From NCBI GenBank assembly GCA_903844635.1, contig CAIMUF010000079.1:1-42937 (forward strand): a stretch of 42,937 nt of DNA, in the 5' to 3' direction. The stretch comes from an uncultured Sulfuricurvum sp. (GTDB taxonomy: Bacteria > Campylobacterota > Campylobacteria > Campylobacterales > Sulfurimonadaceae). Below are positions 1 to 42,937 of this stretch, one piece after another. The translations under genes were made by a program, and so were the position numbers. A model generated the notes under the pieces. That model worked only from the letters and a program-made list of their open reading frames with translations, did no database searches and was not told the origin of the DNA. How positions within the stretch are numbered: the stretch's first letter is position 1; each line of letters starts with the position of its first letter.

Positions 1-156
1 GATAGAGCGCGGATCATCAAGTCGATCCAAAACGGCTCAATAGTTCACTGGAGCCATATCAATTTTTATGGAGAGTATGATTTTACACGTCTCGATAAGG
101 GTCACGAGGACTATTTCAATATTTATGCTCTTAAAAATCTTAACATTTCACACTGA
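1..156 (+). pseudogene. tnpA: Tn3-family transposase, C-terminal fragment cut by the window edge
   Basis: The first 51 codons are open up to a TGA at 154-156. The peptide contains VHWSHINFYGEYDF, which matches the conserved C-terminal end of Tn3-family DDE transposases (W-x-HIN-x-x-GEYDF). The gene enters from outside the window. If the window were a circle closed on itself, the frame would hit a stop within about 10 codons upstream of base 1, so this would then be a remnant. If the window is a slice of a larger molecule, the transposase may be intact. No Tn3 terminal inverted repeat (GGGG...) was seen in the next 300 bases. Confidence 0.75.
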
Positions 157-201
157 ACACTTTAAACTGTACAGAATAAAAGCCGAGCTGGGACAAGCAT
201 A

Positions 202-465
202 ATGGAAAACTTTCGCGATAACAATTATGGATATCCTCTTCCCTCGGCAGTCATTGAGCTGATCGAAGAGTTCGAAGAAGATGAAGACGAGGAGAAAATG
301 GAATGTCTAGGTAAGATCCTCGATCAATGTGACCATACTAATCTTCGCATTTTACGCGATTATGAGAAACTTTCACAAATCGTTGAAGACTACTTCGAAA
401 TGCTTTATGAGCCGGATATTCTTTTAACTAAACTGGTAGATTACGCTCGTTGGGGAAGATTTTAA
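202..465 (+). CDS. hypothetical acidic 87-aa protein
   Basis: I do not recognise this family. The protein is small, soluble and very acidic, with an EEFEEDEDEE run near residues 22-31, and it ends in an aromatic and basic tail (YARWGRF). It has no signal peptide or membrane segment. It lies between the Tn3 transposase end and a toxin-antitoxin pair, on the same strand as both. A GGGACAAG stretch upstream is a weak ribosome site. It could be a passenger of the transposon or an accessory plasmid gene; nothing in the sequence decides this. Confidence 0.6.
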   Translation: MENFRDNNYGYPLPSAVIELIEEFEEDEDEEKMECLGKILDQCDHTNLRILRDYEKLSQIVEDYFEMLYEPDILLTKLVDYARWGRF

Positions 466-506
466 TATCCCTTTTGAATGCATATCTACTTCTCAAAACT
501 AAGCCA

Positions 507-535
507 TTGACTTACAAATAAACATCTGATACAAT
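507..535 (+). promoter_or_regulatory. Sigma-70-type promoter of the toxin-antitoxin operon, predicting a leaderless transcript
   Basis: TTGACT at 507-512 and TACAAT at 530-535 are separated by exactly 17 bases. The toxin ATG at 542 lies 7 bases after the -10 box, which is where transcription would be expected to start. No Shine-Dalgarno sequence precedes the ATG. The toxin mRNA is therefore predicted to be leaderless. Confidence 0.65.
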
Positions 536-541
536 AATCAT

Positions 542-856
542 ATGGAAATAGCCGAAACCACCATTTTTACACGTGAGATCACCCGTATTCTTTCTGATGA
601 TGAATACAAAGAGCTTCACGCTTTTTTAGTGGAACACCCTAAAAGTGGAGCTGTGATCAAAGGATCAGGCGGATTAAGAAAAATCCGCTGGTCACTCAAA
701 AACAGCGGTAAAAGTGGTGGTATCCGAAATATCTACTATTATCATGAGGAAAACAGTCTCATCCTTATGATTTATGTGTATGAAAAAACCAAAACATCCG
801 ATTTAACCCCAAAGCAAATCGAGATGCTTCGAAAAACTTTCATGGGAGGTTTATGA
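542..856 (+). CDS. higB: RelE/HigB-family toxin (mRNA interferase-like)
   Basis: A 104-aa protein with the layout of HigB-2/RelE toxins. It has an N-terminal segment with DDEYKELHAFLVEHP, a GSGGLRKIRWS core (residues about 41-51), a GGIRNIYYYH strand and a basic C-terminal helix. These toxins cleave mRNA at the ribosome and are neutralised by an HTH antitoxin. The gene overlaps the downstream antitoxin by an ATGA junction. The order toxin-then-antitoxin is typical of higBA. Its promoter predicts a leaderless message, whereas the antitoxin has a good GGGAGGT ribosome site. RelE-superfamily membership is fairly secure; the substrate is not shown. Confidence 0.85.
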   Translation: MEIAETTIFTREITRILSDDEYKELHAFLVEHPKSGAVIKGSGGLRKIRWSLKNSGKSGGIRNIYYYHEENSLILMIYVYEKTKTSDLTPKQIEMLRKTFMGGL

Positions 857-1134
857 TGGAAGATACAATGTTTAATGATTTACTTGCAAGCGTTGGTGAA
901 GCAAAAGAGATACTGCAACATAAAAAGCAACCCTCGCGTTCATTCATGATCGATGAACCTGATGCTAAATCGATACGAACACGATTAAAGATGACACAAG
1001 ATGAGTTCGCAGGACTATTAAATATCAGCGTTAACACATTAAGAAATTGGGAACAAGCACGTCGTAAGCCGGAAGGTCCTGCACGTGTATTACTTGGGAT
1101 TGCAGCTACGCATCCGGAAGTATTTGCTCACTAA
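856..1134 (+). CDS. higA: HigA/NadS-type XRE antitoxin
   Basis: A 92-aa protein with a helix-turn-helix in the second half: RTRLKMTQDEFAGLLNIS followed by VNTLRNWEQARRKPEGPAR, the classic HTH_3 pattern of HigA/NadS antitoxins. The N-terminal part (about residues 1-40) probably wraps the toxin. I chose the second ATG, at 856, because GGGAGGT (844-850) lies 5 bases before it and only 2 before the ATG at 853. It is translationally coupled to the toxin gene. By family precedent it represses its own promoter. Confidence 0.85.
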   Translation: MEDTMFNDLLASVGEAKEILQHKKQPSRSFMIDEPDAKSIRTRLKMTQDEFAGLLNISVNTLRNWEQARRKPEGPARVLLGIAATHPEVFAH

Positions 1135-1144
1135 GCACTTAGTG
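1129..1144. repeat. Inverted repeat at the end of the antitoxin gene
   Basis: CACTAA-GCAC-TTAGTG is a perfect 6-bp inverted repeat that extends inward to 7 bp if read as CACTAAG-CA-CTTAGTG. It includes the antitoxin stop codon. No U-run follows, so it is a weak terminator candidate. The same half-sites CACTAA/TTAGTG recur at 31934-31948 in front of another XRE gene. Confidence 0.35.
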
Positions 1145-1170
1145 CACCTGACGGGGCTGGAAAACTAGAA

Positions 1171-1456
1171 TTAAGTCTTATTAAAGGATCGGTGTCCGCT
1201 TTGGTACAGATTTTTATTTGTACCCGTAATACGAGTATATTCAGGATCATTTTTTAGTTTAATACAAAGAGCTTCTGACAATTTTATACGCTTAGTATAA
1301 TCTTCAGATATTTTCATTTGAACATCTTTAGGAGCTTGATCAAAATCAATTTTCAATGCATTTGATGCAAACTGTTTAATTTCATCAGAACTTACTGTAC
1401 GCGCCTGAAGCGATGCCTAGCGTTATAATAATTGATGTAATGAGAGATTTTTTCAC
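1171..1456 (-). pseudogene. small exported protein, broken by a 1-nt frameshift
   Basis: A GTG start at 1456, preceded by AAAGGAAA, opens a clear signal peptide (MKKSLITSIIITLGIASGA). The frame then hits a TGA after about 23 codons. A single-base shift near 1400-1410 joins it to a frame reading VSSDEIKQFASNALKIDFDQ and continuing to the stop at 1171. The joined product would be about 94 aa: a secreted, soluble protein of unknown function. The two halves match as signal peptide plus mature domain, so a frameshift mutation or a sequencing error explains them better than a short internal start at 1356. Confidence 0.6.
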
Positions 1457-1579
1457 GATGAATTTCCTTTTTGATTTATAAGTGTTAGTTTATCAAATAT
1501 AAATTAACAACACATCTAAATAGGTATTATTGGAACATAATAGCAGCGCCACCAGCGATCAGGTGGTAACTGTATATAA

Positions 1580-4500
1580 TCAATATCTTTTTAATTTTAC
1601 AAACCGTAATAATGGTGGCATTAATATTAAAAGAATAAAGGTTCCAATAAGCATTCCTCCAACAACAACTATTGCAAGAGGTTTTTGAACTTGAGAGCCA
1701 ACACCTGTAGAGAGCATGGCAGGTAATAATCCGATCGATGCCGTAAGTCCTGTCATAAGAATAGCTCTGAATTTATCAGAAGCAGTTTGTGTGATAGCTT
1801 CTTCAATTTCCATGCCGTGTTCTTGAGTCAGTTGCATATAATGAATGACAAAAATAGAAGCATTAAGTATACTGACTCCAAGAATAGAGATAAATCCAAC
1901 GGATGCCGAGACACTAAGTGACTCATGAAAGAGAAACAAAAATGCAAGTCCTCCAAATACTGAGAAGAGTGCTGCCGTAAGAATAATAACCGTATTTTTA
2001 ATAGATCCAAAATATATAAAAAGCACTAATGTGATCAAAAATAAAGATGCTGGAGTCATAATTTTAAGTCGTCCAAATGCACTTTGCATCTGTTCAAAAC
2101 GTCCTGAAAGTGTAGTAAGATAGCCTTCAGGCATTGTAACCGTATCTATTGCGGTTTGTACTTTGGCTACTGTTCCGGCCAAGTCATTCGAAGCAACCGA
2201 AAATTTGATTGGAATAAATCGTTTGAAATTTTCACGATAAACAAAAGAGGCTCCGGTATCGTAATAAATCTTAGTAATTTTAGAAAGAGGAATTATCCCG
2301 CCATGATCTAAAACGATAGGAATCTCTTTTATATTTTCTATACTTTTACGGTATGAGCTGGGAAAACGGACTACAAGATCAAAACGCTTGTCTTGCTCAA
2401 TGATTTTGGTAATAGCACGGCCGTCCAATGACGAAGAAACTATATCCATCAAATCAACTACATTAATGCCGTATAAAGCAGCTTTCTCACGGTCAACTTC
2501 AACAATTAAATTTGGCTGTCCAGTTTCTTTGAAAATGCCAACATCGGTGACACCGTCGATTTTTTTGATTTTATTTTCGACTTCTTTTGCCAGTCGATCA
2601 AGGACATAGAGATCATCACCAAAAATCTTGACAGAATTCTCTCCTTTAACTCCGGACATAGCTTCAGCTAAGTTATCTTCAATATATTGTGAGATGCTAA
2701 TATCTGCAGAGGGAAATCTAGCTTTCAACGCTATGCCAACTTCCTTTTCTAGTTCTTCTTTTTTTATACCTCGGTGCCATTCTTTATAATCTTTGAGCTT
2801 TACAAAATATTCAGTATTAAACGGCCCAGTAGGATCAGTACCATCTTCTGGACGTCCAGCTTGAAACTGAACTGTTTGTACTTCCGGATATTTTGTCAAA
2901 ATATCACGTATTACTTTAGAATTTTCATAACTTTTATGTAGGCTTATTGAATAGGGGAAAATTGCGCGGATATAGAGATTTCCTTCATCCATTTTAGGTA
3001 AAAACTCGGCACCAAGAATACTTGCAATAAATATCGTTAGAACCAATACTATACCTGTCGCGATGAGAGCAATCTTACTGGTAATACGAGAGATTATATC
3101 CATATACTTTGTTTTTGCCCAAATCAAAAATGGAAAAACCTTTTCATGCGAGTGAAGTAAAAAAGTATATTTACTTGCAAGAAGAAAACTAAAAGTAAGA
3201 ACAGCAGCAAAACTAATAGCATAAACATATGTTTTTGCCATCGGAAGAAAAATTTGTGATTCTGCTCCCTTCATAGCAAAAAGAGGTATAAAAGCAAGAA
3301 AAATGATTAGAATTGAAAACATAATCGGTTTTCCAACTTCGGATGCTGTCTCTTGAATAGCAGGTATATGTTGCCGACCTTGATGTTTAAGCCGAAAATA
3401 GTTTTCAATCACAATCAGCGGAATGTCAACAATAATTCCAAAGTCAATGGCCCCAAGAGAGAGCAAATTCGCTGATTCTTGCTGATTGGCCATTAATGCC
3501 AGCGTATAGAGAAGCGACATTGGGATAATAGCCGCTACAATAAATGCTGCACGTAGATCGCCTAAGAATAATAAGATAATTACAAATACCAAAATCATTC
3601 CAATTGATGCAGTCTCTTTGAGTTTATCAACAACAGTATGTAGTAGATCCTGACGATCATAGAAAGGGACAACCTTAATGTCTTTTGGAAGAATTCCATT
3701 GTTGAGCTCATCTATTTTTTTATGTAACTCATTCATAGCCGATACGCTTGGTGCATTTTTACGTAAAACCACAACGCCCATAACAATGTCATCTGCCTCA
3801 TTTAGTCCTACAATCCCAGTACGTGGCATACTTGAAATGGATGTATCCGCGATATTTTTGACATAAATAGGACGATCATTTATAGTTGTGACAATTGTAT
3901 TTTCTATATCACTGATTGTTTTGATCAAACCTATACCACGAATCGTATAATATTGATCTCCAAATTCCAATACTCTTCCACCGACATTAACATTACTTTT
4001 TGAAAGTCCTTGAATGACACTGCTGAGCGGAATTTTGTATTTAACAAGATCATCAGGACGGACAACTACAGAATAAGCTTTGATCGTGCCTCCATAGCTT
4101 CCAATATCAGCAATATTAGGAACAGTTTTGAGATAGCGTGATACAACCCAGTCTTGATAGGTACGTAATTCGCTCATACTGCGGTTTCCAACAACACGGT
4201 AGCGCATAATTTCACCAATTGCATTGGGTGTAATTTGAGGGGATACTTCAGTTGGAATATCACCTTGTGCTTGTGCAAGACGGTTTAGAACTTCTTGACG
4301 CGCATCTTTGTATGAATCATTATAAGAGAATTTACACTTGATATCAGAGAGCCCGTACAAGGAGACACTGTTGATATTTTCTAACCCGGGCATTCCGGCC
4401 AAAGCTATCTCTAATGGGGTGGTGATTTGTTTTTCTATTTCTTCTGCTGAATGCCCTTCGTTGGTGGTGACTATTTCTAAAATCGGTGGTGCCGGATCTG

Positions 4501-4615
4501 GAAATGCTTCGATATTGAGATCGCGTACAACGACGATACTTACAGCAATAGTTATTGCTGTAAATAGTAATACAGCTAAAAAGTTATCTATGAAAAAATT
4601 AGCAAGTCGACGCAT
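1580..4615 (-). CDS. czcA: HME-RND heavy-metal efflux pump, inner-membrane transporter (CzcA/CusA family)
   Basis: A protein of about 1011 aa with the RND layout: N-terminal TM1 (residues 8-30), a large periplasmic loop, a TM2-TM6 block starting near 338, a second periplasmic loop and TM8-TM12 at the end. The TM4 motif DFGIIVD at about 391-397 carries the proton-relay Asp and marks the divalent-cation HME group rather than the Cu/Ag group, which lacks DFG. The next residues, IPLIVIEN, replace the usual GAVVMVEN. I chose the ATG at 4615 because it lies 1 base after the upstream gene's stop and has GGAG before it. It is the last gene of the tripartite efflux operon. The metal cannot be fixed from sequence (Zn/Co/Cd/Ni likely). 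Confidence 0.92.
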   Translation of the reverse strand: MRRLANFFIDNFLAVLLFTAITIAVSIVVVRDLNIEAFPDPAPPILEIVTTNEGHSAEEIEKQITTPLEIALAGMPGLENINSVSLYGLSDIKCKFSYNDSYKDARQEVLNRLAQAQGDIPTEVSPQITPNAIGEIMRYRVVGNRSMSELRTYQDWVVSRYLKTVPNIADIGSYGGTIKAYSVVVRPDDLVKYKIPLSSVIQGLSKSNVNVGGRVLEFGDQYYTIRGIGLIKTISDIENTIVTTINDRPIYVKNIADTSISSMPRTGIVGLNEADDIVMGVVVLRKNAPSVSAMNELHKKIDELNNGILPKDIKVVPFYDRQDLLHTVVDKLKETASIGMILVFVIILLFLGDLRAAFIVAAIIPMSLLYTLALMANQQESANLLSLGAIDFGIIVDIPLIVIENYFRLKHQGRQHIPAIQETASEVGKPIMFSILIIFLAFIPLFAMKGAESQIFLPMAKTYVYAISFAAVLTFSFLLASKYTFLLHSHEKVFPFLIWAKTKYMDIISRITSKIALIATGIVLVLTIFIASILGAEFLPKMDEGNLYIRAIFPYSISLHKSYENSKVIRDILTKYPEVQTVQFQAGRPEDGTDPTGPFNTEYFVKLKDYKEWHRGIKKEELEKEVGIALKARFPSADISISQYIEDNLAEAMSGVKGENSVKIFGDDLYVLDRLAKEVENKIKKIDGVTDVGIFKETGQPNLIVEVDREKAALYGINVVDLMDIVSSSLDGRAITKIIEQDKRFDLVVRFPSSYRKSIENIKEIPIVLDHGGIIPLSKITKIYYDTGASFVYRENFKRFIPIKFSVASNDLAGTVAKVQTAIDTVTMPEGYLTTLSGRFEQMQSAFGRLKIMTPASLFLITLVLFIYFGSIKNTVIILTAALFSVFGGLAFLFLFHESLSVSASVGFISILGVSILNASIFVIHYMQLTQEHGMEIEEAITQTASDKFRAILMTGLTASIGLLPAMLSTGVGSQVQKPLAIVVVGGMLIGTFILLILMPPLLRFVKLKRY

Positions 4616-4616
4616 A

Positions 4617-5678
4617 TTATTCTTTCTCCAAAGCGATTGCCTCGAGGGCAATTTGTGTATTTAGTGGTATTCCTTTAACAAGCGAAAAATCATCTTTTGG
4701 GTCATCCCTGATGAGTTTAACATTCAAAGGAACAAACTGGTTTTTATTTTTTATAAAAACTATAAACTTTCCTTCTTTAAAAAGTAATGACTTTTTAGGA
4801 ATGCGGAAAACATCTTTTATATCAGTACTTACCGAAATATTTACAAACATATTTATGCGCAGTTGTGGTACATCGGAGGAAGGTCGAATATAGACTTTAT
4901 TTGTTTTATTCTCAGTATCAAGTACATCACTGATATAGGTTACGACCCCTTTGATCGGTGCAACTTCATCATTATCCACCTTGATGTCCACTTTTTTACC
5001 TACATAAAAAGCTGAAAGGTCTTTTTCATAGACAGTTGCGACAACAACTTTTTTATGAATATTAGCTATTCTCATCAAAGGTTGTGTTGCATCATTACTC
5101 ACCTTTTCTCCCAAGTGTGTTCCAATTTCATATACAACGCCAGTGATAGGCGAATGCAAGGCTAAGGTTTGCTCTGAAGATGCACTATAATAATTAAGTT
5201 TTTGAGATAGACCATTTTCTATTGCTTCAGCTTGTTGTAGATTGCTCAAAGAGAGGGCAAGGTCATTGGCCGTAATCGCGCCGAGCTTGAATAGCTCTTG
5301 GTTCATAGCATAGGAGTGTTTTGCTTGTGTATAGGCTGCTTTTGCTGATAGTTGGTCGCTATGTATGTCACTCACATCGGAAGATCGTATGGTGATTAGT
5401 GGAGAATTTGTGGATATTTTATTGCCGATAGCAACGTGAATTTTATTGACTGTTCCGGTAACTGGTGCTGTGATCGATACAATACCATCAGGGGAAGGCT
5501 GAATGGAAGCTGTTGCTAATATTTGAGTGCTAAAGTTTCCAAACTGTGGTGAAACCATCGTAATAGATGGAGCAACTGGCTCAACTATTTTTTGAGAATC
5601 TGACGGGTGTACTTTGTCACAACCGGTGAATAAAAGAAGACCTACGGTACAGGTGAGTGTAAAAAATGAAAAACGCAT
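4617..5678 (-). CDS. czcB: RND periplasmic adaptor lipoprotein (membrane fusion protein, CzcB/CusB-like)
   Basis: A 353-aa protein. A signal peptide ends in a lipobox (LLLFTGC, Cys at about residue 19), so it should be lipid-anchored. A biotinyl-lipoyl-like half follows (SITAPVTGTVNKIHVAIGNKI near 69-89), then a short alpha-hairpin and the second lipoyl half (LHSPITGVVYEIGTHLGEKV), then beta-barrel domains. This order is standard for adaptors that bridge the RND pump and a TolC-like channel. Its ATG overlaps the stop of the upstream outer-membrane gene (TAATG), and the pump gene starts 1 base after its stop. No obvious His/Met-rich metal-binding tail is present. Confidence 0.9.
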   Translation of the reverse strand: MRFSFFTLTCTVGLLLFTGCDKVHPSDSQKIVEPVAPSITMVSPQFGNFSTQILATASIQPSPDGIVSITAPVTGTVNKIHVAIGNKISTNSPLITIRSSDVSDIHSDQLSAKAAYTQAKHSYAMNQELFKLGAITANDLALSLSNLQQAEAIENGLSQKLNYYSASSEQTLALHSPITGVVYEIGTHLGEKVSNDATQPLMRIANIHKKVVVATVYEKDLSAFYVGKKVDIKVDNDEVAPIKGVVTYISDVLDTENKTNKVYIRPSSDVPQLRINMFVNISVSTDIKDVFRIPKKSLLFKEGKFIVFIKNKNQFVPLNVKLIRDDPKDDFSLVKGIPLNTQIALEAIALEKE

Positions 5679-6928
5679 TAATATCCTTTTGAATCAATAA
5701 GAGGTAATCCTGAAAATAGCTTCAGGTGTGCTAAGGCGATATGTAAATCAATGATAGATTTTGTCATATTTCTTTGATACTCGCGATAGCTTTTTTGTGC
5801 ATCTAAAAGTTCAAGAATTGAAATTCCTTTGAGAGCAAATATTTTTTCTTGCTTCTCTTTCAGTATTTTTGCTGATTCAAATCCATGCTGCATAGAAGAA
5901 TGGATGAACTGTTGGGACTGATATTGAATAAAAGCTTGTCGTACTTCAGACGCGGCTTGCTGCAGAGTTTTTGATTCAAGAGTTGTCGCTTGAAGAGCTA
6001 CAATACGTGCTTTTTGTATAGCACCTTGATTGCGATCATAAATAGGTAGTGGCATCGCCGCACTTACCCCAATAAGAGGGTCTGAATACGTTGGAGCATA
6101 ATTTTCGATTTCTATACCAACAGTAATATCGGGGATACCATTGGACTTTTCAAGTTCAACTGAAGCATTAGAGAGCTTTATGTTTTGTCGTGCAGCTAAA
6201 CAATCGGATCGATTTTGTTGTGCATACATTATAAGATCATCTAGCGATTTTGAGAAATCTTCCGGTAAAACTAACGGTGACAAGGTTACGTCTTTGAGAT
6301 TCAGTGAAAGTAAAAAGGCAAGTGCCTCAGTATCAGAAGATAATGCAGCATTATAAGAGTTAACATCATTATCGTAATCGATTGCTTGTAATTTTAGTTT
6401 TTCAAGGTCAATTTGACTTAAAAAACCATGATCAAATTTAGCTTGAGCAATAATAAGGAGATCTTTAAAATCATTACGATTGGCAATAGCATTGGTTAAA
6501 TCAGTCACATCAGCCTGTACTAGATAATATGCATCAATTAAATTAAAAAATTGTTCTCTTTTGGTTTCCTCGAATAAGTTGTTAGCATATTCTATTCCTT
6601 CATAAGCTGTGTTGATCCGATGATCACGTTTTCCACCGAGTTCAATCGGATGGTCAATATGAAGGGTTGCTAATCCAGCAGCGGCAGCTGATACATCCCT
6701 AAAATGATGCTTAACATCCAAGTAATCATATGACCCTGAGAGTATCGGATTAGGACGTCGTTGTGCTGTTGTTAAATCTGCTTTTGACTTGTCTGCTTCT
6801 TGCCGTGCAATTTGAATATCATAATTATTATTCACAAATTGTGCAATGGCCGCATCAACGGTCAATGTCGTTCCAAACAAATGTGGAACCATAAATAGTA
6901 GTAAGGTGCTGTATCGAGATATATGCAA
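5678..6928 (-). CDS. czcC: TolC-like outer-membrane efflux channel (CzcC/CusC family)
   Basis: A protein of about 416 aa with a signal sequence (YSTLLLFMVPHLFGTTLT) and the two repeated alpha-helical halves of outer-membrane efflux proteins. SNGIPDITVGIEIENYAP and LPIYDRNQGAIQKAR (second half) are family hallmarks. I prefer the TTG at 6928, which is preceded by AAAGGA. A strong GGAGGT lies just upstream at about 6956-6961, followed by a two-codon mini-ORF (ATG AAT TAA). A TTG at 6964 is also in frame but would put the ribosome site inside the gene. It is the first of the three efflux genes. Confidence 0.88.
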   Translation of the reverse strand: MHISRYSTLLLFMVPHLFGTTLTVDAAIAQFVNNNYDIQIARQEADKSKADLTTAQRRPNPILSGSYDYLDVKHHFRDVSAAAAGLATLHIDHPIELGGKRDHRINTAYEGIEYANNLFEETKREQFFNLIDAYYLVQADVTDLTNAIANRNDFKDLLIIAQAKFDHGFLSQIDLEKLKLQAIDYDNDVNSYNAALSSDTEALAFLLSLNLKDVTLSPLVLPEDFSKSLDDLIMYAQQNRSDCLAARQNIKLSNASVELEKSNGIPDITVGIEIENYAPTYSDPLIGVSAAMPLPIYDRNQGAIQKARIVALQATTLESKTLQQAASEVRQAFIQYQSQQFIHSSMQHGFESAKILKEKQEKIFALKGISILELLDAQKSYREYQRNMTKSIIDLHIALAHLKLFSGLPLIDSKGY

Positions 6929-7170
6929 ACGTGAATCCTTTAATTCATATATAGGCACCTCCAATAAAATTTGGAAGTGGTCTATGCTGGAGTTTTTTAA
7001 CTTTTATGAATTAGTGAAAATGGAGATTGAGTAAATCAAATTCAACCCATTGTTAGCACTAGTCTAAGATAAAATGCGAATAATAGGAGATGAATATGAA
7101 GCATAACTTAATGACAACAATTCTTTGATTGAGATTGATAATATTCTAATGGAATAATGTTTGCTGTCAG

Positions 7171-7779
7171 TCAGTTTAAATATTGATTTAACTGAATTGT
7201 TAGTTCAGGTGTAAAATAGCGAATTGAAGCATTTTTAATTAACTCTTTTGGAATTGCATAAATTCCACTTGATGATTCAATCATAATTTTATTTGTTTCT
7301 GTTCTAAAATTACTGATTTTTATTACATTGTAAATTTGTAACACTTCAGATATTATCTGTGGGGCATCTTTATATTTTTCAGATAATAGAATTTGTTTAC
7401 TTCGATTATCCCCAATATCCGTAGAATCGACATATATGGTTTGAGCTAAAGATTCAGGTTTTACATTATTTGCTTCTTGTGAAAGTGCATTTTGATCAAC
7501 AGGAGAAGCAATAGCTTGTGTATTAATCTCATGTGTCTTTGGATTATTAAAATCGTTTTGTGATTTATAATAATAATGATGACGAACCCGATAGGGAACG
7601 ATATATTTTATCTTGCAAGTTAAAATACGAGGTGATACAGACTCATTGCTTTTCTCCTTAACAGCATTCATTTTTTTAATATCAGCATGTCCAGTAGCAA
7701 TTTTATAACAATTTGTTTTAGCTTGGATAGACAATGCTGTAAGAATAAAAATTATACAGGTCCATATAACCTTCTTCAT
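7171..7779 (-). CDS. hypothetical exported protein in the metal-efflux operon (202 aa)
   Basis: I do not recognise the family. It has a clear signal peptide (MKKVIWTCIIFILTALSIQA, cleavage near residue 20). The mature part has a basic, Tyr/His-rich patch (VPYRVRHHYYYK) and a C-terminal domain of mixed alpha/beta character. The start is the ATG at 7779, with AGGAG 5-6 bases before it. It lies between the sensor kinase and the efflux genes and has its own predicted response-regulator box upstream (7828-7845). Position suggests a periplasmic partner in metal sensing or binding, but no metal-site motif is certain. Confidence 0.7.
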   Translation of the reverse strand: MKKVIWTCIIFILTALSIQAKTNCYKIATGHADIKKMNAVKEKSNESVSPRILTCKIKYIVPYRVRHHYYYKSQNDFNNPKTHEINTQAIASPVDQNALSQEANNVKPESLAQTIYVDSTDIGDNRSKQILLSEKYKDAPQIISEVLQIYNVIKISNFRTETNKIMIESSSGIYAIPKELIKNASIRYFTPELTIQLNQYLN

Positions 7780-7811
7780 AAGCACTCCTGATTCCTAAAT
7801 TATCTAATAGC

Positions 7812-7845
7812 AGTATAGAATAATATATGTGAAATTTGTGTGAAA
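7812..7845 (-). promoter_or_regulatory. Predicted OmpR/PhoB-type regulator box and -10 element
   Basis: On the minus strand TTTCACA-CAAA-TTTCACA (7845-7828) is a perfect 7-bp direct repeat with an 11-bp period. Tandem sites for OmpR/PhoB-family regulators have this form. A TATACT -10 hexamer (7817-7812) follows after 10 bases, the spacing used when such a box replaces the -35 element. It sits between the kinase gene and the exported-protein/efflux genes. Confidence 0.6.
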
Positions 7846-7862
7846 AATACGACGATTCATCC

Positions 7863-9194
7863 TCACGAATTTTTCATTGCGCCAAACTTTTGAAATTTTA
7901 TAGAAAAAATTGTTCCTTTTGGAAAATTATCTTTTACATCAATTATGGCATTGTATTTATCACAAATCTCTTTTAGTATAGATAACCCTAAGCCACTTCC
8001 AATGGTTTGATTGTTTGTAACCCGATAAAAACGATCAAATATACGTATCTTATCTACATCTTCAATTCCAATACCGTTATCTGACACTTCTAAAATGATC
8101 ATATTATTTTGATCAAACACACGCAAAGAAACTAGCCCATTTTTTGGTGTGTATCCGATGGCATTATCAATCAAGTTTGAAATTACTGTTTCAATCTCAA
8201 ATTTATTTGCATACAGTATACTTTTTTCAATTTCATTAACTTCGAATTCAATATTTTTCATTTCAGCTAAAGGTAATGACTCTACTAAAACATCAGATAC
8301 TAATTGTGCCAAATTAATTTCTTCATCATATGTATCATCAATACTATAATTTTCTTGCCGAGATAAGGTTAAAAGTTGTTCAACAAGTCTACATGATCGT
8401 TCAACCCCTTTTTCTAGTTTATGTAATAATAATTCTTTTTCGGTTTTATCCGTAGCCTTATAAACTAATTCCAATTGAATTTTGAGAACTGATAGTGGTG
8501 TTCGCAATTCATGCGCTGCATCTGCTAGAAATTTTTTTCTTGTGTCTATAGCGATTCTTAAACGAGAGATTGTTTTATTCAATGTATCGGTTAATGATTG
8601 CAATTCTTTTGGAATAGTAGAAAAATTTAAAGGTTCGAGCGTGTTTTCATTTAAGTTTGCAATTGTATATTGTACTGTTACAAGTGGTACGAATGCATTT
8701 TTAAGTATTAGCCAAATTAAAAATGCAAAAATCGGCAATATCAGTAAAAAAGGGACTATTGACTTAAAAGCGGCAGCTACTGCAAATTTTTCACGTACTT
8801 TATCAGGCTGTAAGAACATCACTGTTCTGTTCTTATTTTTAATCGAATATGTATGCCAAACTTTTTTTGAAATAATTTTTTCACTAAATCCTAAATTATT
8901 TGGATAAGGTACTAGACTAGTAATACCAGTAGAATAACTTTGCTTGTTTTGATTGTTAAAAATAACTAAAGCAAAATCTGCATTAATTTCTTCTATGTCA
9001 TTTATATTTATAAATTTTTCCCATGGAACAGATGAAGTATTTAAAAATATTTCAGCAACCTGCTCAAGTTGATAATCAAATAATTTATTAGTCTCAGTTT
9101 TTATTTGCAAATATACACCTGCGGAAGTAATCAAAATAGCACTTAATATTACTATTGTAAGAGAGATAAGAAGTTTAAATTTAATAGAATTCAT
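7863..9194 (-). CDS. sensor histidine kinase of a metal-type two-component system
   Basis: A 443-aa membrane kinase. TM1 spans residues 6-28 and TM2 about 144-165, flanking a periplasmic sensor loop of about 110 residues. A HAMP-like linker follows. The phospho-acceptor box is DAAHELRTPLSVLK with His228. The ATPase has an N box (SNLIDNAIGY, 339-348), G1 (SDNGIGI, 371-377) and G2 (GSGLGLSI, 399-406), all intact. Its ATG overlaps the regulator's stop by 4 bases. Architecture and context (efflux genes downstream) match CusS/CzcS-type kinases, but the ligand is unknown and no clear metal-binding cluster shows in the loop. Confidence 0.92.
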   Translation of the reverse strand: MNSIKFKLLISLTIVILSAILITSAGVYLQIKTETNKLFDYQLEQVAEIFLNTSSVPWEKFININDIEEINADFALVIFNNQNKQSYSTGITSLVPYPNNLGFSEKIISKKVWHTYSIKNKNRTVMFLQPDKVREKFAVAAAFKSIVPFLLILPIFAFLIWLILKNAFVPLVTVQYTIANLNENTLEPLNFSTIPKELQSLTDTLNKTISRLRIAIDTRKKFLADAAHELRTPLSVLKIQLELVYKATDKTEKELLLHKLEKGVERSCRLVEQLLTLSRQENYSIDDTYDEEINLAQLVSDVLVESLPLAEMKNIEFEVNEIEKSILYANKFEIETVISNLIDNAIGYTPKNGLVSLRVFDQNNMIILEVSDNGIGIEDVDKIRIFDRFYRVTNNQTIGSGLGLSILKEICDKYNAIIDVKDNFPKGTIFSIKFQKFGAMKNS

Positions 9195-9868
9195 TTTAAG
9201 GCGTCGACTGGTACTTTAGGAATAAAATATCCTAAACCTCGTATATTTTTTATCCATTTAGAGCCTAACTTTTTTCGTAACCCATGAATAAAGACTTCAA
9301 CAGTATTACTTTGTGCTAAATCATCCCATCCATATAATTTCTCTTCAAGCTGACTTTTGGATAAAGGAGCACCAGGAGTTTCAAGTAAAGCGACGAGAAT
9401 AGCAAATTCCTTATTTGAAAGTTTATATATTTCATCATCCAACATAGCTTCAAATGTTTTAGGATTTAATGTAAGACCGTAGTATTCAATCAATAGATTA
9501 GCTCTTCCACCTAATCGCCGAAAAATTGCTCTAAAACGTGCAAAAAGTTCATCTAAACTAAATGGTTTAATGAGATAATCATCAGCCCCTACATCTAAAC
9601 CGATCACACGGTCTTGAATTGTATCTTTTGCCGTTATGATAATAATTGGTACTTTATTATTTTGATTGCGTATTTCTTTTATAAGCTCTAATCCCGAATA
9701 ATCAGGTAAACCTAGATCCAATATTAATAAATCATACAAAATGGATTGTATAGCAAACGAACCTTCATTGGCACTTTTTACCCAATCAACAACATATCCT
9801 GCACCTGTAATGCCTTTTTGAAGACTTTCTCCTAGCATTTCGTCATCTTCGACTAAAAGTAATCTCAT
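9191..9868 (-). CDS. OmpR/PhoB-family response regulator
   Basis: A 225-aa protein. The receiver domain (1-115) has the acidic pocket VEDDE (8-10), phospho-acceptor Asp51 in LILDLGLPD, Thr79 and Lys101 in LIKPF. A C-terminal winged helix (about 125-220) carries the OmpR-type recognition region (SNTVEVFIHGLRKKLG). AAGGAATT precedes the ATG. It is the first gene of the minus-strand block, coupled to the kinase by an ATGA overlap. It is predicted to bind the direct repeat at 7828-7845 and switch on the exported protein and the efflux genes. Confidence 0.93.
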   Translation of the reverse strand: MRLLLVEDDEMLGESLQKGITGAGYVVDWVKSANEGSFAIQSILYDLLILDLGLPDYSGLELIKEIRNQNNKVPIIIITAKDTIQDRVIGLDVGADDYLIKPFSLDELFARFRAIFRRLGGRANLLIEYYGLTLNPKTFEAMLDDEIYKLSNKEFAILVALLETPGAPLSKSQLEEKLYGWDDLAQSNTVEVFIHGLRKKLGSKWIKNIRGLGYFIPKVPVDALK

Positions 9869-10179
9869 ATTAATTCCTTAGTATGTCTTGCTGGAATATA
9901 AGTGTGATGCTTATACTTATTCAACCTTAGTTAATATCTACTCTATTTGTTGTTTTCAAAATTCCAATTTATGTAAAATTGTAAACTAATAGTATGAGTT
10001 GTAACTTAACAATTAATCTATAACTAATTTTCGTCTTATAATATTATGAAACCAGAATAATAAAATTAGAATTTCATTAATAATGGCATACTTAAACCAG
10101 AGGAAAAGTATATTGCTTTATTGCCAAAAATTCAGATTTAATCACGATACTATAGACAAGAGATTTAGAAGTTATAATA
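9869..10179. other. AT-rich divergent intergenic region
   Basis: This stretch of about 310 bases separates the minus-strand regulator from plus-strand small genes. It must hold promoters in both directions. I see no convincing repeat, no copy of the regulator box found at 7828-7845, and no reading frame. Confidence 0.5.
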
Positions 10180-10398
10180 ATGTATAAAATACTAGGTTTA
10201 TTTTTGTGTATCAATATAATATTGTTTGCTGAACCAATATCCTTTGACAATAACATCTCTAAAGGAAATAGCGATAGAAATAATTCTCAAAAATCATTAA
10301 ATAAAAATTATAAAAAAAAATGCCATAGAACATTAGGTAGATATAATACACTATATGATAAATGTACTAAAAAATTTGATGACAATCTAACCTTTTAA
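10180..10398 (+). CDS. small exported lysine/asparagine-rich protein (72 aa)
   Basis: Not a family I recognise. A signal peptide (MYKILGLFLCINIILFA) precedes a short basic mature part rich in Asn, Lys and Ser, with two Cys residues near the end (KKKCHRTLGRYNTLYDKC), which could form a disulfide. It is upstream of another small exported protein on the same strand and next to the metal-sensing genes. The AT content is very high. Confidence 0.5.
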   Translation: MYKILGLFLCINIILFAEPISFDNNISKGNSDRNNSQKSLNKNYKKKCHRTLGRYNTLYDKCTKKFDDNLTF

Positions 10399-10508
10399 AT
10401 ATATATTTTTATATACATACAAAATAGAATCGCTTGTTGATCTGCACTTGTTGTTATAATCATGAAAAAACTTTATAATGATATAATTATTTTACTAATG
10501 GAGTTAGT

Positions 10509-10832
10509 TTGCAAAAAATTATTTTTATTTTTTTTCTAATCATTTTAATATCTGGAAATATATTTGGAGATGATTCTATGGCTACATGTCCAAATGAACG
10601 TAAACATCATGAATTTAATGATATTACTAAAAGCCTAGTATGGACATGCTTAAGTGAAGAAACTTATGCCGAAGAAGCCAAAAAAATCAAATCAAATGAT
10701 GAAGCATTAAGAATAGTACGAGATGAATATACACGAAAAGATGCAGAAAATGACGCTATCTTATTACAAGACTACAAGCAATATCAACATAGTAAACCAC
10801 AAAATGGACAGCAACCAAAACTCCGCCATTAA
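10509..10832 (+). CDS. small exported protein (107 aa)
   Basis: Not recognised. The start is a TTG at 10509 with GGAG 5 bases before it. A signal peptide (QKIIFIFFLIILISGNIFG) is followed by a short, charged mature region with two Cys (ATCPNERKHH and LVWTCLSEE) and a Lys/Glu-rich, helix-forming middle. The C-terminal tail is polar and ends in LRH. It is probably periplasmic. It may share a role with the preceding small exported protein, but no function is indicated. Confidence 0.6.
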   Translation: MQKIIFIFFLIILISGNIFGDDSMATCPNERKHHEFNDITKSLVWTCLSEETYAEEAKKIKSNDEALRIVRDEYTRKDAENDAILLQDYKQYQHSKPQNGQQPKLRH

Positions 10833-10928
10833 GTCCAATATTTAAGTGATTAAAAATCTATAAAACATATAGCTGTGTCTTCTTCATTTATAATTAATAT
10901 TCAGATGTTATAGTTATAATGCGGGTAT

Positions 10929-10977
10929 ATATTTATATGATATACTTATACTATTTATAAGTATATCATATAAATAT
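10929..10977. repeat. Large perfect inverted repeat (22-bp arms, 5-nt spacer)
   Basis: Arms at 10929-10950 and 10956-10977 are perfectly complementary, with spacer CTATT. Each arm contains GATATACTTATA or its complement. It directly abuts the sigma-54 promoter at 10977. It could be an activator site, a cruciform, or the terminator of the upstream gene, although no U-run follows. Confidence 0.75.
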
Positions 10978-10993
10978 GGCATGATTTTTGCTT
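10977..10993 (+). promoter_or_regulatory. Sigma-54 (RpoN) promoter of the EF-hand gene
   Basis: TGGCATGATTTTTGCTT matches the -24/-12 consensus TGGCAC-N5-TTGCW. The invariant GG (10978) and GC (10990) are exactly 12 bases apart. It lies about 45 bases upstream of the EF-hand start. In Campylobacterota RpoN promoters mostly serve flagellar and envelope genes. Confidence 0.7.
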
Positions 10994-11037
10994 ATTTTAA
11001 AAGTGCCTAAAAACACAATTTTTCGAAGGAGGTTATT

Positions 11038-11571
11038 ATGACAGTCAATGGCAGTTCTATGATGGCATCTCAAGCATATGCCAACAGAAATGTTCAAGCC
11101 CAAAGCGGTGCGAGCGGATATGCTAGTCAAGGTGCTAGTGCAGACTTTAGTGCTATGGCTCAACAGCTTATGTCAACAATTGATACGAATAAAAGTGGTT
11201 CAATTGATAAAGCGGAATTCAGTCAAGCCGCACAAGCATTAGCTAAAAATGCCAATAACAGCAGTAGCAGTAATGTCGATACCGCGTTTGCTAAAATGGA
11301 TACAAATAATGATGGTCAAATCAGCTCAGATGAGATGATGTCGGCAATGAAACAAGCAAGTGCTCAAACACAAGGTAAACATCATGGTGGTCATCGCCAT
11401 CAGGCAGATGTAAGTGCATTAACATCTGATTCTACATCACAATCGACGCAGACAAATTCATCAACTCAAGCATCTATGAATGACTTTCAAAAATCTTTGT
11501 TTAATAAGATCATGTCAGCCTATGGAAACTCAGCTCTTACTACAGGATCAACGACTAATCTTTCAGCATAA
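11038..11571 (+). CDS. EF-hand calcium-binding protein
   Basis: A 177-aa protein with two canonical EF-hand loops: DTNKSGSIDKAEF (about residues 50-62) and DTNNDGQISSDEM (about 87-99). Both have Asp/Asn at positions 1, 3 and 5 and Glu at 12. The flanks are low-complexity, rich in Ser, Ala, Gln and Asn. A His-rich run (GKHHGGHRHQAD) follows the second hand and could bind metal. There is no signal peptide or membrane segment. A strong AAGGAGG lies 8 bases before the ATG. It is expressed from a sigma-54-type promoter. It could be a cytosolic calcium buffer or a protein exported by a signal-less route; the sequence does not decide. Confidence 0.88.
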   Translation: MTVNGSSMMASQAYANRNVQAQSGASGYASQGASADFSAMAQQLMSTIDTNKSGSIDKAEFSQAAQALAKNANNSSSSNVDTAFAKMDTNNDGQISSDEMMSAMKQASAQTQGKHHGGHRHQADVSALTSDSTSQSTQTNSSTQASMNDFQKSLFNKIMSAYGNSALTTGSTTNLSA

Positions 11572-11815
11572 AAAGGGCATTGCATTGTATTGTATTTGTA
11601 TAATCTTAAAACACTTACAATGCCTTGTAAACTTTATATTTTGACTCACTATTAAACCTAAAAAGTGGATTCCAAAAAGAGGAGATAAAAGTACTTAAAA
11701 TATGATAAAATATCTTAAAATAAATATTATAAATGTCATTGATTTGACTTCTGAAATTTAGGGTGATTTCAGATTAGTTTTTCAATAGGCTTCAGTAATA
11801 AAGAAATAGGTGTAG

Positions 11816-12547
11816 ATGTTTTCAGTTGTAATGTATCATCATATTAACAGTGACGATTTGCTACTTTCAAATTCAGATTCGATGATGGATGCGCATTTGG
11901 CACTTATTGCACAACGCTATATCACATTTTTTCCAGGTGAAGAAATAAGAGAAAATTCTATCTGTTTGACATTTGATGATGCGTATTACGATTTTTATCA
12001 TTACGTTTTTCCACTACTACAAAAATATAATCTTAAAGCACTTCTCGCTGTACCTACTGCATATATATTAGAGGACACCGACATTAATCCAGCTAAACGT
12101 TTATCTCTGAAACATCATAATATTTATGAAAATTTCAAAGAATTTGCCCCTTTTTGTACTTATATGGAGCTACGAGAAATGATTCGAAGCGGTCATGTTG
12201 CTATTGCTTCCCATTCAACAAATCATGTTGATTTGACTCAAGAGGGTATTGATCTGAATGAAGAGATTGTGGATTCTAAGCATCTTTTAGAAGAAAAATT
12301 GGGGTTTCGTGTCGATTCATTTGTTCTTCCGTACGGAAAATATAATGATGCCGCTGTAAAATTAGCGCGTGAGCATTACCCATATGTTTTTCGAATCGGA
12401 AATGCTATTAATCCATCCTGGAAAGGGATTGGTGGACTAATCTACCGCGTCAAAGGAGATACTCTCACAACACCAGATGCATTATTTATGCCTTTAAAAC
12501 AGTTTGGATTTTTGTTTAAAACACTAATAAAATTAATAAAGAGATAA
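11816..12547 (+). CDS. polysaccharide deacetylase (NodB-homology)
   Basis: A 243-aa protein of carbohydrate esterase family 4 type. It has the catalytic TFDD motif (52-55, Asp-Asp for base and metal), the metal-binding His pair in SHSTNH (132-137) and the LPYGKYN motif (about 171-177). Members remove acetyl groups from N-acetylated sugars in cell-surface glycans. It has no signal peptide, so it may act on a cytoplasmic or lipid-linked precursor. The next gene, a core-LPS glycosyltransferase, starts 2 bases after its stop, which implies one operon for lipooligosaccharide or surface sugar modification. Confidence 0.87.
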   Translation: MFSVVMYHHINSDDLLLSNSDSMMDAHLALIAQRYITFFPGEEIRENSICLTFDDAYYDFYHYVFPLLQKYNLKALLAVPTAYILEDTDINPAKRLSLKHHNIYENFKEFAPFCTYMELREMIRSGHVAIASHSTNHVDLTQEGIDLNEEIVDSKHLLEEKLGFRVDSFVLPYGKYNDAAVKLAREHYPYVFRIGNAINPSWKGIGGLIYRVKGDTLTTPDALFMPLKQFGFLFKTLIKLIKR

Positions 12548-12549
12548 TA

Positions 12550-13308
12550 ATGAATATATCAGCAGTAATGATAGTTAAAAATGGAGCAAAAACGATTGCT
12601 AAATCTTTGGAAAGTCTGCGAGAGTTTGACGATGTTGTTGTCTATGATAATGGTTCGACTGATGGGACACAAGCCATTGTTCGTGCATATTCCAATGTTC
12701 ATTTGATTGAAGGAAGTTTTGACGGATTCGGAACGACGAAAAATCGTGCAGCTAGTTTTGCTATTCATGATTGGATTTTGAGTATAGATAGTGATGAAGT
12801 GCTCGATGAAAAGTTGATAAGCACATTAAAAGTAGATGTGTTTGATCCAAATACGATTTATTTTGTCAATACACTAGCCTACTACAAAAAGAAACAGATC
12901 CGTTATTGTGGTTGGAATAATCAAAAGATTCGCCGACTTTACCATAAAAAAACCACTTCATTTAATAATAATTTTGTGCATGAACGGATTCTCGATGATG
13001 GGATGAATACAGCATTACTTATTGGAAATATGAAGCACTACAGCTATACTAGTATCGCCGATTTTATCATCAAAGCCGACCATTATTCCACACTTTTTGC
13101 CAATGATAACGTAGGTACAAAATTCTCTTCCCCTGCCAAAGCATTTTTTAACGCCTTATACTCTTTTTACCGAACTTATATTCTCAAACGGGGATTTTTG
13201 GATGGTCATGTGGGACTTATTATTGCTTTTTCTCATATGGTAACGAATTTTTATAAATATATCAAACTCTATGAGATGAATTTAGAATACACTTCATCAG
13301 AACAATAA
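12550..13308 (+). CDS. family 2 glycosyltransferase, WaaE/KdtX (LgtF)-like
   Basis: A 252-aa GT-A fold enzyme. The nucleotide-binding start is ISAVMIVKNGAKTI, followed by DNGSTDGT (33-40), GFGTTKNRA (59-67) and the DSDE motif (80-83) that carries the DxD metal site. The GFG-x-x-KNRA motif and length match LPS-core glucosyltransferases of the WaaE/LgtF group. These add a glucose to core heptose. It forms a pair with the deacetylase upstream. No conserved partner follows intact; two short frames after it may be remnants. The exact sugar is not fixed. Confidence 0.87.
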   Translation: MNISAVMIVKNGAKTIAKSLESLREFDDVVVYDNGSTDGTQAIVRAYSNVHLIEGSFDGFGTTKNRAASFAIHDWILSIDSDEVLDEKLISTLKVDVFDPNTIYFVNTLAYYKKKQIRYCGWNNQKIRRLYHKKTTSFNNNFVHERILDDGMNTALLIGNMKHYSYTSIADFIIKADHYSTLFANDNVGTKFSSPAKAFFNALYSFYRTYILKRGFLDGHVGLIIAFSHMVTNFYKYIKLYEMNLEYTSSEQ

Positions 13309-13309
13309 T

Positions 13310-13485
13310 ATGAAAAAATTTTATGTTGATATACTGTATCGTGAGCGAAATATAAACTTTTGCAAAGACGTAAAATTCTTTTTAAATAGCTTCATATGAT
13401 TAAAATTCTATCAACGAGTTATCCCAATTTTTATAATTTTCCATATGAAAAACTTATTGGGGTTACACGTAGAGCTAAGATTTAA
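13310..13485 (+). pseudogene. two short ORFs, possible remnants at the end of the surface-sugar cluster
   Basis: A 29-codon frame (13310-13399, starting MKKFYVDILYRER) overlaps by ATGA a second 29-codon frame (13396-13485, starting MIKILSTSYPNFYNF). Both begin just after the glycosyltransferase stop. Their composition looks protein-like, so they may be truncated 5' ends of further cluster genes. The second runs into the 3' end of the convergent PAP2 gene. No homology is certain. Confidence 0.3.
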
Positions 13486-14074
13486 TTTGAAATCGGTTAA
13501 TAATACTTCTCACCAACAGAACAACCAACAAACTTGAAATCCATCCCGCCATAACATCTACTGGGAAATGAGCACCTAAACTTATACGTGAAATCCCCAC
13601 TAAAAGCACAAAAAATAGGGCAAGGTATTTTTGCCAAGGAAACATAAGCAACGGCCAAATACTAGCTACTATTAATATAGCGAATGAAGAGTGCCCGCTT
13701 GGCAGACTGTGATGAAATTCTGCCGCTCCAACAATATGAACGGTTTCAATCGGAAGAGCTAGTGGAGGTCTTGGGAAATCCAATAAAGGTTTTAATACTC
13801 CCAAAAGCCAACCATCGGCTAAATAAGCAACACTAAATACTGTAATAGTACTTATCCAAAGCAACGCTTTTGTATCCGTCTGATTACGAGAATTTTTTAC
13901 AATGGCACTTGTAGCGATTAAACACAATACCGCCAAATACCAATCAAAAAGCTGATGTGAAGCAGCAGCCGTTGCCGCAAGCATGATTGTGTCTATAGCA
14001 CCATTATGAATATTATTTATGACATGAAATAACCAAACATTTAATCCACCCCAATCGTACAAATACCATTTCAT
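13475..14074 (-). CDS. PAP2-family membrane phosphatase (undecaprenyl-diphosphatase-like)
   Basis: A 199-aa protein with 5-6 membrane segments and the full acid-phosphatase triad. C1 is KPLLDFPRP (K95, R102), C2 is PSGH (125-128, catalytic His) and C3 is SRISLGAHFPVD (R163, nucleophile His169, Asp173). The family dephosphorylates lipid pyrophosphates such as undecaprenyl diphosphate (BcrC type) or phosphatidic acid/lipid A phosphates. Its ATG overlaps the stop of the DUF4337 gene by 4 bases, so the two are co-translated. The nearby deacetylase and glycosyltransferase fit an envelope-lipid role, though they lie on the opposite strand. Confidence 0.9.
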   Translation of the reverse strand: MKWYLYDWGGLNVWLFHVINNIHNGAIDTIMLAATAAASHQLFDWYLAVLCLIATSAIVKNSRNQTDTKALLWISTITVFSVAYLADGWLLGVLKPLLDFPRPPLALPIETVHIVGAAEFHHSLPSGHSSFAILIVASIWPLLMFPWQKYLALFFVLLVGISRISLGAHFPVDVMAGWISSLLVVLLVRSIINRFQIKS

Positions 14075-14634
14075 AACAATGCTTCAGCCCATAAAACTAT
14101 ACCACCGACAGCAGCGACAATGGCAATCGAAAACAACCATTTTTTACGGGTTAATACCGTAATCGACGCCAAAGAGATCGCGATTTGAATCAATGTCATC
14201 GATTGGGCTAAATGGTGATGAGGAACCATTGATAGGTCACTCTCTTTATTTGCTTTTTCAGAGGCTGCTTCAAGCATTTCAGCTTTATGTTTGATCTCTT
14301 TTTTCTCTAGTTCGTATTTATCGAGCTGTTTAGTATAAAACTCCTTTTTCTCTTTCGGGGCAATATCCGAAGCCAGTTCCATTAAATGGCCTTTATTGCT
14401 TTTAGCCTGATAAAAGTTCCATTGATCTGATGCTTGTGTTTTTAAGAGCACCGCTTCATTTTTGAACATCATTGCTTCGTTTTGCGTTGCACCGCCTTGA
14501 TAACTAACGATTGCCCCTATCGAAGCCAATATGGCGGTAAAAATAGCCACATACTGACCTAAACCTTTTTCTTCACCTGCATGCTCAACGGCATGATCAT
14601 GTGCACCGTGTACGTGAAATTCGTGTCCTGACAT
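14071..14634 (-). CDS. DUF4337-family membrane protein
   Basis: A 187-aa protein with a His-rich, acidic N-terminus (MSGHEFHVHGAHDHAVEHAG), one TM near 27-48, a charged coiled-coil stretch (about 80-135) and two C-terminal TMs (about 145-187). This layout, with the NEAMMFKNEAVLLKTQASDQWNFYQ region, matches DUF4337 proteins, which have no known function. The His-rich head could bind metal, which is of interest given the efflux genes on the same molecule. It is translationally coupled to the downstream PAP2 gene. Confidence 0.75.
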   Translation of the reverse strand: MSGHEFHVHGAHDHAVEHAGEEKGLGQYVAIFTAILASIGAIVSYQGGATQNEAMMFKNEAVLLKTQASDQWNFYQAKSNKGHLMELASDIAPKEKKEFYTKQLDKYELEKKEIKHKAEMLEAASEKANKESDLSMVPHHHLAQSMTLIQIAISLASITVLTRKKWLFSIAIVAAVGGIVLWAEALL

Positions 14635-14699
14635 TTATGTTCCTTGAATTATTATTTTAAATATGGGATAAAAATGATTTTATTTTACTACAATTAAAC

Positions 14700-15542
14700 T
14701 CACCATGTATCATCACCAGAATCTGACATTGTGTCTGAAGAACTATTATCCCATGAAGAGTTGTCTTCTAATCCGAAATCATTACCACCCATATCATAAG
14801 AGGGTTCATTGTTCATAATTGGAGTATTATTAACGTTGTTGGAACTAGCACTTGAAGATGGAGTATCCATAAAATGATGCATCAGTTCTTCTCCTGCTAC
14901 AAAACCGGCTCCGGCAGCAGCACCTGTTGCCAAACCAGACATGATTCCCCCACCTAAACCACTGCTTTGCGGAGGATAAGGCTGTCCGCCTCCAAAACCT
15001 GAAGTCGGTCCATAAGGATGATTTGGATTTGAATAAATACTACTTCCTCCATTACTACTGCCATTGTACTGTGAGGGATAATTTGCATTACGTGATGTAA
15101 ATGAACGTATTGCTAGCCAGATCAATATAAGAGCACCAATACCTAAGAGTATCATCGTCCATGGAATAGGATGATTGTTTGACTGGGCAGTTCCCATAGT
15201 GCTTGTATTCATTTGTATATTTGATGAGACAGCCAAATGCTGTTTTAAACTTTGCACCGCTTGCGGTTTAGCAAACGGTAATTCGGGAGCTAGCTGTTCA
15301 GCTTTTCTAAGCTCATTCTTGGCATCAGACAGATTACCTTGGCGGACAAGGATTTCTGCATCAACATAATGTGCTTTTGCACTTTCAGGGTGAGCCTTCA
15401 AAACCTGCTCAACCATTTGGTGTGCATTATTTAAATTCCCAGACTCTGCCTCCTGATAAACTTGATGGATTGTAGGAACGTTATCAGCATATGCCAAAAC
15501 TCCGCTCAAGAGCAATATTATTACTATTTTAGAAAAAGACAT
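14700..15542 (-). CDS. exported TPR protein with membrane anchor and Gly-rich tail
   Basis: A 280-aa protein. A signal peptide (about 1-19) precedes TPR-like helices (about 25-95, with AHQMVEQVLKAHPESAKAHY and AKNELRKAEQLAPELPFA). One TM segment follows (TMILLGIGALILIWLAI, about 129-145), then a Ser/Gly/Asn/Pro-rich region, a GGGIMSGLATGAAAGAG stretch that may insert in the membrane, and an acidic Ser/Asp-rich tail. It is probably a periplasm-facing scaffold. It lies 65 bases upstream of the DUF4337-PAP2 pair on the same strand and may be cotranscribed. Its specific role is unknown. Confidence 0.75.
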   Translation of the reverse strand: MSFSKIVIILLLSGVLAYADNVPTIHQVYQEAESGNLNNAHQMVEQVLKAHPESAKAHYVDAEILVRQGNLSDAKNELRKAEQLAPELPFAKPQAVQSLKQHLAVSSNIQMNTSTMGTAQSNNHPIPWTMILLGIGALILIWLAIRSFTSRNANYPSQYNGSSNGGSSIYSNPNHPYGPTSGFGGGQPYPPQSSGLGGGIMSGLATGAAAGAGFVAGEELMHHFMDTPSSSASSNNVNNTPIMNNEPSYDMGGNDFGLEDNSSWDNSSSDTMSDSGDDTW

Positions 15543-15651
15543 CTATTTCCTTTACATATAATTGAAGTGATATATTAGGCAGTAAGGTTAAATGAATAAT
15601 AAATACACTATTAATTACGTACCTTTGCTGTGCACTTTTACATTTTTATAA

Positions 15652-15768
15652 CTAAAACGACGCAACAACCATTTTTTTCTTTTCCGCCTGCACCAAAGCG
15701 GTCATTGATTCTTTGTCTTGGCCAACACGATTCATCCAATATGGATAGGATGAAACCAGAATGTGAAA
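15652..15768 (-). pseudogene. possible gene fragment
   Basis: On the minus strand a frame ending at a TAG (15654-15652) reads SYPYWMNRVGQDKESM, then TALVQAEKKKMVVASF. It looks protein-like but has no start codon or ribosome site. It may be the 3' scrap of a lost gene between the TPR and outer-membrane genes. I cannot name the family. Confidence 0.25.
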
Positions 15769-15808
15769 TGTAATTTATAACGCCTTATAAAATGATTTTA
15801 AACCAAAT

Positions 15809-16594
15809 TTAAAACGCATATAATAATTGAAGTCCTTCAAATGATTGACTTTTTTGATATAAATCTATAAATCGATCTGTTTCTCTGAATAAAGAAAGCA
15901 TAATATTATTCGTTACTTTATAATTAAGCTGAAAAAGTTGATCCCATTCTGAAAATTCAACCCATTTATTTTTATCTGTATACAAACTTCCTTCTGCTGA
16001 ACAAGAAAACTTACTAGGTAAATCATAATCAATATGGATTGTATATATCATATTTACAAACCCTGTTCCATCGGGTCGTGCTGCATAGTCTCTATTTTTA
16101 ATAATTTTTTCAATATCAAATGTTGTATCTAATTCATTACCAAGTATGTCATTATTTGAATAAGTATAATTAGTTCCTATTCCAGAATAGGATCGTGTTA
16201 ACGTATGGTCATAAGGTGATTCGTGTTCATCTTCAATATAAGTATCAATTTTATCATTTATGTGATATCCCAATACTATATTTCTATCCATTTCTGACAA
16301 AGATGTTAGTACTTTAGAAAGTTCCTTATCTGTTAAAACAGCTATATCTGCTTCAAAGAATAAATGATCACTATCAAACAATACATCTAAATCGTATCTG
16401 TTATATGCAGTTCCAGAACCTTCTGGACGAGCACCCATTGCCCCTGGATTATTAAAGAAATTAGCAATACTTGCATTACTAGATATTGTTGCATTCGCAT
16501 CAATATCATCATACTCTGGGAGATTAATAGGGTGTTTAATCTTGCCAAAGAGTATCAATGGAAGTATGAGAAGTAAAAGTAAAATCTTTTGCAT
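15809..16594 (-). CDS. putative outer-membrane beta-barrel protein (261 aa)
   Basis: A signal peptide (MQKILLLLLILPLILFG) is followed by a mature part rich in alternating polar and aromatic residues. Beta-strand-like segments recur (YTIHIDYDLPSKFSCSAEGS, LFQLNYKVTNNIMLSLF) and the C-terminus is LQLLYAF; a terminal Phe is the barrel-assembly signature of many outer-membrane proteins. I do not recognise a specific family. It may be a small porin-like or surface protein. It is separated by a long gap from its neighbours and is probably transcribed alone. Confidence 0.65.
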   Translation of the reverse strand: MQKILLLLLILPLILFGKIKHPINLPEYDDIDANATISSNASIANFFNNPGAMGARPEGSGTAYNRYDLDVLFDSDHLFFEADIAVLTDKELSKVLTSLSEMDRNIVLGYHINDKIDTYIEDEHESPYDHTLTRSYSGIGTNYTYSNNDILGNELDTTFDIEKIIKNRDYAARPDGTGFVNMIYTIHIDYDLPSKFSCSAEGSLYTDKNKWVEFSEWDQLFQLNYKVTNNIMLSLFRETDRFIDLYQKSQSFEGLQLLYAF

Positions 16595-17019
16595 ATGTTA
16601 ATTGAACCCTCTGAACAAAGTCACTTTTATGGCTCTGTTTTGAAAATTGTTTAATTCAGTCTCTTTAAATCAATAATCAAATTGATTTTAGCTGGTTATT
16701 GGGAATCAACCTAAATAAATAATCCCTCTATTTGAGCAAATTATTTATTTAATCATACCATATTTGCTATGATTATTTATCAGTTTTATACCATTGTAAA
16801 TCGTCGGTGTTAATAGAACAGTATTTGAGATAGATTTATATTTTATGCGGATTTTAGTGAGATTTAATCTATAAATTTTTCAATATAATTTATCTTAGGT
16901 TAACCAAATTTAAACTCTAGTATCTATTTCAATTCATCTTATTAGCCTTTAATTTACATTAATTATTCAATATTTACATATTATTGCAAATAATGCCTAT
17001 TTTATGCTAATATAAGTTT
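16595..17019. other. AT-rich divergent intergenic region with a small inverted repeat
   Basis: About 425 bases with no convincing gene. Close to the right-hand gene, ATTATT-GCA-AATAAT (16980-16994) is a perfect inverted repeat 25 bases before the ATG at 17020. It could be an operator for autorepression by the AbiEi-like protein. Otherwise I see nothing distinct. Confidence 0.4.
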
Positions 17020-18015
17020 ATGAAGTATAAAGATGCACTATTCCATTACATAGAAACTACAACTGGCTATGGCATACAAGAAAAAGAACTCACTATGAGT
17101 CTACCGTTATATATTCAAGCTGGATATGATCTATGGAGCTGTAGTCTTAGTGGTTTCGGAGTTGTATTTGCTCATGTTAAAGATACAACTACCGATATGC
17201 GAATTCACTATAATGCTGTACGTAAAATTGAGGAAAAGTGCCCCTGCTACGTCGTATTGGTTTTTGACTCTTTAGGAAGCAGAAATATCAATCGTTTAAT
17301 TGAAAAACGCCAATCTTTCGTCATCATAGACAAATATGTTTATATGCCGTTTGCACTAATGCAAATGAAATCAGAAAAATTACTGCCAATACCGCGTAAA
17401 AATTTCCAGTCACTCACTCCCGATGCTGATATGATCCTAATCGGTTATTTGAATAAAAACATACAATCAGGCTTTATGATTTCACAAATTGCTTCCATGA
17501 TTGACAGAGATATCCGTGCGACATCAGCTGCTTTGTCTATTTTGGAATCATTTGAATATGTGCGAATAGAAAAACAAGGACGTAGTAAACGCATTGTTTT
17601 CAATTCACATGAAGATGTCTATGATCGCTTGAAAGAAGAAGGAATATCACCAATCAAATATGTTTTTTATTCTGATTCTCCTATGCTCGATCACCCTATA
17701 ATGAATAGTGGATATTCTGCATTATCAGTGTTTTCTACCTTAATGGATGAACGTATACCGACAAGAGCAATGAGTTCAAAAATTCGAATGCGCCACTTTT
17801 CCGAACTCAATGAATGTGAAAAAGAAAACGCTCGATTTCGTATAGAAGTGTGGGATCGTGATCCATCCATTTTTGCAGTAGACGACAACGTTAATCCTCT
17901 CTATGTTTTGCGAACTTTACGAAAAGAAAATGATGAACGTACTCAATACGCACTCGAACTACTCGAACAAGAGATTATGAAAAAATTTGAAGGTAACCAA
18001 GATGAAAGAAACTGA
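17020..18015 (+). CDS. AbiEi-like antitoxin/regulator with winged HTH (331 aa)
   Basis: The N-terminal part (about 40-140) has an alternating pattern, CYVVLVFDSLGSRNINRLIE then FVIIDKYVYMPF. I associate this with regulators that accompany nucleotidyltransferase toxins. A MarR/winged-helix-like segment lies near 145-205 (MISQIASMIDRDIRATSAAL, LESFEYVRIEKQGR). The C-terminal part is unassigned. It overlaps by 14 bases the following AbiEii-like nucleotidyltransferase gene, the arrangement of type IV toxin-antitoxin pairs. There the partner counters the toxin's effect and represses the operon. The short leader has no clear ribosome site. The family call comes from pattern and context. Confidence 0.6.
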   Translation: MKYKDALFHYIETTTGYGIQEKELTMSLPLYIQAGYDLWSCSLSGFGVVFAHVKDTTTDMRIHYNAVRKIEEKCPCYVVLVFDSLGSRNINRLIEKRQSFVIIDKYVYMPFALMQMKSEKLLPIPRKNFQSLTPDADMILIGYLNKNIQSGFMISQIASMIDRDIRATSAALSILESFEYVRIEKQGRSKRIVFNSHEDVYDRLKEEGISPIKYVFYSDSPMLDHPIMNSGYSALSVFSTLMDERIPTRAMSSKIRMRHFSELNECEKENARFRIEVWDRDPSIFAVDDNVNPLYVLRTLRKENDERTQYALELLEQEIMKKFEGNQDERN

Positions 18016-18763
18016 TTACAGAGGGTTAAGTCATTTCCAGCAATATTGCAAAGATTTAGAGGATATGTACGTTGTTGTAGGGGGCTTTGCAACGGTTTTG
18101 CTACTTGATGAAGGTTTAGGTGATGGTCACGGTAAAGCTACTCATGATATTGATCTTGTATTATTAACCACATCATCGGTTGAGATGTCTCAAAGAATCA
18201 AACAATACGTCCAAGAGGGTAAATACGAAATACAAAAAGGTGACAAAGATCAGTATCACTATTACCGATTCGTTAAACCTGAGACAGAAGGATTTGCAAA
18301 AGAGATAGAACTTTTTGCTTCTAATGAAAACGATCTTCATTTGGATGAAAATCAACGGATTATCCCTATTGATCCGGAAGAGGGTCTCTATTCGTTATCA
18401 GCGATCATGCTGGACCCGGAATATTTTGAGATGATCAAAAACAATGTAAGCATGTCAGCAATTGCACCTTGTACCAATACCCAGGCTACTATTATGCTAA
18501 AAATGTCCGCATTTTACGATCTCAGAGCAAGAAACGATAACAAATGGAAGAAACATCGGCAAGACATTTTAAAATTATCCTTGCTCTTAACCGGCGATGA
18601 AAGGATTCAAATGACCGGTAAAATGATGGAACATTTTGAAAGTTTTATAACTCATTTAGAACAAGAAGTAGATCAAAAAATGATTAAAACCATTGTCAAT
18701 GGAATGGTTACTATAGATAAAGGGCTTACGCTAGATGCTTTGAAAAAAGTGTTTATTTATTAA
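18002..18763 (+). CDS. AbiEii-like nucleotidyltransferase toxin (type IV TA)
   Basis: A 253-aa protein of the MNT/polymerase-beta fold. The GG motif is VVVGGFATVLL (about 24-34), the DxD is THDIDLVL (about 47-54) and a third acidic strand is KEIELFAS (about 97-104). The helical part TIMLKMSAFYDLRARNDNKWKK...DILKLSLLL matches the K-x-x-A-x(n)-D pattern of AbiEii. Such toxins transfer nucleotides to tRNA or other targets and can give phage resistance. I chose the ATG at 18002, with AAGG about 8 bases before it. It is coupled to the upstream regulator. The GG-x(n)-DxD signature is intact, so it is probably active. Confidence 0.72.
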   Translation: MKETDYRGLSHFQQYCKDLEDMYVVVGGFATVLLLDEGLGDGHGKATHDIDLVLLTTSSVEMSQRIKQYVQEGKYEIQKGDKDQYHYYRFVKPETEGFAKEIELFASNENDLHLDENQRIIPIDPEEGLYSLSAIMLDPEYFEMIKNNVSMSAIAPCTNTQATIMLKMSAFYDLRARNDNKWKKHRQDILKLSLLLTGDERIQMTGKMMEHFESFITHLEQEVDQKMIKTIVNGMVTIDKGLTLDALKKVFIY

Positions 18764-18829
18764 TAGGGATGACCTGCGGAAACGAAGAGAATAGAACACA
18801 CGCTAAACTCAAATATGACTTGTTAGCGG

Positions 18830-19984
18830 TCAAGATTTCGTTTTTGTACCCTCTATCTTTCTCTTCATCATCAACTCCGGGTTGTTCTTCACATAGGATG
18901 TAAACGTCGTATTTGTCGACGTGTGCCCCAGCTCCATTGCCACAATTGCCAAATCTTTCCCATCGGCGAGCTCTTTGGTTGCATAACCCCTGCGGATGAT
19001 ATGGCGTCCACTTTTATTAACTCCAATTGCTTTTAAAGCATAGGTGGTGAATTTCCACATATCGACATCGGGCATCTTCTTGTTTGTGTAAGTTCCATTG
19101 GCATACGTGCTTGAGAGGACATAGGAAGGGTCCGGCAGAACAGCTCTCATGTAATTAACGAACACTTCAATCTCTTCACGTCTCACCACCACTTCACGGT
19201 ATTTATCCCCTTTTGTCGTATGATAAGCGATCGTATAAAACAGATGTGTAGTACCATGATCGTCTTTGTATTCGGACTCTTTGATATGTTCCATTCTTAG
19301 AGAGATCACTTCATCAGCACGTGCACCGCTTAGACAATAAAGCAATACGATCAAAGCATTGCGATAGGCATAACGCTGCGAACTCTTCGGAAAATGCTCT
19401 TTAAAAACATCCGGCCAGTGTTTCATAAAATCGATCAGCTCTTCGAGTTCGTTTTCGGTGACGAAATCGGTACTTCGTTTTTGGACCTTGATCTTGGTGA
19501 AGTATTTAAAGATAGGAGTGAAGTCATAGTTGCCTTTGTTGTTTTCACTGATAAAAAGGAGGAGTTGTTTGAGAACCGTCAAACGGTGTGAGATACTTTT
19601 CTCGTAACGATAGGCGATTGAGAGCTTCGCATCGTTTTTCCCCCGGTTGGCTTTACGATTGGAAACGACTTGGTTATACTCCTCCATCGAGATCTTTTTA
19701 GCTTCGAGATCTTTAGACGCAAGATGTTCTTGATACCACATCAGGTAGTTATTGACAAACTTTGCCGACAACCCTTCCAAATCCATAATAGAATCGTACT
19801 GATGAGCAAACTCTATAAGGGGTGTAAGTGCTTCACCATACGATTTACGGGTCTTATCACTTACCCCTTGAGCCACTTTCTCGGTGATGTAGCGATCTCG
19901 CCAAGCATCGAGATCACTAACGAGTCCTTTACCGGTACAGAGATCCCATTCGGCTAAATCATCTTGAAATTGTTTTGGTGACAT
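18830..19984 (-). CDS. tyrosine recombinase (phage/plasmid integrase family)
   Basis: A 384-aa recombinase. An N-terminal SAM-like DNA-binding region (about 20-165) is followed by a catalytic domain with all active residues: R222 in SGARADEV, K258 in TTKGDK, H328 and R331 in RHIIRRG, H354 in LGHTSTN, and nucleophile Y364 in FTSYV. The start is the ATG at 19984, with AGGAG 6 bases upstream; the GTG at 19990 would leave no spacing. It may resolve plasmid dimers or mobilise the neighbouring accessory genes. GTTGAA/TTCAAC repeats upstream (19995-20050) may be its own regulatory or crossover sites. Confidence 0.9.
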   Translation of the reverse strand: MSPKQFQDDLAEWDLCTGKGLVSDLDAWRDRYITEKVAQGVSDKTRKSYGEALTPLIEFAHQYDSIMDLEGLSAKFVNNYLMWYQEHLASKDLEAKKISMEEYNQVVSNRKANRGKNDAKLSIAYRYEKSISHRLTVLKQLLLFISENNKGNYDFTPIFKYFTKIKVQKRSTDFVTENELEELIDFMKHWPDVFKEHFPKSSQRYAYRNALIVLLYCLSGARADEVISLRMEHIKESEYKDDHGTTHLFYTIAYHTTKGDKYREVVVRREEIEVFVNYMRAVLPDPSYVLSSTYANGTYTNKKMPDVDMWKFTTYALKAIGVNKSGRHIIRRGYATKELADGKDLAIVAMELGHTSTNTTFTSYVKNNPELMMKRKIEGTKTKS

Positions 19985-19994
19985 ATTCACTCCT

Positions 19995-20050
19995 GGTTGA
20001 ACTTTGGTAGACTACAATGTTTCAACATTTTGGTTGAATCTTTTTCAACC
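19995..20050. repeat. Cluster of GGTTGAA/TTCAACC repeats upstream of the recombinase
   Basis: GGTTGAA occurs at 19995-20001 and 20032-20038, and its complement at 20021-20026 (TTCAAC) and 20044-20050 (TTCAACC). They form alternating inverted pairs directly before the recombinase start. They could be operators or recombinase-binding sites. Confidence 0.45.
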
Positions 20051-20609
20051 GTTTTAAAAAAAAGCCGCTAAACCTACAAAGGGATTTTATTCCCTATCCA
20101 TTTTAAAGAAACCTGAAATTTGATCAGCACAGAATTCGGAAAAAATAGCACGCTAAGAAAATCATTCCTACTTCATGGATAAGTCATATTTTATTAACTT
20201 ATCTATACATATAGTCAAATAATTTATATATAGTGCACATACAAGACAATATTTAATTAAAAAGAGACTATTAGTCTCTAAAATAATGGCTTATATCCAT
20301 TAAATGACCTCTATGCTTTGAGTAAACAATCAAATATCATCTATAAATCCATCAATCTTCTCAAAAATTATACCACAATTGCCTTTTACTTACAAGATAA
20401 TATTGTATTATCATTATAATATAATCAATACGAAGCCCTATAAGACTCCAATATTACGTCCGATCGTCATTTGTAGCTAATGTATATTATCAGTGTAATA
20501 TCATAAAGTATGTTTTAGGTAGTATCTTTATAGCTTGACTATAGTATGACTAATAGATAGAATACTTCTAATTATTTAGACTATATCAACATTATTAAGG
20601 ATTTATACT
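20051..20609. other. AT-rich intergenic region with a hairpin and a promoter
   Basis: About 560 bases without a gene. A palindrome AGAGACTA-T-TAGTCTCT (20263-20279) is followed on the minus strand by TTTTTAATT, so it could be a terminator in that direction. ATATTA-TCAGTG-TAATAT near 20484 is another small inverted repeat. The promoter of the next gene is listed separately. Confidence 0.45.
20535..20563 (+). promoter_or_regulatory. Sigma-70-type promoter
   Basis: TTGACT (20535-20540) and TAGAAT (20558-20563) are separated by 17 bases. They lie 46 bases upstream of the ATG at 20610, which also has an AAGGA ribosome site. Confidence 0.6.
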
Positions 20610-20939
20610 ATGAAAACTCAAGAAGTAGAAAAAATAGACCGTAGAGTCGTTTTAAGCATCAATAGTTTGGATGAAATCGCTAAATTGGCGAATACTCTTG
20701 ATTTAGATAAATCATTGAACGAACGGGAACGTTTGGGTACTGCGATTGAGAGTTTGCTTGAAATCAAACGTCTTTTTGTTAAGGAGTTCATCGATCTGGA
20801 TAAAATCTCCAAAGAACGTATCCATACGATGATCGGGTTCGGGGAATATCACGATAAAGAAGCAGTGGTGAAAGCTGCGATTGAAAATCTGTTTGCTATG
20901 CATCGGGAGAAGATCATTAAGAAGATTGAGGCGCTGTAA
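20610..20939 (+). CDS. hypothetical helical protein (109 aa)
   Basis: Not recognised. The protein is soluble, strongly charged and predicted mostly helical (KIDRRVVLSINSLDEIAKLA; ESLLEIKRLFVKEFIDLDKI; EAVVKAAIENLFAMHREKI). The last 30 residues resemble the small DNA-binding or oligomerisation helices of plasmid accessory proteins, but no family motif is clear. It has a good promoter and an AAGGATT ribosome site. It ends 3 bases before the stop of the convergent ParE-like toxin gene. Confidence 0.6.
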   Translation: MKTQEVEKIDRRVVLSINSLDEIAKLANTLDLDKSLNERERLGTAIESLLEIKRLFVKEFIDLDKISKERIHTMIGFGEYHDKEAVVKAAIENLFAMHREKIIKKIEAL

Positions 20940-20942
20940 TCT

Positions 20943-21224
20943 TTAATATTCCCGTTGCCGGAATATTGTCAAAACATACACTCTATTATCTTCAATTTTA
21001 TATACAATCGTGTAACGTTTAAAAATTAAATCCCTGATGGTGTCATTGTCACTATAGAAGCTTCTTCTGCATCGCATTGGCATTTTTGAAAGAGATAAAA
21101 TAGAAGCTTTCAGCTCGAGTACAAATTTTACAGCTTTACTTTTTGAATCTTTTTTGGAAATATAATTTCGTATTGCGATTAAATCTTCAATTGCTTCCGG
21201 TTCAATAATTACTTCAAATGTCAT
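20943..21224 (-). CDS. parE: ParE/RelE-family toxin
   Basis: A 93-aa protein with the ParE pattern: EVIIEPEAIEDLIAIRNYI (helix 1), a paired helix with KAVKFVLELKASILSLSKMPMRCR, then beta strands RDLIFKRYTIVYKIEDNRVYVLTIF and a short RQREY tail. ParE toxins poison DNA gyrase; RelE relatives cleave mRNA. The sequence alone favours ParE (R-D-L-x-x-x-x-Y-x-I-x-Y motif). The antitoxin gene ends one base before its start codon, so the order is antitoxin then toxin. No truncation is seen. Confidence 0.82.
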   Translation of the reverse strand: MTFEVIIEPEAIEDLIAIRNYISKKDSKSKAVKFVLELKASILSLSKMPMRCRRSFYSDNDTIRDLIFKRYTIVYKIEDNRVYVLTIFRQREY

Positions 21225-21443
21225 TTAAGAATTTAGTACTTTTTCAAAAGCGCTATCAAGACTCATTCCATTATTTTTTAAGATATTGTTAGAAGCTCGA
21301 TCAACTTTACGTTTTGCTTCTTCAAATGATATTGTGTTGTCTTGAATCGAAAGAATTTGTATTTTATCATTTGGAAGAATTTGGAGTAATCCGATTAATC
21401 TGTCATAGATGCTATCATCTACATTCAAATGTATAGAATGCAT
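21225..21443 (-). CDS. antitoxin of the ParE-like toxin (72 aa)
   Basis: A short protein. The N-terminal part, MHSIHLNVDDSIYDRLIGLL, resembles the ribbon-helix-helix dimer fold of small antitoxins, with an amphipathic C-terminal tail (FEEAKRKVDRASNNILKN). The start is the ATG at 21443, with AAGGAG 7 bases upstream; the TTG at 21449 is too close to that site. Its stop abuts the toxin ATG. It probably represses its own promoter; no operator was picked out. Confidence 0.72.
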   Translation of the reverse strand: MHSIHLNVDDSIYDRLIGLLQILPNDKIQILSIQDNTISFEEAKRKVDRASNNILKNNGMSLDSAFEKVLNS

Positions 21444-21608
21444 TTTCAACTCCTTATAATATATTTATGATTATAACACATCGAGAAGACAAATAAAAAA
21501 TCAAAATTTGATATCAAAAATATTTTTTCATCTTGCATTTACTTTGATAATTTTTACTTGATAATAATTAAATAGATGAATTTTCATCTCTCTTCTCGTT
21601 GCATTGGC

Positions 21609-21668
21609 TTGACAATTAGTATCACTTATGATACATTTAGTAAAATAATTAAGTATCATATTTGATAC
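21609..21668 (+). promoter_or_regulatory. Promoter with two identical-type XRE operators
   Basis: TTGACA (21609-21614) and TACATT (21632-21637) are 17 bases apart. Two perfect inverted repeats of form GTATCA-N4-TGATAC lie at 21619-21634, between the -35 and -10 boxes, and at 21653-21668, just after the likely start. They are 34 bp apart. Binding of a repressor here would block transcription. The adjacent HTH gene is the obvious candidate. Confidence 0.7.
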
Positions 21669-21682
21669 TAAAAGAAGTTAAT

Positions 21683-22057
21683 ATGTTCAAAGCACTTATA
21701 CTCTCTGAATTAAAGAAGCGAAAAGAGGCTCTCTCTATCCCTTATGAAGCGATATCCTCTCGTGCAGGCATAGGAATAGCCACAGTCAAGCGCGCATTTG
21801 CTGGACACGACATATCACTGGATACCCTCGATAAAATAGCTGTCGCGCTCGATTGTGAAATATCTATTAAGCCTGTGCACTCTCCCAAAGCCCTCTATCA
21901 AGCTCAGATCGAGAAGAAAGCACATGAAATAGTCAATAGAGTAATTCAGACTTCTGCACTCGAAAATCAGTCTCCAAGAAGTGCAACGCAAACTAAAATG
22001 CTCACCCAAGCCAAAGCGATGATTTCTAAAATGCCGAAATCACAAGTATGGGCATGA
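21683..22057 (+). CDS. XRE regulator resembling 'mobile mystery protein A'
   Basis: A 124-aa protein. The helix-turn-helix is IPYEAISSRAGIGIATVKRAFAG (about 20-42), followed by the segment LDTLDKIAVALDCEISIKPV and a tail with KKAHEIVNRVIQTSALENQSP. The ALDCE plus A-x-x-I-V-x-R-V plus LE-x-Q pattern is what I associate with mobile mystery protein A, the regulator paired with a Fic-domain protein B. I chose the ATG at 21683 over the TTG at 21662, which lies inside the second operator. Its stop overlaps by ATGA the start of a decayed Fic gene. It should bind the GTATCA-N4-TGATAC operators. Confidence 0.75.
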   Translation: MFKALILSELKKRKEALSIPYEAISSRAGIGIATVKRAFAGHDISLDTLDKIAVALDCEISIKPVHSPKALYQAQIEKKAHEIVNRVIQTSALENQSPRSATQTKMLTQAKAMISKMPKSQVWA

Positions 22058-22341
22058 TAACGTTTGATAAAGAAGGAGATTGCTGAGATACGGCTACACG
22101 GCTTCATCATACATTGGTAAAGATTCATCCATTCCCCAATGGTAATGGCAGATGGGCACTTCTTATAAGCGACTTATGACTGTTAAAAATGGGGCATCCT
22201 GCACTCTCTTGGGGTGTAAATATTACCAAAGTGACCCTCGCAAGAGCTGACTATATCGCTTCACTCAAAGAAGCTGACAAAGGTAATTATGAGCCGCTTA
22301 AGTACTTTATGTTTGCAAATCACTCAATCCAGAAAATTTAG
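22054..22341 (+). pseudogene. decayed Fic-domain gene ('mobile mystery protein B')
   Basis: An ATG at 22054 overlaps the regulator's stop and reads MITFDKEGDC before a stop, which matches the usual N-terminus of this family. Most of the N-terminal domain is missing. In another frame (22102-22179) the text reads LHHTLVKIHPFPNGNGR, the Fic active site (HPFxxGNGR) at 22126-22152. A third frame (22204-22341) reads TLARADYIASLKEADKGNYE plus PLKYFMFAN, the family's C-terminal signature. At least one large deletion and one frameshift are needed, so it is inactive. Confidence 0.8.
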
Positions 22342-22372
22342 GCGCTGTAAAATTGATTTTTAAAAGAGTTTT

Positions 22373-22645
22373 ATGCAAAAAATGACGTACCGTATAAGTT
22401 TTGTTCTTTTTGTTTCCCTAATGACAACTGTATCGTATGCTGATGTTAAATGGATTCCCATTAAACCTATAAATATAAACGAATCTTTCAAACAAGATAT
22501 GAATAAATCCAAGTCTCAGCCTAACAATAAAGCACTTGAAAATGCACAAGTGATACTTAACTTGTTAGAACACGCAAACAAAGTCAATGTAAAAACCGAG
22601 AGTAAAAAAAATTGGTACAGTCTTGATGATATGGAAAACAATTAA
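22373..22645 (+). CDS. small exported protein (90 aa)
   Basis: Not recognised. A signal peptide (residues 1-23, cleavage near SYA-D) precedes a short polar mature chain of about 67 residues with a helical middle (KALENAQVILNLLEHANK). It has no Cys and no membrane anchor. It lies between the decayed and the intact Fic genes on the same strand, with a purine-rich AAAAGAG before the ATG. It is probably a periplasmic protein of unknown role. Confidence 0.55.
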   Translation: MQKMTYRISFVLFVSLMTTVSYADVKWIPIKPININESFKQDMNKSKSQPNNKALENAQVILNLLEHANKVNVKTESKKNWYSLDDMENN

Positions 22646-22875
22646 TTCACAAATAAGATTTTATCTAGATTTATCAATTTTCATTTGATGGATGCGATTC
22701 AAAAATATTTTCAAAAGGCGATAGCCTCACTAAAAGACCTGCAATAATATCAGTATTAATATTCGTATAAAAACATCCTAGTTCTTTGTTAAATCCCTAT
22801 TATTAGCCTTTTAACATCCGTAATATTATCCGCAATAATTATGTTATACTTTTGATTATATTTTTGGAGTCACTC

Positions 22876-24123
22876 ATGACTTTTACACCCATCGCTCCTT
22901 TGAATCTCAAAGGGGAATTTGATGATGATTTATTGCAGTGGTCTGAACGAATATGCATGAAAAGTGCCGTATTATCTGGCGGACTTAACCATGATGTGTT
23001 AGATGAAGTAAGAGAGTTGCTTCGTATCACTAACAGCTATTATTCTAATCGGATTGAATCGGATGGAACCCATCCAATCAACATTGAAAAAGCCATGAGA
23101 AAAGAGTTTTTGGAAGAAGAGAACAGTAATAAACTTCAAAAGCTTTCCATTGCCCATATTCACACACAACGTGAGATTGAGAGGCTCATTCCGGAATCAT
23201 CGCCGTTTGATAGTGACTTTATACGTTTTGTGCATCGTGATATGTATACTCAAGACGGAATGGAAAAGTTTTTAAATATCCAATATCCGCAGACCGGTGA
23301 AATCGTTAAAATGGTTCCAGGTGAGTTTAGAACACGAGGTGTAGCAGTCGGTGGATATGTTGCGCCGCCATCAGATGAAGTAACGAGTCTAATGAGTGAA
23401 TACGCAAACCAATACAAAATATCGTTTAATCTCCCTTCGGTATCAAAAAAGTTTCTATATGCACTTGCATCACACCATCGCTTGGTGTGGGTACACCCTT
23501 TTTTAGATGGAAACGGAAGGGTGTCTCGTCTTGTGTTGGATGGCGCTATTGTTGGTTCTGGGCTTCATGGCTATGGGCTATGGAACATATCGCGCGGTTT
23601 AGCCAGAAATGTGGATGATTACAAAAAGTACTTAAAGCACGCGGATATGAAACGCCAAGGCACCTACGATGGAAAAGGCGAATTGTCTGCTGCTGCATTG
23701 AGAGAATTTGTGATATATATGTTAAAAACCGCCGAAGACCAAATAGACTACATGGGCAGTCTTTTGAGAATGGATGGTCTTGCGAATCGCATTGAAAGCT
23801 ATGTTGCGTTTGCCAACAGTGGAACAATCGGAATCGGTGAACTGCCAAAGGGGACAGCAAACATATTGAAACATCTTTTGGTTCATGGAGAAAGCTCACG
23901 GGGAAGTATGGCAAAAGTCATAGGGGCCGGAGAGCGAACGACTACGAATGTTGTGCAAGAACTCCTAAGACGAAACTTTTTAACTACCCCTTCTCCTAAA
24001 GGACCCATACGTCTCAGATTTCCTGCGCACATGGCATCGCTCGTGTTCCCTGAATTGTTGCCTGTAGTTCATGGTGATGACGTTATTGTGACAAGAAAAA
24101 AACCTGGGCGGCCAAAGAAATAG
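22876..24123 (+). CDS. fic: Fic-family protein (probable AMP transferase) with C-terminal winged helix
   Basis: A 415-aa protein. The N-terminal part carries an inhibitory-helix-like motif, SNRIES (57-62), as in self-inhibited class II Fic proteins. The Fic core follows, with LVWVHPFLDGNGRVSRL (203-219) and catalytic His207. Fic enzymes transfer AMP or other phosphate groups from nucleotides to protein hydroxyls. The C-terminal 100 residues look like a winged helix (LLVHGESSRGSMAKVIGAGE) and end in a basic KKPGRPKK tail that resembles an AT-hook. The start is the ATG at 22876, with TTGGAG 6 bases before it. It is intact, unlike its decayed neighbour. Confidence 0.9.
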   Translation: MTFTPIAPLNLKGEFDDDLLQWSERICMKSAVLSGGLNHDVLDEVRELLRITNSYYSNRIESDGTHPINIEKAMRKEFLEEENSNKLQKLSIAHIHTQREIERLIPESSPFDSDFIRFVHRDMYTQDGMEKFLNIQYPQTGEIVKMVPGEFRTRGVAVGGYVAPPSDEVTSLMSEYANQYKISFNLPSVSKKFLYALASHHRLVWVHPFLDGNGRVSRLVLDGAIVGSGLHGYGLWNISRGLARNVDDYKKYLKHADMKRQGTYDGKGELSAAALREFVIYMLKTAEDQIDYMGSLLRMDGLANRIESYVAFANSGTIGIGELPKGTANILKHLLVHGESSRGSMAKVIGAGERTTTNVVQELLRRNFLTTPSPKGPIRLRFPAHMASLVFPELLPVVHGDDVIVTRKKPGRPKK

Positions 24124-25494
24124 ATCAAAATATTTCTTTTGTTTAGTAATTTAAATATTTTTACTCTATCGTTTCATCACTTAGGCTTTTTAACGGACGC
24201 ACATTGTCTGGTACTGCTTGCAGCTAAAAGCCAAGTCTCTCTCATAAAATAATTTTATTAACTCTTTTTTAATTGTTTGAATAGTTTAAAACTGCTCTTA
24301 ACATTGATCAAACTTTATATAAATTTCATCATTTTCTAAGCATTTATCAATGATAATACAAACATGTTCTTCTTCCAATTTGGAAAAAATTTATATAGCT
24401 TGCCTTCGGGTTATGTCACAACATGTAACTAGCTGTAATAAATGGAATGAGACTCAAAAAAAACCTTTTGACATAAGTCTCACTTCGTAATGTGTACGAA
24501 GCCCTGGTGATACAATTTGAATATGGCATTATGTAGCAACACCTTGATTTTATTTAAATCAAAAGTTGCAGGACCATTGTTCACGAAATCATTTTATTTA
24601 GAATCAAGCATTCTTTTAAATTAATTCGATCCCACTTTTTCTCCAATAAAATTCATAAATACTTTAGCATTTTTTGTCAGCTTTTATGAAAACCCTTATT
24701 TTGCTTTTCTTCTTTCGTCCATTTTTATCCTCTTATTCTTAAACAGTTGACACACTTCTGAAGGAACAGAGACGGCAACGACAAAGTCGTTGAAAAAGAA
24801 GACAAAAAAGCCGCTCCAGACGACGTTTTAAAGCTATATTAACCGCTTCAAAACCACCCCTAAAACCGCTTCACACACAAGAAGCACACAACGTTCTGCA
24901 CGTTGTGAAAACCTACCAGTAATTATTTAGCAAACCTCCTTTAAATGCAGTCCCTCCTTGCTAATTGACTCCACACCTGCCAGCATAAAACAGCCCTTCC
25001 TTCCATTTTTGCGTGATTTTTAAAATCGCAGATGAGCTCTACGCTCCCTGAACACACCTACTGTTTTATCTGCTTGTCATCTCTCGGGATGGTGATGTGA
25101 AGTCAAAATAATCCCGATCGACACGGAGAGGTCAAGCCTCTCCACCTTCTAAATACTCGACGCTATACGTTCGTTCGTTCGTTAGTTTAACAATTCAATA
25201 TTTATTGCCTTTCAAGTTCAAAAATAGACATCTCTCATTTGATATTTCTATATATATTCTATATTTTAAAACAACTACCAAATAAAATTTGCCAATAGAC
25301 TAGCATTAATTTTGGAATACAATAAGTGTGTTCAAAAAGCCGATTTTTGACAAAATTTTTATTTTATCATTTGTGTTCATTCCCCAATCTTTTAAATCCT
25401 AAAATCTATTATTTAATTTACAACTAGTGTATGGCGCCATTATTGTTGTGTTCCTAATTGTGTTGCTTTGCATTATTTTGAAAAGATATTTAGA
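24124..25494. other. 1.4 kb region without a recognisable gene, rich in hairpins
   Basis: No complete gene is visible. Perfect inverted repeats are CTTCGTA-ATGTG-TACGAAG (24483-24501), CAACGAC-AAA-GTCGTTG (24776-24792), CACAACGT-TCTGC-ACGTTGTG (24887-24907), TCGGGAT...ATCCCGA (25084-25117) and GGAGAGG-TCAAG-CCTCTCC (25125-25143). AACCGCTTCA is directly repeated at 24841-24850 and 24864-24873. From about 24.75 to 25.15 kb the base composition is clearly less AT-rich than its flanks. A transfer origin or a structured RNA are both possible. Confidence 0.5.
24985..25143. ncRNA. candidate structured RNA or transfer-origin segment
   Basis: ATAAAACAG (24985-24993) pairs with CTGTTTTAT (25061-25069), enclosing a GATTTT-T-AAAATC hairpin. 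Two further perfect hairpins follow (25084-25117 and 25125-25143). This clustering in a GC-elevated, gene-free stretch is what a folded RNA or an oriT would give. The strand is undecided and no known RNA family was recognised. Confidence 0.3.
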
Positions 25495-25754
25495 ATGTCA
25501 AGATCTGAAAAGCTTTTAGTTAAATTTTTAGAGAATCCTACAAGAAGCGATCTTACGTTTTTGGATCTCAAAATCGTCATGAACAACTTTGATTTCGTTA
25601 TGCATTAACGCTCGGGTAGAAGAGCTGCCTTCACAAAAGAAGGCTAATCGTGATTATGCTTCATGAGCCTCATCCATGGAATGAATTGAAACAATATATC
25701 GTTACGCAACTGTAGGAACGACTTCGAAGGCTTTTAGAGAAGCAAGCACAATAA
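25495..25754 (+). pseudogene. hicA: decayed hicA toxin gene
   Basis: From the ATG at 25495 the frame reads MSRSEKLLVKFLENPTRSDL, then TFLDLKIVMNNFDFV. This is the start of a HicA mRNA interferase, but it stops at 25606-25608. In a shifted frame the C-terminal HicA signature continues as IMLHEPHPWNELKQYIVTQL, with the usual H-x-PHP motif, then an in-frame TAG and RLRRLLEKQAQ to a stop at 25754. At least one frameshift and one nonsense change inactivate it. It is followed by a decayed hicB. Confidence 0.85.
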
Positions 25755-25798
25755 TCCTGCTCGTAAGGTAAAAAATGTGTAAAGATGGAAATATGGGA

Positions 25799-26114
25799 GT
25801 GAAATTTATAATAAAGGTTATATTGGGAGTATTTATTACTCTCATGAAGACAAACTATTTTTGGGAAAGTTCGAACACATTGATGCAGTAGAAGATTATC
25901 TTTTGTTATGTATCGAACAAAATGTTGAACCGCTAAAGCCATTCAAAGGAACTTTTAATGTGCACGTCGGCTCTATCACAAAGCCGCGCATATCAGCTCA
26001 ATCATCGAAGGTGTTTCAATGAATAAAATCGTTGAAGAAGCTCTTTTTGAACATAGTGTTAAATTAATGAATGAAGATCCGGAACACAAGGCTACACTCC
26101 AAGCCGTAGACTAA
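25799..26114 (+). pseudogene. hicB: decayed hicB antitoxin gene
   Basis: The readable frame begins KGYIGSIYYSHEDKLFFGKF with EHIDA after it, typical of HicB. It then jumps to VEDYLLLCIEQNVEPLKPFKG: about 20 residues usual at this point are missing, and it runs on as TFNVHVG to a stop. A frameshift then leads to HKAAHISSIIEGVSMNKIVE, continuing to the stop at 26114, which is the HicB HTH/RHH tail. No good in-frame start remains near 25799. The order hicA-hicB is the family norm. Loss of both genes implies that the system no longer acts in plasmid maintenance. Confidence 0.85.
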
Positions 26115-26140
26115 TCCATTGATTTTCTAAATACAACCAA

Positions 26141-26851
26141 TCAAAACACAGGATCTACCTGCGCTTCTGGTGGGTTATAAAGCTCGCCTACCTTTTTATC
26201 GCCAAATGCAATTTGTACGAATTTTGGTGAAGATGACAAGCGTTGTAATGTAGTGTAGCACTCTTCTTGAAGTAGTTTTTTGAGCTGTGTTAATGAAAAT
26301 GGCACCGCATGGTAAAGTTTTTGATTGCCACCGTTTTCCATAATCAAAATATTGAAGAATTTATCTTTGCCGTGGTAGCCATTCTTTATAGACTTAGCGT
26401 TTAGTTTATTTAAAAAAGTTAACCGATAATATTTTTCAAATATAACACTCACTAAAAATAATCCATTTAAATCCTCTTTAATTAGTAAAGAAAAATCATG
26501 CATAATTTTTTCAATTCCTGACCATTCTGAAATGCAAGCAATCAAAAACCGATAATCAATATTAATTGTATAGGCACCCTTATATTGAACGGCTGGCGGC
26601 AGGTATGTATCTGACATATTTTCATCACACAGTGTCTCAAGCTTATCGACCAGAAACATAAAAAAGCATACAACATCTTCTTTTTTTTCGAATAATAAAG
26701 CAATATCCAAAGGACAATTGTATGTGTGTATTCGTTGTGATGGCAGAGAAAAATCAGCCATAGAGGTTTTCTCTAGCTTGGTGCCAAAATGAATTCTAGC
26801 TTTTTCTGAAAAAGCGCATATTATTGTTGATAAAATTGATGAAAATTTCAT
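26141..26851 (-). CDS. hypothetical protein (236 aa)
   Basis: I do not recognise this family. It is a soluble protein without a signal peptide, of mixed alpha/beta character, with hydrophobic strands such as CPLDIALLF and GLFLVSVIFEKYYRL. It ends with a short Pro-rich tail (NPPEAQVDPVF). A Tyr-x-Ile-x-x-Asp-Tyr (YTINIDYRF) lies near residue 95. It begins 43 bases downstream of the tyrosine-recombinase gene on the same strand and may be in its operon. Its stop lies close to that of the convergent hicB remnant. Confidence 0.6.
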   Translation of the reverse strand: MKFSSILSTIICAFSEKARIHFGTKLEKTSMADFSLPSQRIHTYNCPLDIALLFEKKEDVVCFFMFLVDKLETLCDENMSDTYLPPAVQYKGAYTINIDYRFLIACISEWSGIEKIMHDFSLLIKEDLNGLFLVSVIFEKYYRLTFLNKLNAKSIKNGYHGKDKFFNILIMENGGNQKLYHAVPFSLTQLKKLLQEECYTTLQRLSSSPKFVQIAFGDKKVGELYNPPEAQVDPVF

Positions 26852-26893
26852 GGTGTTTCCTTGTATTTTTTGTATAAAATCGGGGCTAGCGAA

Positions 26894-27760
26894 TTAACGC
26901 CGTGCCTGGTAGCCTCCGGTAGTCGAAGCTCTGTGATGATTGGAGGCTTTGCTTGCCTTGAGCATCGATTGTTCGTGGGGCTCACCTGCATCTCGTAATG
27001 AATCGTACAAATCACAAATGTGTGATAATCGTAAATCGTGTGGTCTATGTTTACCATTCAGTGCTTTACGCTGATCGCGATAGTAGGTTGATCTAGTAAT
27101 TGGAACTGATGAAAGAATCATTTTTGCAGTATTGGAATCCAATGTTTTGTCTGGATAAACCTGTCCGCCCTTTCCCTTGACACCCATAAGTATCGTGCCA
27201 GATAAATATTTTTCTGGATCATTTACAATTTTCAATGCCTCACTAGCACGAAAACAGAGCTTATATTGAATAAATGCAACTACTTTGGAACGATGGGGAA
27301 GCTTTTTATACATTGCTTCTGCATCATCTTCACTCATATACCGACCAGTCATAAAATCGCTTGAATCTGGGCGACCCAATAAATCTTTTTGACGCTGAAA
27401 AAACTCAAAATCAGTTTTTTCAGGAATCGTGATATTTTTATTACTGAGCCCAACAGCAAGGGCTGAAAAATTGGAAATGTAATTTTCAATTGTCGAAAAC
27501 GACATCCCAAACACGCGATCTTTAAAAAATTTTGTCAAGATTTCTGGAGTCATCAATAAATTAATTTTTCCGACAATGCCGCTTCTAGCCAAAAACCAAG
27601 TAAAATTTTCTAGCGCCTGCTTGCGTTTTTCCAGTACGGCATGGCTGTGGGCTAGACCATCAAAACGAGCCTCTCCGGTTCGCTTGGTACCCCTGGCATC
27701 AACTCGAATTAGGGCATCCTTGGTCTGTCTTTTGTGGTCTGCACCCTTCAAATTAGCCAT
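26894..27760 (-). CDS. small tyrosine recombinase (288 aa)
   Basis: The catalytic set is complete: R171 in CFRASEALKI, K195/K197 in GVKGKGGQ, H241 and R244 in HRPHDLRLSH, H276 in SNHHRAST and Y284 in TTGGYQARR. The C-terminal Tyr lies only 4 residues from the end. The N-terminal half is a basic DNA-binding region. The start is the ATG at 27760, with GGAG 7 bases before it; it overlaps the upstream gene by 8 bases. It differs from the larger recombinase at 18.8-20.0 kb. It probably acts with the small HTH-like gene upstream. Confidence 0.8.
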   Translation of the reverse strand: MANLKGADHKRQTKDALIRVDARGTKRTGEARFDGLAHSHAVLEKRKQALENFTWFLARSGIVGKINLLMTPEILTKFFKDRVFGMSFSTIENYISNFSALAVGLSNKNITIPEKTDFEFFQRQKDLLGRPDSSDFMTGRYMSEDDAEAMYKKLPHRSKVVAFIQYKLCFRASEALKIVNDPEKYLSGTILMGVKGKGGQVYPDKTLDSNTAKMILSSVPITRSTYYRDQRKALNGKHRPHDLRLSHICDLYDSLRDAGEPHEQSMLKASKASNHHRASTTGGYQARR

Positions 27761-28079
27761 TTTTGCGCTCCAAAAATCGTCGAATTGTGGATGCCGATGG
27801 GATGTTTTTAGCACAGAAATAATGCTTTTTTAGCGCTGAATGTATGGCACGCTCACCCATTCCGTCGGCAGCATGCACGTCAATGTCTTCTTCGTATCGT
27901 CGTAACGATGCAGCTGTAGCACGCTTAAAGCCTGAAAATCTCGACTTCTTTACATCATTTTTGTTTTGATCATTGATAATAATTTCTAGCCATTGCCGGA
28001 TTTTGTCCGGTGAAGGCTTTGGATGTTTTCGAAGAAAACCGTGCAGTCGTCCTGCAATAATATAGGCGACAATGATCAT
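27753..28079 (-). CDS. small HTH-like protein coupled to the recombinase (108 aa)
   Basis: Not a named family. It is a basic, helical protein with segments PKPSPDKIRQWLEIII, KRATAASLRRYEEDI and a C-terminal MGERAIHSALKKHYFCAKNI, then PSASTIRRFLERK, which looks like a helix-turn-helix recognition region. Its stop lies 8 bases inside the recombinase start, so the two are translationally coupled. It may be a directionality or accessory DNA-binding factor for the recombinase. The hydrophobic N-terminus (MIIVAYIIAG) is too short for a sure membrane anchor. Confidence 0.55.
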   Translation of the reverse strand: MIIVAYIIAGRLHGFLRKHPKPSPDKIRQWLEIIINDQNKNDVKKSRFSGFKRATAASLRRYEEDIDVHAADGMGERAIHSALKKHYFCAKNIPSASTIRRFLERKNG

Positions 28080-28298
28080 ATTTACCCTTTTGCATAATAT
28101 AAAACGCTAGAAATCAAATAACTTATTTAAGTCACCAAATTTCTTTTCGTTTTAGTGTAATATGTAATGTAAGTTGAAAGTCAAAATTTTTTCTATGAGA
28201 AGTTTGAGAAAATTCATTATAAAAGGGTGTTTTCCACGTCTCGCTGCTAATTTCTCCATGTTTAGTACAATTTATCAAAATAAAAAGAAGGGGCATGT
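28080..28298. other. AT-rich spacer before the amber-stopped frame
   Basis: No gene, repeat or clear promoter was picked out here. Together with the doubtful frame at 28299-28538 it separates the recombinase module from the nine-gene operon to the right. Confidence 0.4.
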
Positions 28299-28538
28299 AT
28301 GAACGAGAACATCTTTGCAAAAATTAGCGATACAATTTTTCGTATTGCAATTATCTTTTTGTTTCGTGAAATTTCAGCCTAGAAAACACTTGCTCATGCA
28401 GCGCTTTCTGGAGTTGTTGCTGAGGATGTAACAGTAGTCGTCTTTTCGCAGAGTGGATCATCGGCACAATTTTCAAATGGGTCGCTGACATTGGGACTGC
28501 TTAAGAAAGCATCATCCCATACACCTTCGACTTCTTAA
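28299..28538 (+). pseudogene. possible gene with an internal amber stop
   Basis: An AAGGGG ribosome-like site precedes an ATG at 28299. The frame reads MNENIFAKISDTIFRIAIIF then a TAG at 28380-28382. It continues in the same frame with KTLAHAALSGVVAEDVTVVV, then FSQSGSSAQFSNGSLTLG, to a stop near 28538. The composition is protein-like on both sides of the stop. It may be a broken gene or chance. Its end overlaps the convergent 28501 gene. Confidence 0.3.
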
Positions 28539-28842
28539 CAGCGCTCCTCTTCCTGACTTCGCCGTGATGGAAACATTGCCACTCAGAGCTTTTATCATCA
28601 TTGCAGGCGGTAATCATTAGCAAGATACTTTGACCGCTGGAATTCATACTCTTCGCAAACACAAAGCTTGCTCCGTGTCGTACGATTGTAATGCAAGGGG
28701 ATGGTATGCCCGAAACGATCTTTCCATTTTTCACAACATCTTGTGCAAATCGCAGCGCTGCCTCTTTTGTTTTAATACCCAGACGCTTACTGAGCCGTTT
28801 TTGAGCATGATTAGTTAGTTTGACCTGTAATGACTGCATCAT
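28501..28842 (-). CDS. small basic protein, possibly DUF4258/RelE-like
   Basis: A 113-aa protein. The N-terminal region KLTNHAQKRLSKRLGIKTKEA resembles the H-A-x-x-R-x-x-x-R opening of DUF4258-type proteins, which share the fold of small RNase toxins. Beta strands follow (PCITIVRHGASFVFAKSM; SILLMITACND) and the tail is Lys/Arg-rich. The start is the ATG at 28842, preceded by AAGGAAAC. It overlaps the 3' end of the upstream 106-aa acidic protein by 32 bases, a layout seen in toxin-antitoxin pairs. The toxin idea is an inference from pattern only. Confidence 0.55.
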   Translation of the reverse strand: MMQSLQVKLTNHAQKRLSKRLGIKTKEAALRFAQDVVKNGKIVSGIPSPCITIVRHGASFVFAKSMNSSGQSILLMITACNDDKSSEWQCFHHGEVRKRSAVKKSKVYGMMLS

Positions 28843-29131
28843 TGTTTCCTTTCTTCTTTTTTTCTCTCCACTGAGTAATACTTTCAAATTCACCCTCAAC
28901 CTCTTCACGTTCTTGGCGGTATTGCATATATTCTTCAATATCAAATGTTTCGAAAGGTTTCGGATTACGAAACAATCGCTCTTCTAGGATGTTGGCAATC
29001 TCTTCATCTTCGATGAGCTGTGCTTGTTGTTTGAACTCGGCTAATTCTTCTTCCGTGTAATGCTCACGTAATGTTTTGATCTGTTCTTTGGTTAATCCGC
29101 TTTGGGAAAGGTCTGTTATAGGTGTGTTCAT
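28811..29131 (-). CDS. acidic partner protein (106 aa)
   Basis: Not recognised. It is a helical, Glu-rich protein (LREHYTEEELAEFKQQAQLI; FETFDIEEYMQYRQEREEVE) with no membrane segment. It precedes and overlaps the basic 28501 gene. Acidic-then-basic overlapping pairs can be antitoxin-toxin pairs, but no DNA-binding motif is visible here. It is the eighth gene of the minus-strand operon counted from its promoter end. Confidence 0.55.
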   Translation of the reverse strand: MNTPITDLSQSGLTKEQIKTLREHYTEEELAEFKQQAQLIEDEEIANILEERLFRNPKPFETFDIEEYMQYRQEREEVEGEFESITQWREKKKKGNNDAVITGQTN

Positions 29132-29169
29132 TTTTTCTCACTTTTTGTTTTTATTTTTTGATTGCTGGT

Positions 29170-29349
29170 CTAAAACCAATCCAGCCACCGTTTTATCTTT
29201 TGGTCATTGGGATATAAAACGATGTAGCTGACTAGAAATCCTAAGATGAAAGCACATGCGCTGTTGATCCAATCTTTCGTGGTATCTCCGGTAAGTGCAA
29301 ACACAAACGCCGGAATAAAGAATACGATTCCAATAACTATCCACTTCAT
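29170..29349 (-). CDS. small membrane protein (59 aa)
   Basis: A short gene starting at ATG 29349 and ending at TAG 29170. It encodes two membrane helices: MKWIVIGIVFFIPAFVFAL and INSACAFILGFLVSYIVLY, with a short loop (TGDTTKDW) and a basic end (KIKRWLDWF). It starts 10 bases after the stop of the 138-aa membrane protein, in the same operon. No family is recognised. Confidence 0.6.
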   Translation of the reverse strand: MKWIVIGIVFFIPAFVFALTGDTTKDWINSACAFILGFLVSYIVLYPNDQKIKRWLDWF

Positions 29350-29358
29350 GACGATTTC

Positions 29359-29775
29359 TTAATTATTAACAACATAGACCGGTTTTGTGCCAGATGCCCA
29401 TGCAAGTACTACAGCCACAATGATTACAGCACCAATAGCAATAGGAATATAAAGAATTATTTGTGCTATTGAGCCAATAAGGGCATAACGCTTAGGGGCA
29501 TGTAGGAAATTGTTGATGATCACACCAACAAATAAAAGCACACCTGCGGTTAGCAAGAGTGCACCATTCATCGAGTCCTCATGGGCTAACAACGCTGTAT
29601 GCATCCAACTGTTCCCAAAGAACATCAGAGCGTAGGAAAAGACCATGGCAATAGAGTGCTCTTTTGTAAAGAACTGATACTGAGCATGAATGCGGGTGTA
29701 TTGGTTGAACCATAGGATGAAGGTATAGACAGCAAAAGCTGCTGCCAGCAATCCGATAAGAGATAATATTAACAT
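29359..29775 (-). CDS. four-helix membrane protein (138 aa)
   Basis: Not recognised. Four membrane helices are evident: about 1-23, 43-63, 70-89 and 97-126. Loops are short, and FTKEH and LLAHEDSMNG lie between helices. The C-terminus is GTKPVYVVNN. Its ATG overlaps the end of the upstream WGR gene by 7 bases, so it is translationally coupled. Membership of a tight operon of small membrane proteins is the only clue to function. Confidence 0.65.
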   Translation of the reverse strand: MLILSLIGLLAAAFAVYTFILWFNQYTRIHAQYQFFTKEHSIAMVFSYALMFFGNSWMHTALLAHEDSMNGALLLTAGVLLFVGVIINNFLHAPKRYALIGSIAQIILYIPIAIGAVIIVAVVLAWASGTKPVYVVNN

Positions 29776-30023
29776 GACTCATTTCCTTTTAGTGTAGGAG
29801 AGGTGTGATACCCCTTTAGACGTTTGGATGCGATCAACACATCGACTTTACAGTGTGCCTCGGCTTCATTGGTATAGACCTCTTGAATGGTTCCGGTGGC
29901 TTTTACGTTTTTCGAACTTCCAAAACTTTGTATGACCATAGTTTCACCCCAGAGGTTGGGGAGAAGCTGTATTGAGTAGTACCTCTCCCGCTCATTGACC
30001 GTTCTATACAGGATAGTGGTCAT
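29769..30023 (-). CDS. WGR-domain protein (84 aa)
   Basis: A single domain with the WGR pattern: YRTVNERERYYSIQLLPNLW, GETMVIQSFGSSKNVKATG (where WGRIG usually stands), and TNEAEAHCKVDVLIASKRLKGY at the end. WGR domains bind nucleic acid in PARPs and in bacterial proteins such as MolR; many stand-alone copies are of unknown role. Here the W-G-R-I-G core is degenerate (SFGSS), so binding may differ. The start is the ATG at 30023, inside the last 20 bases of the upstream gene. It is the only obvious nucleic-acid-related gene in this operon. Confidence 0.7.
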   Translation of the reverse strand: MTTILYRTVNERERYYSIQLLPNLWGETMVIQSFGSSKNVKATGTIQEVYTNEAEAHCKVDVLIASKRLKGYHTSPTLKGNESC

Positions 30024-30363
30024 GGGTATCACGGAGAAATGGATTGAGTTCTTTGTTTGCAACACATTCTTTTTCTTTCTTTTCTTCCTCTTCAATCTTG
30101 GCAATACGTTTAAGTGCCGCATTAATACGGCGTTTAATTTTCACCATCATAATCACTAGGACAAATAGAAAAAATACCATCACGGCTACTATGTGCCATT
30201 TAATCTCATGTGCTGTCCAAACCAGTGCGATTTGAACCACAGTCAAGGAAAAAGACCAGATAAACAAGGTTGTCAAATCTTTCATAATAGTCAACAAATA
30301 CAAAGCGGACGCGACGGTTATGCACCCCGCAATAAAAAAAGCTATATCAACTATTCCTACCAT
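30004..30363 (-). CDS. membrane protein with charged C-terminal helix (119 aa)
   Basis: Not recognised. Three membrane helices (about 5-25, 30-50, 57-77) are followed by a long cytoplasmic helix rich in Lys, Arg and Glu (KIKRRINAALKRIAKIEEEE), which could form a coiled coil. The end, RDTHDHYPV, overlaps the WGR start by 20 bases. It may place the WGR protein near the membrane, but this is inference from coupling only. Confidence 0.6.
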   Translation of the reverse strand: MVGIVDIAFFIAGCITVASALYLLTIMKDLTTLFIWSFSLTVVQIALVWTAHEIKWHIVAVMVFFLFVLVIMMVKIKRRINAALKRIAKIEEEEKKEKECVANKELNPFLRDTHDHYPV

Positions 30364-30373
30364 TGTTTTCTCC

Positions 30374-30652
30374 TTATTTAGTATCGTACGATTCTTTCAT
30401 CTCACGAATACATTGGTTAGCTTCACCATAAAAGACCCACAGGGCGTAATAGGAAGCAATCAGCATAAAACCGATCCCTCCCAACAAGATCCATTTGAAC
30501 TCAAGGAACCAAACAGTCACGGCAACGATCAGGGCATGGACACCAATCCAATAGAGCAATGATTTGCGTAATCCCATAAGCACCAAGGTGGCTAATCCAA
30601 GGGTATAGAAGAACAGACTTAAGAGTAATAACTCATTCATGTCCGGATTCAT
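30374..30652 (-). CDS. small membrane protein (92 aa)
   Basis: Not recognised. There are about three membrane helices: LLLLSLFFYTLGLATLVLMG, WIGVHALIVAVTVWF and ILLGGIGFMLIASYYALWVF. A short polar tail contains a Cys (EANQCIREMKESYDTK). Its ATG overlaps by 4 bases (ATGA) the stop of the upstream gene. It ends 10 bases before the next gene start. Same operon as its neighbours. Confidence 0.6.
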   Translation of the reverse strand: MNPDMNELLLLSLFFYTLGLATLVLMGLRKSLLYWIGVHALIVAVTVWFLEFKWILLGGIGFMLIASYYALWVFYGEANQCIREMKESYDTK

Positions 30653-31110
30653 GATTTGTCCTCCTCATCACGGAGTGCTTTTTGGACGGGCATACGCAAA
30701 CCAAACGCTAGCATCAGCTCAAACAGTAAAGCAAACGCATACGGCACTACAGGGGGTTCAGGTGCCTTTTGAGCTATGACGTTACAGACACCAAGGTCAT
30801 TGTGGATCTGATCTCCTTTTACAAATCCCAGGTTGGGAACGTGTTTCCAGCCGTTATGAGAATCGATAAGGGCGCTTTCGCCTCTCCATAGTCCGCACTC
30901 TATGGATTGACCTTCGTTAAAGCGTTGTAAGACGAACTCTTTGGCTTGATTACTGGCAGATGAACCGTAGATAATCATCGTAATCAGCCCCAACAATAAT
31001 GTTCCCACAAAAGGAAACCTTGCATCTTTAGGAAATGTGATCATCACGATACTTATAAGGGTGAGTACTCCTAACAGTATCAGTTCTGATGTACTGATAG
31101 CTTCCAACAT
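30649..31110 (-). CDS. membrane protein with exported loop (153 aa)
   Basis: Not recognised. Two N-terminal membrane helices (about 7-27 and 31-49) are followed by a loop of about 75 residues (SNQAKEFVLQRFNEGQSIEC, then GLWRGESALID and GWKHVPNLGFVKGDQ) with two Cys, and a C-terminal helix (VVPYAFALLFELMLAFGL). The loop probably faces the periplasm and may form a disulfide. The start is the ATG at 31110, just after the upstream stop at 31112. It ends with a charged tail and an ATGA overlap with the next gene. Confidence 0.6.
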   Translation of the reverse strand: MLEAISTSELILLGVLTLISIVMITFPKDARFPFVGTLLLGLITMIIYGSSASNQAKEFVLQRFNEGQSIECGLWRGESALIDSHNGWKHVPNLGFVKGDQIHNDLGVCNVIAQKAPEPPVVPYAFALLFELMLAFGLRMPVQKALRDEEDKS

Positions 31111-31111
31111 C

Positions 31112-31513
31112 TCACACCTCCGAGATACACGTATGAGATAAGAACTCAAGACGTTCATGGATCACATACTCGTTATGTTTACAGATATAACGAGAACGTA
31201 CTTCTCGTTTCATAACACCATTGACCTTGTACCACGTAAGGCCCAAGAAGGTGCGTTTAATGATCAGTTCGGCAGGATGTTCACATAAAAGCTTTTCATA
31301 GCTTGAAGAGAGCCCCTGGTGTTTGTTATAAAGCAGTTGTGTTCCCTCTATTACATAGCGCCCTTCATCATCGAGACTGAGAGTGGCATTGGTATAGATA
31401 GAACTATAGTCTTCGCAAGGGATAAAAAAGCGCTCCTCCATGGGATTAACAATAATTGTTTTACTGCCCTCATGAAGCGAGAGATCACAGTTGGTATGGT
31501 AAATTACAGACAT
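31112..31513 (-). CDS. hypothetical soluble protein, first gene of the operon (133 aa)
   Basis: Not recognised. The protein is rich in beta-strand-like segments (KTIIVNPMEERFFIPCEDYS; GRYVIEGTQLLYN; ELIIKRTFLGLTWYKVNG) and has four Cys. It has no signal peptide. AGGACATTCTC lies before the ATG at 31513. As the first gene, it is next to the repeat-rich control region. The operon it opens runs to 28501 with gaps or overlaps mostly below 40 bases. Confidence 0.6.
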   Translation of the reverse strand: MSVIYHTNCDLSLHEGSKTIIVNPMEERFFIPCEDYSSIYTNATLSLDDEGRYVIEGTQLLYNKHQGLSSSYEKLLCEHPAELIIKRTFLGLTWYKVNGVMKREVRSRYICKHNEYVIHERLEFLSHTCISEV

Positions 31514-31626
31514 GAGAATGTCCTCCTCTGATTGGGTCTTTTTTTTTAAATATTGGGTGACAATGGTAAAAATCTGATCAGGATTTAGGATTCAATAAAA
31601 ACAAACAAAAGGATCTAACTCTTTTG

Positions 31627-31948
31627 GATTTGGCGTACCAAATATAAATTGCACACAACCCTTTGTTTTTATAAAACAAACATTTATTTGTTTATACAGT
31701 AATTATATAACTATTTGTTTCTAATGTCAAGTAAGAGCATAACTATATATTTGTATTTTAGTACTTTTAATAACTATTTGTTAGCTTTTGAAATGTTTGC
31801 TCCATTTAGGGAAAGAAAATTGATTACTATTTGCTTTTATTGTTCACATATAGTTACATTTAACGATTTTAATCTAATCAATTAAAATTATTTAAACGAT
31901 TTAGTAAACATTTGAAGTGATTTAGATAGAATTCACTAACATTTAGTG
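31627..31948. promoter_or_regulatory. Repeat-rich control region between the membrane/WGR operon and the XRE gene
   Basis: A motif close to ATAACTATTTGTT occurs at 31706-31718 and 31769-31781 (identical, 63 bp apart), with variants at 31738-31753 and 31822-31834 and an inverted one at 31846-31855. The first three are 31-32 bp apart, three helical turns. Inverted repeats are ATTTGG-CGTA-CCAAAT (31627-31642), TTTGTTTT-TAT-AAAACAAA (31661-31679) and CACTAA-CAT-TTAGTG (31934-31948). Several GATTTA-type half-sites lie between 31861 and 31950. Confidence 0.6.
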
Positions 31949-31960
31949 ATTTGGAAACCA

Positions 31961-32200
31961 ATGGATAAATATATTTTTAACAATCTTCTTAAAACTGCCG
32001 GTCTTTCTAAAAAAGAGTTTGGTGAAATCTTAGGAACTACGGGGGCAACCATCAGCAATTGGGGCAATGAAGATCGTGAGATTCCCTATTGGGTGGAATC
32101 GTGGTTGAATCTCTATATTGAGAACTTGCAGTGCAAAAAAATCATAGAGGCAATCAAAGAAAGCGGTGTGTGTGATGTTATCCGCAATGGCTCGAAATGA
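31961..32200 (+). CDS. small XRE-type repressor (79 aa)
   Basis: The helix-turn-helix is LLKTAGLSKKEFGEILGTTG followed by ATISNWGNEDREIPYW (about 8-43), as in phage- and plasmid-type Cro/CI-like regulators. The remainder is a short helical tail. The start is the ATG at 31961, with TGGA 6 bases before it. The palindrome CACTAA-CAT-TTAGTG lies 13 bases upstream and is a natural autoregulatory operator. It is divergent from the nine-gene minus-strand operon, so it probably controls both directions. Confidence 0.8.
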   Translation: MDKYIFNNLLKTAGLSKKEFGEILGTTGATISNWGNEDREIPYWVESWLNLYIENLQCKKIIEAIKESGVCDVIRNGSK

Positions 32201-32226
32201 TGCCTAAGTTAGGGTGCTAAACAAAT

Positions 32227-32505
32227 ATGGACTTTTTAACGTTTGAGTCTTTTATTTCTATTAAAGTACTGATAGTACTCTATTACACAGGTGCTCTATT
32301 TATTCCGATGATACTCTGGTACAAAAGACAACTTATATCAAAGATCATGGACGTTTTAATCCACTCTGCCCCTATTACAGCAACACGACTGTTCTTTGGA
32401 TCTATCATTTTTTTTATTCTGCTTGAACTTGGATGGCGGATGATGTTTGAGATGCTAATCGGGTATTTTCAGATGAGGGATTATTTACAGCAGATTGTTG
32501 GTTGA
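32227..32505 (+). CDS. small membrane protein, DUF4282-like (92 aa)
   Basis: The pattern LTFESFISIKVLIVLYYTGA, a central charged stretch, and ILLELGWRMMFEMLIGYFQM then RDYL matches small two-helix membrane proteins of the DUF4282 kind, whose role is unknown. There are two membrane helices (about 10-30 and 52-80). It starts 26 bases after the XRE stop and is probably cotranscribed with it. It resembles the small membrane proteins of the divergent operon in type and may belong with them. Confidence 0.6.
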   Translation: MDFLTFESFISIKVLIVLYYTGALFIPMILWYKRQLISKIMDVLIHSAPITATRLFFGSIIFFILLELGWRMMFEMLIGYFQMRDYLQQIVG

Positions 32506-32597
32506 TTACTAAAATTCATCTCAATTGCGTTTTTGCCGATATAGTAATATCTCTAAACAAGAGAAATAAATGCTGTATTCTCAAGGATGAGACACTA

Positions 32598-32696
32598 ATG
32601 AATTTTTTAAACACGATCGCAGCATCAGAAACTCAACCAACTACTACTTCTTCCTCAGGTTCAGGGCTTGGACAAACTCTCGATATTCGAGGGTAA
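32598..32696 (+). CDS. possible small peptide (32 aa)
   Basis: An ATG at 32598 with AAGGATGAG upstream opens a short frame reading MNFLNTIAASETQ, followed by a Thr/Ser/Gly run (PTTTSSSGSGLGQ) and TLDIRG. This could be a linker-rich remnant or a real small peptide. No family fits. It is listed because the ribosome site is plausible. Confidence 0.3.
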   Translation: MNFLNTIAASETQPTTTSSSGSGLGQTLDIRG

Positions 32697-33033
32697 TCAT
32701 TTATTACTACTGGCTAATTTAAAAATACTTTCTCTTTTTAGCATTGGAGTAAATTCCAAATCACCGGTCTCTTTGTACACGATAATCAAGTTTCATATGT
32801 TGAATAACATGAGTTATATTGAAAAATTAATAGACCAAGATCGTATTAAAAACCACTGGCCATAAAATCTAAAGCAGCAATGATTTCACTGCGATTTGCA
32901 CTTTTAACCTAATGAAAACTTACTTCTTAATATGCTTTGTCACACTCTTATTCAATAAAAATAGCTTCAGAATTTTCAATGATATGCTATTTGAATTTTT
33001 TTTCTACATTCATAAGAAAATTTCTAACACTCC
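32697..33033. other. intergenic region
   Basis: About 340 bases between the plus-strand small genes and the 3' end of the minus-strand GGDEF-EAL gene. A weak frame exists (MLNNMSYIEKLIDQDRIKNH) but it has no ribosome site. I see no repeat or clear terminator. Confidence 0.4.
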
Positions 33034-35784
33034 CTATTTTCCAAGTAAGGCCTCAAACTCATCAACTACAACAGGCTTACTATACAAATAGCCTTGATAC
33101 TTCGTACAGCCACTCTCTAGTAGGAACTCTCTTTGTTCTACTGTCTCAACACCCTCAGCAATAACGCTGATACCTAAACCATGCGCCATTGTAATAATAG
33201 TGAGTACAATCGCTCTATCGCTTTCGTCTGTTGCAATATCTCGAACAAACGACTGATCTATTTTTAATTGATTCAACGGCAATCGCTTTAAATATTGTAA
33301 AGAAGAATAGCCCGTGCCAAAGTCATCCAATGAAAAACGAACACCTATTTTACTCAGAGTATCCATTTTGATGATGATGTCATTGATGTCTTTTACTAGC
33401 ATACTTTCGGTAAGCTCTAGTTTGAGAAGTGCCGGATTCATTTTATGGCGTCGTATAATGGTTATAACTTGATCTACGAAATCCGTTTGATTAAACTGTT
33501 TTGCGCTAACATTGACAGCTATAGTAAGATGCTTAGTCAGGTCGTTTTGCTCCCATAACTTAAGTTGGGCACACGCTGTATCAAGTACCCATTGCCCTAT
33601 GGGTAAAATCAAACCTATTTCTTCTGCAAGCGGAATAAAGTCAAGAGGTGAAATTAGCCCTTTTTCAGGGTGCTGCCATCGTATTAAGGCTTCAGCCCCC
33701 AACGCTTGACCGTTACTATCTACCTGAATTTGATAATAAAGCTGAAATTGCTGCTGTTCTATGGCTTTGCGTAATTCAGCCTCATTATCAAGACGAGAAG
33801 TAATGATTTCTTGCATTTTAGGATCAAAGAAGCGCAGAGCATTACGACCTGATGCTTTTGCTTCATACATGGCAATATCCGCTTGTTTTAATAGAGATTC
33901 AACACTTGATTCATGGTCATTGAATAACGTGGCACCAATACTTGGAGTGCTGCGATGCTCGTGTGAGTCTAGTATATACGGTTGATTGAGTACCGATAGA
34001 ATTTTTTCACCGATAGCTTCTGTGTGCGTTGCAGCATCAATTTCATCTTCACTTAAATTTTCTAGCAGTACCACAAATTCATCCCCGCCTAAACGAGCCA
34101 CCGTATCCCCTTCTCGCACGCAAGCCACTAATCGTTGTGCTACTTGTTGTAAAAGTAAATCGCCAATATCGTGACCCATGCTGTCGTTGAGATCTTTAAA
34201 ATGATCAAGATCAAGAAATAATAACGCTCCTCTTTTACCACTACGGGAACTTGAAGCGTGTGCCTGCTGTAGTCTATCCAGCAATAAACGCCGATTAGGC
34301 AACTGGGTGAGCGGGTCATAAAAAGCTAAATTTTTAATTTCATCCGCAGCGGCTTTGCTCGCAGTAATATCAATGAGCGTTGCCACGAAATTGGTGGTCA
34401 CTCCCAATGTGTCTTTTACCGTAGTGATAGTCAGTTTTTGAGGATAGACTTCACCGCTTTTGCGACGATTCCATATTTCACCTTCCCAGGCGCCTAGGGT
34501 GTTGATACTTTCCCACATCGTGGCATAAAAATCTTTGTTATGACGACCTGAGCCAAGAAGCTTCGGTGTTTGACCAACAGCTTCTTCAGGGCTGTAACCG
34601 GCAATCTTGGTAAAAGCATTATTGACGCGCAGTATGACATTATTATCATCGGTGACCATCATCCCCTCTTGGGACTCAAACGCAGTCGCAGCAATACGAA
34701 ACTGCTCCTTGGTTTCGTGTAGACTTTTAGTTTGTTTTCGCAACTTGCGTATGCCATAGATCAAAACTAAAAACAAGATGAAAAATAGACTGCCAGCATA
34801 CACAATCCCATCCAAACTGATATATTCAAGTACTTTTTGCCGTAATCCCGAAGCATCACGATAAATCTGTTGATTAAGAGAAAGACGTGAATTGACAAGA
34901 CCATGACGTTCAAGCATCTTTTGAATATAGTCAAACCGCCCTTGATTGAGTGTTCCAATCGGATAGGAAGAAGGAGCTATCGCTGCAATGATTCCATCCG
35001 CTTCAAATCTAAGCTTGTCGATTGTTTGAGTACCGTGATATTTGCTCTGTATAAGATGAATAATCTCTTCCTTATGAGCAATAGCGTATTCCCATCCCTT
35101 GATCGTTGCACGCTTCATGGCTTCGACTCGCTTTGGATGACGGGTTAATTCATCTTGCGTCGTAAAGAGCATGTCACCATAAAAATCTACCCCAAAACTT
35201 TGAGGATGGATAATGTTTGTTTCAAAACCTTTTTCTCTCAATGTGTACGGTTCATTGGTCACATAACCGTGTGTTGCATCCACTTCTTTAGCCGTTAGGT
35301 CGTCAATATTGAAATGTGTCTTTATACGGCTAAAACCTTCTTTTGTAACACCGGTCTCATACAGCATCGCCAACAATGGCAATCCATCTGCATCATTGGG
35401 ATACAGTGAAATTCGTTTCCCGATCAATCCATATGGGCTATCAATACCACTGGATTTCAGGGTAATCAGTACGTTAGGAGAGTGTTGAAAAATAGGAGCT
35501 ACGATTACGATTGGCTTTTTTTGTGCAAGATATACGAGTAAAACAGAATCACCGACCCCATACTGTGATGCTCCATTGAGCACCTGCTCGATGTTATTGA
35601 GCGCAGGATTACGGTCTTTTAGTGTAACCTCTAATCCTTCGTCTTTATAGTAGCCTTGCTCAACTGCCGCATAGTACCCTGCAAACTGAAACTGGTGATG
35701 CCACTTTAATTGAAGAGATACTTTCTCTTGGGCAAAAAGAGGAAACGTACAAAGAAGTAACGTTAGTAAAGAGTTAAAATTCAA
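33034..35784 (-). CDS. periplasmic-sensor diguanylate cyclase/phosphodiesterase (NMT1/THI5-like-PAS-GGDEF-EAL)
   Basis: A 916-aa protein. A signal peptide is followed by a solute-binding domain of the NMT1/THI5 type (about 20-310; KVSLQLKWHHQFQFAGYYAA). One TM lies near 335-355, then a PAS domain (about 365-480). The GGDEF domain has an intact ARLGGDEF site and an RxxD inhibitory site (REGD) 5 residues before it. The EAL domain has EALIRW, DDFGTGYSS, KIDQSF, EGVE and QGYLYSKP. Both catalytic centres look complete, so it may make and degrade cyclic di-GMP. The start is a TTG at 35784 with GGAGAA upstream. A small molecule related to thiamine-pyrimidine precursors or nitrate/taurine-type ligands may be the signal. 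Confidence 0.92.
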   Translation of the reverse strand: MNFNSLLTLLLCTFPLFAQEKVSLQLKWHHQFQFAGYYAAVEQGYYKDEGLEVTLKDRNPALNNIEQVLNGASQYGVGDSVLLVYLAQKKPIVIVAPIFQHSPNVLITLKSSGIDSPYGLIGKRISLYPNDADGLPLLAMLYETGVTKEGFSRIKTHFNIDDLTAKEVDATHGYVTNEPYTLREKGFETNIIHPQSFGVDFYGDMLFTTQDELTRHPKRVEAMKRATIKGWEYAIAHKEEIIHLIQSKYHGTQTIDKLRFEADGIIAAIAPSSYPIGTLNQGRFDYIQKMLERHGLVNSRLSLNQQIYRDASGLRQKVLEYISLDGIVYAGSLFFILFLVLIYGIRKLRKQTKSLHETKEQFRIAATAFESQEGMMVTDDNNVILRVNNAFTKIAGYSPEEAVGQTPKLLGSGRHNKDFYATMWESINTLGAWEGEIWNRRKSGEVYPQKLTITTVKDTLGVTTNFVATLIDITASKAAADEIKNLAFYDPLTQLPNRRLLLDRLQQAHASSSRSGKRGALLFLDLDHFKDLNDSMGHDIGDLLLQQVAQRLVACVREGDTVARLGGDEFVVLLENLSEDEIDAATHTEAIGEKILSVLNQPYILDSHEHRSTPSIGATLFNDHESSVESLLKQADIAMYEAKASGRNALRFFDPKMQEIITSRLDNEAELRKAIEQQQFQLYYQIQVDSNGQALGAEALIRWQHPEKGLISPLDFIPLAEEIGLILPIGQWVLDTACAQLKLWEQNDLTKHLTIAVNVSAKQFNQTDFVDQVITIIRRHKMNPALLKLELTESMLVKDINDIIIKMDTLSKIGVRFSLDDFGTGYSSLQYLKRLPLNQLKIDQSFVRDIATDESDRAIVLTIITMAHGLGISVIAEGVETVEQREFLLESGCTKYQGYLYSKPVVVDEFEALLGK

Positions 35785-35812
35785 ACAAAATTCTCCAAAA
35801 TTTATTACTATA

Positions 35813-35998
35813 TCAATAAAAAATTCTAAGCGTGCTAAACATCATATTATCTCTCAACACATTAAACGACCATTGAAACCATGCAAACTTTATTAGGCCA
35901 GATTTTTTGTCACCTGTTTTTAAATGAATCATAAACTTCTTTGTATCTGCAAAAGCAATCGTAACTGTAAACAGCAGTATAAAAAGAGAGAAACGCAT
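35813..35998 (-). CDS. short exported protein, perhaps a truncated remnant (61 aa)
   Basis: The start ATG at 35998 gives a signal peptide (MRFSLFILLFTVTIAFA) and a start of a mature domain (DTKKFMIHLKTGDKKSG) that resembles the beginning of DsrE-type periplasmic proteins. The remaining 25 residues (FAWFQWSFNVLRDNMMF and on) do not look like that family, so the gene may be frameshifted or truncated. It lies 28 bases upstream of the GGDEF-EAL gene on the same strand. Confidence 0.4.
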   Translation of the reverse strand: MRFSLFILLFTVTIAFADTKKFMIHLKTGDKKSGLIKFAWFQWSFNVLRDNMMFSTLRIFY

Positions 35999-36149
35999 AT
36001 AAATTCTTCTCGGCAAAATATTAGCAACTGTATCATGACTAAGAAGTGTAAAAAAGACATAAAAGCTTTCAGTACAGGTCCTGTAAGCTGACAATATGCC
36101 AAAATAATAGAGCGCTCACATTGATTATCTCTTATGATATACTCTTTCT

Positions 36150-36554
36150 ATGAAGAACATTTATGATAACACCCATTTTAAAATAAACCATTGCAGTGAC
36201 GTATTCGATTTTACGATTGATACCCTCCCCTTATCTGCTCCTTTTGACACCTCTTTTGCAATACTTACAGCCCATAATCCTAAAAATACTTCTCTATCCC
36301 AAACGCTTAATGATAAGCGTAATGGAGAGTTGTTTAGCACTCTTATGGAAACCAACTATGGGATTGATTCGGCCTTAGGATATCTGGATGATCACAGTGA
36401 AGAAAGCTATTGTATTTATGGAATAGGTTTTGGGGAAGCTATGACTATTGCGAGAGACTACGATCAATATACATTTTTTTATGCAGACCAACATAGAGCT
36501 GGTTATTATGAATCGTCAAGTGGGGAGCCTGTTACCCAAAGGCTCATTCGGTAA
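36150..36554 (+). CDS. DUF3293-family protein
   Basis: A 134-aa protein with the DUF3293 pattern: FAILTAHNPKNTSLSQTLND (N-terminal half), RNGELFSTL, then SYCIYGIGFGEAMTIARDY and DQYTFFYAD at the end. It is soluble and cytoplasmic, with no known activity. It has no clear Shine-Dalgarno sequence and lies close to a TATGATATACT -10-like stretch (36132-36145). It is probably transcribed alone. Its end overlaps a minus-strand DnaQ-like remnant by about 10 bases. Confidence 0.75.
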   Translation: MKNIYDNTHFKINHCSDVFDFTIDTLPLSAPFDTSFAILTAHNPKNTSLSQTLNDKRNGELFSTLMETNYGIDSALGYLDDHSEESYCIYGIGFGEAMTIARDYDQYTFFYADQHRAGYYESSSGEPVTQRLIR

Positions 36555-36700
36555 TTAGCTGACCTTGCTCTTCCTCTATTATATTCATCTTATTTAATAT
36601 TTCTAAAGTCTTCACGGCATCGTACAGTGTCCGGTGTTATTGATCCACCTTTAATTGATTTGCTCATGCCAATAGAAGGATAAACATTCTTGCGGTTTAA
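36544..36700 (-). pseudogene. C-terminal remnant of a DnaQ-like exonuclease
   Basis: On the minus strand a frame reads HRTLYDAVKTLEILNKMN and ends at a TGA (36546-36544). The HRxLxDAxxTxxI pattern is the ExoIII motif of DnaQ-family 3'-5' exonucleases. Just before it, in another frame, NRKNVYPSIGMSKSIKGG could be the preceding segment. The rest of the gene is absent, so this is a truncated copy. Confidence 0.5.
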
Positions 36701-36782
36701 AATTGATTGTTAAATTTTTTTCTATGCGTCAGCAACGGTTTTACCGTGCTATTCTTCTTCATCTTAAAATAGGTGTAAAAAA

Positions 36783-37802
36783 GTGTCCAACAACAACAGG
36801 CCCAAACGGCTCATTATCATCGGAGCTGGGCTTAGCGGTTTATATGCAGCATACTTGCTTCAAAATCATTTTGAGATAGTGATTCTTGAGGCGCGTGACC
36901 GTATTGGCGGACGGATACTGGGAACACCTGATGGTGGTGATTTGGGACCTACTTGGGTATGGTCACATCATAAAGCCACCCTTGCACTCTCTCGTGAATT
37001 GGGGCTTACTCTTTTTCCCCAATTCACTAATGGGGATGCTCTCTATGATGGCGTTAGCGGAATTGAACGTTTCAAGGCTCCCCCATCCGCTCCATCTGCA
37101 CGTTTTAACGGTGGAATAAGTTCTCTAACGGATGCTCTGTATCGAAAACTTCACGCTGTCACGTTTCACTTTAATACACCGGTAGAGAAGATACTTGATT
37201 CAGGTGGTGAGATTATAGTTCAAAGCTCTCAAAACTCTTTTCATGCCGAGATTGTCATCTCTACCCTTCCACCAAGACTAGTGGCTAATCTTTCTTTCAC
37301 ACCATCTCTTTCACCGCTTATTCTCTCACAGCTTAATCGCACTCCAACATGGATGGGAAACTCTGCAAAAGCATTGATCACGTATGAGCATGCGTTTTGG
37401 AAAGAGGACGGCTTGAGTGGGTTTGCAATAAGTCATCATGGAGTACTGGCGGAAATACATGATGCTTCGCAACCGGACAACCCTGCTCTTTTTGGCTTTT
37501 TTCACACCCATCGATCCGTTAAAGATTCAGAAAATGCTATTATCGATCAGCTCACTGGGCTTTTTGGGCCTAAAGCGGCTCACCCTTTGCGTATTGATTT
37601 AAAAGATTGGAAAAAAGACCCCTATTCCTCTTGTGTTTTGGATCAAAAAGGCTTGAGTGAACATCCGCACTACGGACTAAACATTCATGCATTTGATGAA
37701 AAGTTCCATTGTATCGGTACAGAAACATCCTTTATCGAAGGTGGCTATTTAGAGGGTGCTCTTCAAAGCGCCTCAAAGCTTGCTCAACAGCTTCTTCGAT
37801 AG
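36783..37802 (+). CDS. FAD-dependent amine oxidase (monoamine oxidase-like)
   Basis: A 339-aa flavoprotein. The Rossmann motif is IIIGAGLSGLYAAYLL (GxGxxG, 14-19), the ribose-binding acid is E36 in LEARDRIGGR, and the GGR follows at 42-44. The C-terminal FAD signature is HCIGTETSFIEGGYLEGAL. Middle segments GDLGPTWVW and GISSLTDALYRKL fit the family. It oxidises amines with release of ammonia and peroxide; the substrate is unknown. It is shorter than typical 450-aa members, so the substrate domain is reduced. The start is a GTG at 36783 with AGG upstream. It is probably monocistronic. Confidence 0.85.
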   Translation: MSNNNRPKRLIIIGAGLSGLYAAYLLQNHFEIVILEARDRIGGRILGTPDGGDLGPTWVWSHHKATLALSRELGLTLFPQFTNGDALYDGVSGIERFKAPPSAPSARFNGGISSLTDALYRKLHAVTFHFNTPVEKILDSGGEIIVQSSQNSFHAEIVISTLPPRLVANLSFTPSLSPLILSQLNRTPTWMGNSAKALITYEHAFWKEDGLSGFAISHHGVLAEIHDASQPDNPALFGFFHTHRSVKDSENAIIDQLTGLFGPKAAHPLRIDLKDWKKDPYSSCVLDQKGLSEHPHYGLNIHAFDEKFHCIGTETSFIEGGYLEGALQSASKLAQQLLR

Positions 37803-38130
37803 TTGACTTCACAATATGACTTCGTTTTTGCTCCCCTACCCCATATTCGTCTCGGAGTTTCTTGATCTGCTCTCCCAAGGCTACAGACTTTTGATCATCA
37901 TCCCGATCAAAGAGGGAAAACATTTTTGGTTTAGAAGTGGCGCTAAAAATAGAAGCTGACACGGAGATACTGAGAATACATGGCTTCGTCCTCTCGCTAT
38001 CAATGCCGCTAAACTTCTCATCCGCCCTTCCACATGATTGAAGCCTGTGCGTAGATTTTAGTACTTCTCCTAACATTTTTATCTTGTAACTTTCTAGACA
38101 TTGAGAAAACAGTGCTGATAAAAATATCAT
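37732..38130 (-). CDS. possible ORF overlapping the origin edge (132 aa, or about 65 aa from 37926)
   Basis: The last 65 residues, starting MFSLFDRDDDQKSVALGEQI, look protein-like (charged amphipathic helix, GEQKRSHIVKSTIEEAVEQA). They overlap the amine oxidase 3' end on the opposite strand by 71 bases. An inverted iteron (37808-37824) lies in the frame and encodes RSHIVK. No good ribosome site was seen. It could be a real small gene, or a chance frame carried by the origin sequence. Confidence 0.3.
   Translation of the reverse strand: MIFLSALFSQCLESYKIKMLGEVLKSTHRLQSCGRADEKFSGIDSERTKPCILSISVSASIFSATSKPKMFSLFDRDDDQKSVALGEQIKKLRDEYGVGEQKRSHIVKSTIEEAVEQALRRFEEHPLNSHLR
37808..37824 (-). repeat. 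outlying inverted iteron
   Basis: TTCACAATATGACTTCG is the exact reverse complement of the iteron consensus. It lies about 390 bases left of the main array, just after the amine oxidase stop. Confidence 0.85.
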
Positions 38131-38211
38131 CCAACTTCACAAACAAATGGCAAAATTACATATAAATTCGACTTCTACTTAATTCGGAACTAAAATTTAT
38201 CACTATTAAAA

Positions 38212-38640
38212 CGAAGTCATATTGTGAAGAAAAAGCTTTTTTAGATTTTTATTTATTTTTATTTTTATACATTACTAAAGTGCCCTATGCTCATCGTTTT
38301 AGTACCATAAAAGCGAAGTCATATTGTGAAAATAGTAGTTTTTAGATTTATTTTTTTAGATTTGAGATATTTATTTAAAAAAAACGAAGTCATATTGTGA
38401 AAACATTCTTTTTATAATTTTTTATTTTTATTTTTATTGTCTAATAAGATATTTTGGATGGATTATCCACAAAATGACTTCGTTTTTAAAAAATTCATCT
38501 AAATATGGCGATGAAATCTACTGCTTTATTTAATTGACGAAGTCATTTGGTGACATAAACGAAGTCATATTGTGAAGAGGCGAAGTCATATACTACTAAA
38601 GCGAAGTCATTTGGTGACATAAACGAAGTCATATTGTGAA
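38212..38640 (+). repeat. iteron array
   Basis: CGAAGTCATATTGTGAA occurs exactly at 38212-38228, 38314-38330, 38385-38401, 38560-38576 and 38624-38640. Variants with CATTTGGTGA occur at 38538 and 38602, a degenerate one (CATATACTA) at 38581, and an inverted variant (CACAAAATGACTTCG) at 38468-38482. A 40-bp unit holding a variant plus a consensus copy is repeated exactly at 38538-38577 and 38602-38641. Confidence 0.9.
38463..38471 (+). promoter_or_regulatory. DnaA box
   Basis: TTATCCACA is an exact match to the DnaA-box consensus TTATNCACA. It overlaps the inverted iteron variant at 38468-38482 and lies beside the AT-rich T-runs, which fits host DnaA help in origin opening. Confidence 0.7.
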
Positions 38641-38691
38641 GTTTCTATAGGTATTATAGATATATATAGAATATATAGATATCTGTAGGAA

Positions 38692-38732
38692 AATAGAGAA
38701 GAGCAAGGTTTTCTCCCTTGCCTATCTCTATT
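38692..38732 (-). terminator. Rho-independent-type terminator of the rep operon
   Basis: AATAGAGA (38692-38699) pairs with TCTCTATT (38725-38732), and GCAAGG pairs with CCTTGC inside. The loop is about 7 bases, with a small internal AGA/CTA bulge. On the minus strand it is followed by TTTTCC. It lies 2 bases after the rep stop codon. Confidence 0.75.
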
Positions 38733-38733
38733 T

Positions 38734-39591
38734 TTATTCAAGACCAGGAAGTTCCTTAGTTTTATTAGGAGCACCCATAAAGGTAATACTATTATCATAG
38801 GAGCCTTTACGATATATGAGCTTCGTTTTTGGTTCATAAGTAATTCCATAATCTAACAAAAGTACAGCACTATCTCGTATTTCTTTCATTGCTGTTTGTT
38901 TTGTTCGAAGCGATTCCATTGGAAAGCCGATTGTTTGAAGTAGATTTTCAATGCTCATAGTGCTCGATTGAGAATGTGTCCAGAAAAAACGAATAATTGC
39001 TCGCAGCAATGCGCTTTTGACTTTAAGTAATTTTGGAAGCTCTTTTGTATAGTTTACTGTGAGTTGATCCTCAAAATACTTTCGGTATTCTGGAGTGATA
39101 ACAATTCCAAAACTTTTATGCTTTGTACTATATGCGAAAGAACTAATGATATTAAAACTGTAAAAATCTTCACCATCAGTTGTACGAAATTCGATTGCCG
39201 TTGTTTGAATTTCATCAAGCTTGTCTTTAAGCCACTTGGTATTACGTGATGTTGTACCGCTGTAAGATTTTAAAATGTCCGAAGTAGAAAAATAAATAGC
39301 TATAGCTCCACCATCTACTTCTTTGATTTCTTTAGCGCCTGCGAATAAACAATCGAGAAGGTCTCTATGCGTTTGTGTCAGTATATTACCTTTGATAACA
39401 GTTTTGCCCCAACTAGTCTCAATATACCGTTTCTTTTGATTTTCAATAAATTGTGTATAGGTTTTAGAAGTGGAACTTATTTTTTCGATAGGGGCAAAAA
39501 CCCCTGTGCGTAGTTCACTTACTGTGGCATTAGAATTTTCAAATTTTTTGACAATATCGAATTCTTTAAACGTGAGTTGATTGTTTGCCAT
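38734..39591 (-). CDS. rep: plasmid replication initiator (Rep, winged-helix type)
   Basis: A 285-aa protein that has the layout of iteron-binding initiators with two winged-helix domains: LTQTHRDLLDCLFAGAKEI with the IAIYFSTSDILKSYSG core (about 70-115), and KVKSALLRAIIRFFWTHSQS with IENLLQTIGFPM (about 190-232). It binds iterons such as those just downstream to open the origin. The gene starts directly after the stop of the helicase gene and is followed by a terminator and the iterons. Rep_3/TrfA-like assignment is by pattern and context; the exact family is not certain. Confidence 0.8.
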   Translation of the reverse strand: MANNQLTFKEFDIVKKFENSNATVSELRTGVFAPIEKISSTSKTYTQFIENQKKRYIETSWGKTVIKGNILTQTHRDLLDCLFAGAKEIKEVDGGAIAIYFSTSDILKSYSGTTSRNTKWLKDKLDEIQTTAIEFRTTDGEDFYSFNIISSFAYSTKHKSFGIVITPEYRKYFEDQLTVNYTKELPKLLKVKSALLRAIIRFFWTHSQSSTMSIENLLQTIGFPMESLRTKQTAMKEIRDSAVLLLDYGITYEPKTKLIYRKGSYDNSITFMGAPNKTKELPGLE

Positions 39592-40803
39592 TTAAAAATC
39601 CTTCATAAAAACGCTAGCGTCTGTTTTAACTTCAGGAAATACCTGACGAACTATTTGTTTGCCACCGAGTGGTTTTGAAGCACCGTAATTATCTTTAGTT
39701 AGAGAGATTTTTCGTAAATGACTTCGAGTTTCATCGGGGGTACCATCTTTATTTGTAACATAACTTATTTCATAAACAAGACGTACGGCATCTGTAAAGG
39801 CACTTGCACCTCTGGCTTGAGTTGTATTTTTTGTACTGTGATGAATAAATACGATGGTTTTATTTTCTCTAGAAGCCCATTCGGTAAAGAGCTGCATGAA
39901 TTTTCGTGCATGGGCATTATTGTTTTCATCGGCACCAAAAAAAGCAATCAAAGGATCAAGTATTATCAAATCATAGGGAGCTAGGATTTTTTTAAGATCA
40001 TTAAAATAAGGATTAATATTTATTCCCCTCCCCTGCTCTTCCAAAACTTGGACGGTTGGGCTATTGGAAATAACGATTTTATTGGTAAATTCTTTGAGTT
40101 CTCTTCTAAGAATCGACGTGGCAATTATTTGTGCTCGGTGAGCAGTTAGTCCCGTTGGATCTTCAGATAGCCAGGCAAACGATTTTGAATGAGGATTTTC
40201 AATTGCGTGATGCATCATCAGCTGTATGACCAACCAGCTTTTGCCACTTCCTCCAGGGGCAGAGATCATAGACACAGTTTTTTTAGGGAAAGGTAGCCAT
40301 GCTTTACAAATAAATTCTGCTTCTTCGCTTTGGATTGTGGTGATGTCATGCATATCAAGTAAAGTTACTCTATGAGTTTTTTGAAAATCTTCAAGTTTTT
40401 CCAATGTGCGGCTAAGAACGCTATTCCCAGTGAAAGATTCATTTTGTAAATCACGACTAAATTCGTTAACAATTCCAATAAGAGTGCGTTTTTCACTTAA
40501 ATCTGTTAATTCTTGAATATAGGCTTGTATGGATGCTGCAGGATTAGCAGTGAGAATTTGTAACAGTTCGGCTTCATAATTTTCACTATTTTTAGTGAGA
40601 TAGGTATTGATAAGCCCTTCTTCTACGGGATGATCTTCATTCTGTAGATAAAGAATTGCACGAAATATTGCCTGATGAGACGCGTGAAAAAAGAGGTTGT
40701 TAGTTGTAAGAGCATGAAAATGCGCTTCAATTAATTGCGGTTCGAAAATCAAACTTGAAAGGAGCGTACGTTCTATATCAATATTGTATAAGTGTTGTGC
40801 CAT
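39592..40803 (-). CDS. replicative helicase, DnaB N-terminal domain fused to a RepA-like ATPase
   Basis: A 403-aa protein. Residues 1-105 match the DnaB N-terminal domain (DIERTLLSSLIFEPQLIEAH, NNLFFHASHQAIFRAILYLQ). Residues 155-400 are a RecA-fold ATPase of the RSF1010 RepA kind, with Walker A APGGSGKSW (182-190), Walker B YDLIILDPL (277-285) and the HHSTKN sensor (321-326). In DnaB the N-terminal domain forms the collar and binds primase; RSF1010 RepA lacks it. The fusion could load host primase on a plasmid helicase. It is immediately upstream of rep in the same operon. Confidence 0.85.
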   Translation of the reverse strand: MAQHLYNIDIERTLLSSLIFEPQLIEAHFHALTTNNLFFHASHQAIFRAILYLQNEDHPVEEGLINTYLTKNSENYEAELLQILTANPAASIQAYIQELTDLSEKRTLIGIVNEFSRDLQNESFTGNSVLSRTLEKLEDFQKTHRVTLLDMHDITTIQSEEAEFICKAWLPFPKKTVSMISAPGGSGKSWLVIQLMMHHAIENPHSKSFAWLSEDPTGLTAHRAQIIATSILRRELKEFTNKIVISNSPTVQVLEEQGRGININPYFNDLKKILAPYDLIILDPLIAFFGADENNNAHARKFMQLFTEWASRENKTIVFIHHSTKNTTQARGASAFTDAVRLVYEISYVTNKDGTPDETRSHLRKISLTKDNYGASKPLGGKQIVRQVFPEVKTDASVFMKDF

Positions 40804-40927
40804 CCCCTACCCTTATTTATGTTAGAGTATTTTAGCATATTATGCTTGAGGCTAACAATTCAACTAACAAAACTAACAGATCGGCACTATTTTTGCTATA
40901 CTAAGACAAATTAAATAAGAAGTAGTA
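40804..40927. promoter_or_regulatory. Divergent promoter region of the replication and partition operons
   Basis: For the minus strand TTGTTA (40858-40853) and TAAAAT (40834-40829) are 18 bases apart. For the plus strand TGCTATACT (40894-40902) is an extended -10. A perfect palindrome AGCATA-T-TATGCT (40834-40846) lies inside the rep promoter, flanked by GTTAG (40821) and CTAAC (40852). CTAAC recurs twice more by 40877. CGGCAC-N5-TTGCT (40882-40897) has exact sigma-54 spacing, with the first T replaced by C. Confidence 0.6.
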
Positions 40928-41587
40928 ATGATCATTACAATATCGCATCAAAAGGGCGGTGTAGGCAAATCTACACTAGCATATAACGTCGCTGTAGAAC
41001 TTAGTAAAAAGTATAACGTCGAAGTTATAGACTTAGATGTTCAGCAAACGGTTACTGCGTATAATCGGGTACGGTATGAAATGGGGCAAAAGCCCTTGCC
41101 GGTTCATATTTTTACGACTCCTGAAGAACTGGAAGTTTATTTTGAAAGCTTAAACGACGAGACTGTTGTTATCATTGATTCCGGTGGATTTGATTCTAGT
41201 TTGAATCGTTTTGCAATGCTAGTAAGTGATTTTTTAATTACACCCGTATCCAGTGAATTTACCGAAATTTTAGGTCTTCAAAAATATGAAAGTATTCTAA
41301 AAGAACTTTCTGAACAGTCAGGTATGAGGATTGTCACTAATGTAGTTCTTAACAAAACAAATCCGAATCAGAAAAAATTTGATGATGTTAATGAATTTAT
41401 AAGTAGCTCATATCATTTTATACTAATGGATTCTATGATGCGTCGACGAGTTGATTTTGCCAATAGTGTTGCATACGGTTTTAGCGTTAGAGAGCTCGAT
41501 AAAAAATCAGAATCTGCTAAAGAGCTTAAGGCATTTGTTAAAGAAATTAAAGAGAAGGCCGGCATTAATGCAAAGAAAAAAGATTGA
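40928..41587 (+). CDS. parA: ParA-family partition ATPase
   Basis: A 219-aa protein with the deviant Walker A motif KGGVGKST (9-16), Walker A' region VIDLDVQQTVTAYN (about 36-49) and Walker B VVIIDSGGFDS (about 79-89). It binds DNA non-specifically in its ATP form and drives plasmid segregation with ParB and parS. It has no N-terminal HTH domain, so autoregulation would depend on ParB or the palindrome upstream. Its end overlaps the parB start by 20 bases. GAAGTAGT before the ATG is a modest ribosome site. Confidence 0.93.
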   Translation: MIITISHQKGGVGKSTLAYNVAVELSKKYNVEVIDLDVQQTVTAYNRVRYEMGQKPLPVHIFTTPEELEVYFESLNDETVVIIDSGGFDSSLNRFAMLVSDFLITPVSSEFTEILGLQKYESILKELSEQSGMRIVTNVVLNKTNPNQKKFDDVNEFISSSYHFILMDSMMRRRVDFANSVAYGFSVRELDKKSESAKELKAFVKEIKEKAGINAKKKD

Positions 41588-42386
41588 TTACTCACTTGCG
41601 AAAAAAATTTCTCAAAATGCAGCTCTAACAGAGCAATTACAAGCTGTGGAAAAGATTCCTGAAATAGTTATTGAAGTTCCTCTTTCTAAATTGATCTCAA
41701 ATCCTTATCAGCCACGGATTCAAATGGAGCCCGAGGCGCTTAGAGAGCTTTCTAACTCAATTGCAGAAAATGGATTGCTTCAGCCAATCGTTGTATCAAA
41801 AGATGGTGAAGTTTTAACTATTATTGCAGGACATCGACGAGCAGAAGCACACAAATTACTCGGAAAAGAGCTGATTAAAGCAATAATAATGGATAAAGTT
41901 GTGCATGCACAACTCGCACTACTTCCTTTAGTTGAAAATCTTCAGCGTAGTGATATGGACCCGATTGAAAATGCTATTGCGTTTAAAAAAATTTTAGATG
42001 ATCATATCGTTGAAAGTCAAAATGAGTTGGCGGAAAAAGTCGGTGTTTCTAAAAGTTGGTTATCTAAAACCCTTTCTATATTACGATTGCCTTCTACTCT
42101 TTTAGTGAAGATTCAGGCTGATAAGTACTCTGATATTACTGTGCTTTCAGCGCTCAATAAAATTCCAGAAAACCAAATTGAAAAAATTTACAACGTAGTC
42201 AAATTGATGCAAAGAAATGAAGCACTTGAAATGATAAAAAAAGCCGTACTAAAACCAACAAAAGAAAAATCAAAAATTGAAATTTCAAAAAATAAAGTTG
42301 TTATCAATACAAGTGGTCTGTCAAAAGTAAATCAAGATAAATTAAGTACCCTTTTAAAAGACATAGAAAGATTATTTGAAAAATAA
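41568..42386 (+). CDS. parB: ParB-family centromere-binding protein
   Basis: A 272-aa protein. The N-terminal ParB/Srx domain has NPYQPR (about 45), ENGLLQPIVV, GHRRAEAHK (the GxRR CTP-binding box) and ENLQRSDMDPIENA. The central HTH is SQNELAEKVGVSKSWLSKTL. The C-terminal 60 residues are Lys-rich and probably dimerise. ParB spreads from parS as a CTP clamp. The start is the ATG at 41568, with AGAAGG upstream. Two copies of an 18-bp palindrome lie in and after this gene. The GERR motif reads GHRR here. Confidence 0.93.
   Translation: MQRKKIDYSLAKKISQNAALTEQLQAVEKIPEIVIEVPLSKLISNPYQPRIQMEPEALRELSNSIAENGLLQPIVVSKDGEVLTIIAGHRRAEAHKLLGKELIKAIIMDKVVHAQLALLPLVENLQRSDMDPIENAIAFKKILDDHIVESQNELAEKVGVSKSWLSKTLSILRLPSTLLVKIQADKYSDITVLSALNKIPENQIEKIYNVVKLMQRNEALEMIKKAVLKPTKEKSKIEISKNKVVINTSGLSKVNQDKLSTLLKDIERLFEK
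41897..41914. repeat. parS: candidate parS site 1, inside parB
   Basis: AGTTGTGCATGCACAACT is a perfect 18-bp palindrome in the parB coding sequence (codons for VVHAQ). It is identical to the palindrome after the gene at 42404-42421. No other copy was noticed in the window. Confidence 0.65.
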
Positions 42387-42403
42387 ACTGTATTATTTAA
42401 GTA

Positions 42404-42421
42404 AGTTGTGCATGCACAACT
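42404..42421. repeat. parS: candidate parS site 2, just after parB
   Basis: AGTTGTGCATGCACAACT, the second exact copy, begins 18 bases after the parB stop. A palindrome duplicated at a par locus is the usual form of a centromere. It differs from the chromosomal parS core (GTTTCACGTGAAAC). Confidence 0.7.
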
Positions 42422-42937
42422 GTATAATTTATTAAAGTTAGCCTCAATGGACAATGAGAAGATCAAACTGTTATTTGTGTTTGGGTGAAGACTTTTTACT
42501 AAAGAGGAACATCTTTTGCTTTCAAAATGTTCATAATACGACTATTAAAAAAACTATTTCGAATTCGTACTAAAAGATACAGAGAGTACCACATGACGAA
42601 TATAGCGTTTGGGTGTGTGGAGTAGGGGAACTATATCTATTAGATTATCCGATTCCAAACGATACTTTTTTTAAATCAACTTCTTCATCATTCGGCACAA
42701 TCCAGTACAAGCACGGTTTTATATAATCCTCTCTAAAAAGAACGTGGATGTACAACAGTTAGAATATATAAAGTCCTTAAAATATGCAGATAAAGCATTC
42801 TTTACACTTTCCAAAATTTAAATCTGAAGTGCAATTTTTGAAAATCTCTTAAAATAAGAGAAACGAATAAAATAAAGAATTGTAGTTTTGGATTTGAAGA
42901 GGTTAAATGTTAAACTCTACCTTCAAATTCTAACCAC
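42422..42937. other. end region without a recognisable gene
   Basis: About 515 bases, AT-rich, running to the window edge. No convincing frame, terminator or repeat was found. Tn3 transposase coding sequence was not recognised here, so if the window is circular the transposase at its start is truncated. Confidence 0.4.

What the first reader, a model, noticed from the sequence alone, without database searches (positions are those of the whole stretch)
24483..25143. Gene-free hairpin cluster with shifted base composition
At least five perfect inverted repeats and a 10-bp direct repeat cluster in a region clearly less AT-rich than its surroundings. No relaxase gene is present in the window, so if this is an origin of transfer it must be used in trans. 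A structured non-coding RNA is the other main option.
Basis: partly seen in the sequence, partly recalled or inferred. Interest (0 to 1): 0.5.

Follow-up and report, generated by a model that had tools for sequence, protein, structure and literature searches.

The report
Structured RNA element of plasmid recombinase
The gene-free stretch is a conserved, strongly folded element that belongs to a small plasmid module made of a DNA-binding protein and an unusual tyrosine recombinase, and it may be the start site and helper RNA by which plasmids thought to be immobile are moved between cells.

Summary
Four other genomes of the genus carry its core (65-73% identical to the window) with compensatory base changes (12 pairs, 16 cells; shuffles 5.2, 5.5; 0 of 500 reached either). 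In all four it lies 50-75 bases upstream, on the same strand, of a gene for a small helix-turn-helix protein; in three a tyrosine recombinase follows, in the fourth a fragment of it. In the window both genes are present but inverted (26894-28079). The module with a long gene-free leader recurs in the order, twice on probably circular contigs of 3.4-3.7 kb, elsewhere in elements with a separate integrase. Leaders of another subfamily show a covarying pseudoknot. Distant relatives lie on gammaproteobacterial plasmids; of 158 records found with one of them, 144 are typed non-mobilizable. The layout resembles SGI1 mobilisation (oriT, sgm-sRNA, MpsA/MpsB), TcpM/TcpK and MobK. Best reading: origin of transfer plus structured RNA for a tyrosine-recombinase-type relaxase (0.45). 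Main rival: recombination or resolution site with a structured leader. No transcript, nicking or transfer was measured; the known relaxases were not compared directly.

The parts
24436..25143 (+). whole conserved structured element; + is the strand that reads into the small gene in the four relatives
   Evidence: alignments A1, A2, A8; covariation
24449..24481 (+). hairpin GAGACT..AGTCTC
   Evidence: local folds: present in window, L045 and L048, a different local fold in L047
24483..24501 (+). hairpin; relatives have other stem letters around a loop close to GATGTGC
24536..24569 (+). two-step hairpin GCAAC..TTGATTT/AAATCAA..GTTGC; stem changes in relatives, flank CAG(A/G)ACCA kept in 5 of 5
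24768..24792 (+). AGAGACGGCAACGAC..GTCGTTG; AGAGACGGCAACG invariant in 5 of 5; candidate recognition site
   Evidence: alignment A2; coordinates; role inferred
24841..24850 (+). direct repeat AACCGCTTCA, copy 1; candidate protein-binding site
   Evidence: role inferred
24864..24873 (+). direct repeat AACCGCTTCA, copy 2
24868..24885 (+). hairpin GCTTC..GAAGC
   Evidence: helix 2, 91.4% of cells paired, 1 pair with a change on both sides
24887..24907 (+). hairpin CACAACGT..ACGTTGTG
   Evidence: helix 3, 88.6% paired, 2 pairs with changes on both sides
24927..24964 (+). hairpin TTAGCAA..TTGCTAA
   Evidence: helix 4, 3 pairs with changes on both sides
25011..25029 (+). hairpin GCGTGATTT..AAATCGC; by eye the counterpart of the TTTCG..AGGTCTAA feature of other leaders
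   Evidence: helix 5; not reached by the mechanical scan
25033..25046 (+). hairpin GAGC..GCTC
   Evidence: helix 6, 2 pairs with changes on both sides
25078..25094 (+). hairpin CATCTC..GGGATG
   Evidence: helix 7, 100% of cells paired; overlaps the alternative repeat 25084-25117
25125..25143 (+). terminal hairpin GGAGAGG-TCAAG-CCTCTCC; in relatives 50-75 bases before the small gene
   Evidence: helix 8, 2 pairs with changes on both sides; distances
27753..28079 (-). small helix-turn-helix protein, 108 aa (first gene of the module)
   Evidence: alignment A5; tblastn; HTH read from the sequence
26894..27814 (-). tyrosine recombinase (second gene); R, K, HxxR, H, Y conserved in 8 of 8
   Evidence: alignment A4
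26141..26851 (-). companion protein, 236 aa; relatives (34-36% identical) follow the recombinase in L046 and L047
   Evidence: tblastn

Best explanation
The element is the non-coding half of a two-gene plasmid mobilisation-like module. Proposed mechanism: the small HTH protein binds repeats in the element; the tyrosine recombinase cuts one strand near the invariant block or palindrome through its tyrosine, so the site acts as an origin of transfer; and the element is also transcribed, on the strand that reads into the small gene in relatives, into a structured RNA that the transfer complex needs, as SGI1 needs its sgm-sRNA. In the window the genes are inverted relative to the element, so here it could act only as a DNA site or through a diffusible RNA, not as the genes' own leader. 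Shown: conservation, covariation, gene linkage, plasmid and integrative-element context. Inferred: transcription, binding, nicking, transfer.
For: Structure: window family, 55 pairs in 8 hairpins, 94.1% of cells paired, 12 pairs and 16 cells changed on both sides (shuffles 5.2 and 5.5; 0 of 500). A second subfamily of 7 leaders, with a pseudoknot: 57 pairs, 14 pairs and 27 cells (shuffles 6.7 and 8.0; 0 of 500). Linkage: upstream of the small gene in 4 of 4 relatives of the window family; strong small-protein hits beside a recombinase hit in 14 of 14. 20 of 25 leaders have no ORF of 60 codons or more. Mobile context: two probably circular contigs of about 3.67 and 3.35 kb with the module and one other large gene; replication-type genes beside or near it, RepL in L270 and L276 and Replicase-family matches at the cut-off in L266 and L272; of 10 long loci with ORFs listed, a separate phage-type integrase by Pfam in 4 (L267, L269, L271, L272), weak matches in 2 (L262, L264), none recognised in 4 (L265, L266, L268, L270). 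Site-like repeats: one 7-kb contig carries three copies of the leader's palindrome in repeats of about 180-235 bp. Window copy: 52 of 55 pairs kept. Relatives on plasmids: 144 of 158 records typed non-mobilizable. Published parallels: PMC6414798, PMC9299015, PMC8152469, PMC6137059.
Against: No transcript, nicking or transfer data. MpsA, TcpM and MobK sequences were not compared (pIGRK not held). The three known relaxases are said to lack a core-binding domain; here 170 residues precede the first catalytic arginine (MpsA has 161 before its R162), and whether they form such a domain is open: one of 8 members has a weak Phage_int_SAM_1 match (E 0.068) and 3 of 8 a weak Integrase_1 match. Gene order is small then recombinase; SGI1 has mpsA then mpsB. 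The window family lacks the TCTCT..AGAGA palindrome seen in other leaders. Strand-blind tests for the RNA strand are weak; for the window family the antisense strand folds about as well (-65.4 against -63.4 kcal/mol, covariation terms +3.21 and +0.44), and the two terminator-like sites found lie on the minus strand.
Confidence: 0.45

Rival explanations
1. Site-specific recombination module: the recombinase resolves plasmid multimers (or joins and separates replicons) at a site inside the element. The palindrome is the core site, the direct repeats and the HTH protein are accessories, and the folded RNA is only the leader that controls the recombinase.
For: Catalytic residues intact in 8 of 8; palindromes with a TCTCT..AGAGA core, arms of 9 or more and spacers from a few to about 70 bases, in the leader of 15 of 27 sequences scanned, some lox-like, e.g. 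TATCTCTGTTTA-N6-TAAACAGAGATA; three palindrome copies on a contig with two RepL-like genes; direct repeats in several leaders read by eye.
Against: Covariation spreads over hundreds of bases beyond any core site. The module also sits in chromosomal elements that already have an integrase. The window family has no such palindrome.
Confidence: 0.3
2. Cis-acting regulatory leader only: leader peptide, pseudoknot and terminator-like hairpin control translation or transcription of the two genes.
For: Short ORFs with a ribosome-site-like sequence precede the folded part in 7 of 7 leaders of the pseudoknot set and in several others (the pattern is permissive and no control was run); pseudoknot and small hairpin before the small gene; sense strand folds better than antisense in that set, -56.6 against -41.5 kcal/mol, aligned separately.
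Against: In the window the element is cut off from the genes by an inversion yet keeps 52 of 55 pairs; the age of the inversion is unknown. In SGI1 a comparable RNA acts in trans (PMC9299015).
Confidence: 0.12
3. Replication element (single-strand origin, or origin with regulatory RNA) carried along with the module.
For: Strong hairpins on both strands; two probably circular contigs of 3.4-3.7 kb hold little else than the module, its leader and one gene.
Against: The window plasmid has repeated iteron-like motifs at 38190-38641 beside its Rep3 gene, and the element follows the recombinase module, not one replication gene type.
Confidence: 0.08

Closest known systems
SGI1 mobilisation region: oriT, mpsA, mpsB and sgm-sRNA (PMC6414798, PMC9299015)
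   Same: Tyrosine-recombinase-type protein plus small helical protein (MpsB, 98 aa); G+C-rich oriT with inverted repeats upstream; RNA of 650-700 bases crossing the oriT with its working core next to the first gene and ending near a hairpin just before it; SGI1 also has an integrase and a rep gene (PMC8409611).
   Different: Gene order reversed; no sequence comparison was possible; RNA and transfer untested here.
TcpM/TcpK and oriT of pCW3 (PMC6137059)
   Same: Tyrosine-recombinase-type relaxase with a small HTH protein that binds short repeats in the oriT.
   Different: TcpK is a winged HTH of 102 aa encoded upstream of the oriT; no structured RNA was mentioned in the passages read; conjugative plasmid with its own secretion system.
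MobK and oriT1 of pIGRK (PMC8152469)
   Same: Cryptic plasmid; 456-bp intergenic region before the gene with inverted and direct repeats; catalytic tyrosine needed for nicking and transfer.
   Different: No mpsB-like gene was identified there; MobK is described as lacking the usual DNA-binding domains.
Bridge RNA of IS110 elements (PMC11208160, search listing only)
   Same: Structured RNA next to a recombinase gene.
   Different: A different recombinase class (recalled); no evidence here of an RNA that pairs with target and donor DNA.

Membership tests
Tyrosine recombinases | catalytic R, K, HxxR, H/W and Y | tested here: met
   R171, K197, H241, R244, H275, Y284 invariant in 8 of 8. The window protein itself has no Pfam hit; weak Integrase_1 hits in 3 of 8 and PF00589 in 2 of 8.
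Tyrosine-recombinase-type relaxases (MpsA, TcpM, MobK) | sequence or profile similarity to a proven member | not tested
   pIGRK accession not in the collections; no other member fetched
Tyrosine-recombinase-type relaxases (MpsA, TcpM, MobK) | core-binding domain absent (as stated in PMC8152469) | tested here: inconclusive
   170 residues precede the first catalytic arginine, 161 in MpsA; Phage_int_SAM_1 E 0.068 in 1 of 8 members; structure model unusable, pLDDT 35
Tyrosine-recombinase-type relaxases (MpsA, TcpM, MobK) | nicks a nearby oriT and supports conjugative transfer | not testable with these tools
   bench assay needed
SGI1-type mobilisation module | small helical partner gene next to the recombinase gene | tested here: met
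   14 of 14 strong small-protein hits (E below 1e-15) lie beside a recombinase hit; all-helical single-sequence model, pLDDT 54 only; homology to MpsB not tested
SGI1-type mobilisation module | inverted-repeat-rich, more G+C-rich region upstream of the genes | tested here: met
   44.3% against 27-29% G+C in the window; upstream in 4 of 4 relatives; in the window the genes are inverted away
SGI1-type mobilisation module | essential RNA encoded between the oriT and the first gene | tested here: inconclusive
   covarying structure is there; no transcript or genetic data
Classical oriT with MOB relaxase | HUH or Rep_trans relaxase gene nearby | tested here: not met
   no relaxase family among 29 of 57 window ORFs scanned with Pfam; the other 28, mostly short, were not scanned
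Integron attI/attC cassette system | array of cassettes each bounded by a folded site | tested here: not met
   one copy per genome in 5 of 41 genus genomes; an extra partial copy of the left block in G022 only; three site copies only in G196:C133
Known Rfam families | covariance-model match above threshold | tested here: not met
   0 matches at gathering score in the window; best of five weak matches for 24200-25700 has E 0.47

The most novel reading that the evidence does not exclude
A widespread, undescribed class of RNA-dependent tyrosine recombinase: the folded RNA made from the element is a working part of the protein-DNA complex, as scaffold or guide, and lets the recombinase pick and cut its site. 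The module, with its own oriT and RNA, would make many small plasmids of Campylobacterota and Gammaproteobacteria that typing tools call non-mobilizable in fact mobilizable.
Probability: 0.2. Interest if true: 0.9.

Novelty: new variant of a known kind. Interest (0 to 1): 0.62.

Why it matters
The SGI1 authors call their sRNA-dependent module seemingly unique and leave its mode of action open (PMC9299015). A family with independent covariation evidence for a conserved structured leader would give many natural variants to test whether an RNA is part of a transfer or recombination complex. It would also question the label 'non-mobilizable' on 144 of the 158 plasmid records found, since typing tools look for classical relaxases (recalled).

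Tried and rejected
Exact hairpin pattern in genome contigs: 35 stretches, none used; it spent the only scan. Two short patterns in viral contigs (capped at 120 stretches, more exist, 41 stretches): only matches of 20-33 bases to the element among the loci held. Recombinase profile in viral contigs: no relative. DNA search of the element in phages and plasmids: only short matches of 5% of the query or less. Recombinase tblastn with the window protein and with L233 and L055 in plasmids, and the window protein in phages: none; only L058 reached distant plasmid relatives.

Integron reading: followed because of the repeated site in G196:C133, dropped because copies elsewhere are single. The 22-base sequence at window 20132 as a site of this recombinase: dropped; in L045-L049 and L054-L058 its AATAGCACG core occurs only at contig ends (L046, L047) or as a short partial match (L055). 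Inversion by flanking inverted repeats: no convincing pair at the breakpoints. Covariance-model hits outside the genus: the three weak ones lie inside ORFs with no module nearby; two weak genus hits (E 0.12, 0.24) were not followed. AlphaFold models from single sequences: too poor to search. Strand-blind G-U against A-C test: with all repeats no setting of 9 is significant; with conserved helices (14 settings) G-U is higher in 12 and equal in 2, p below 0.05 in 4, cells not independent. Pseudoknot arms across 12 hand-picked leaders: own pairing 4.0 of 5 against 3.6 with other leaders' arms, 5 of the 12 at 3 or less, permutation p 0.004, but several leaders are close relatives. Leaders dropped before the count of 25: L232 and L259 (duplicates of L056 and L058); L243 and L245 (too little upstream DNA); L248 (stop inside, no small gene found); L249 (no upstream DNA).

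Full report
OBSERVATION. The number of repeats exceeds shuffles but not every tile of the AT-rich window (10 of 64 tiles reach it); the number of G+C-rich stems exceeds all shuffles and all tiles. No ORF of 45 codons or more lies between 24491 and 25467. The conserved element runs from about 24436 to 25143.

WHERE IT LIES. The window is a whole 42.9-kb contig. It looks like a plasmid: Rep3-type initiator 38734-39591 with repeated motifs at 38190-38641, DnaB-like protein 39592-40803, ParA and ParB 40928-42386. It also has a phage-type integrase at 18830-19990. The genus is probably Sulfuricurvum: G016, in the same genus, has contigs of exactly the lengths of two S. kujiense plasmids, and those plasmids share 38-42 bp with the window.

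RELATIVES OF THE ELEMENT. A DNA search of 60 relatives gave four further loci at E below 1e-20, in G008, G022, G031 and G015; the other matches among 34 of 60 genomes were short and weak, apart from a partial copy of the left block in G022:C80. A covariance model of 25005-25147 finds the element once in each of 5 of 41 genus genomes. In 398 genomes of the order it gave, besides the window, only three weak matches, which lie inside ORFs without the module. No Rfam family fits.

STRUCTURE. In the five sequences, 8 hairpins (55 pairs) are 94.1% paired, with 12 pairs and 16 cells changed on both sides, against 5.2 and 5.5 in shuffles (0 of 500) and at most 2 cells in slid controls. The hairpins were partly derived from these same sequences, so the slid controls flatter them. 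The left block 24436-24600 has further hairpins whose stems change between relatives.

THE MODULE. In the four relatives the element ends 50-75 bases before a small gene of about 108 aa on the same strand, with a C-terminal helix-turn-helix (read from the sequence). In three a tyrosine recombinase follows; in L048 only a fragment of it remains. The stop reported inside the L045 match lies before its start codon; the frame from there on is open. In the window both genes are intact, but the block from 25144 to about 28100 is inverted relative to L045, whose flanks are otherwise collinear. The window element keeps 52 of 55 pairs; the relatives keep 48 to 52. So it may act in trans or as a DNA site, unless the inversion is recent. 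The recombinase has R, K, HxxR, H and Y in 8 of 8 aligned members.

SPREAD. A profile of the recombinase matched 27 of 398 genomes of the order at 1e-10, with 24 matches below 1e-50 in 18 genomes, a few of them partial or broken. Strong hits of the small-protein profile (E below 1e-15) lie beside a recombinase hit in 14 of 14; seven weaker hits were not all checked. I examined 25 leaders (six loci dropped, see Tried and rejected). 20 of 25 have no ORF of 60 codons or more. 13 of 25 hold the anchor pair TTTCG..AGGTCTAA at full score, against 1.1 on average (at most 4) in 40 rounds of shuffling; among 16 representatives 8, against 0.85 (at most 3). The window family is not among them mechanically. 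Seven leaders of one subfamily show 57 pairs in 7 helices, including a pseudoknot, with 14 pairs and 27 cells changed on both sides (shuffles 6.7 and 8.0; 0 of 500); the pseudoknot helix itself has one such pair, its companion stem two. Their sense strand has a better consensus fold than the antisense (-56.6 against -41.5 kcal/mol). For the window family the two strands are about equal (-63.4 and -65.4). Strand-blind tests are weak. A long TCTCT..AGAGA palindrome lies in the leader of 15 of 27 sequences scanned, but not in the window family.

MOBILE CONTEXT. Two contigs of one genome repeat their first 90-130 bases at their end, so are probably circles of about 3.67 and 3.35 kb, holding the module and one other large gene. 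One 7-kb contig has three copies of the palindrome inside repeats of about 180-235 bp and RepL-type genes. A chromosome carries two copies (99.95% over 8,665 bp) of an element that has the module at one end and a separate large integrase-like protein (weak Pfam support) at the other, next to what reads by eye as a tRNA gene. Of 10 long loci with ORFs listed, four have another phage-type integrase by Pfam, two weak ones, and in four I recognised none. AbiEii toxin genes with an AbiEi (L045) or DUF6088 (L047, L048) partner lie upstream of the leader.

BEYOND THE PHYLUM. One member (L058) finds 9 plasmid records of Vibrio and Aeromonas. Two were read: a small HTH-like ORF (87 and 82 aa) directly before a tyrosine recombinase, preceded by stretches without a listed gene (the gene table is incomplete). 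These fold strongly (843 nt, z -7.3 sense and -6.9 antisense; 604 nt taken from a 1,204-nt gap, z -5.1 and -6.0; 25 shuffles each), and both contain a palindrome with 15-bp arms and the core CACGCTATGT..ACATAGCGTG. The Vibrio recombinase finds 158 plasmid records at 1e-10 (40 listed): 144 typed non-mobilizable, 8 conjugative, 6 mobilizable. Their leaders were not examined. The link between the two groups rests on 21-28% identity plus layout.

KNOWN SYSTEMS. SGI1 moves with an oriT, the tyrosine-recombinase-like MpsA, small MpsB and an RNA whose core lies between oriT and mpsA (PMC6414798: abstract, discussion; PMC9299015: abstract, section 2.6, part of 2.1, discussion). TcpM/TcpK (PMC6137059: passages) and MobK (PMC8152469: abstract, results part 1 of 2, discussion) are parallels. 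Distant SGI1 relatives keep a three-stem oriT structure despite sequence change (PMC8409611: passages); PMC9035990 was read in passages. Searches of the paper library found no description of this layout in Campylobacterota or Sulfuricurvum (only open-licence papers are held).

JUDGEMENT. Firm: a conserved structured element that belongs to a two-gene recombinase module of plasmids and integrative elements. Most likely function: origin of transfer plus structured RNA for a tyrosine-recombinase-type relaxase (0.45). A recombination or resolution site remains open (0.3), then a cis leader (0.12) and a replication element (0.08). Membership in the SGI1 family is not claimed: the proteins were not compared.

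Noticed in passing
window 20132-20153: Sequence GAATTCGGAAAAAATAGCACGC: exact matches in 12 places in 7 of 41 genus genomes, several at contig ends; perhaps a mobile-element end or plasmid recombination site.
   Followed up: partly
window 25468-26022: Remnants that read like a broken HicAB toxin-antitoxin pair; only the HicB part has a weak Pfam match (E 0.0016), the HicA-like part none.
   Followed up: partly
window 25144-28100: Block with the module genes is inverted relative to L045 while both flanks are collinear; no clear inverted repeats at the ends.
   Followed up: partly
L045 9109-10792, L047 43-1274, L048 10670-12396: AbiEii toxin genes, with an AbiEi_3 partner in L045 and DUF6088 partners in L047 and L048, sit upstream of the leader in all three.
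   Followed up: partly
L054 and L058 leaders: A related hydrophobic peptide of 37-38 aa lies inside both leaders (MRIVIGGPKMG.. in L054, found with a ribosome-site pattern; in L058 read by eye), resembling small membrane peptides.
   Followed up: no
L262 8115-16776 and L263 2382-11045: Two 99.95% identical 8.66-kb integrative elements in one chromosome, in opposite orientation, at tRNA-like sequences read by eye.
   Followed up: partly
window 24149-24241: 93-bp stretch 90% identical to another contig of the same genome (G000:C43), with 38-42 bp of it in two S. kujiense plasmids.
   Followed up: no
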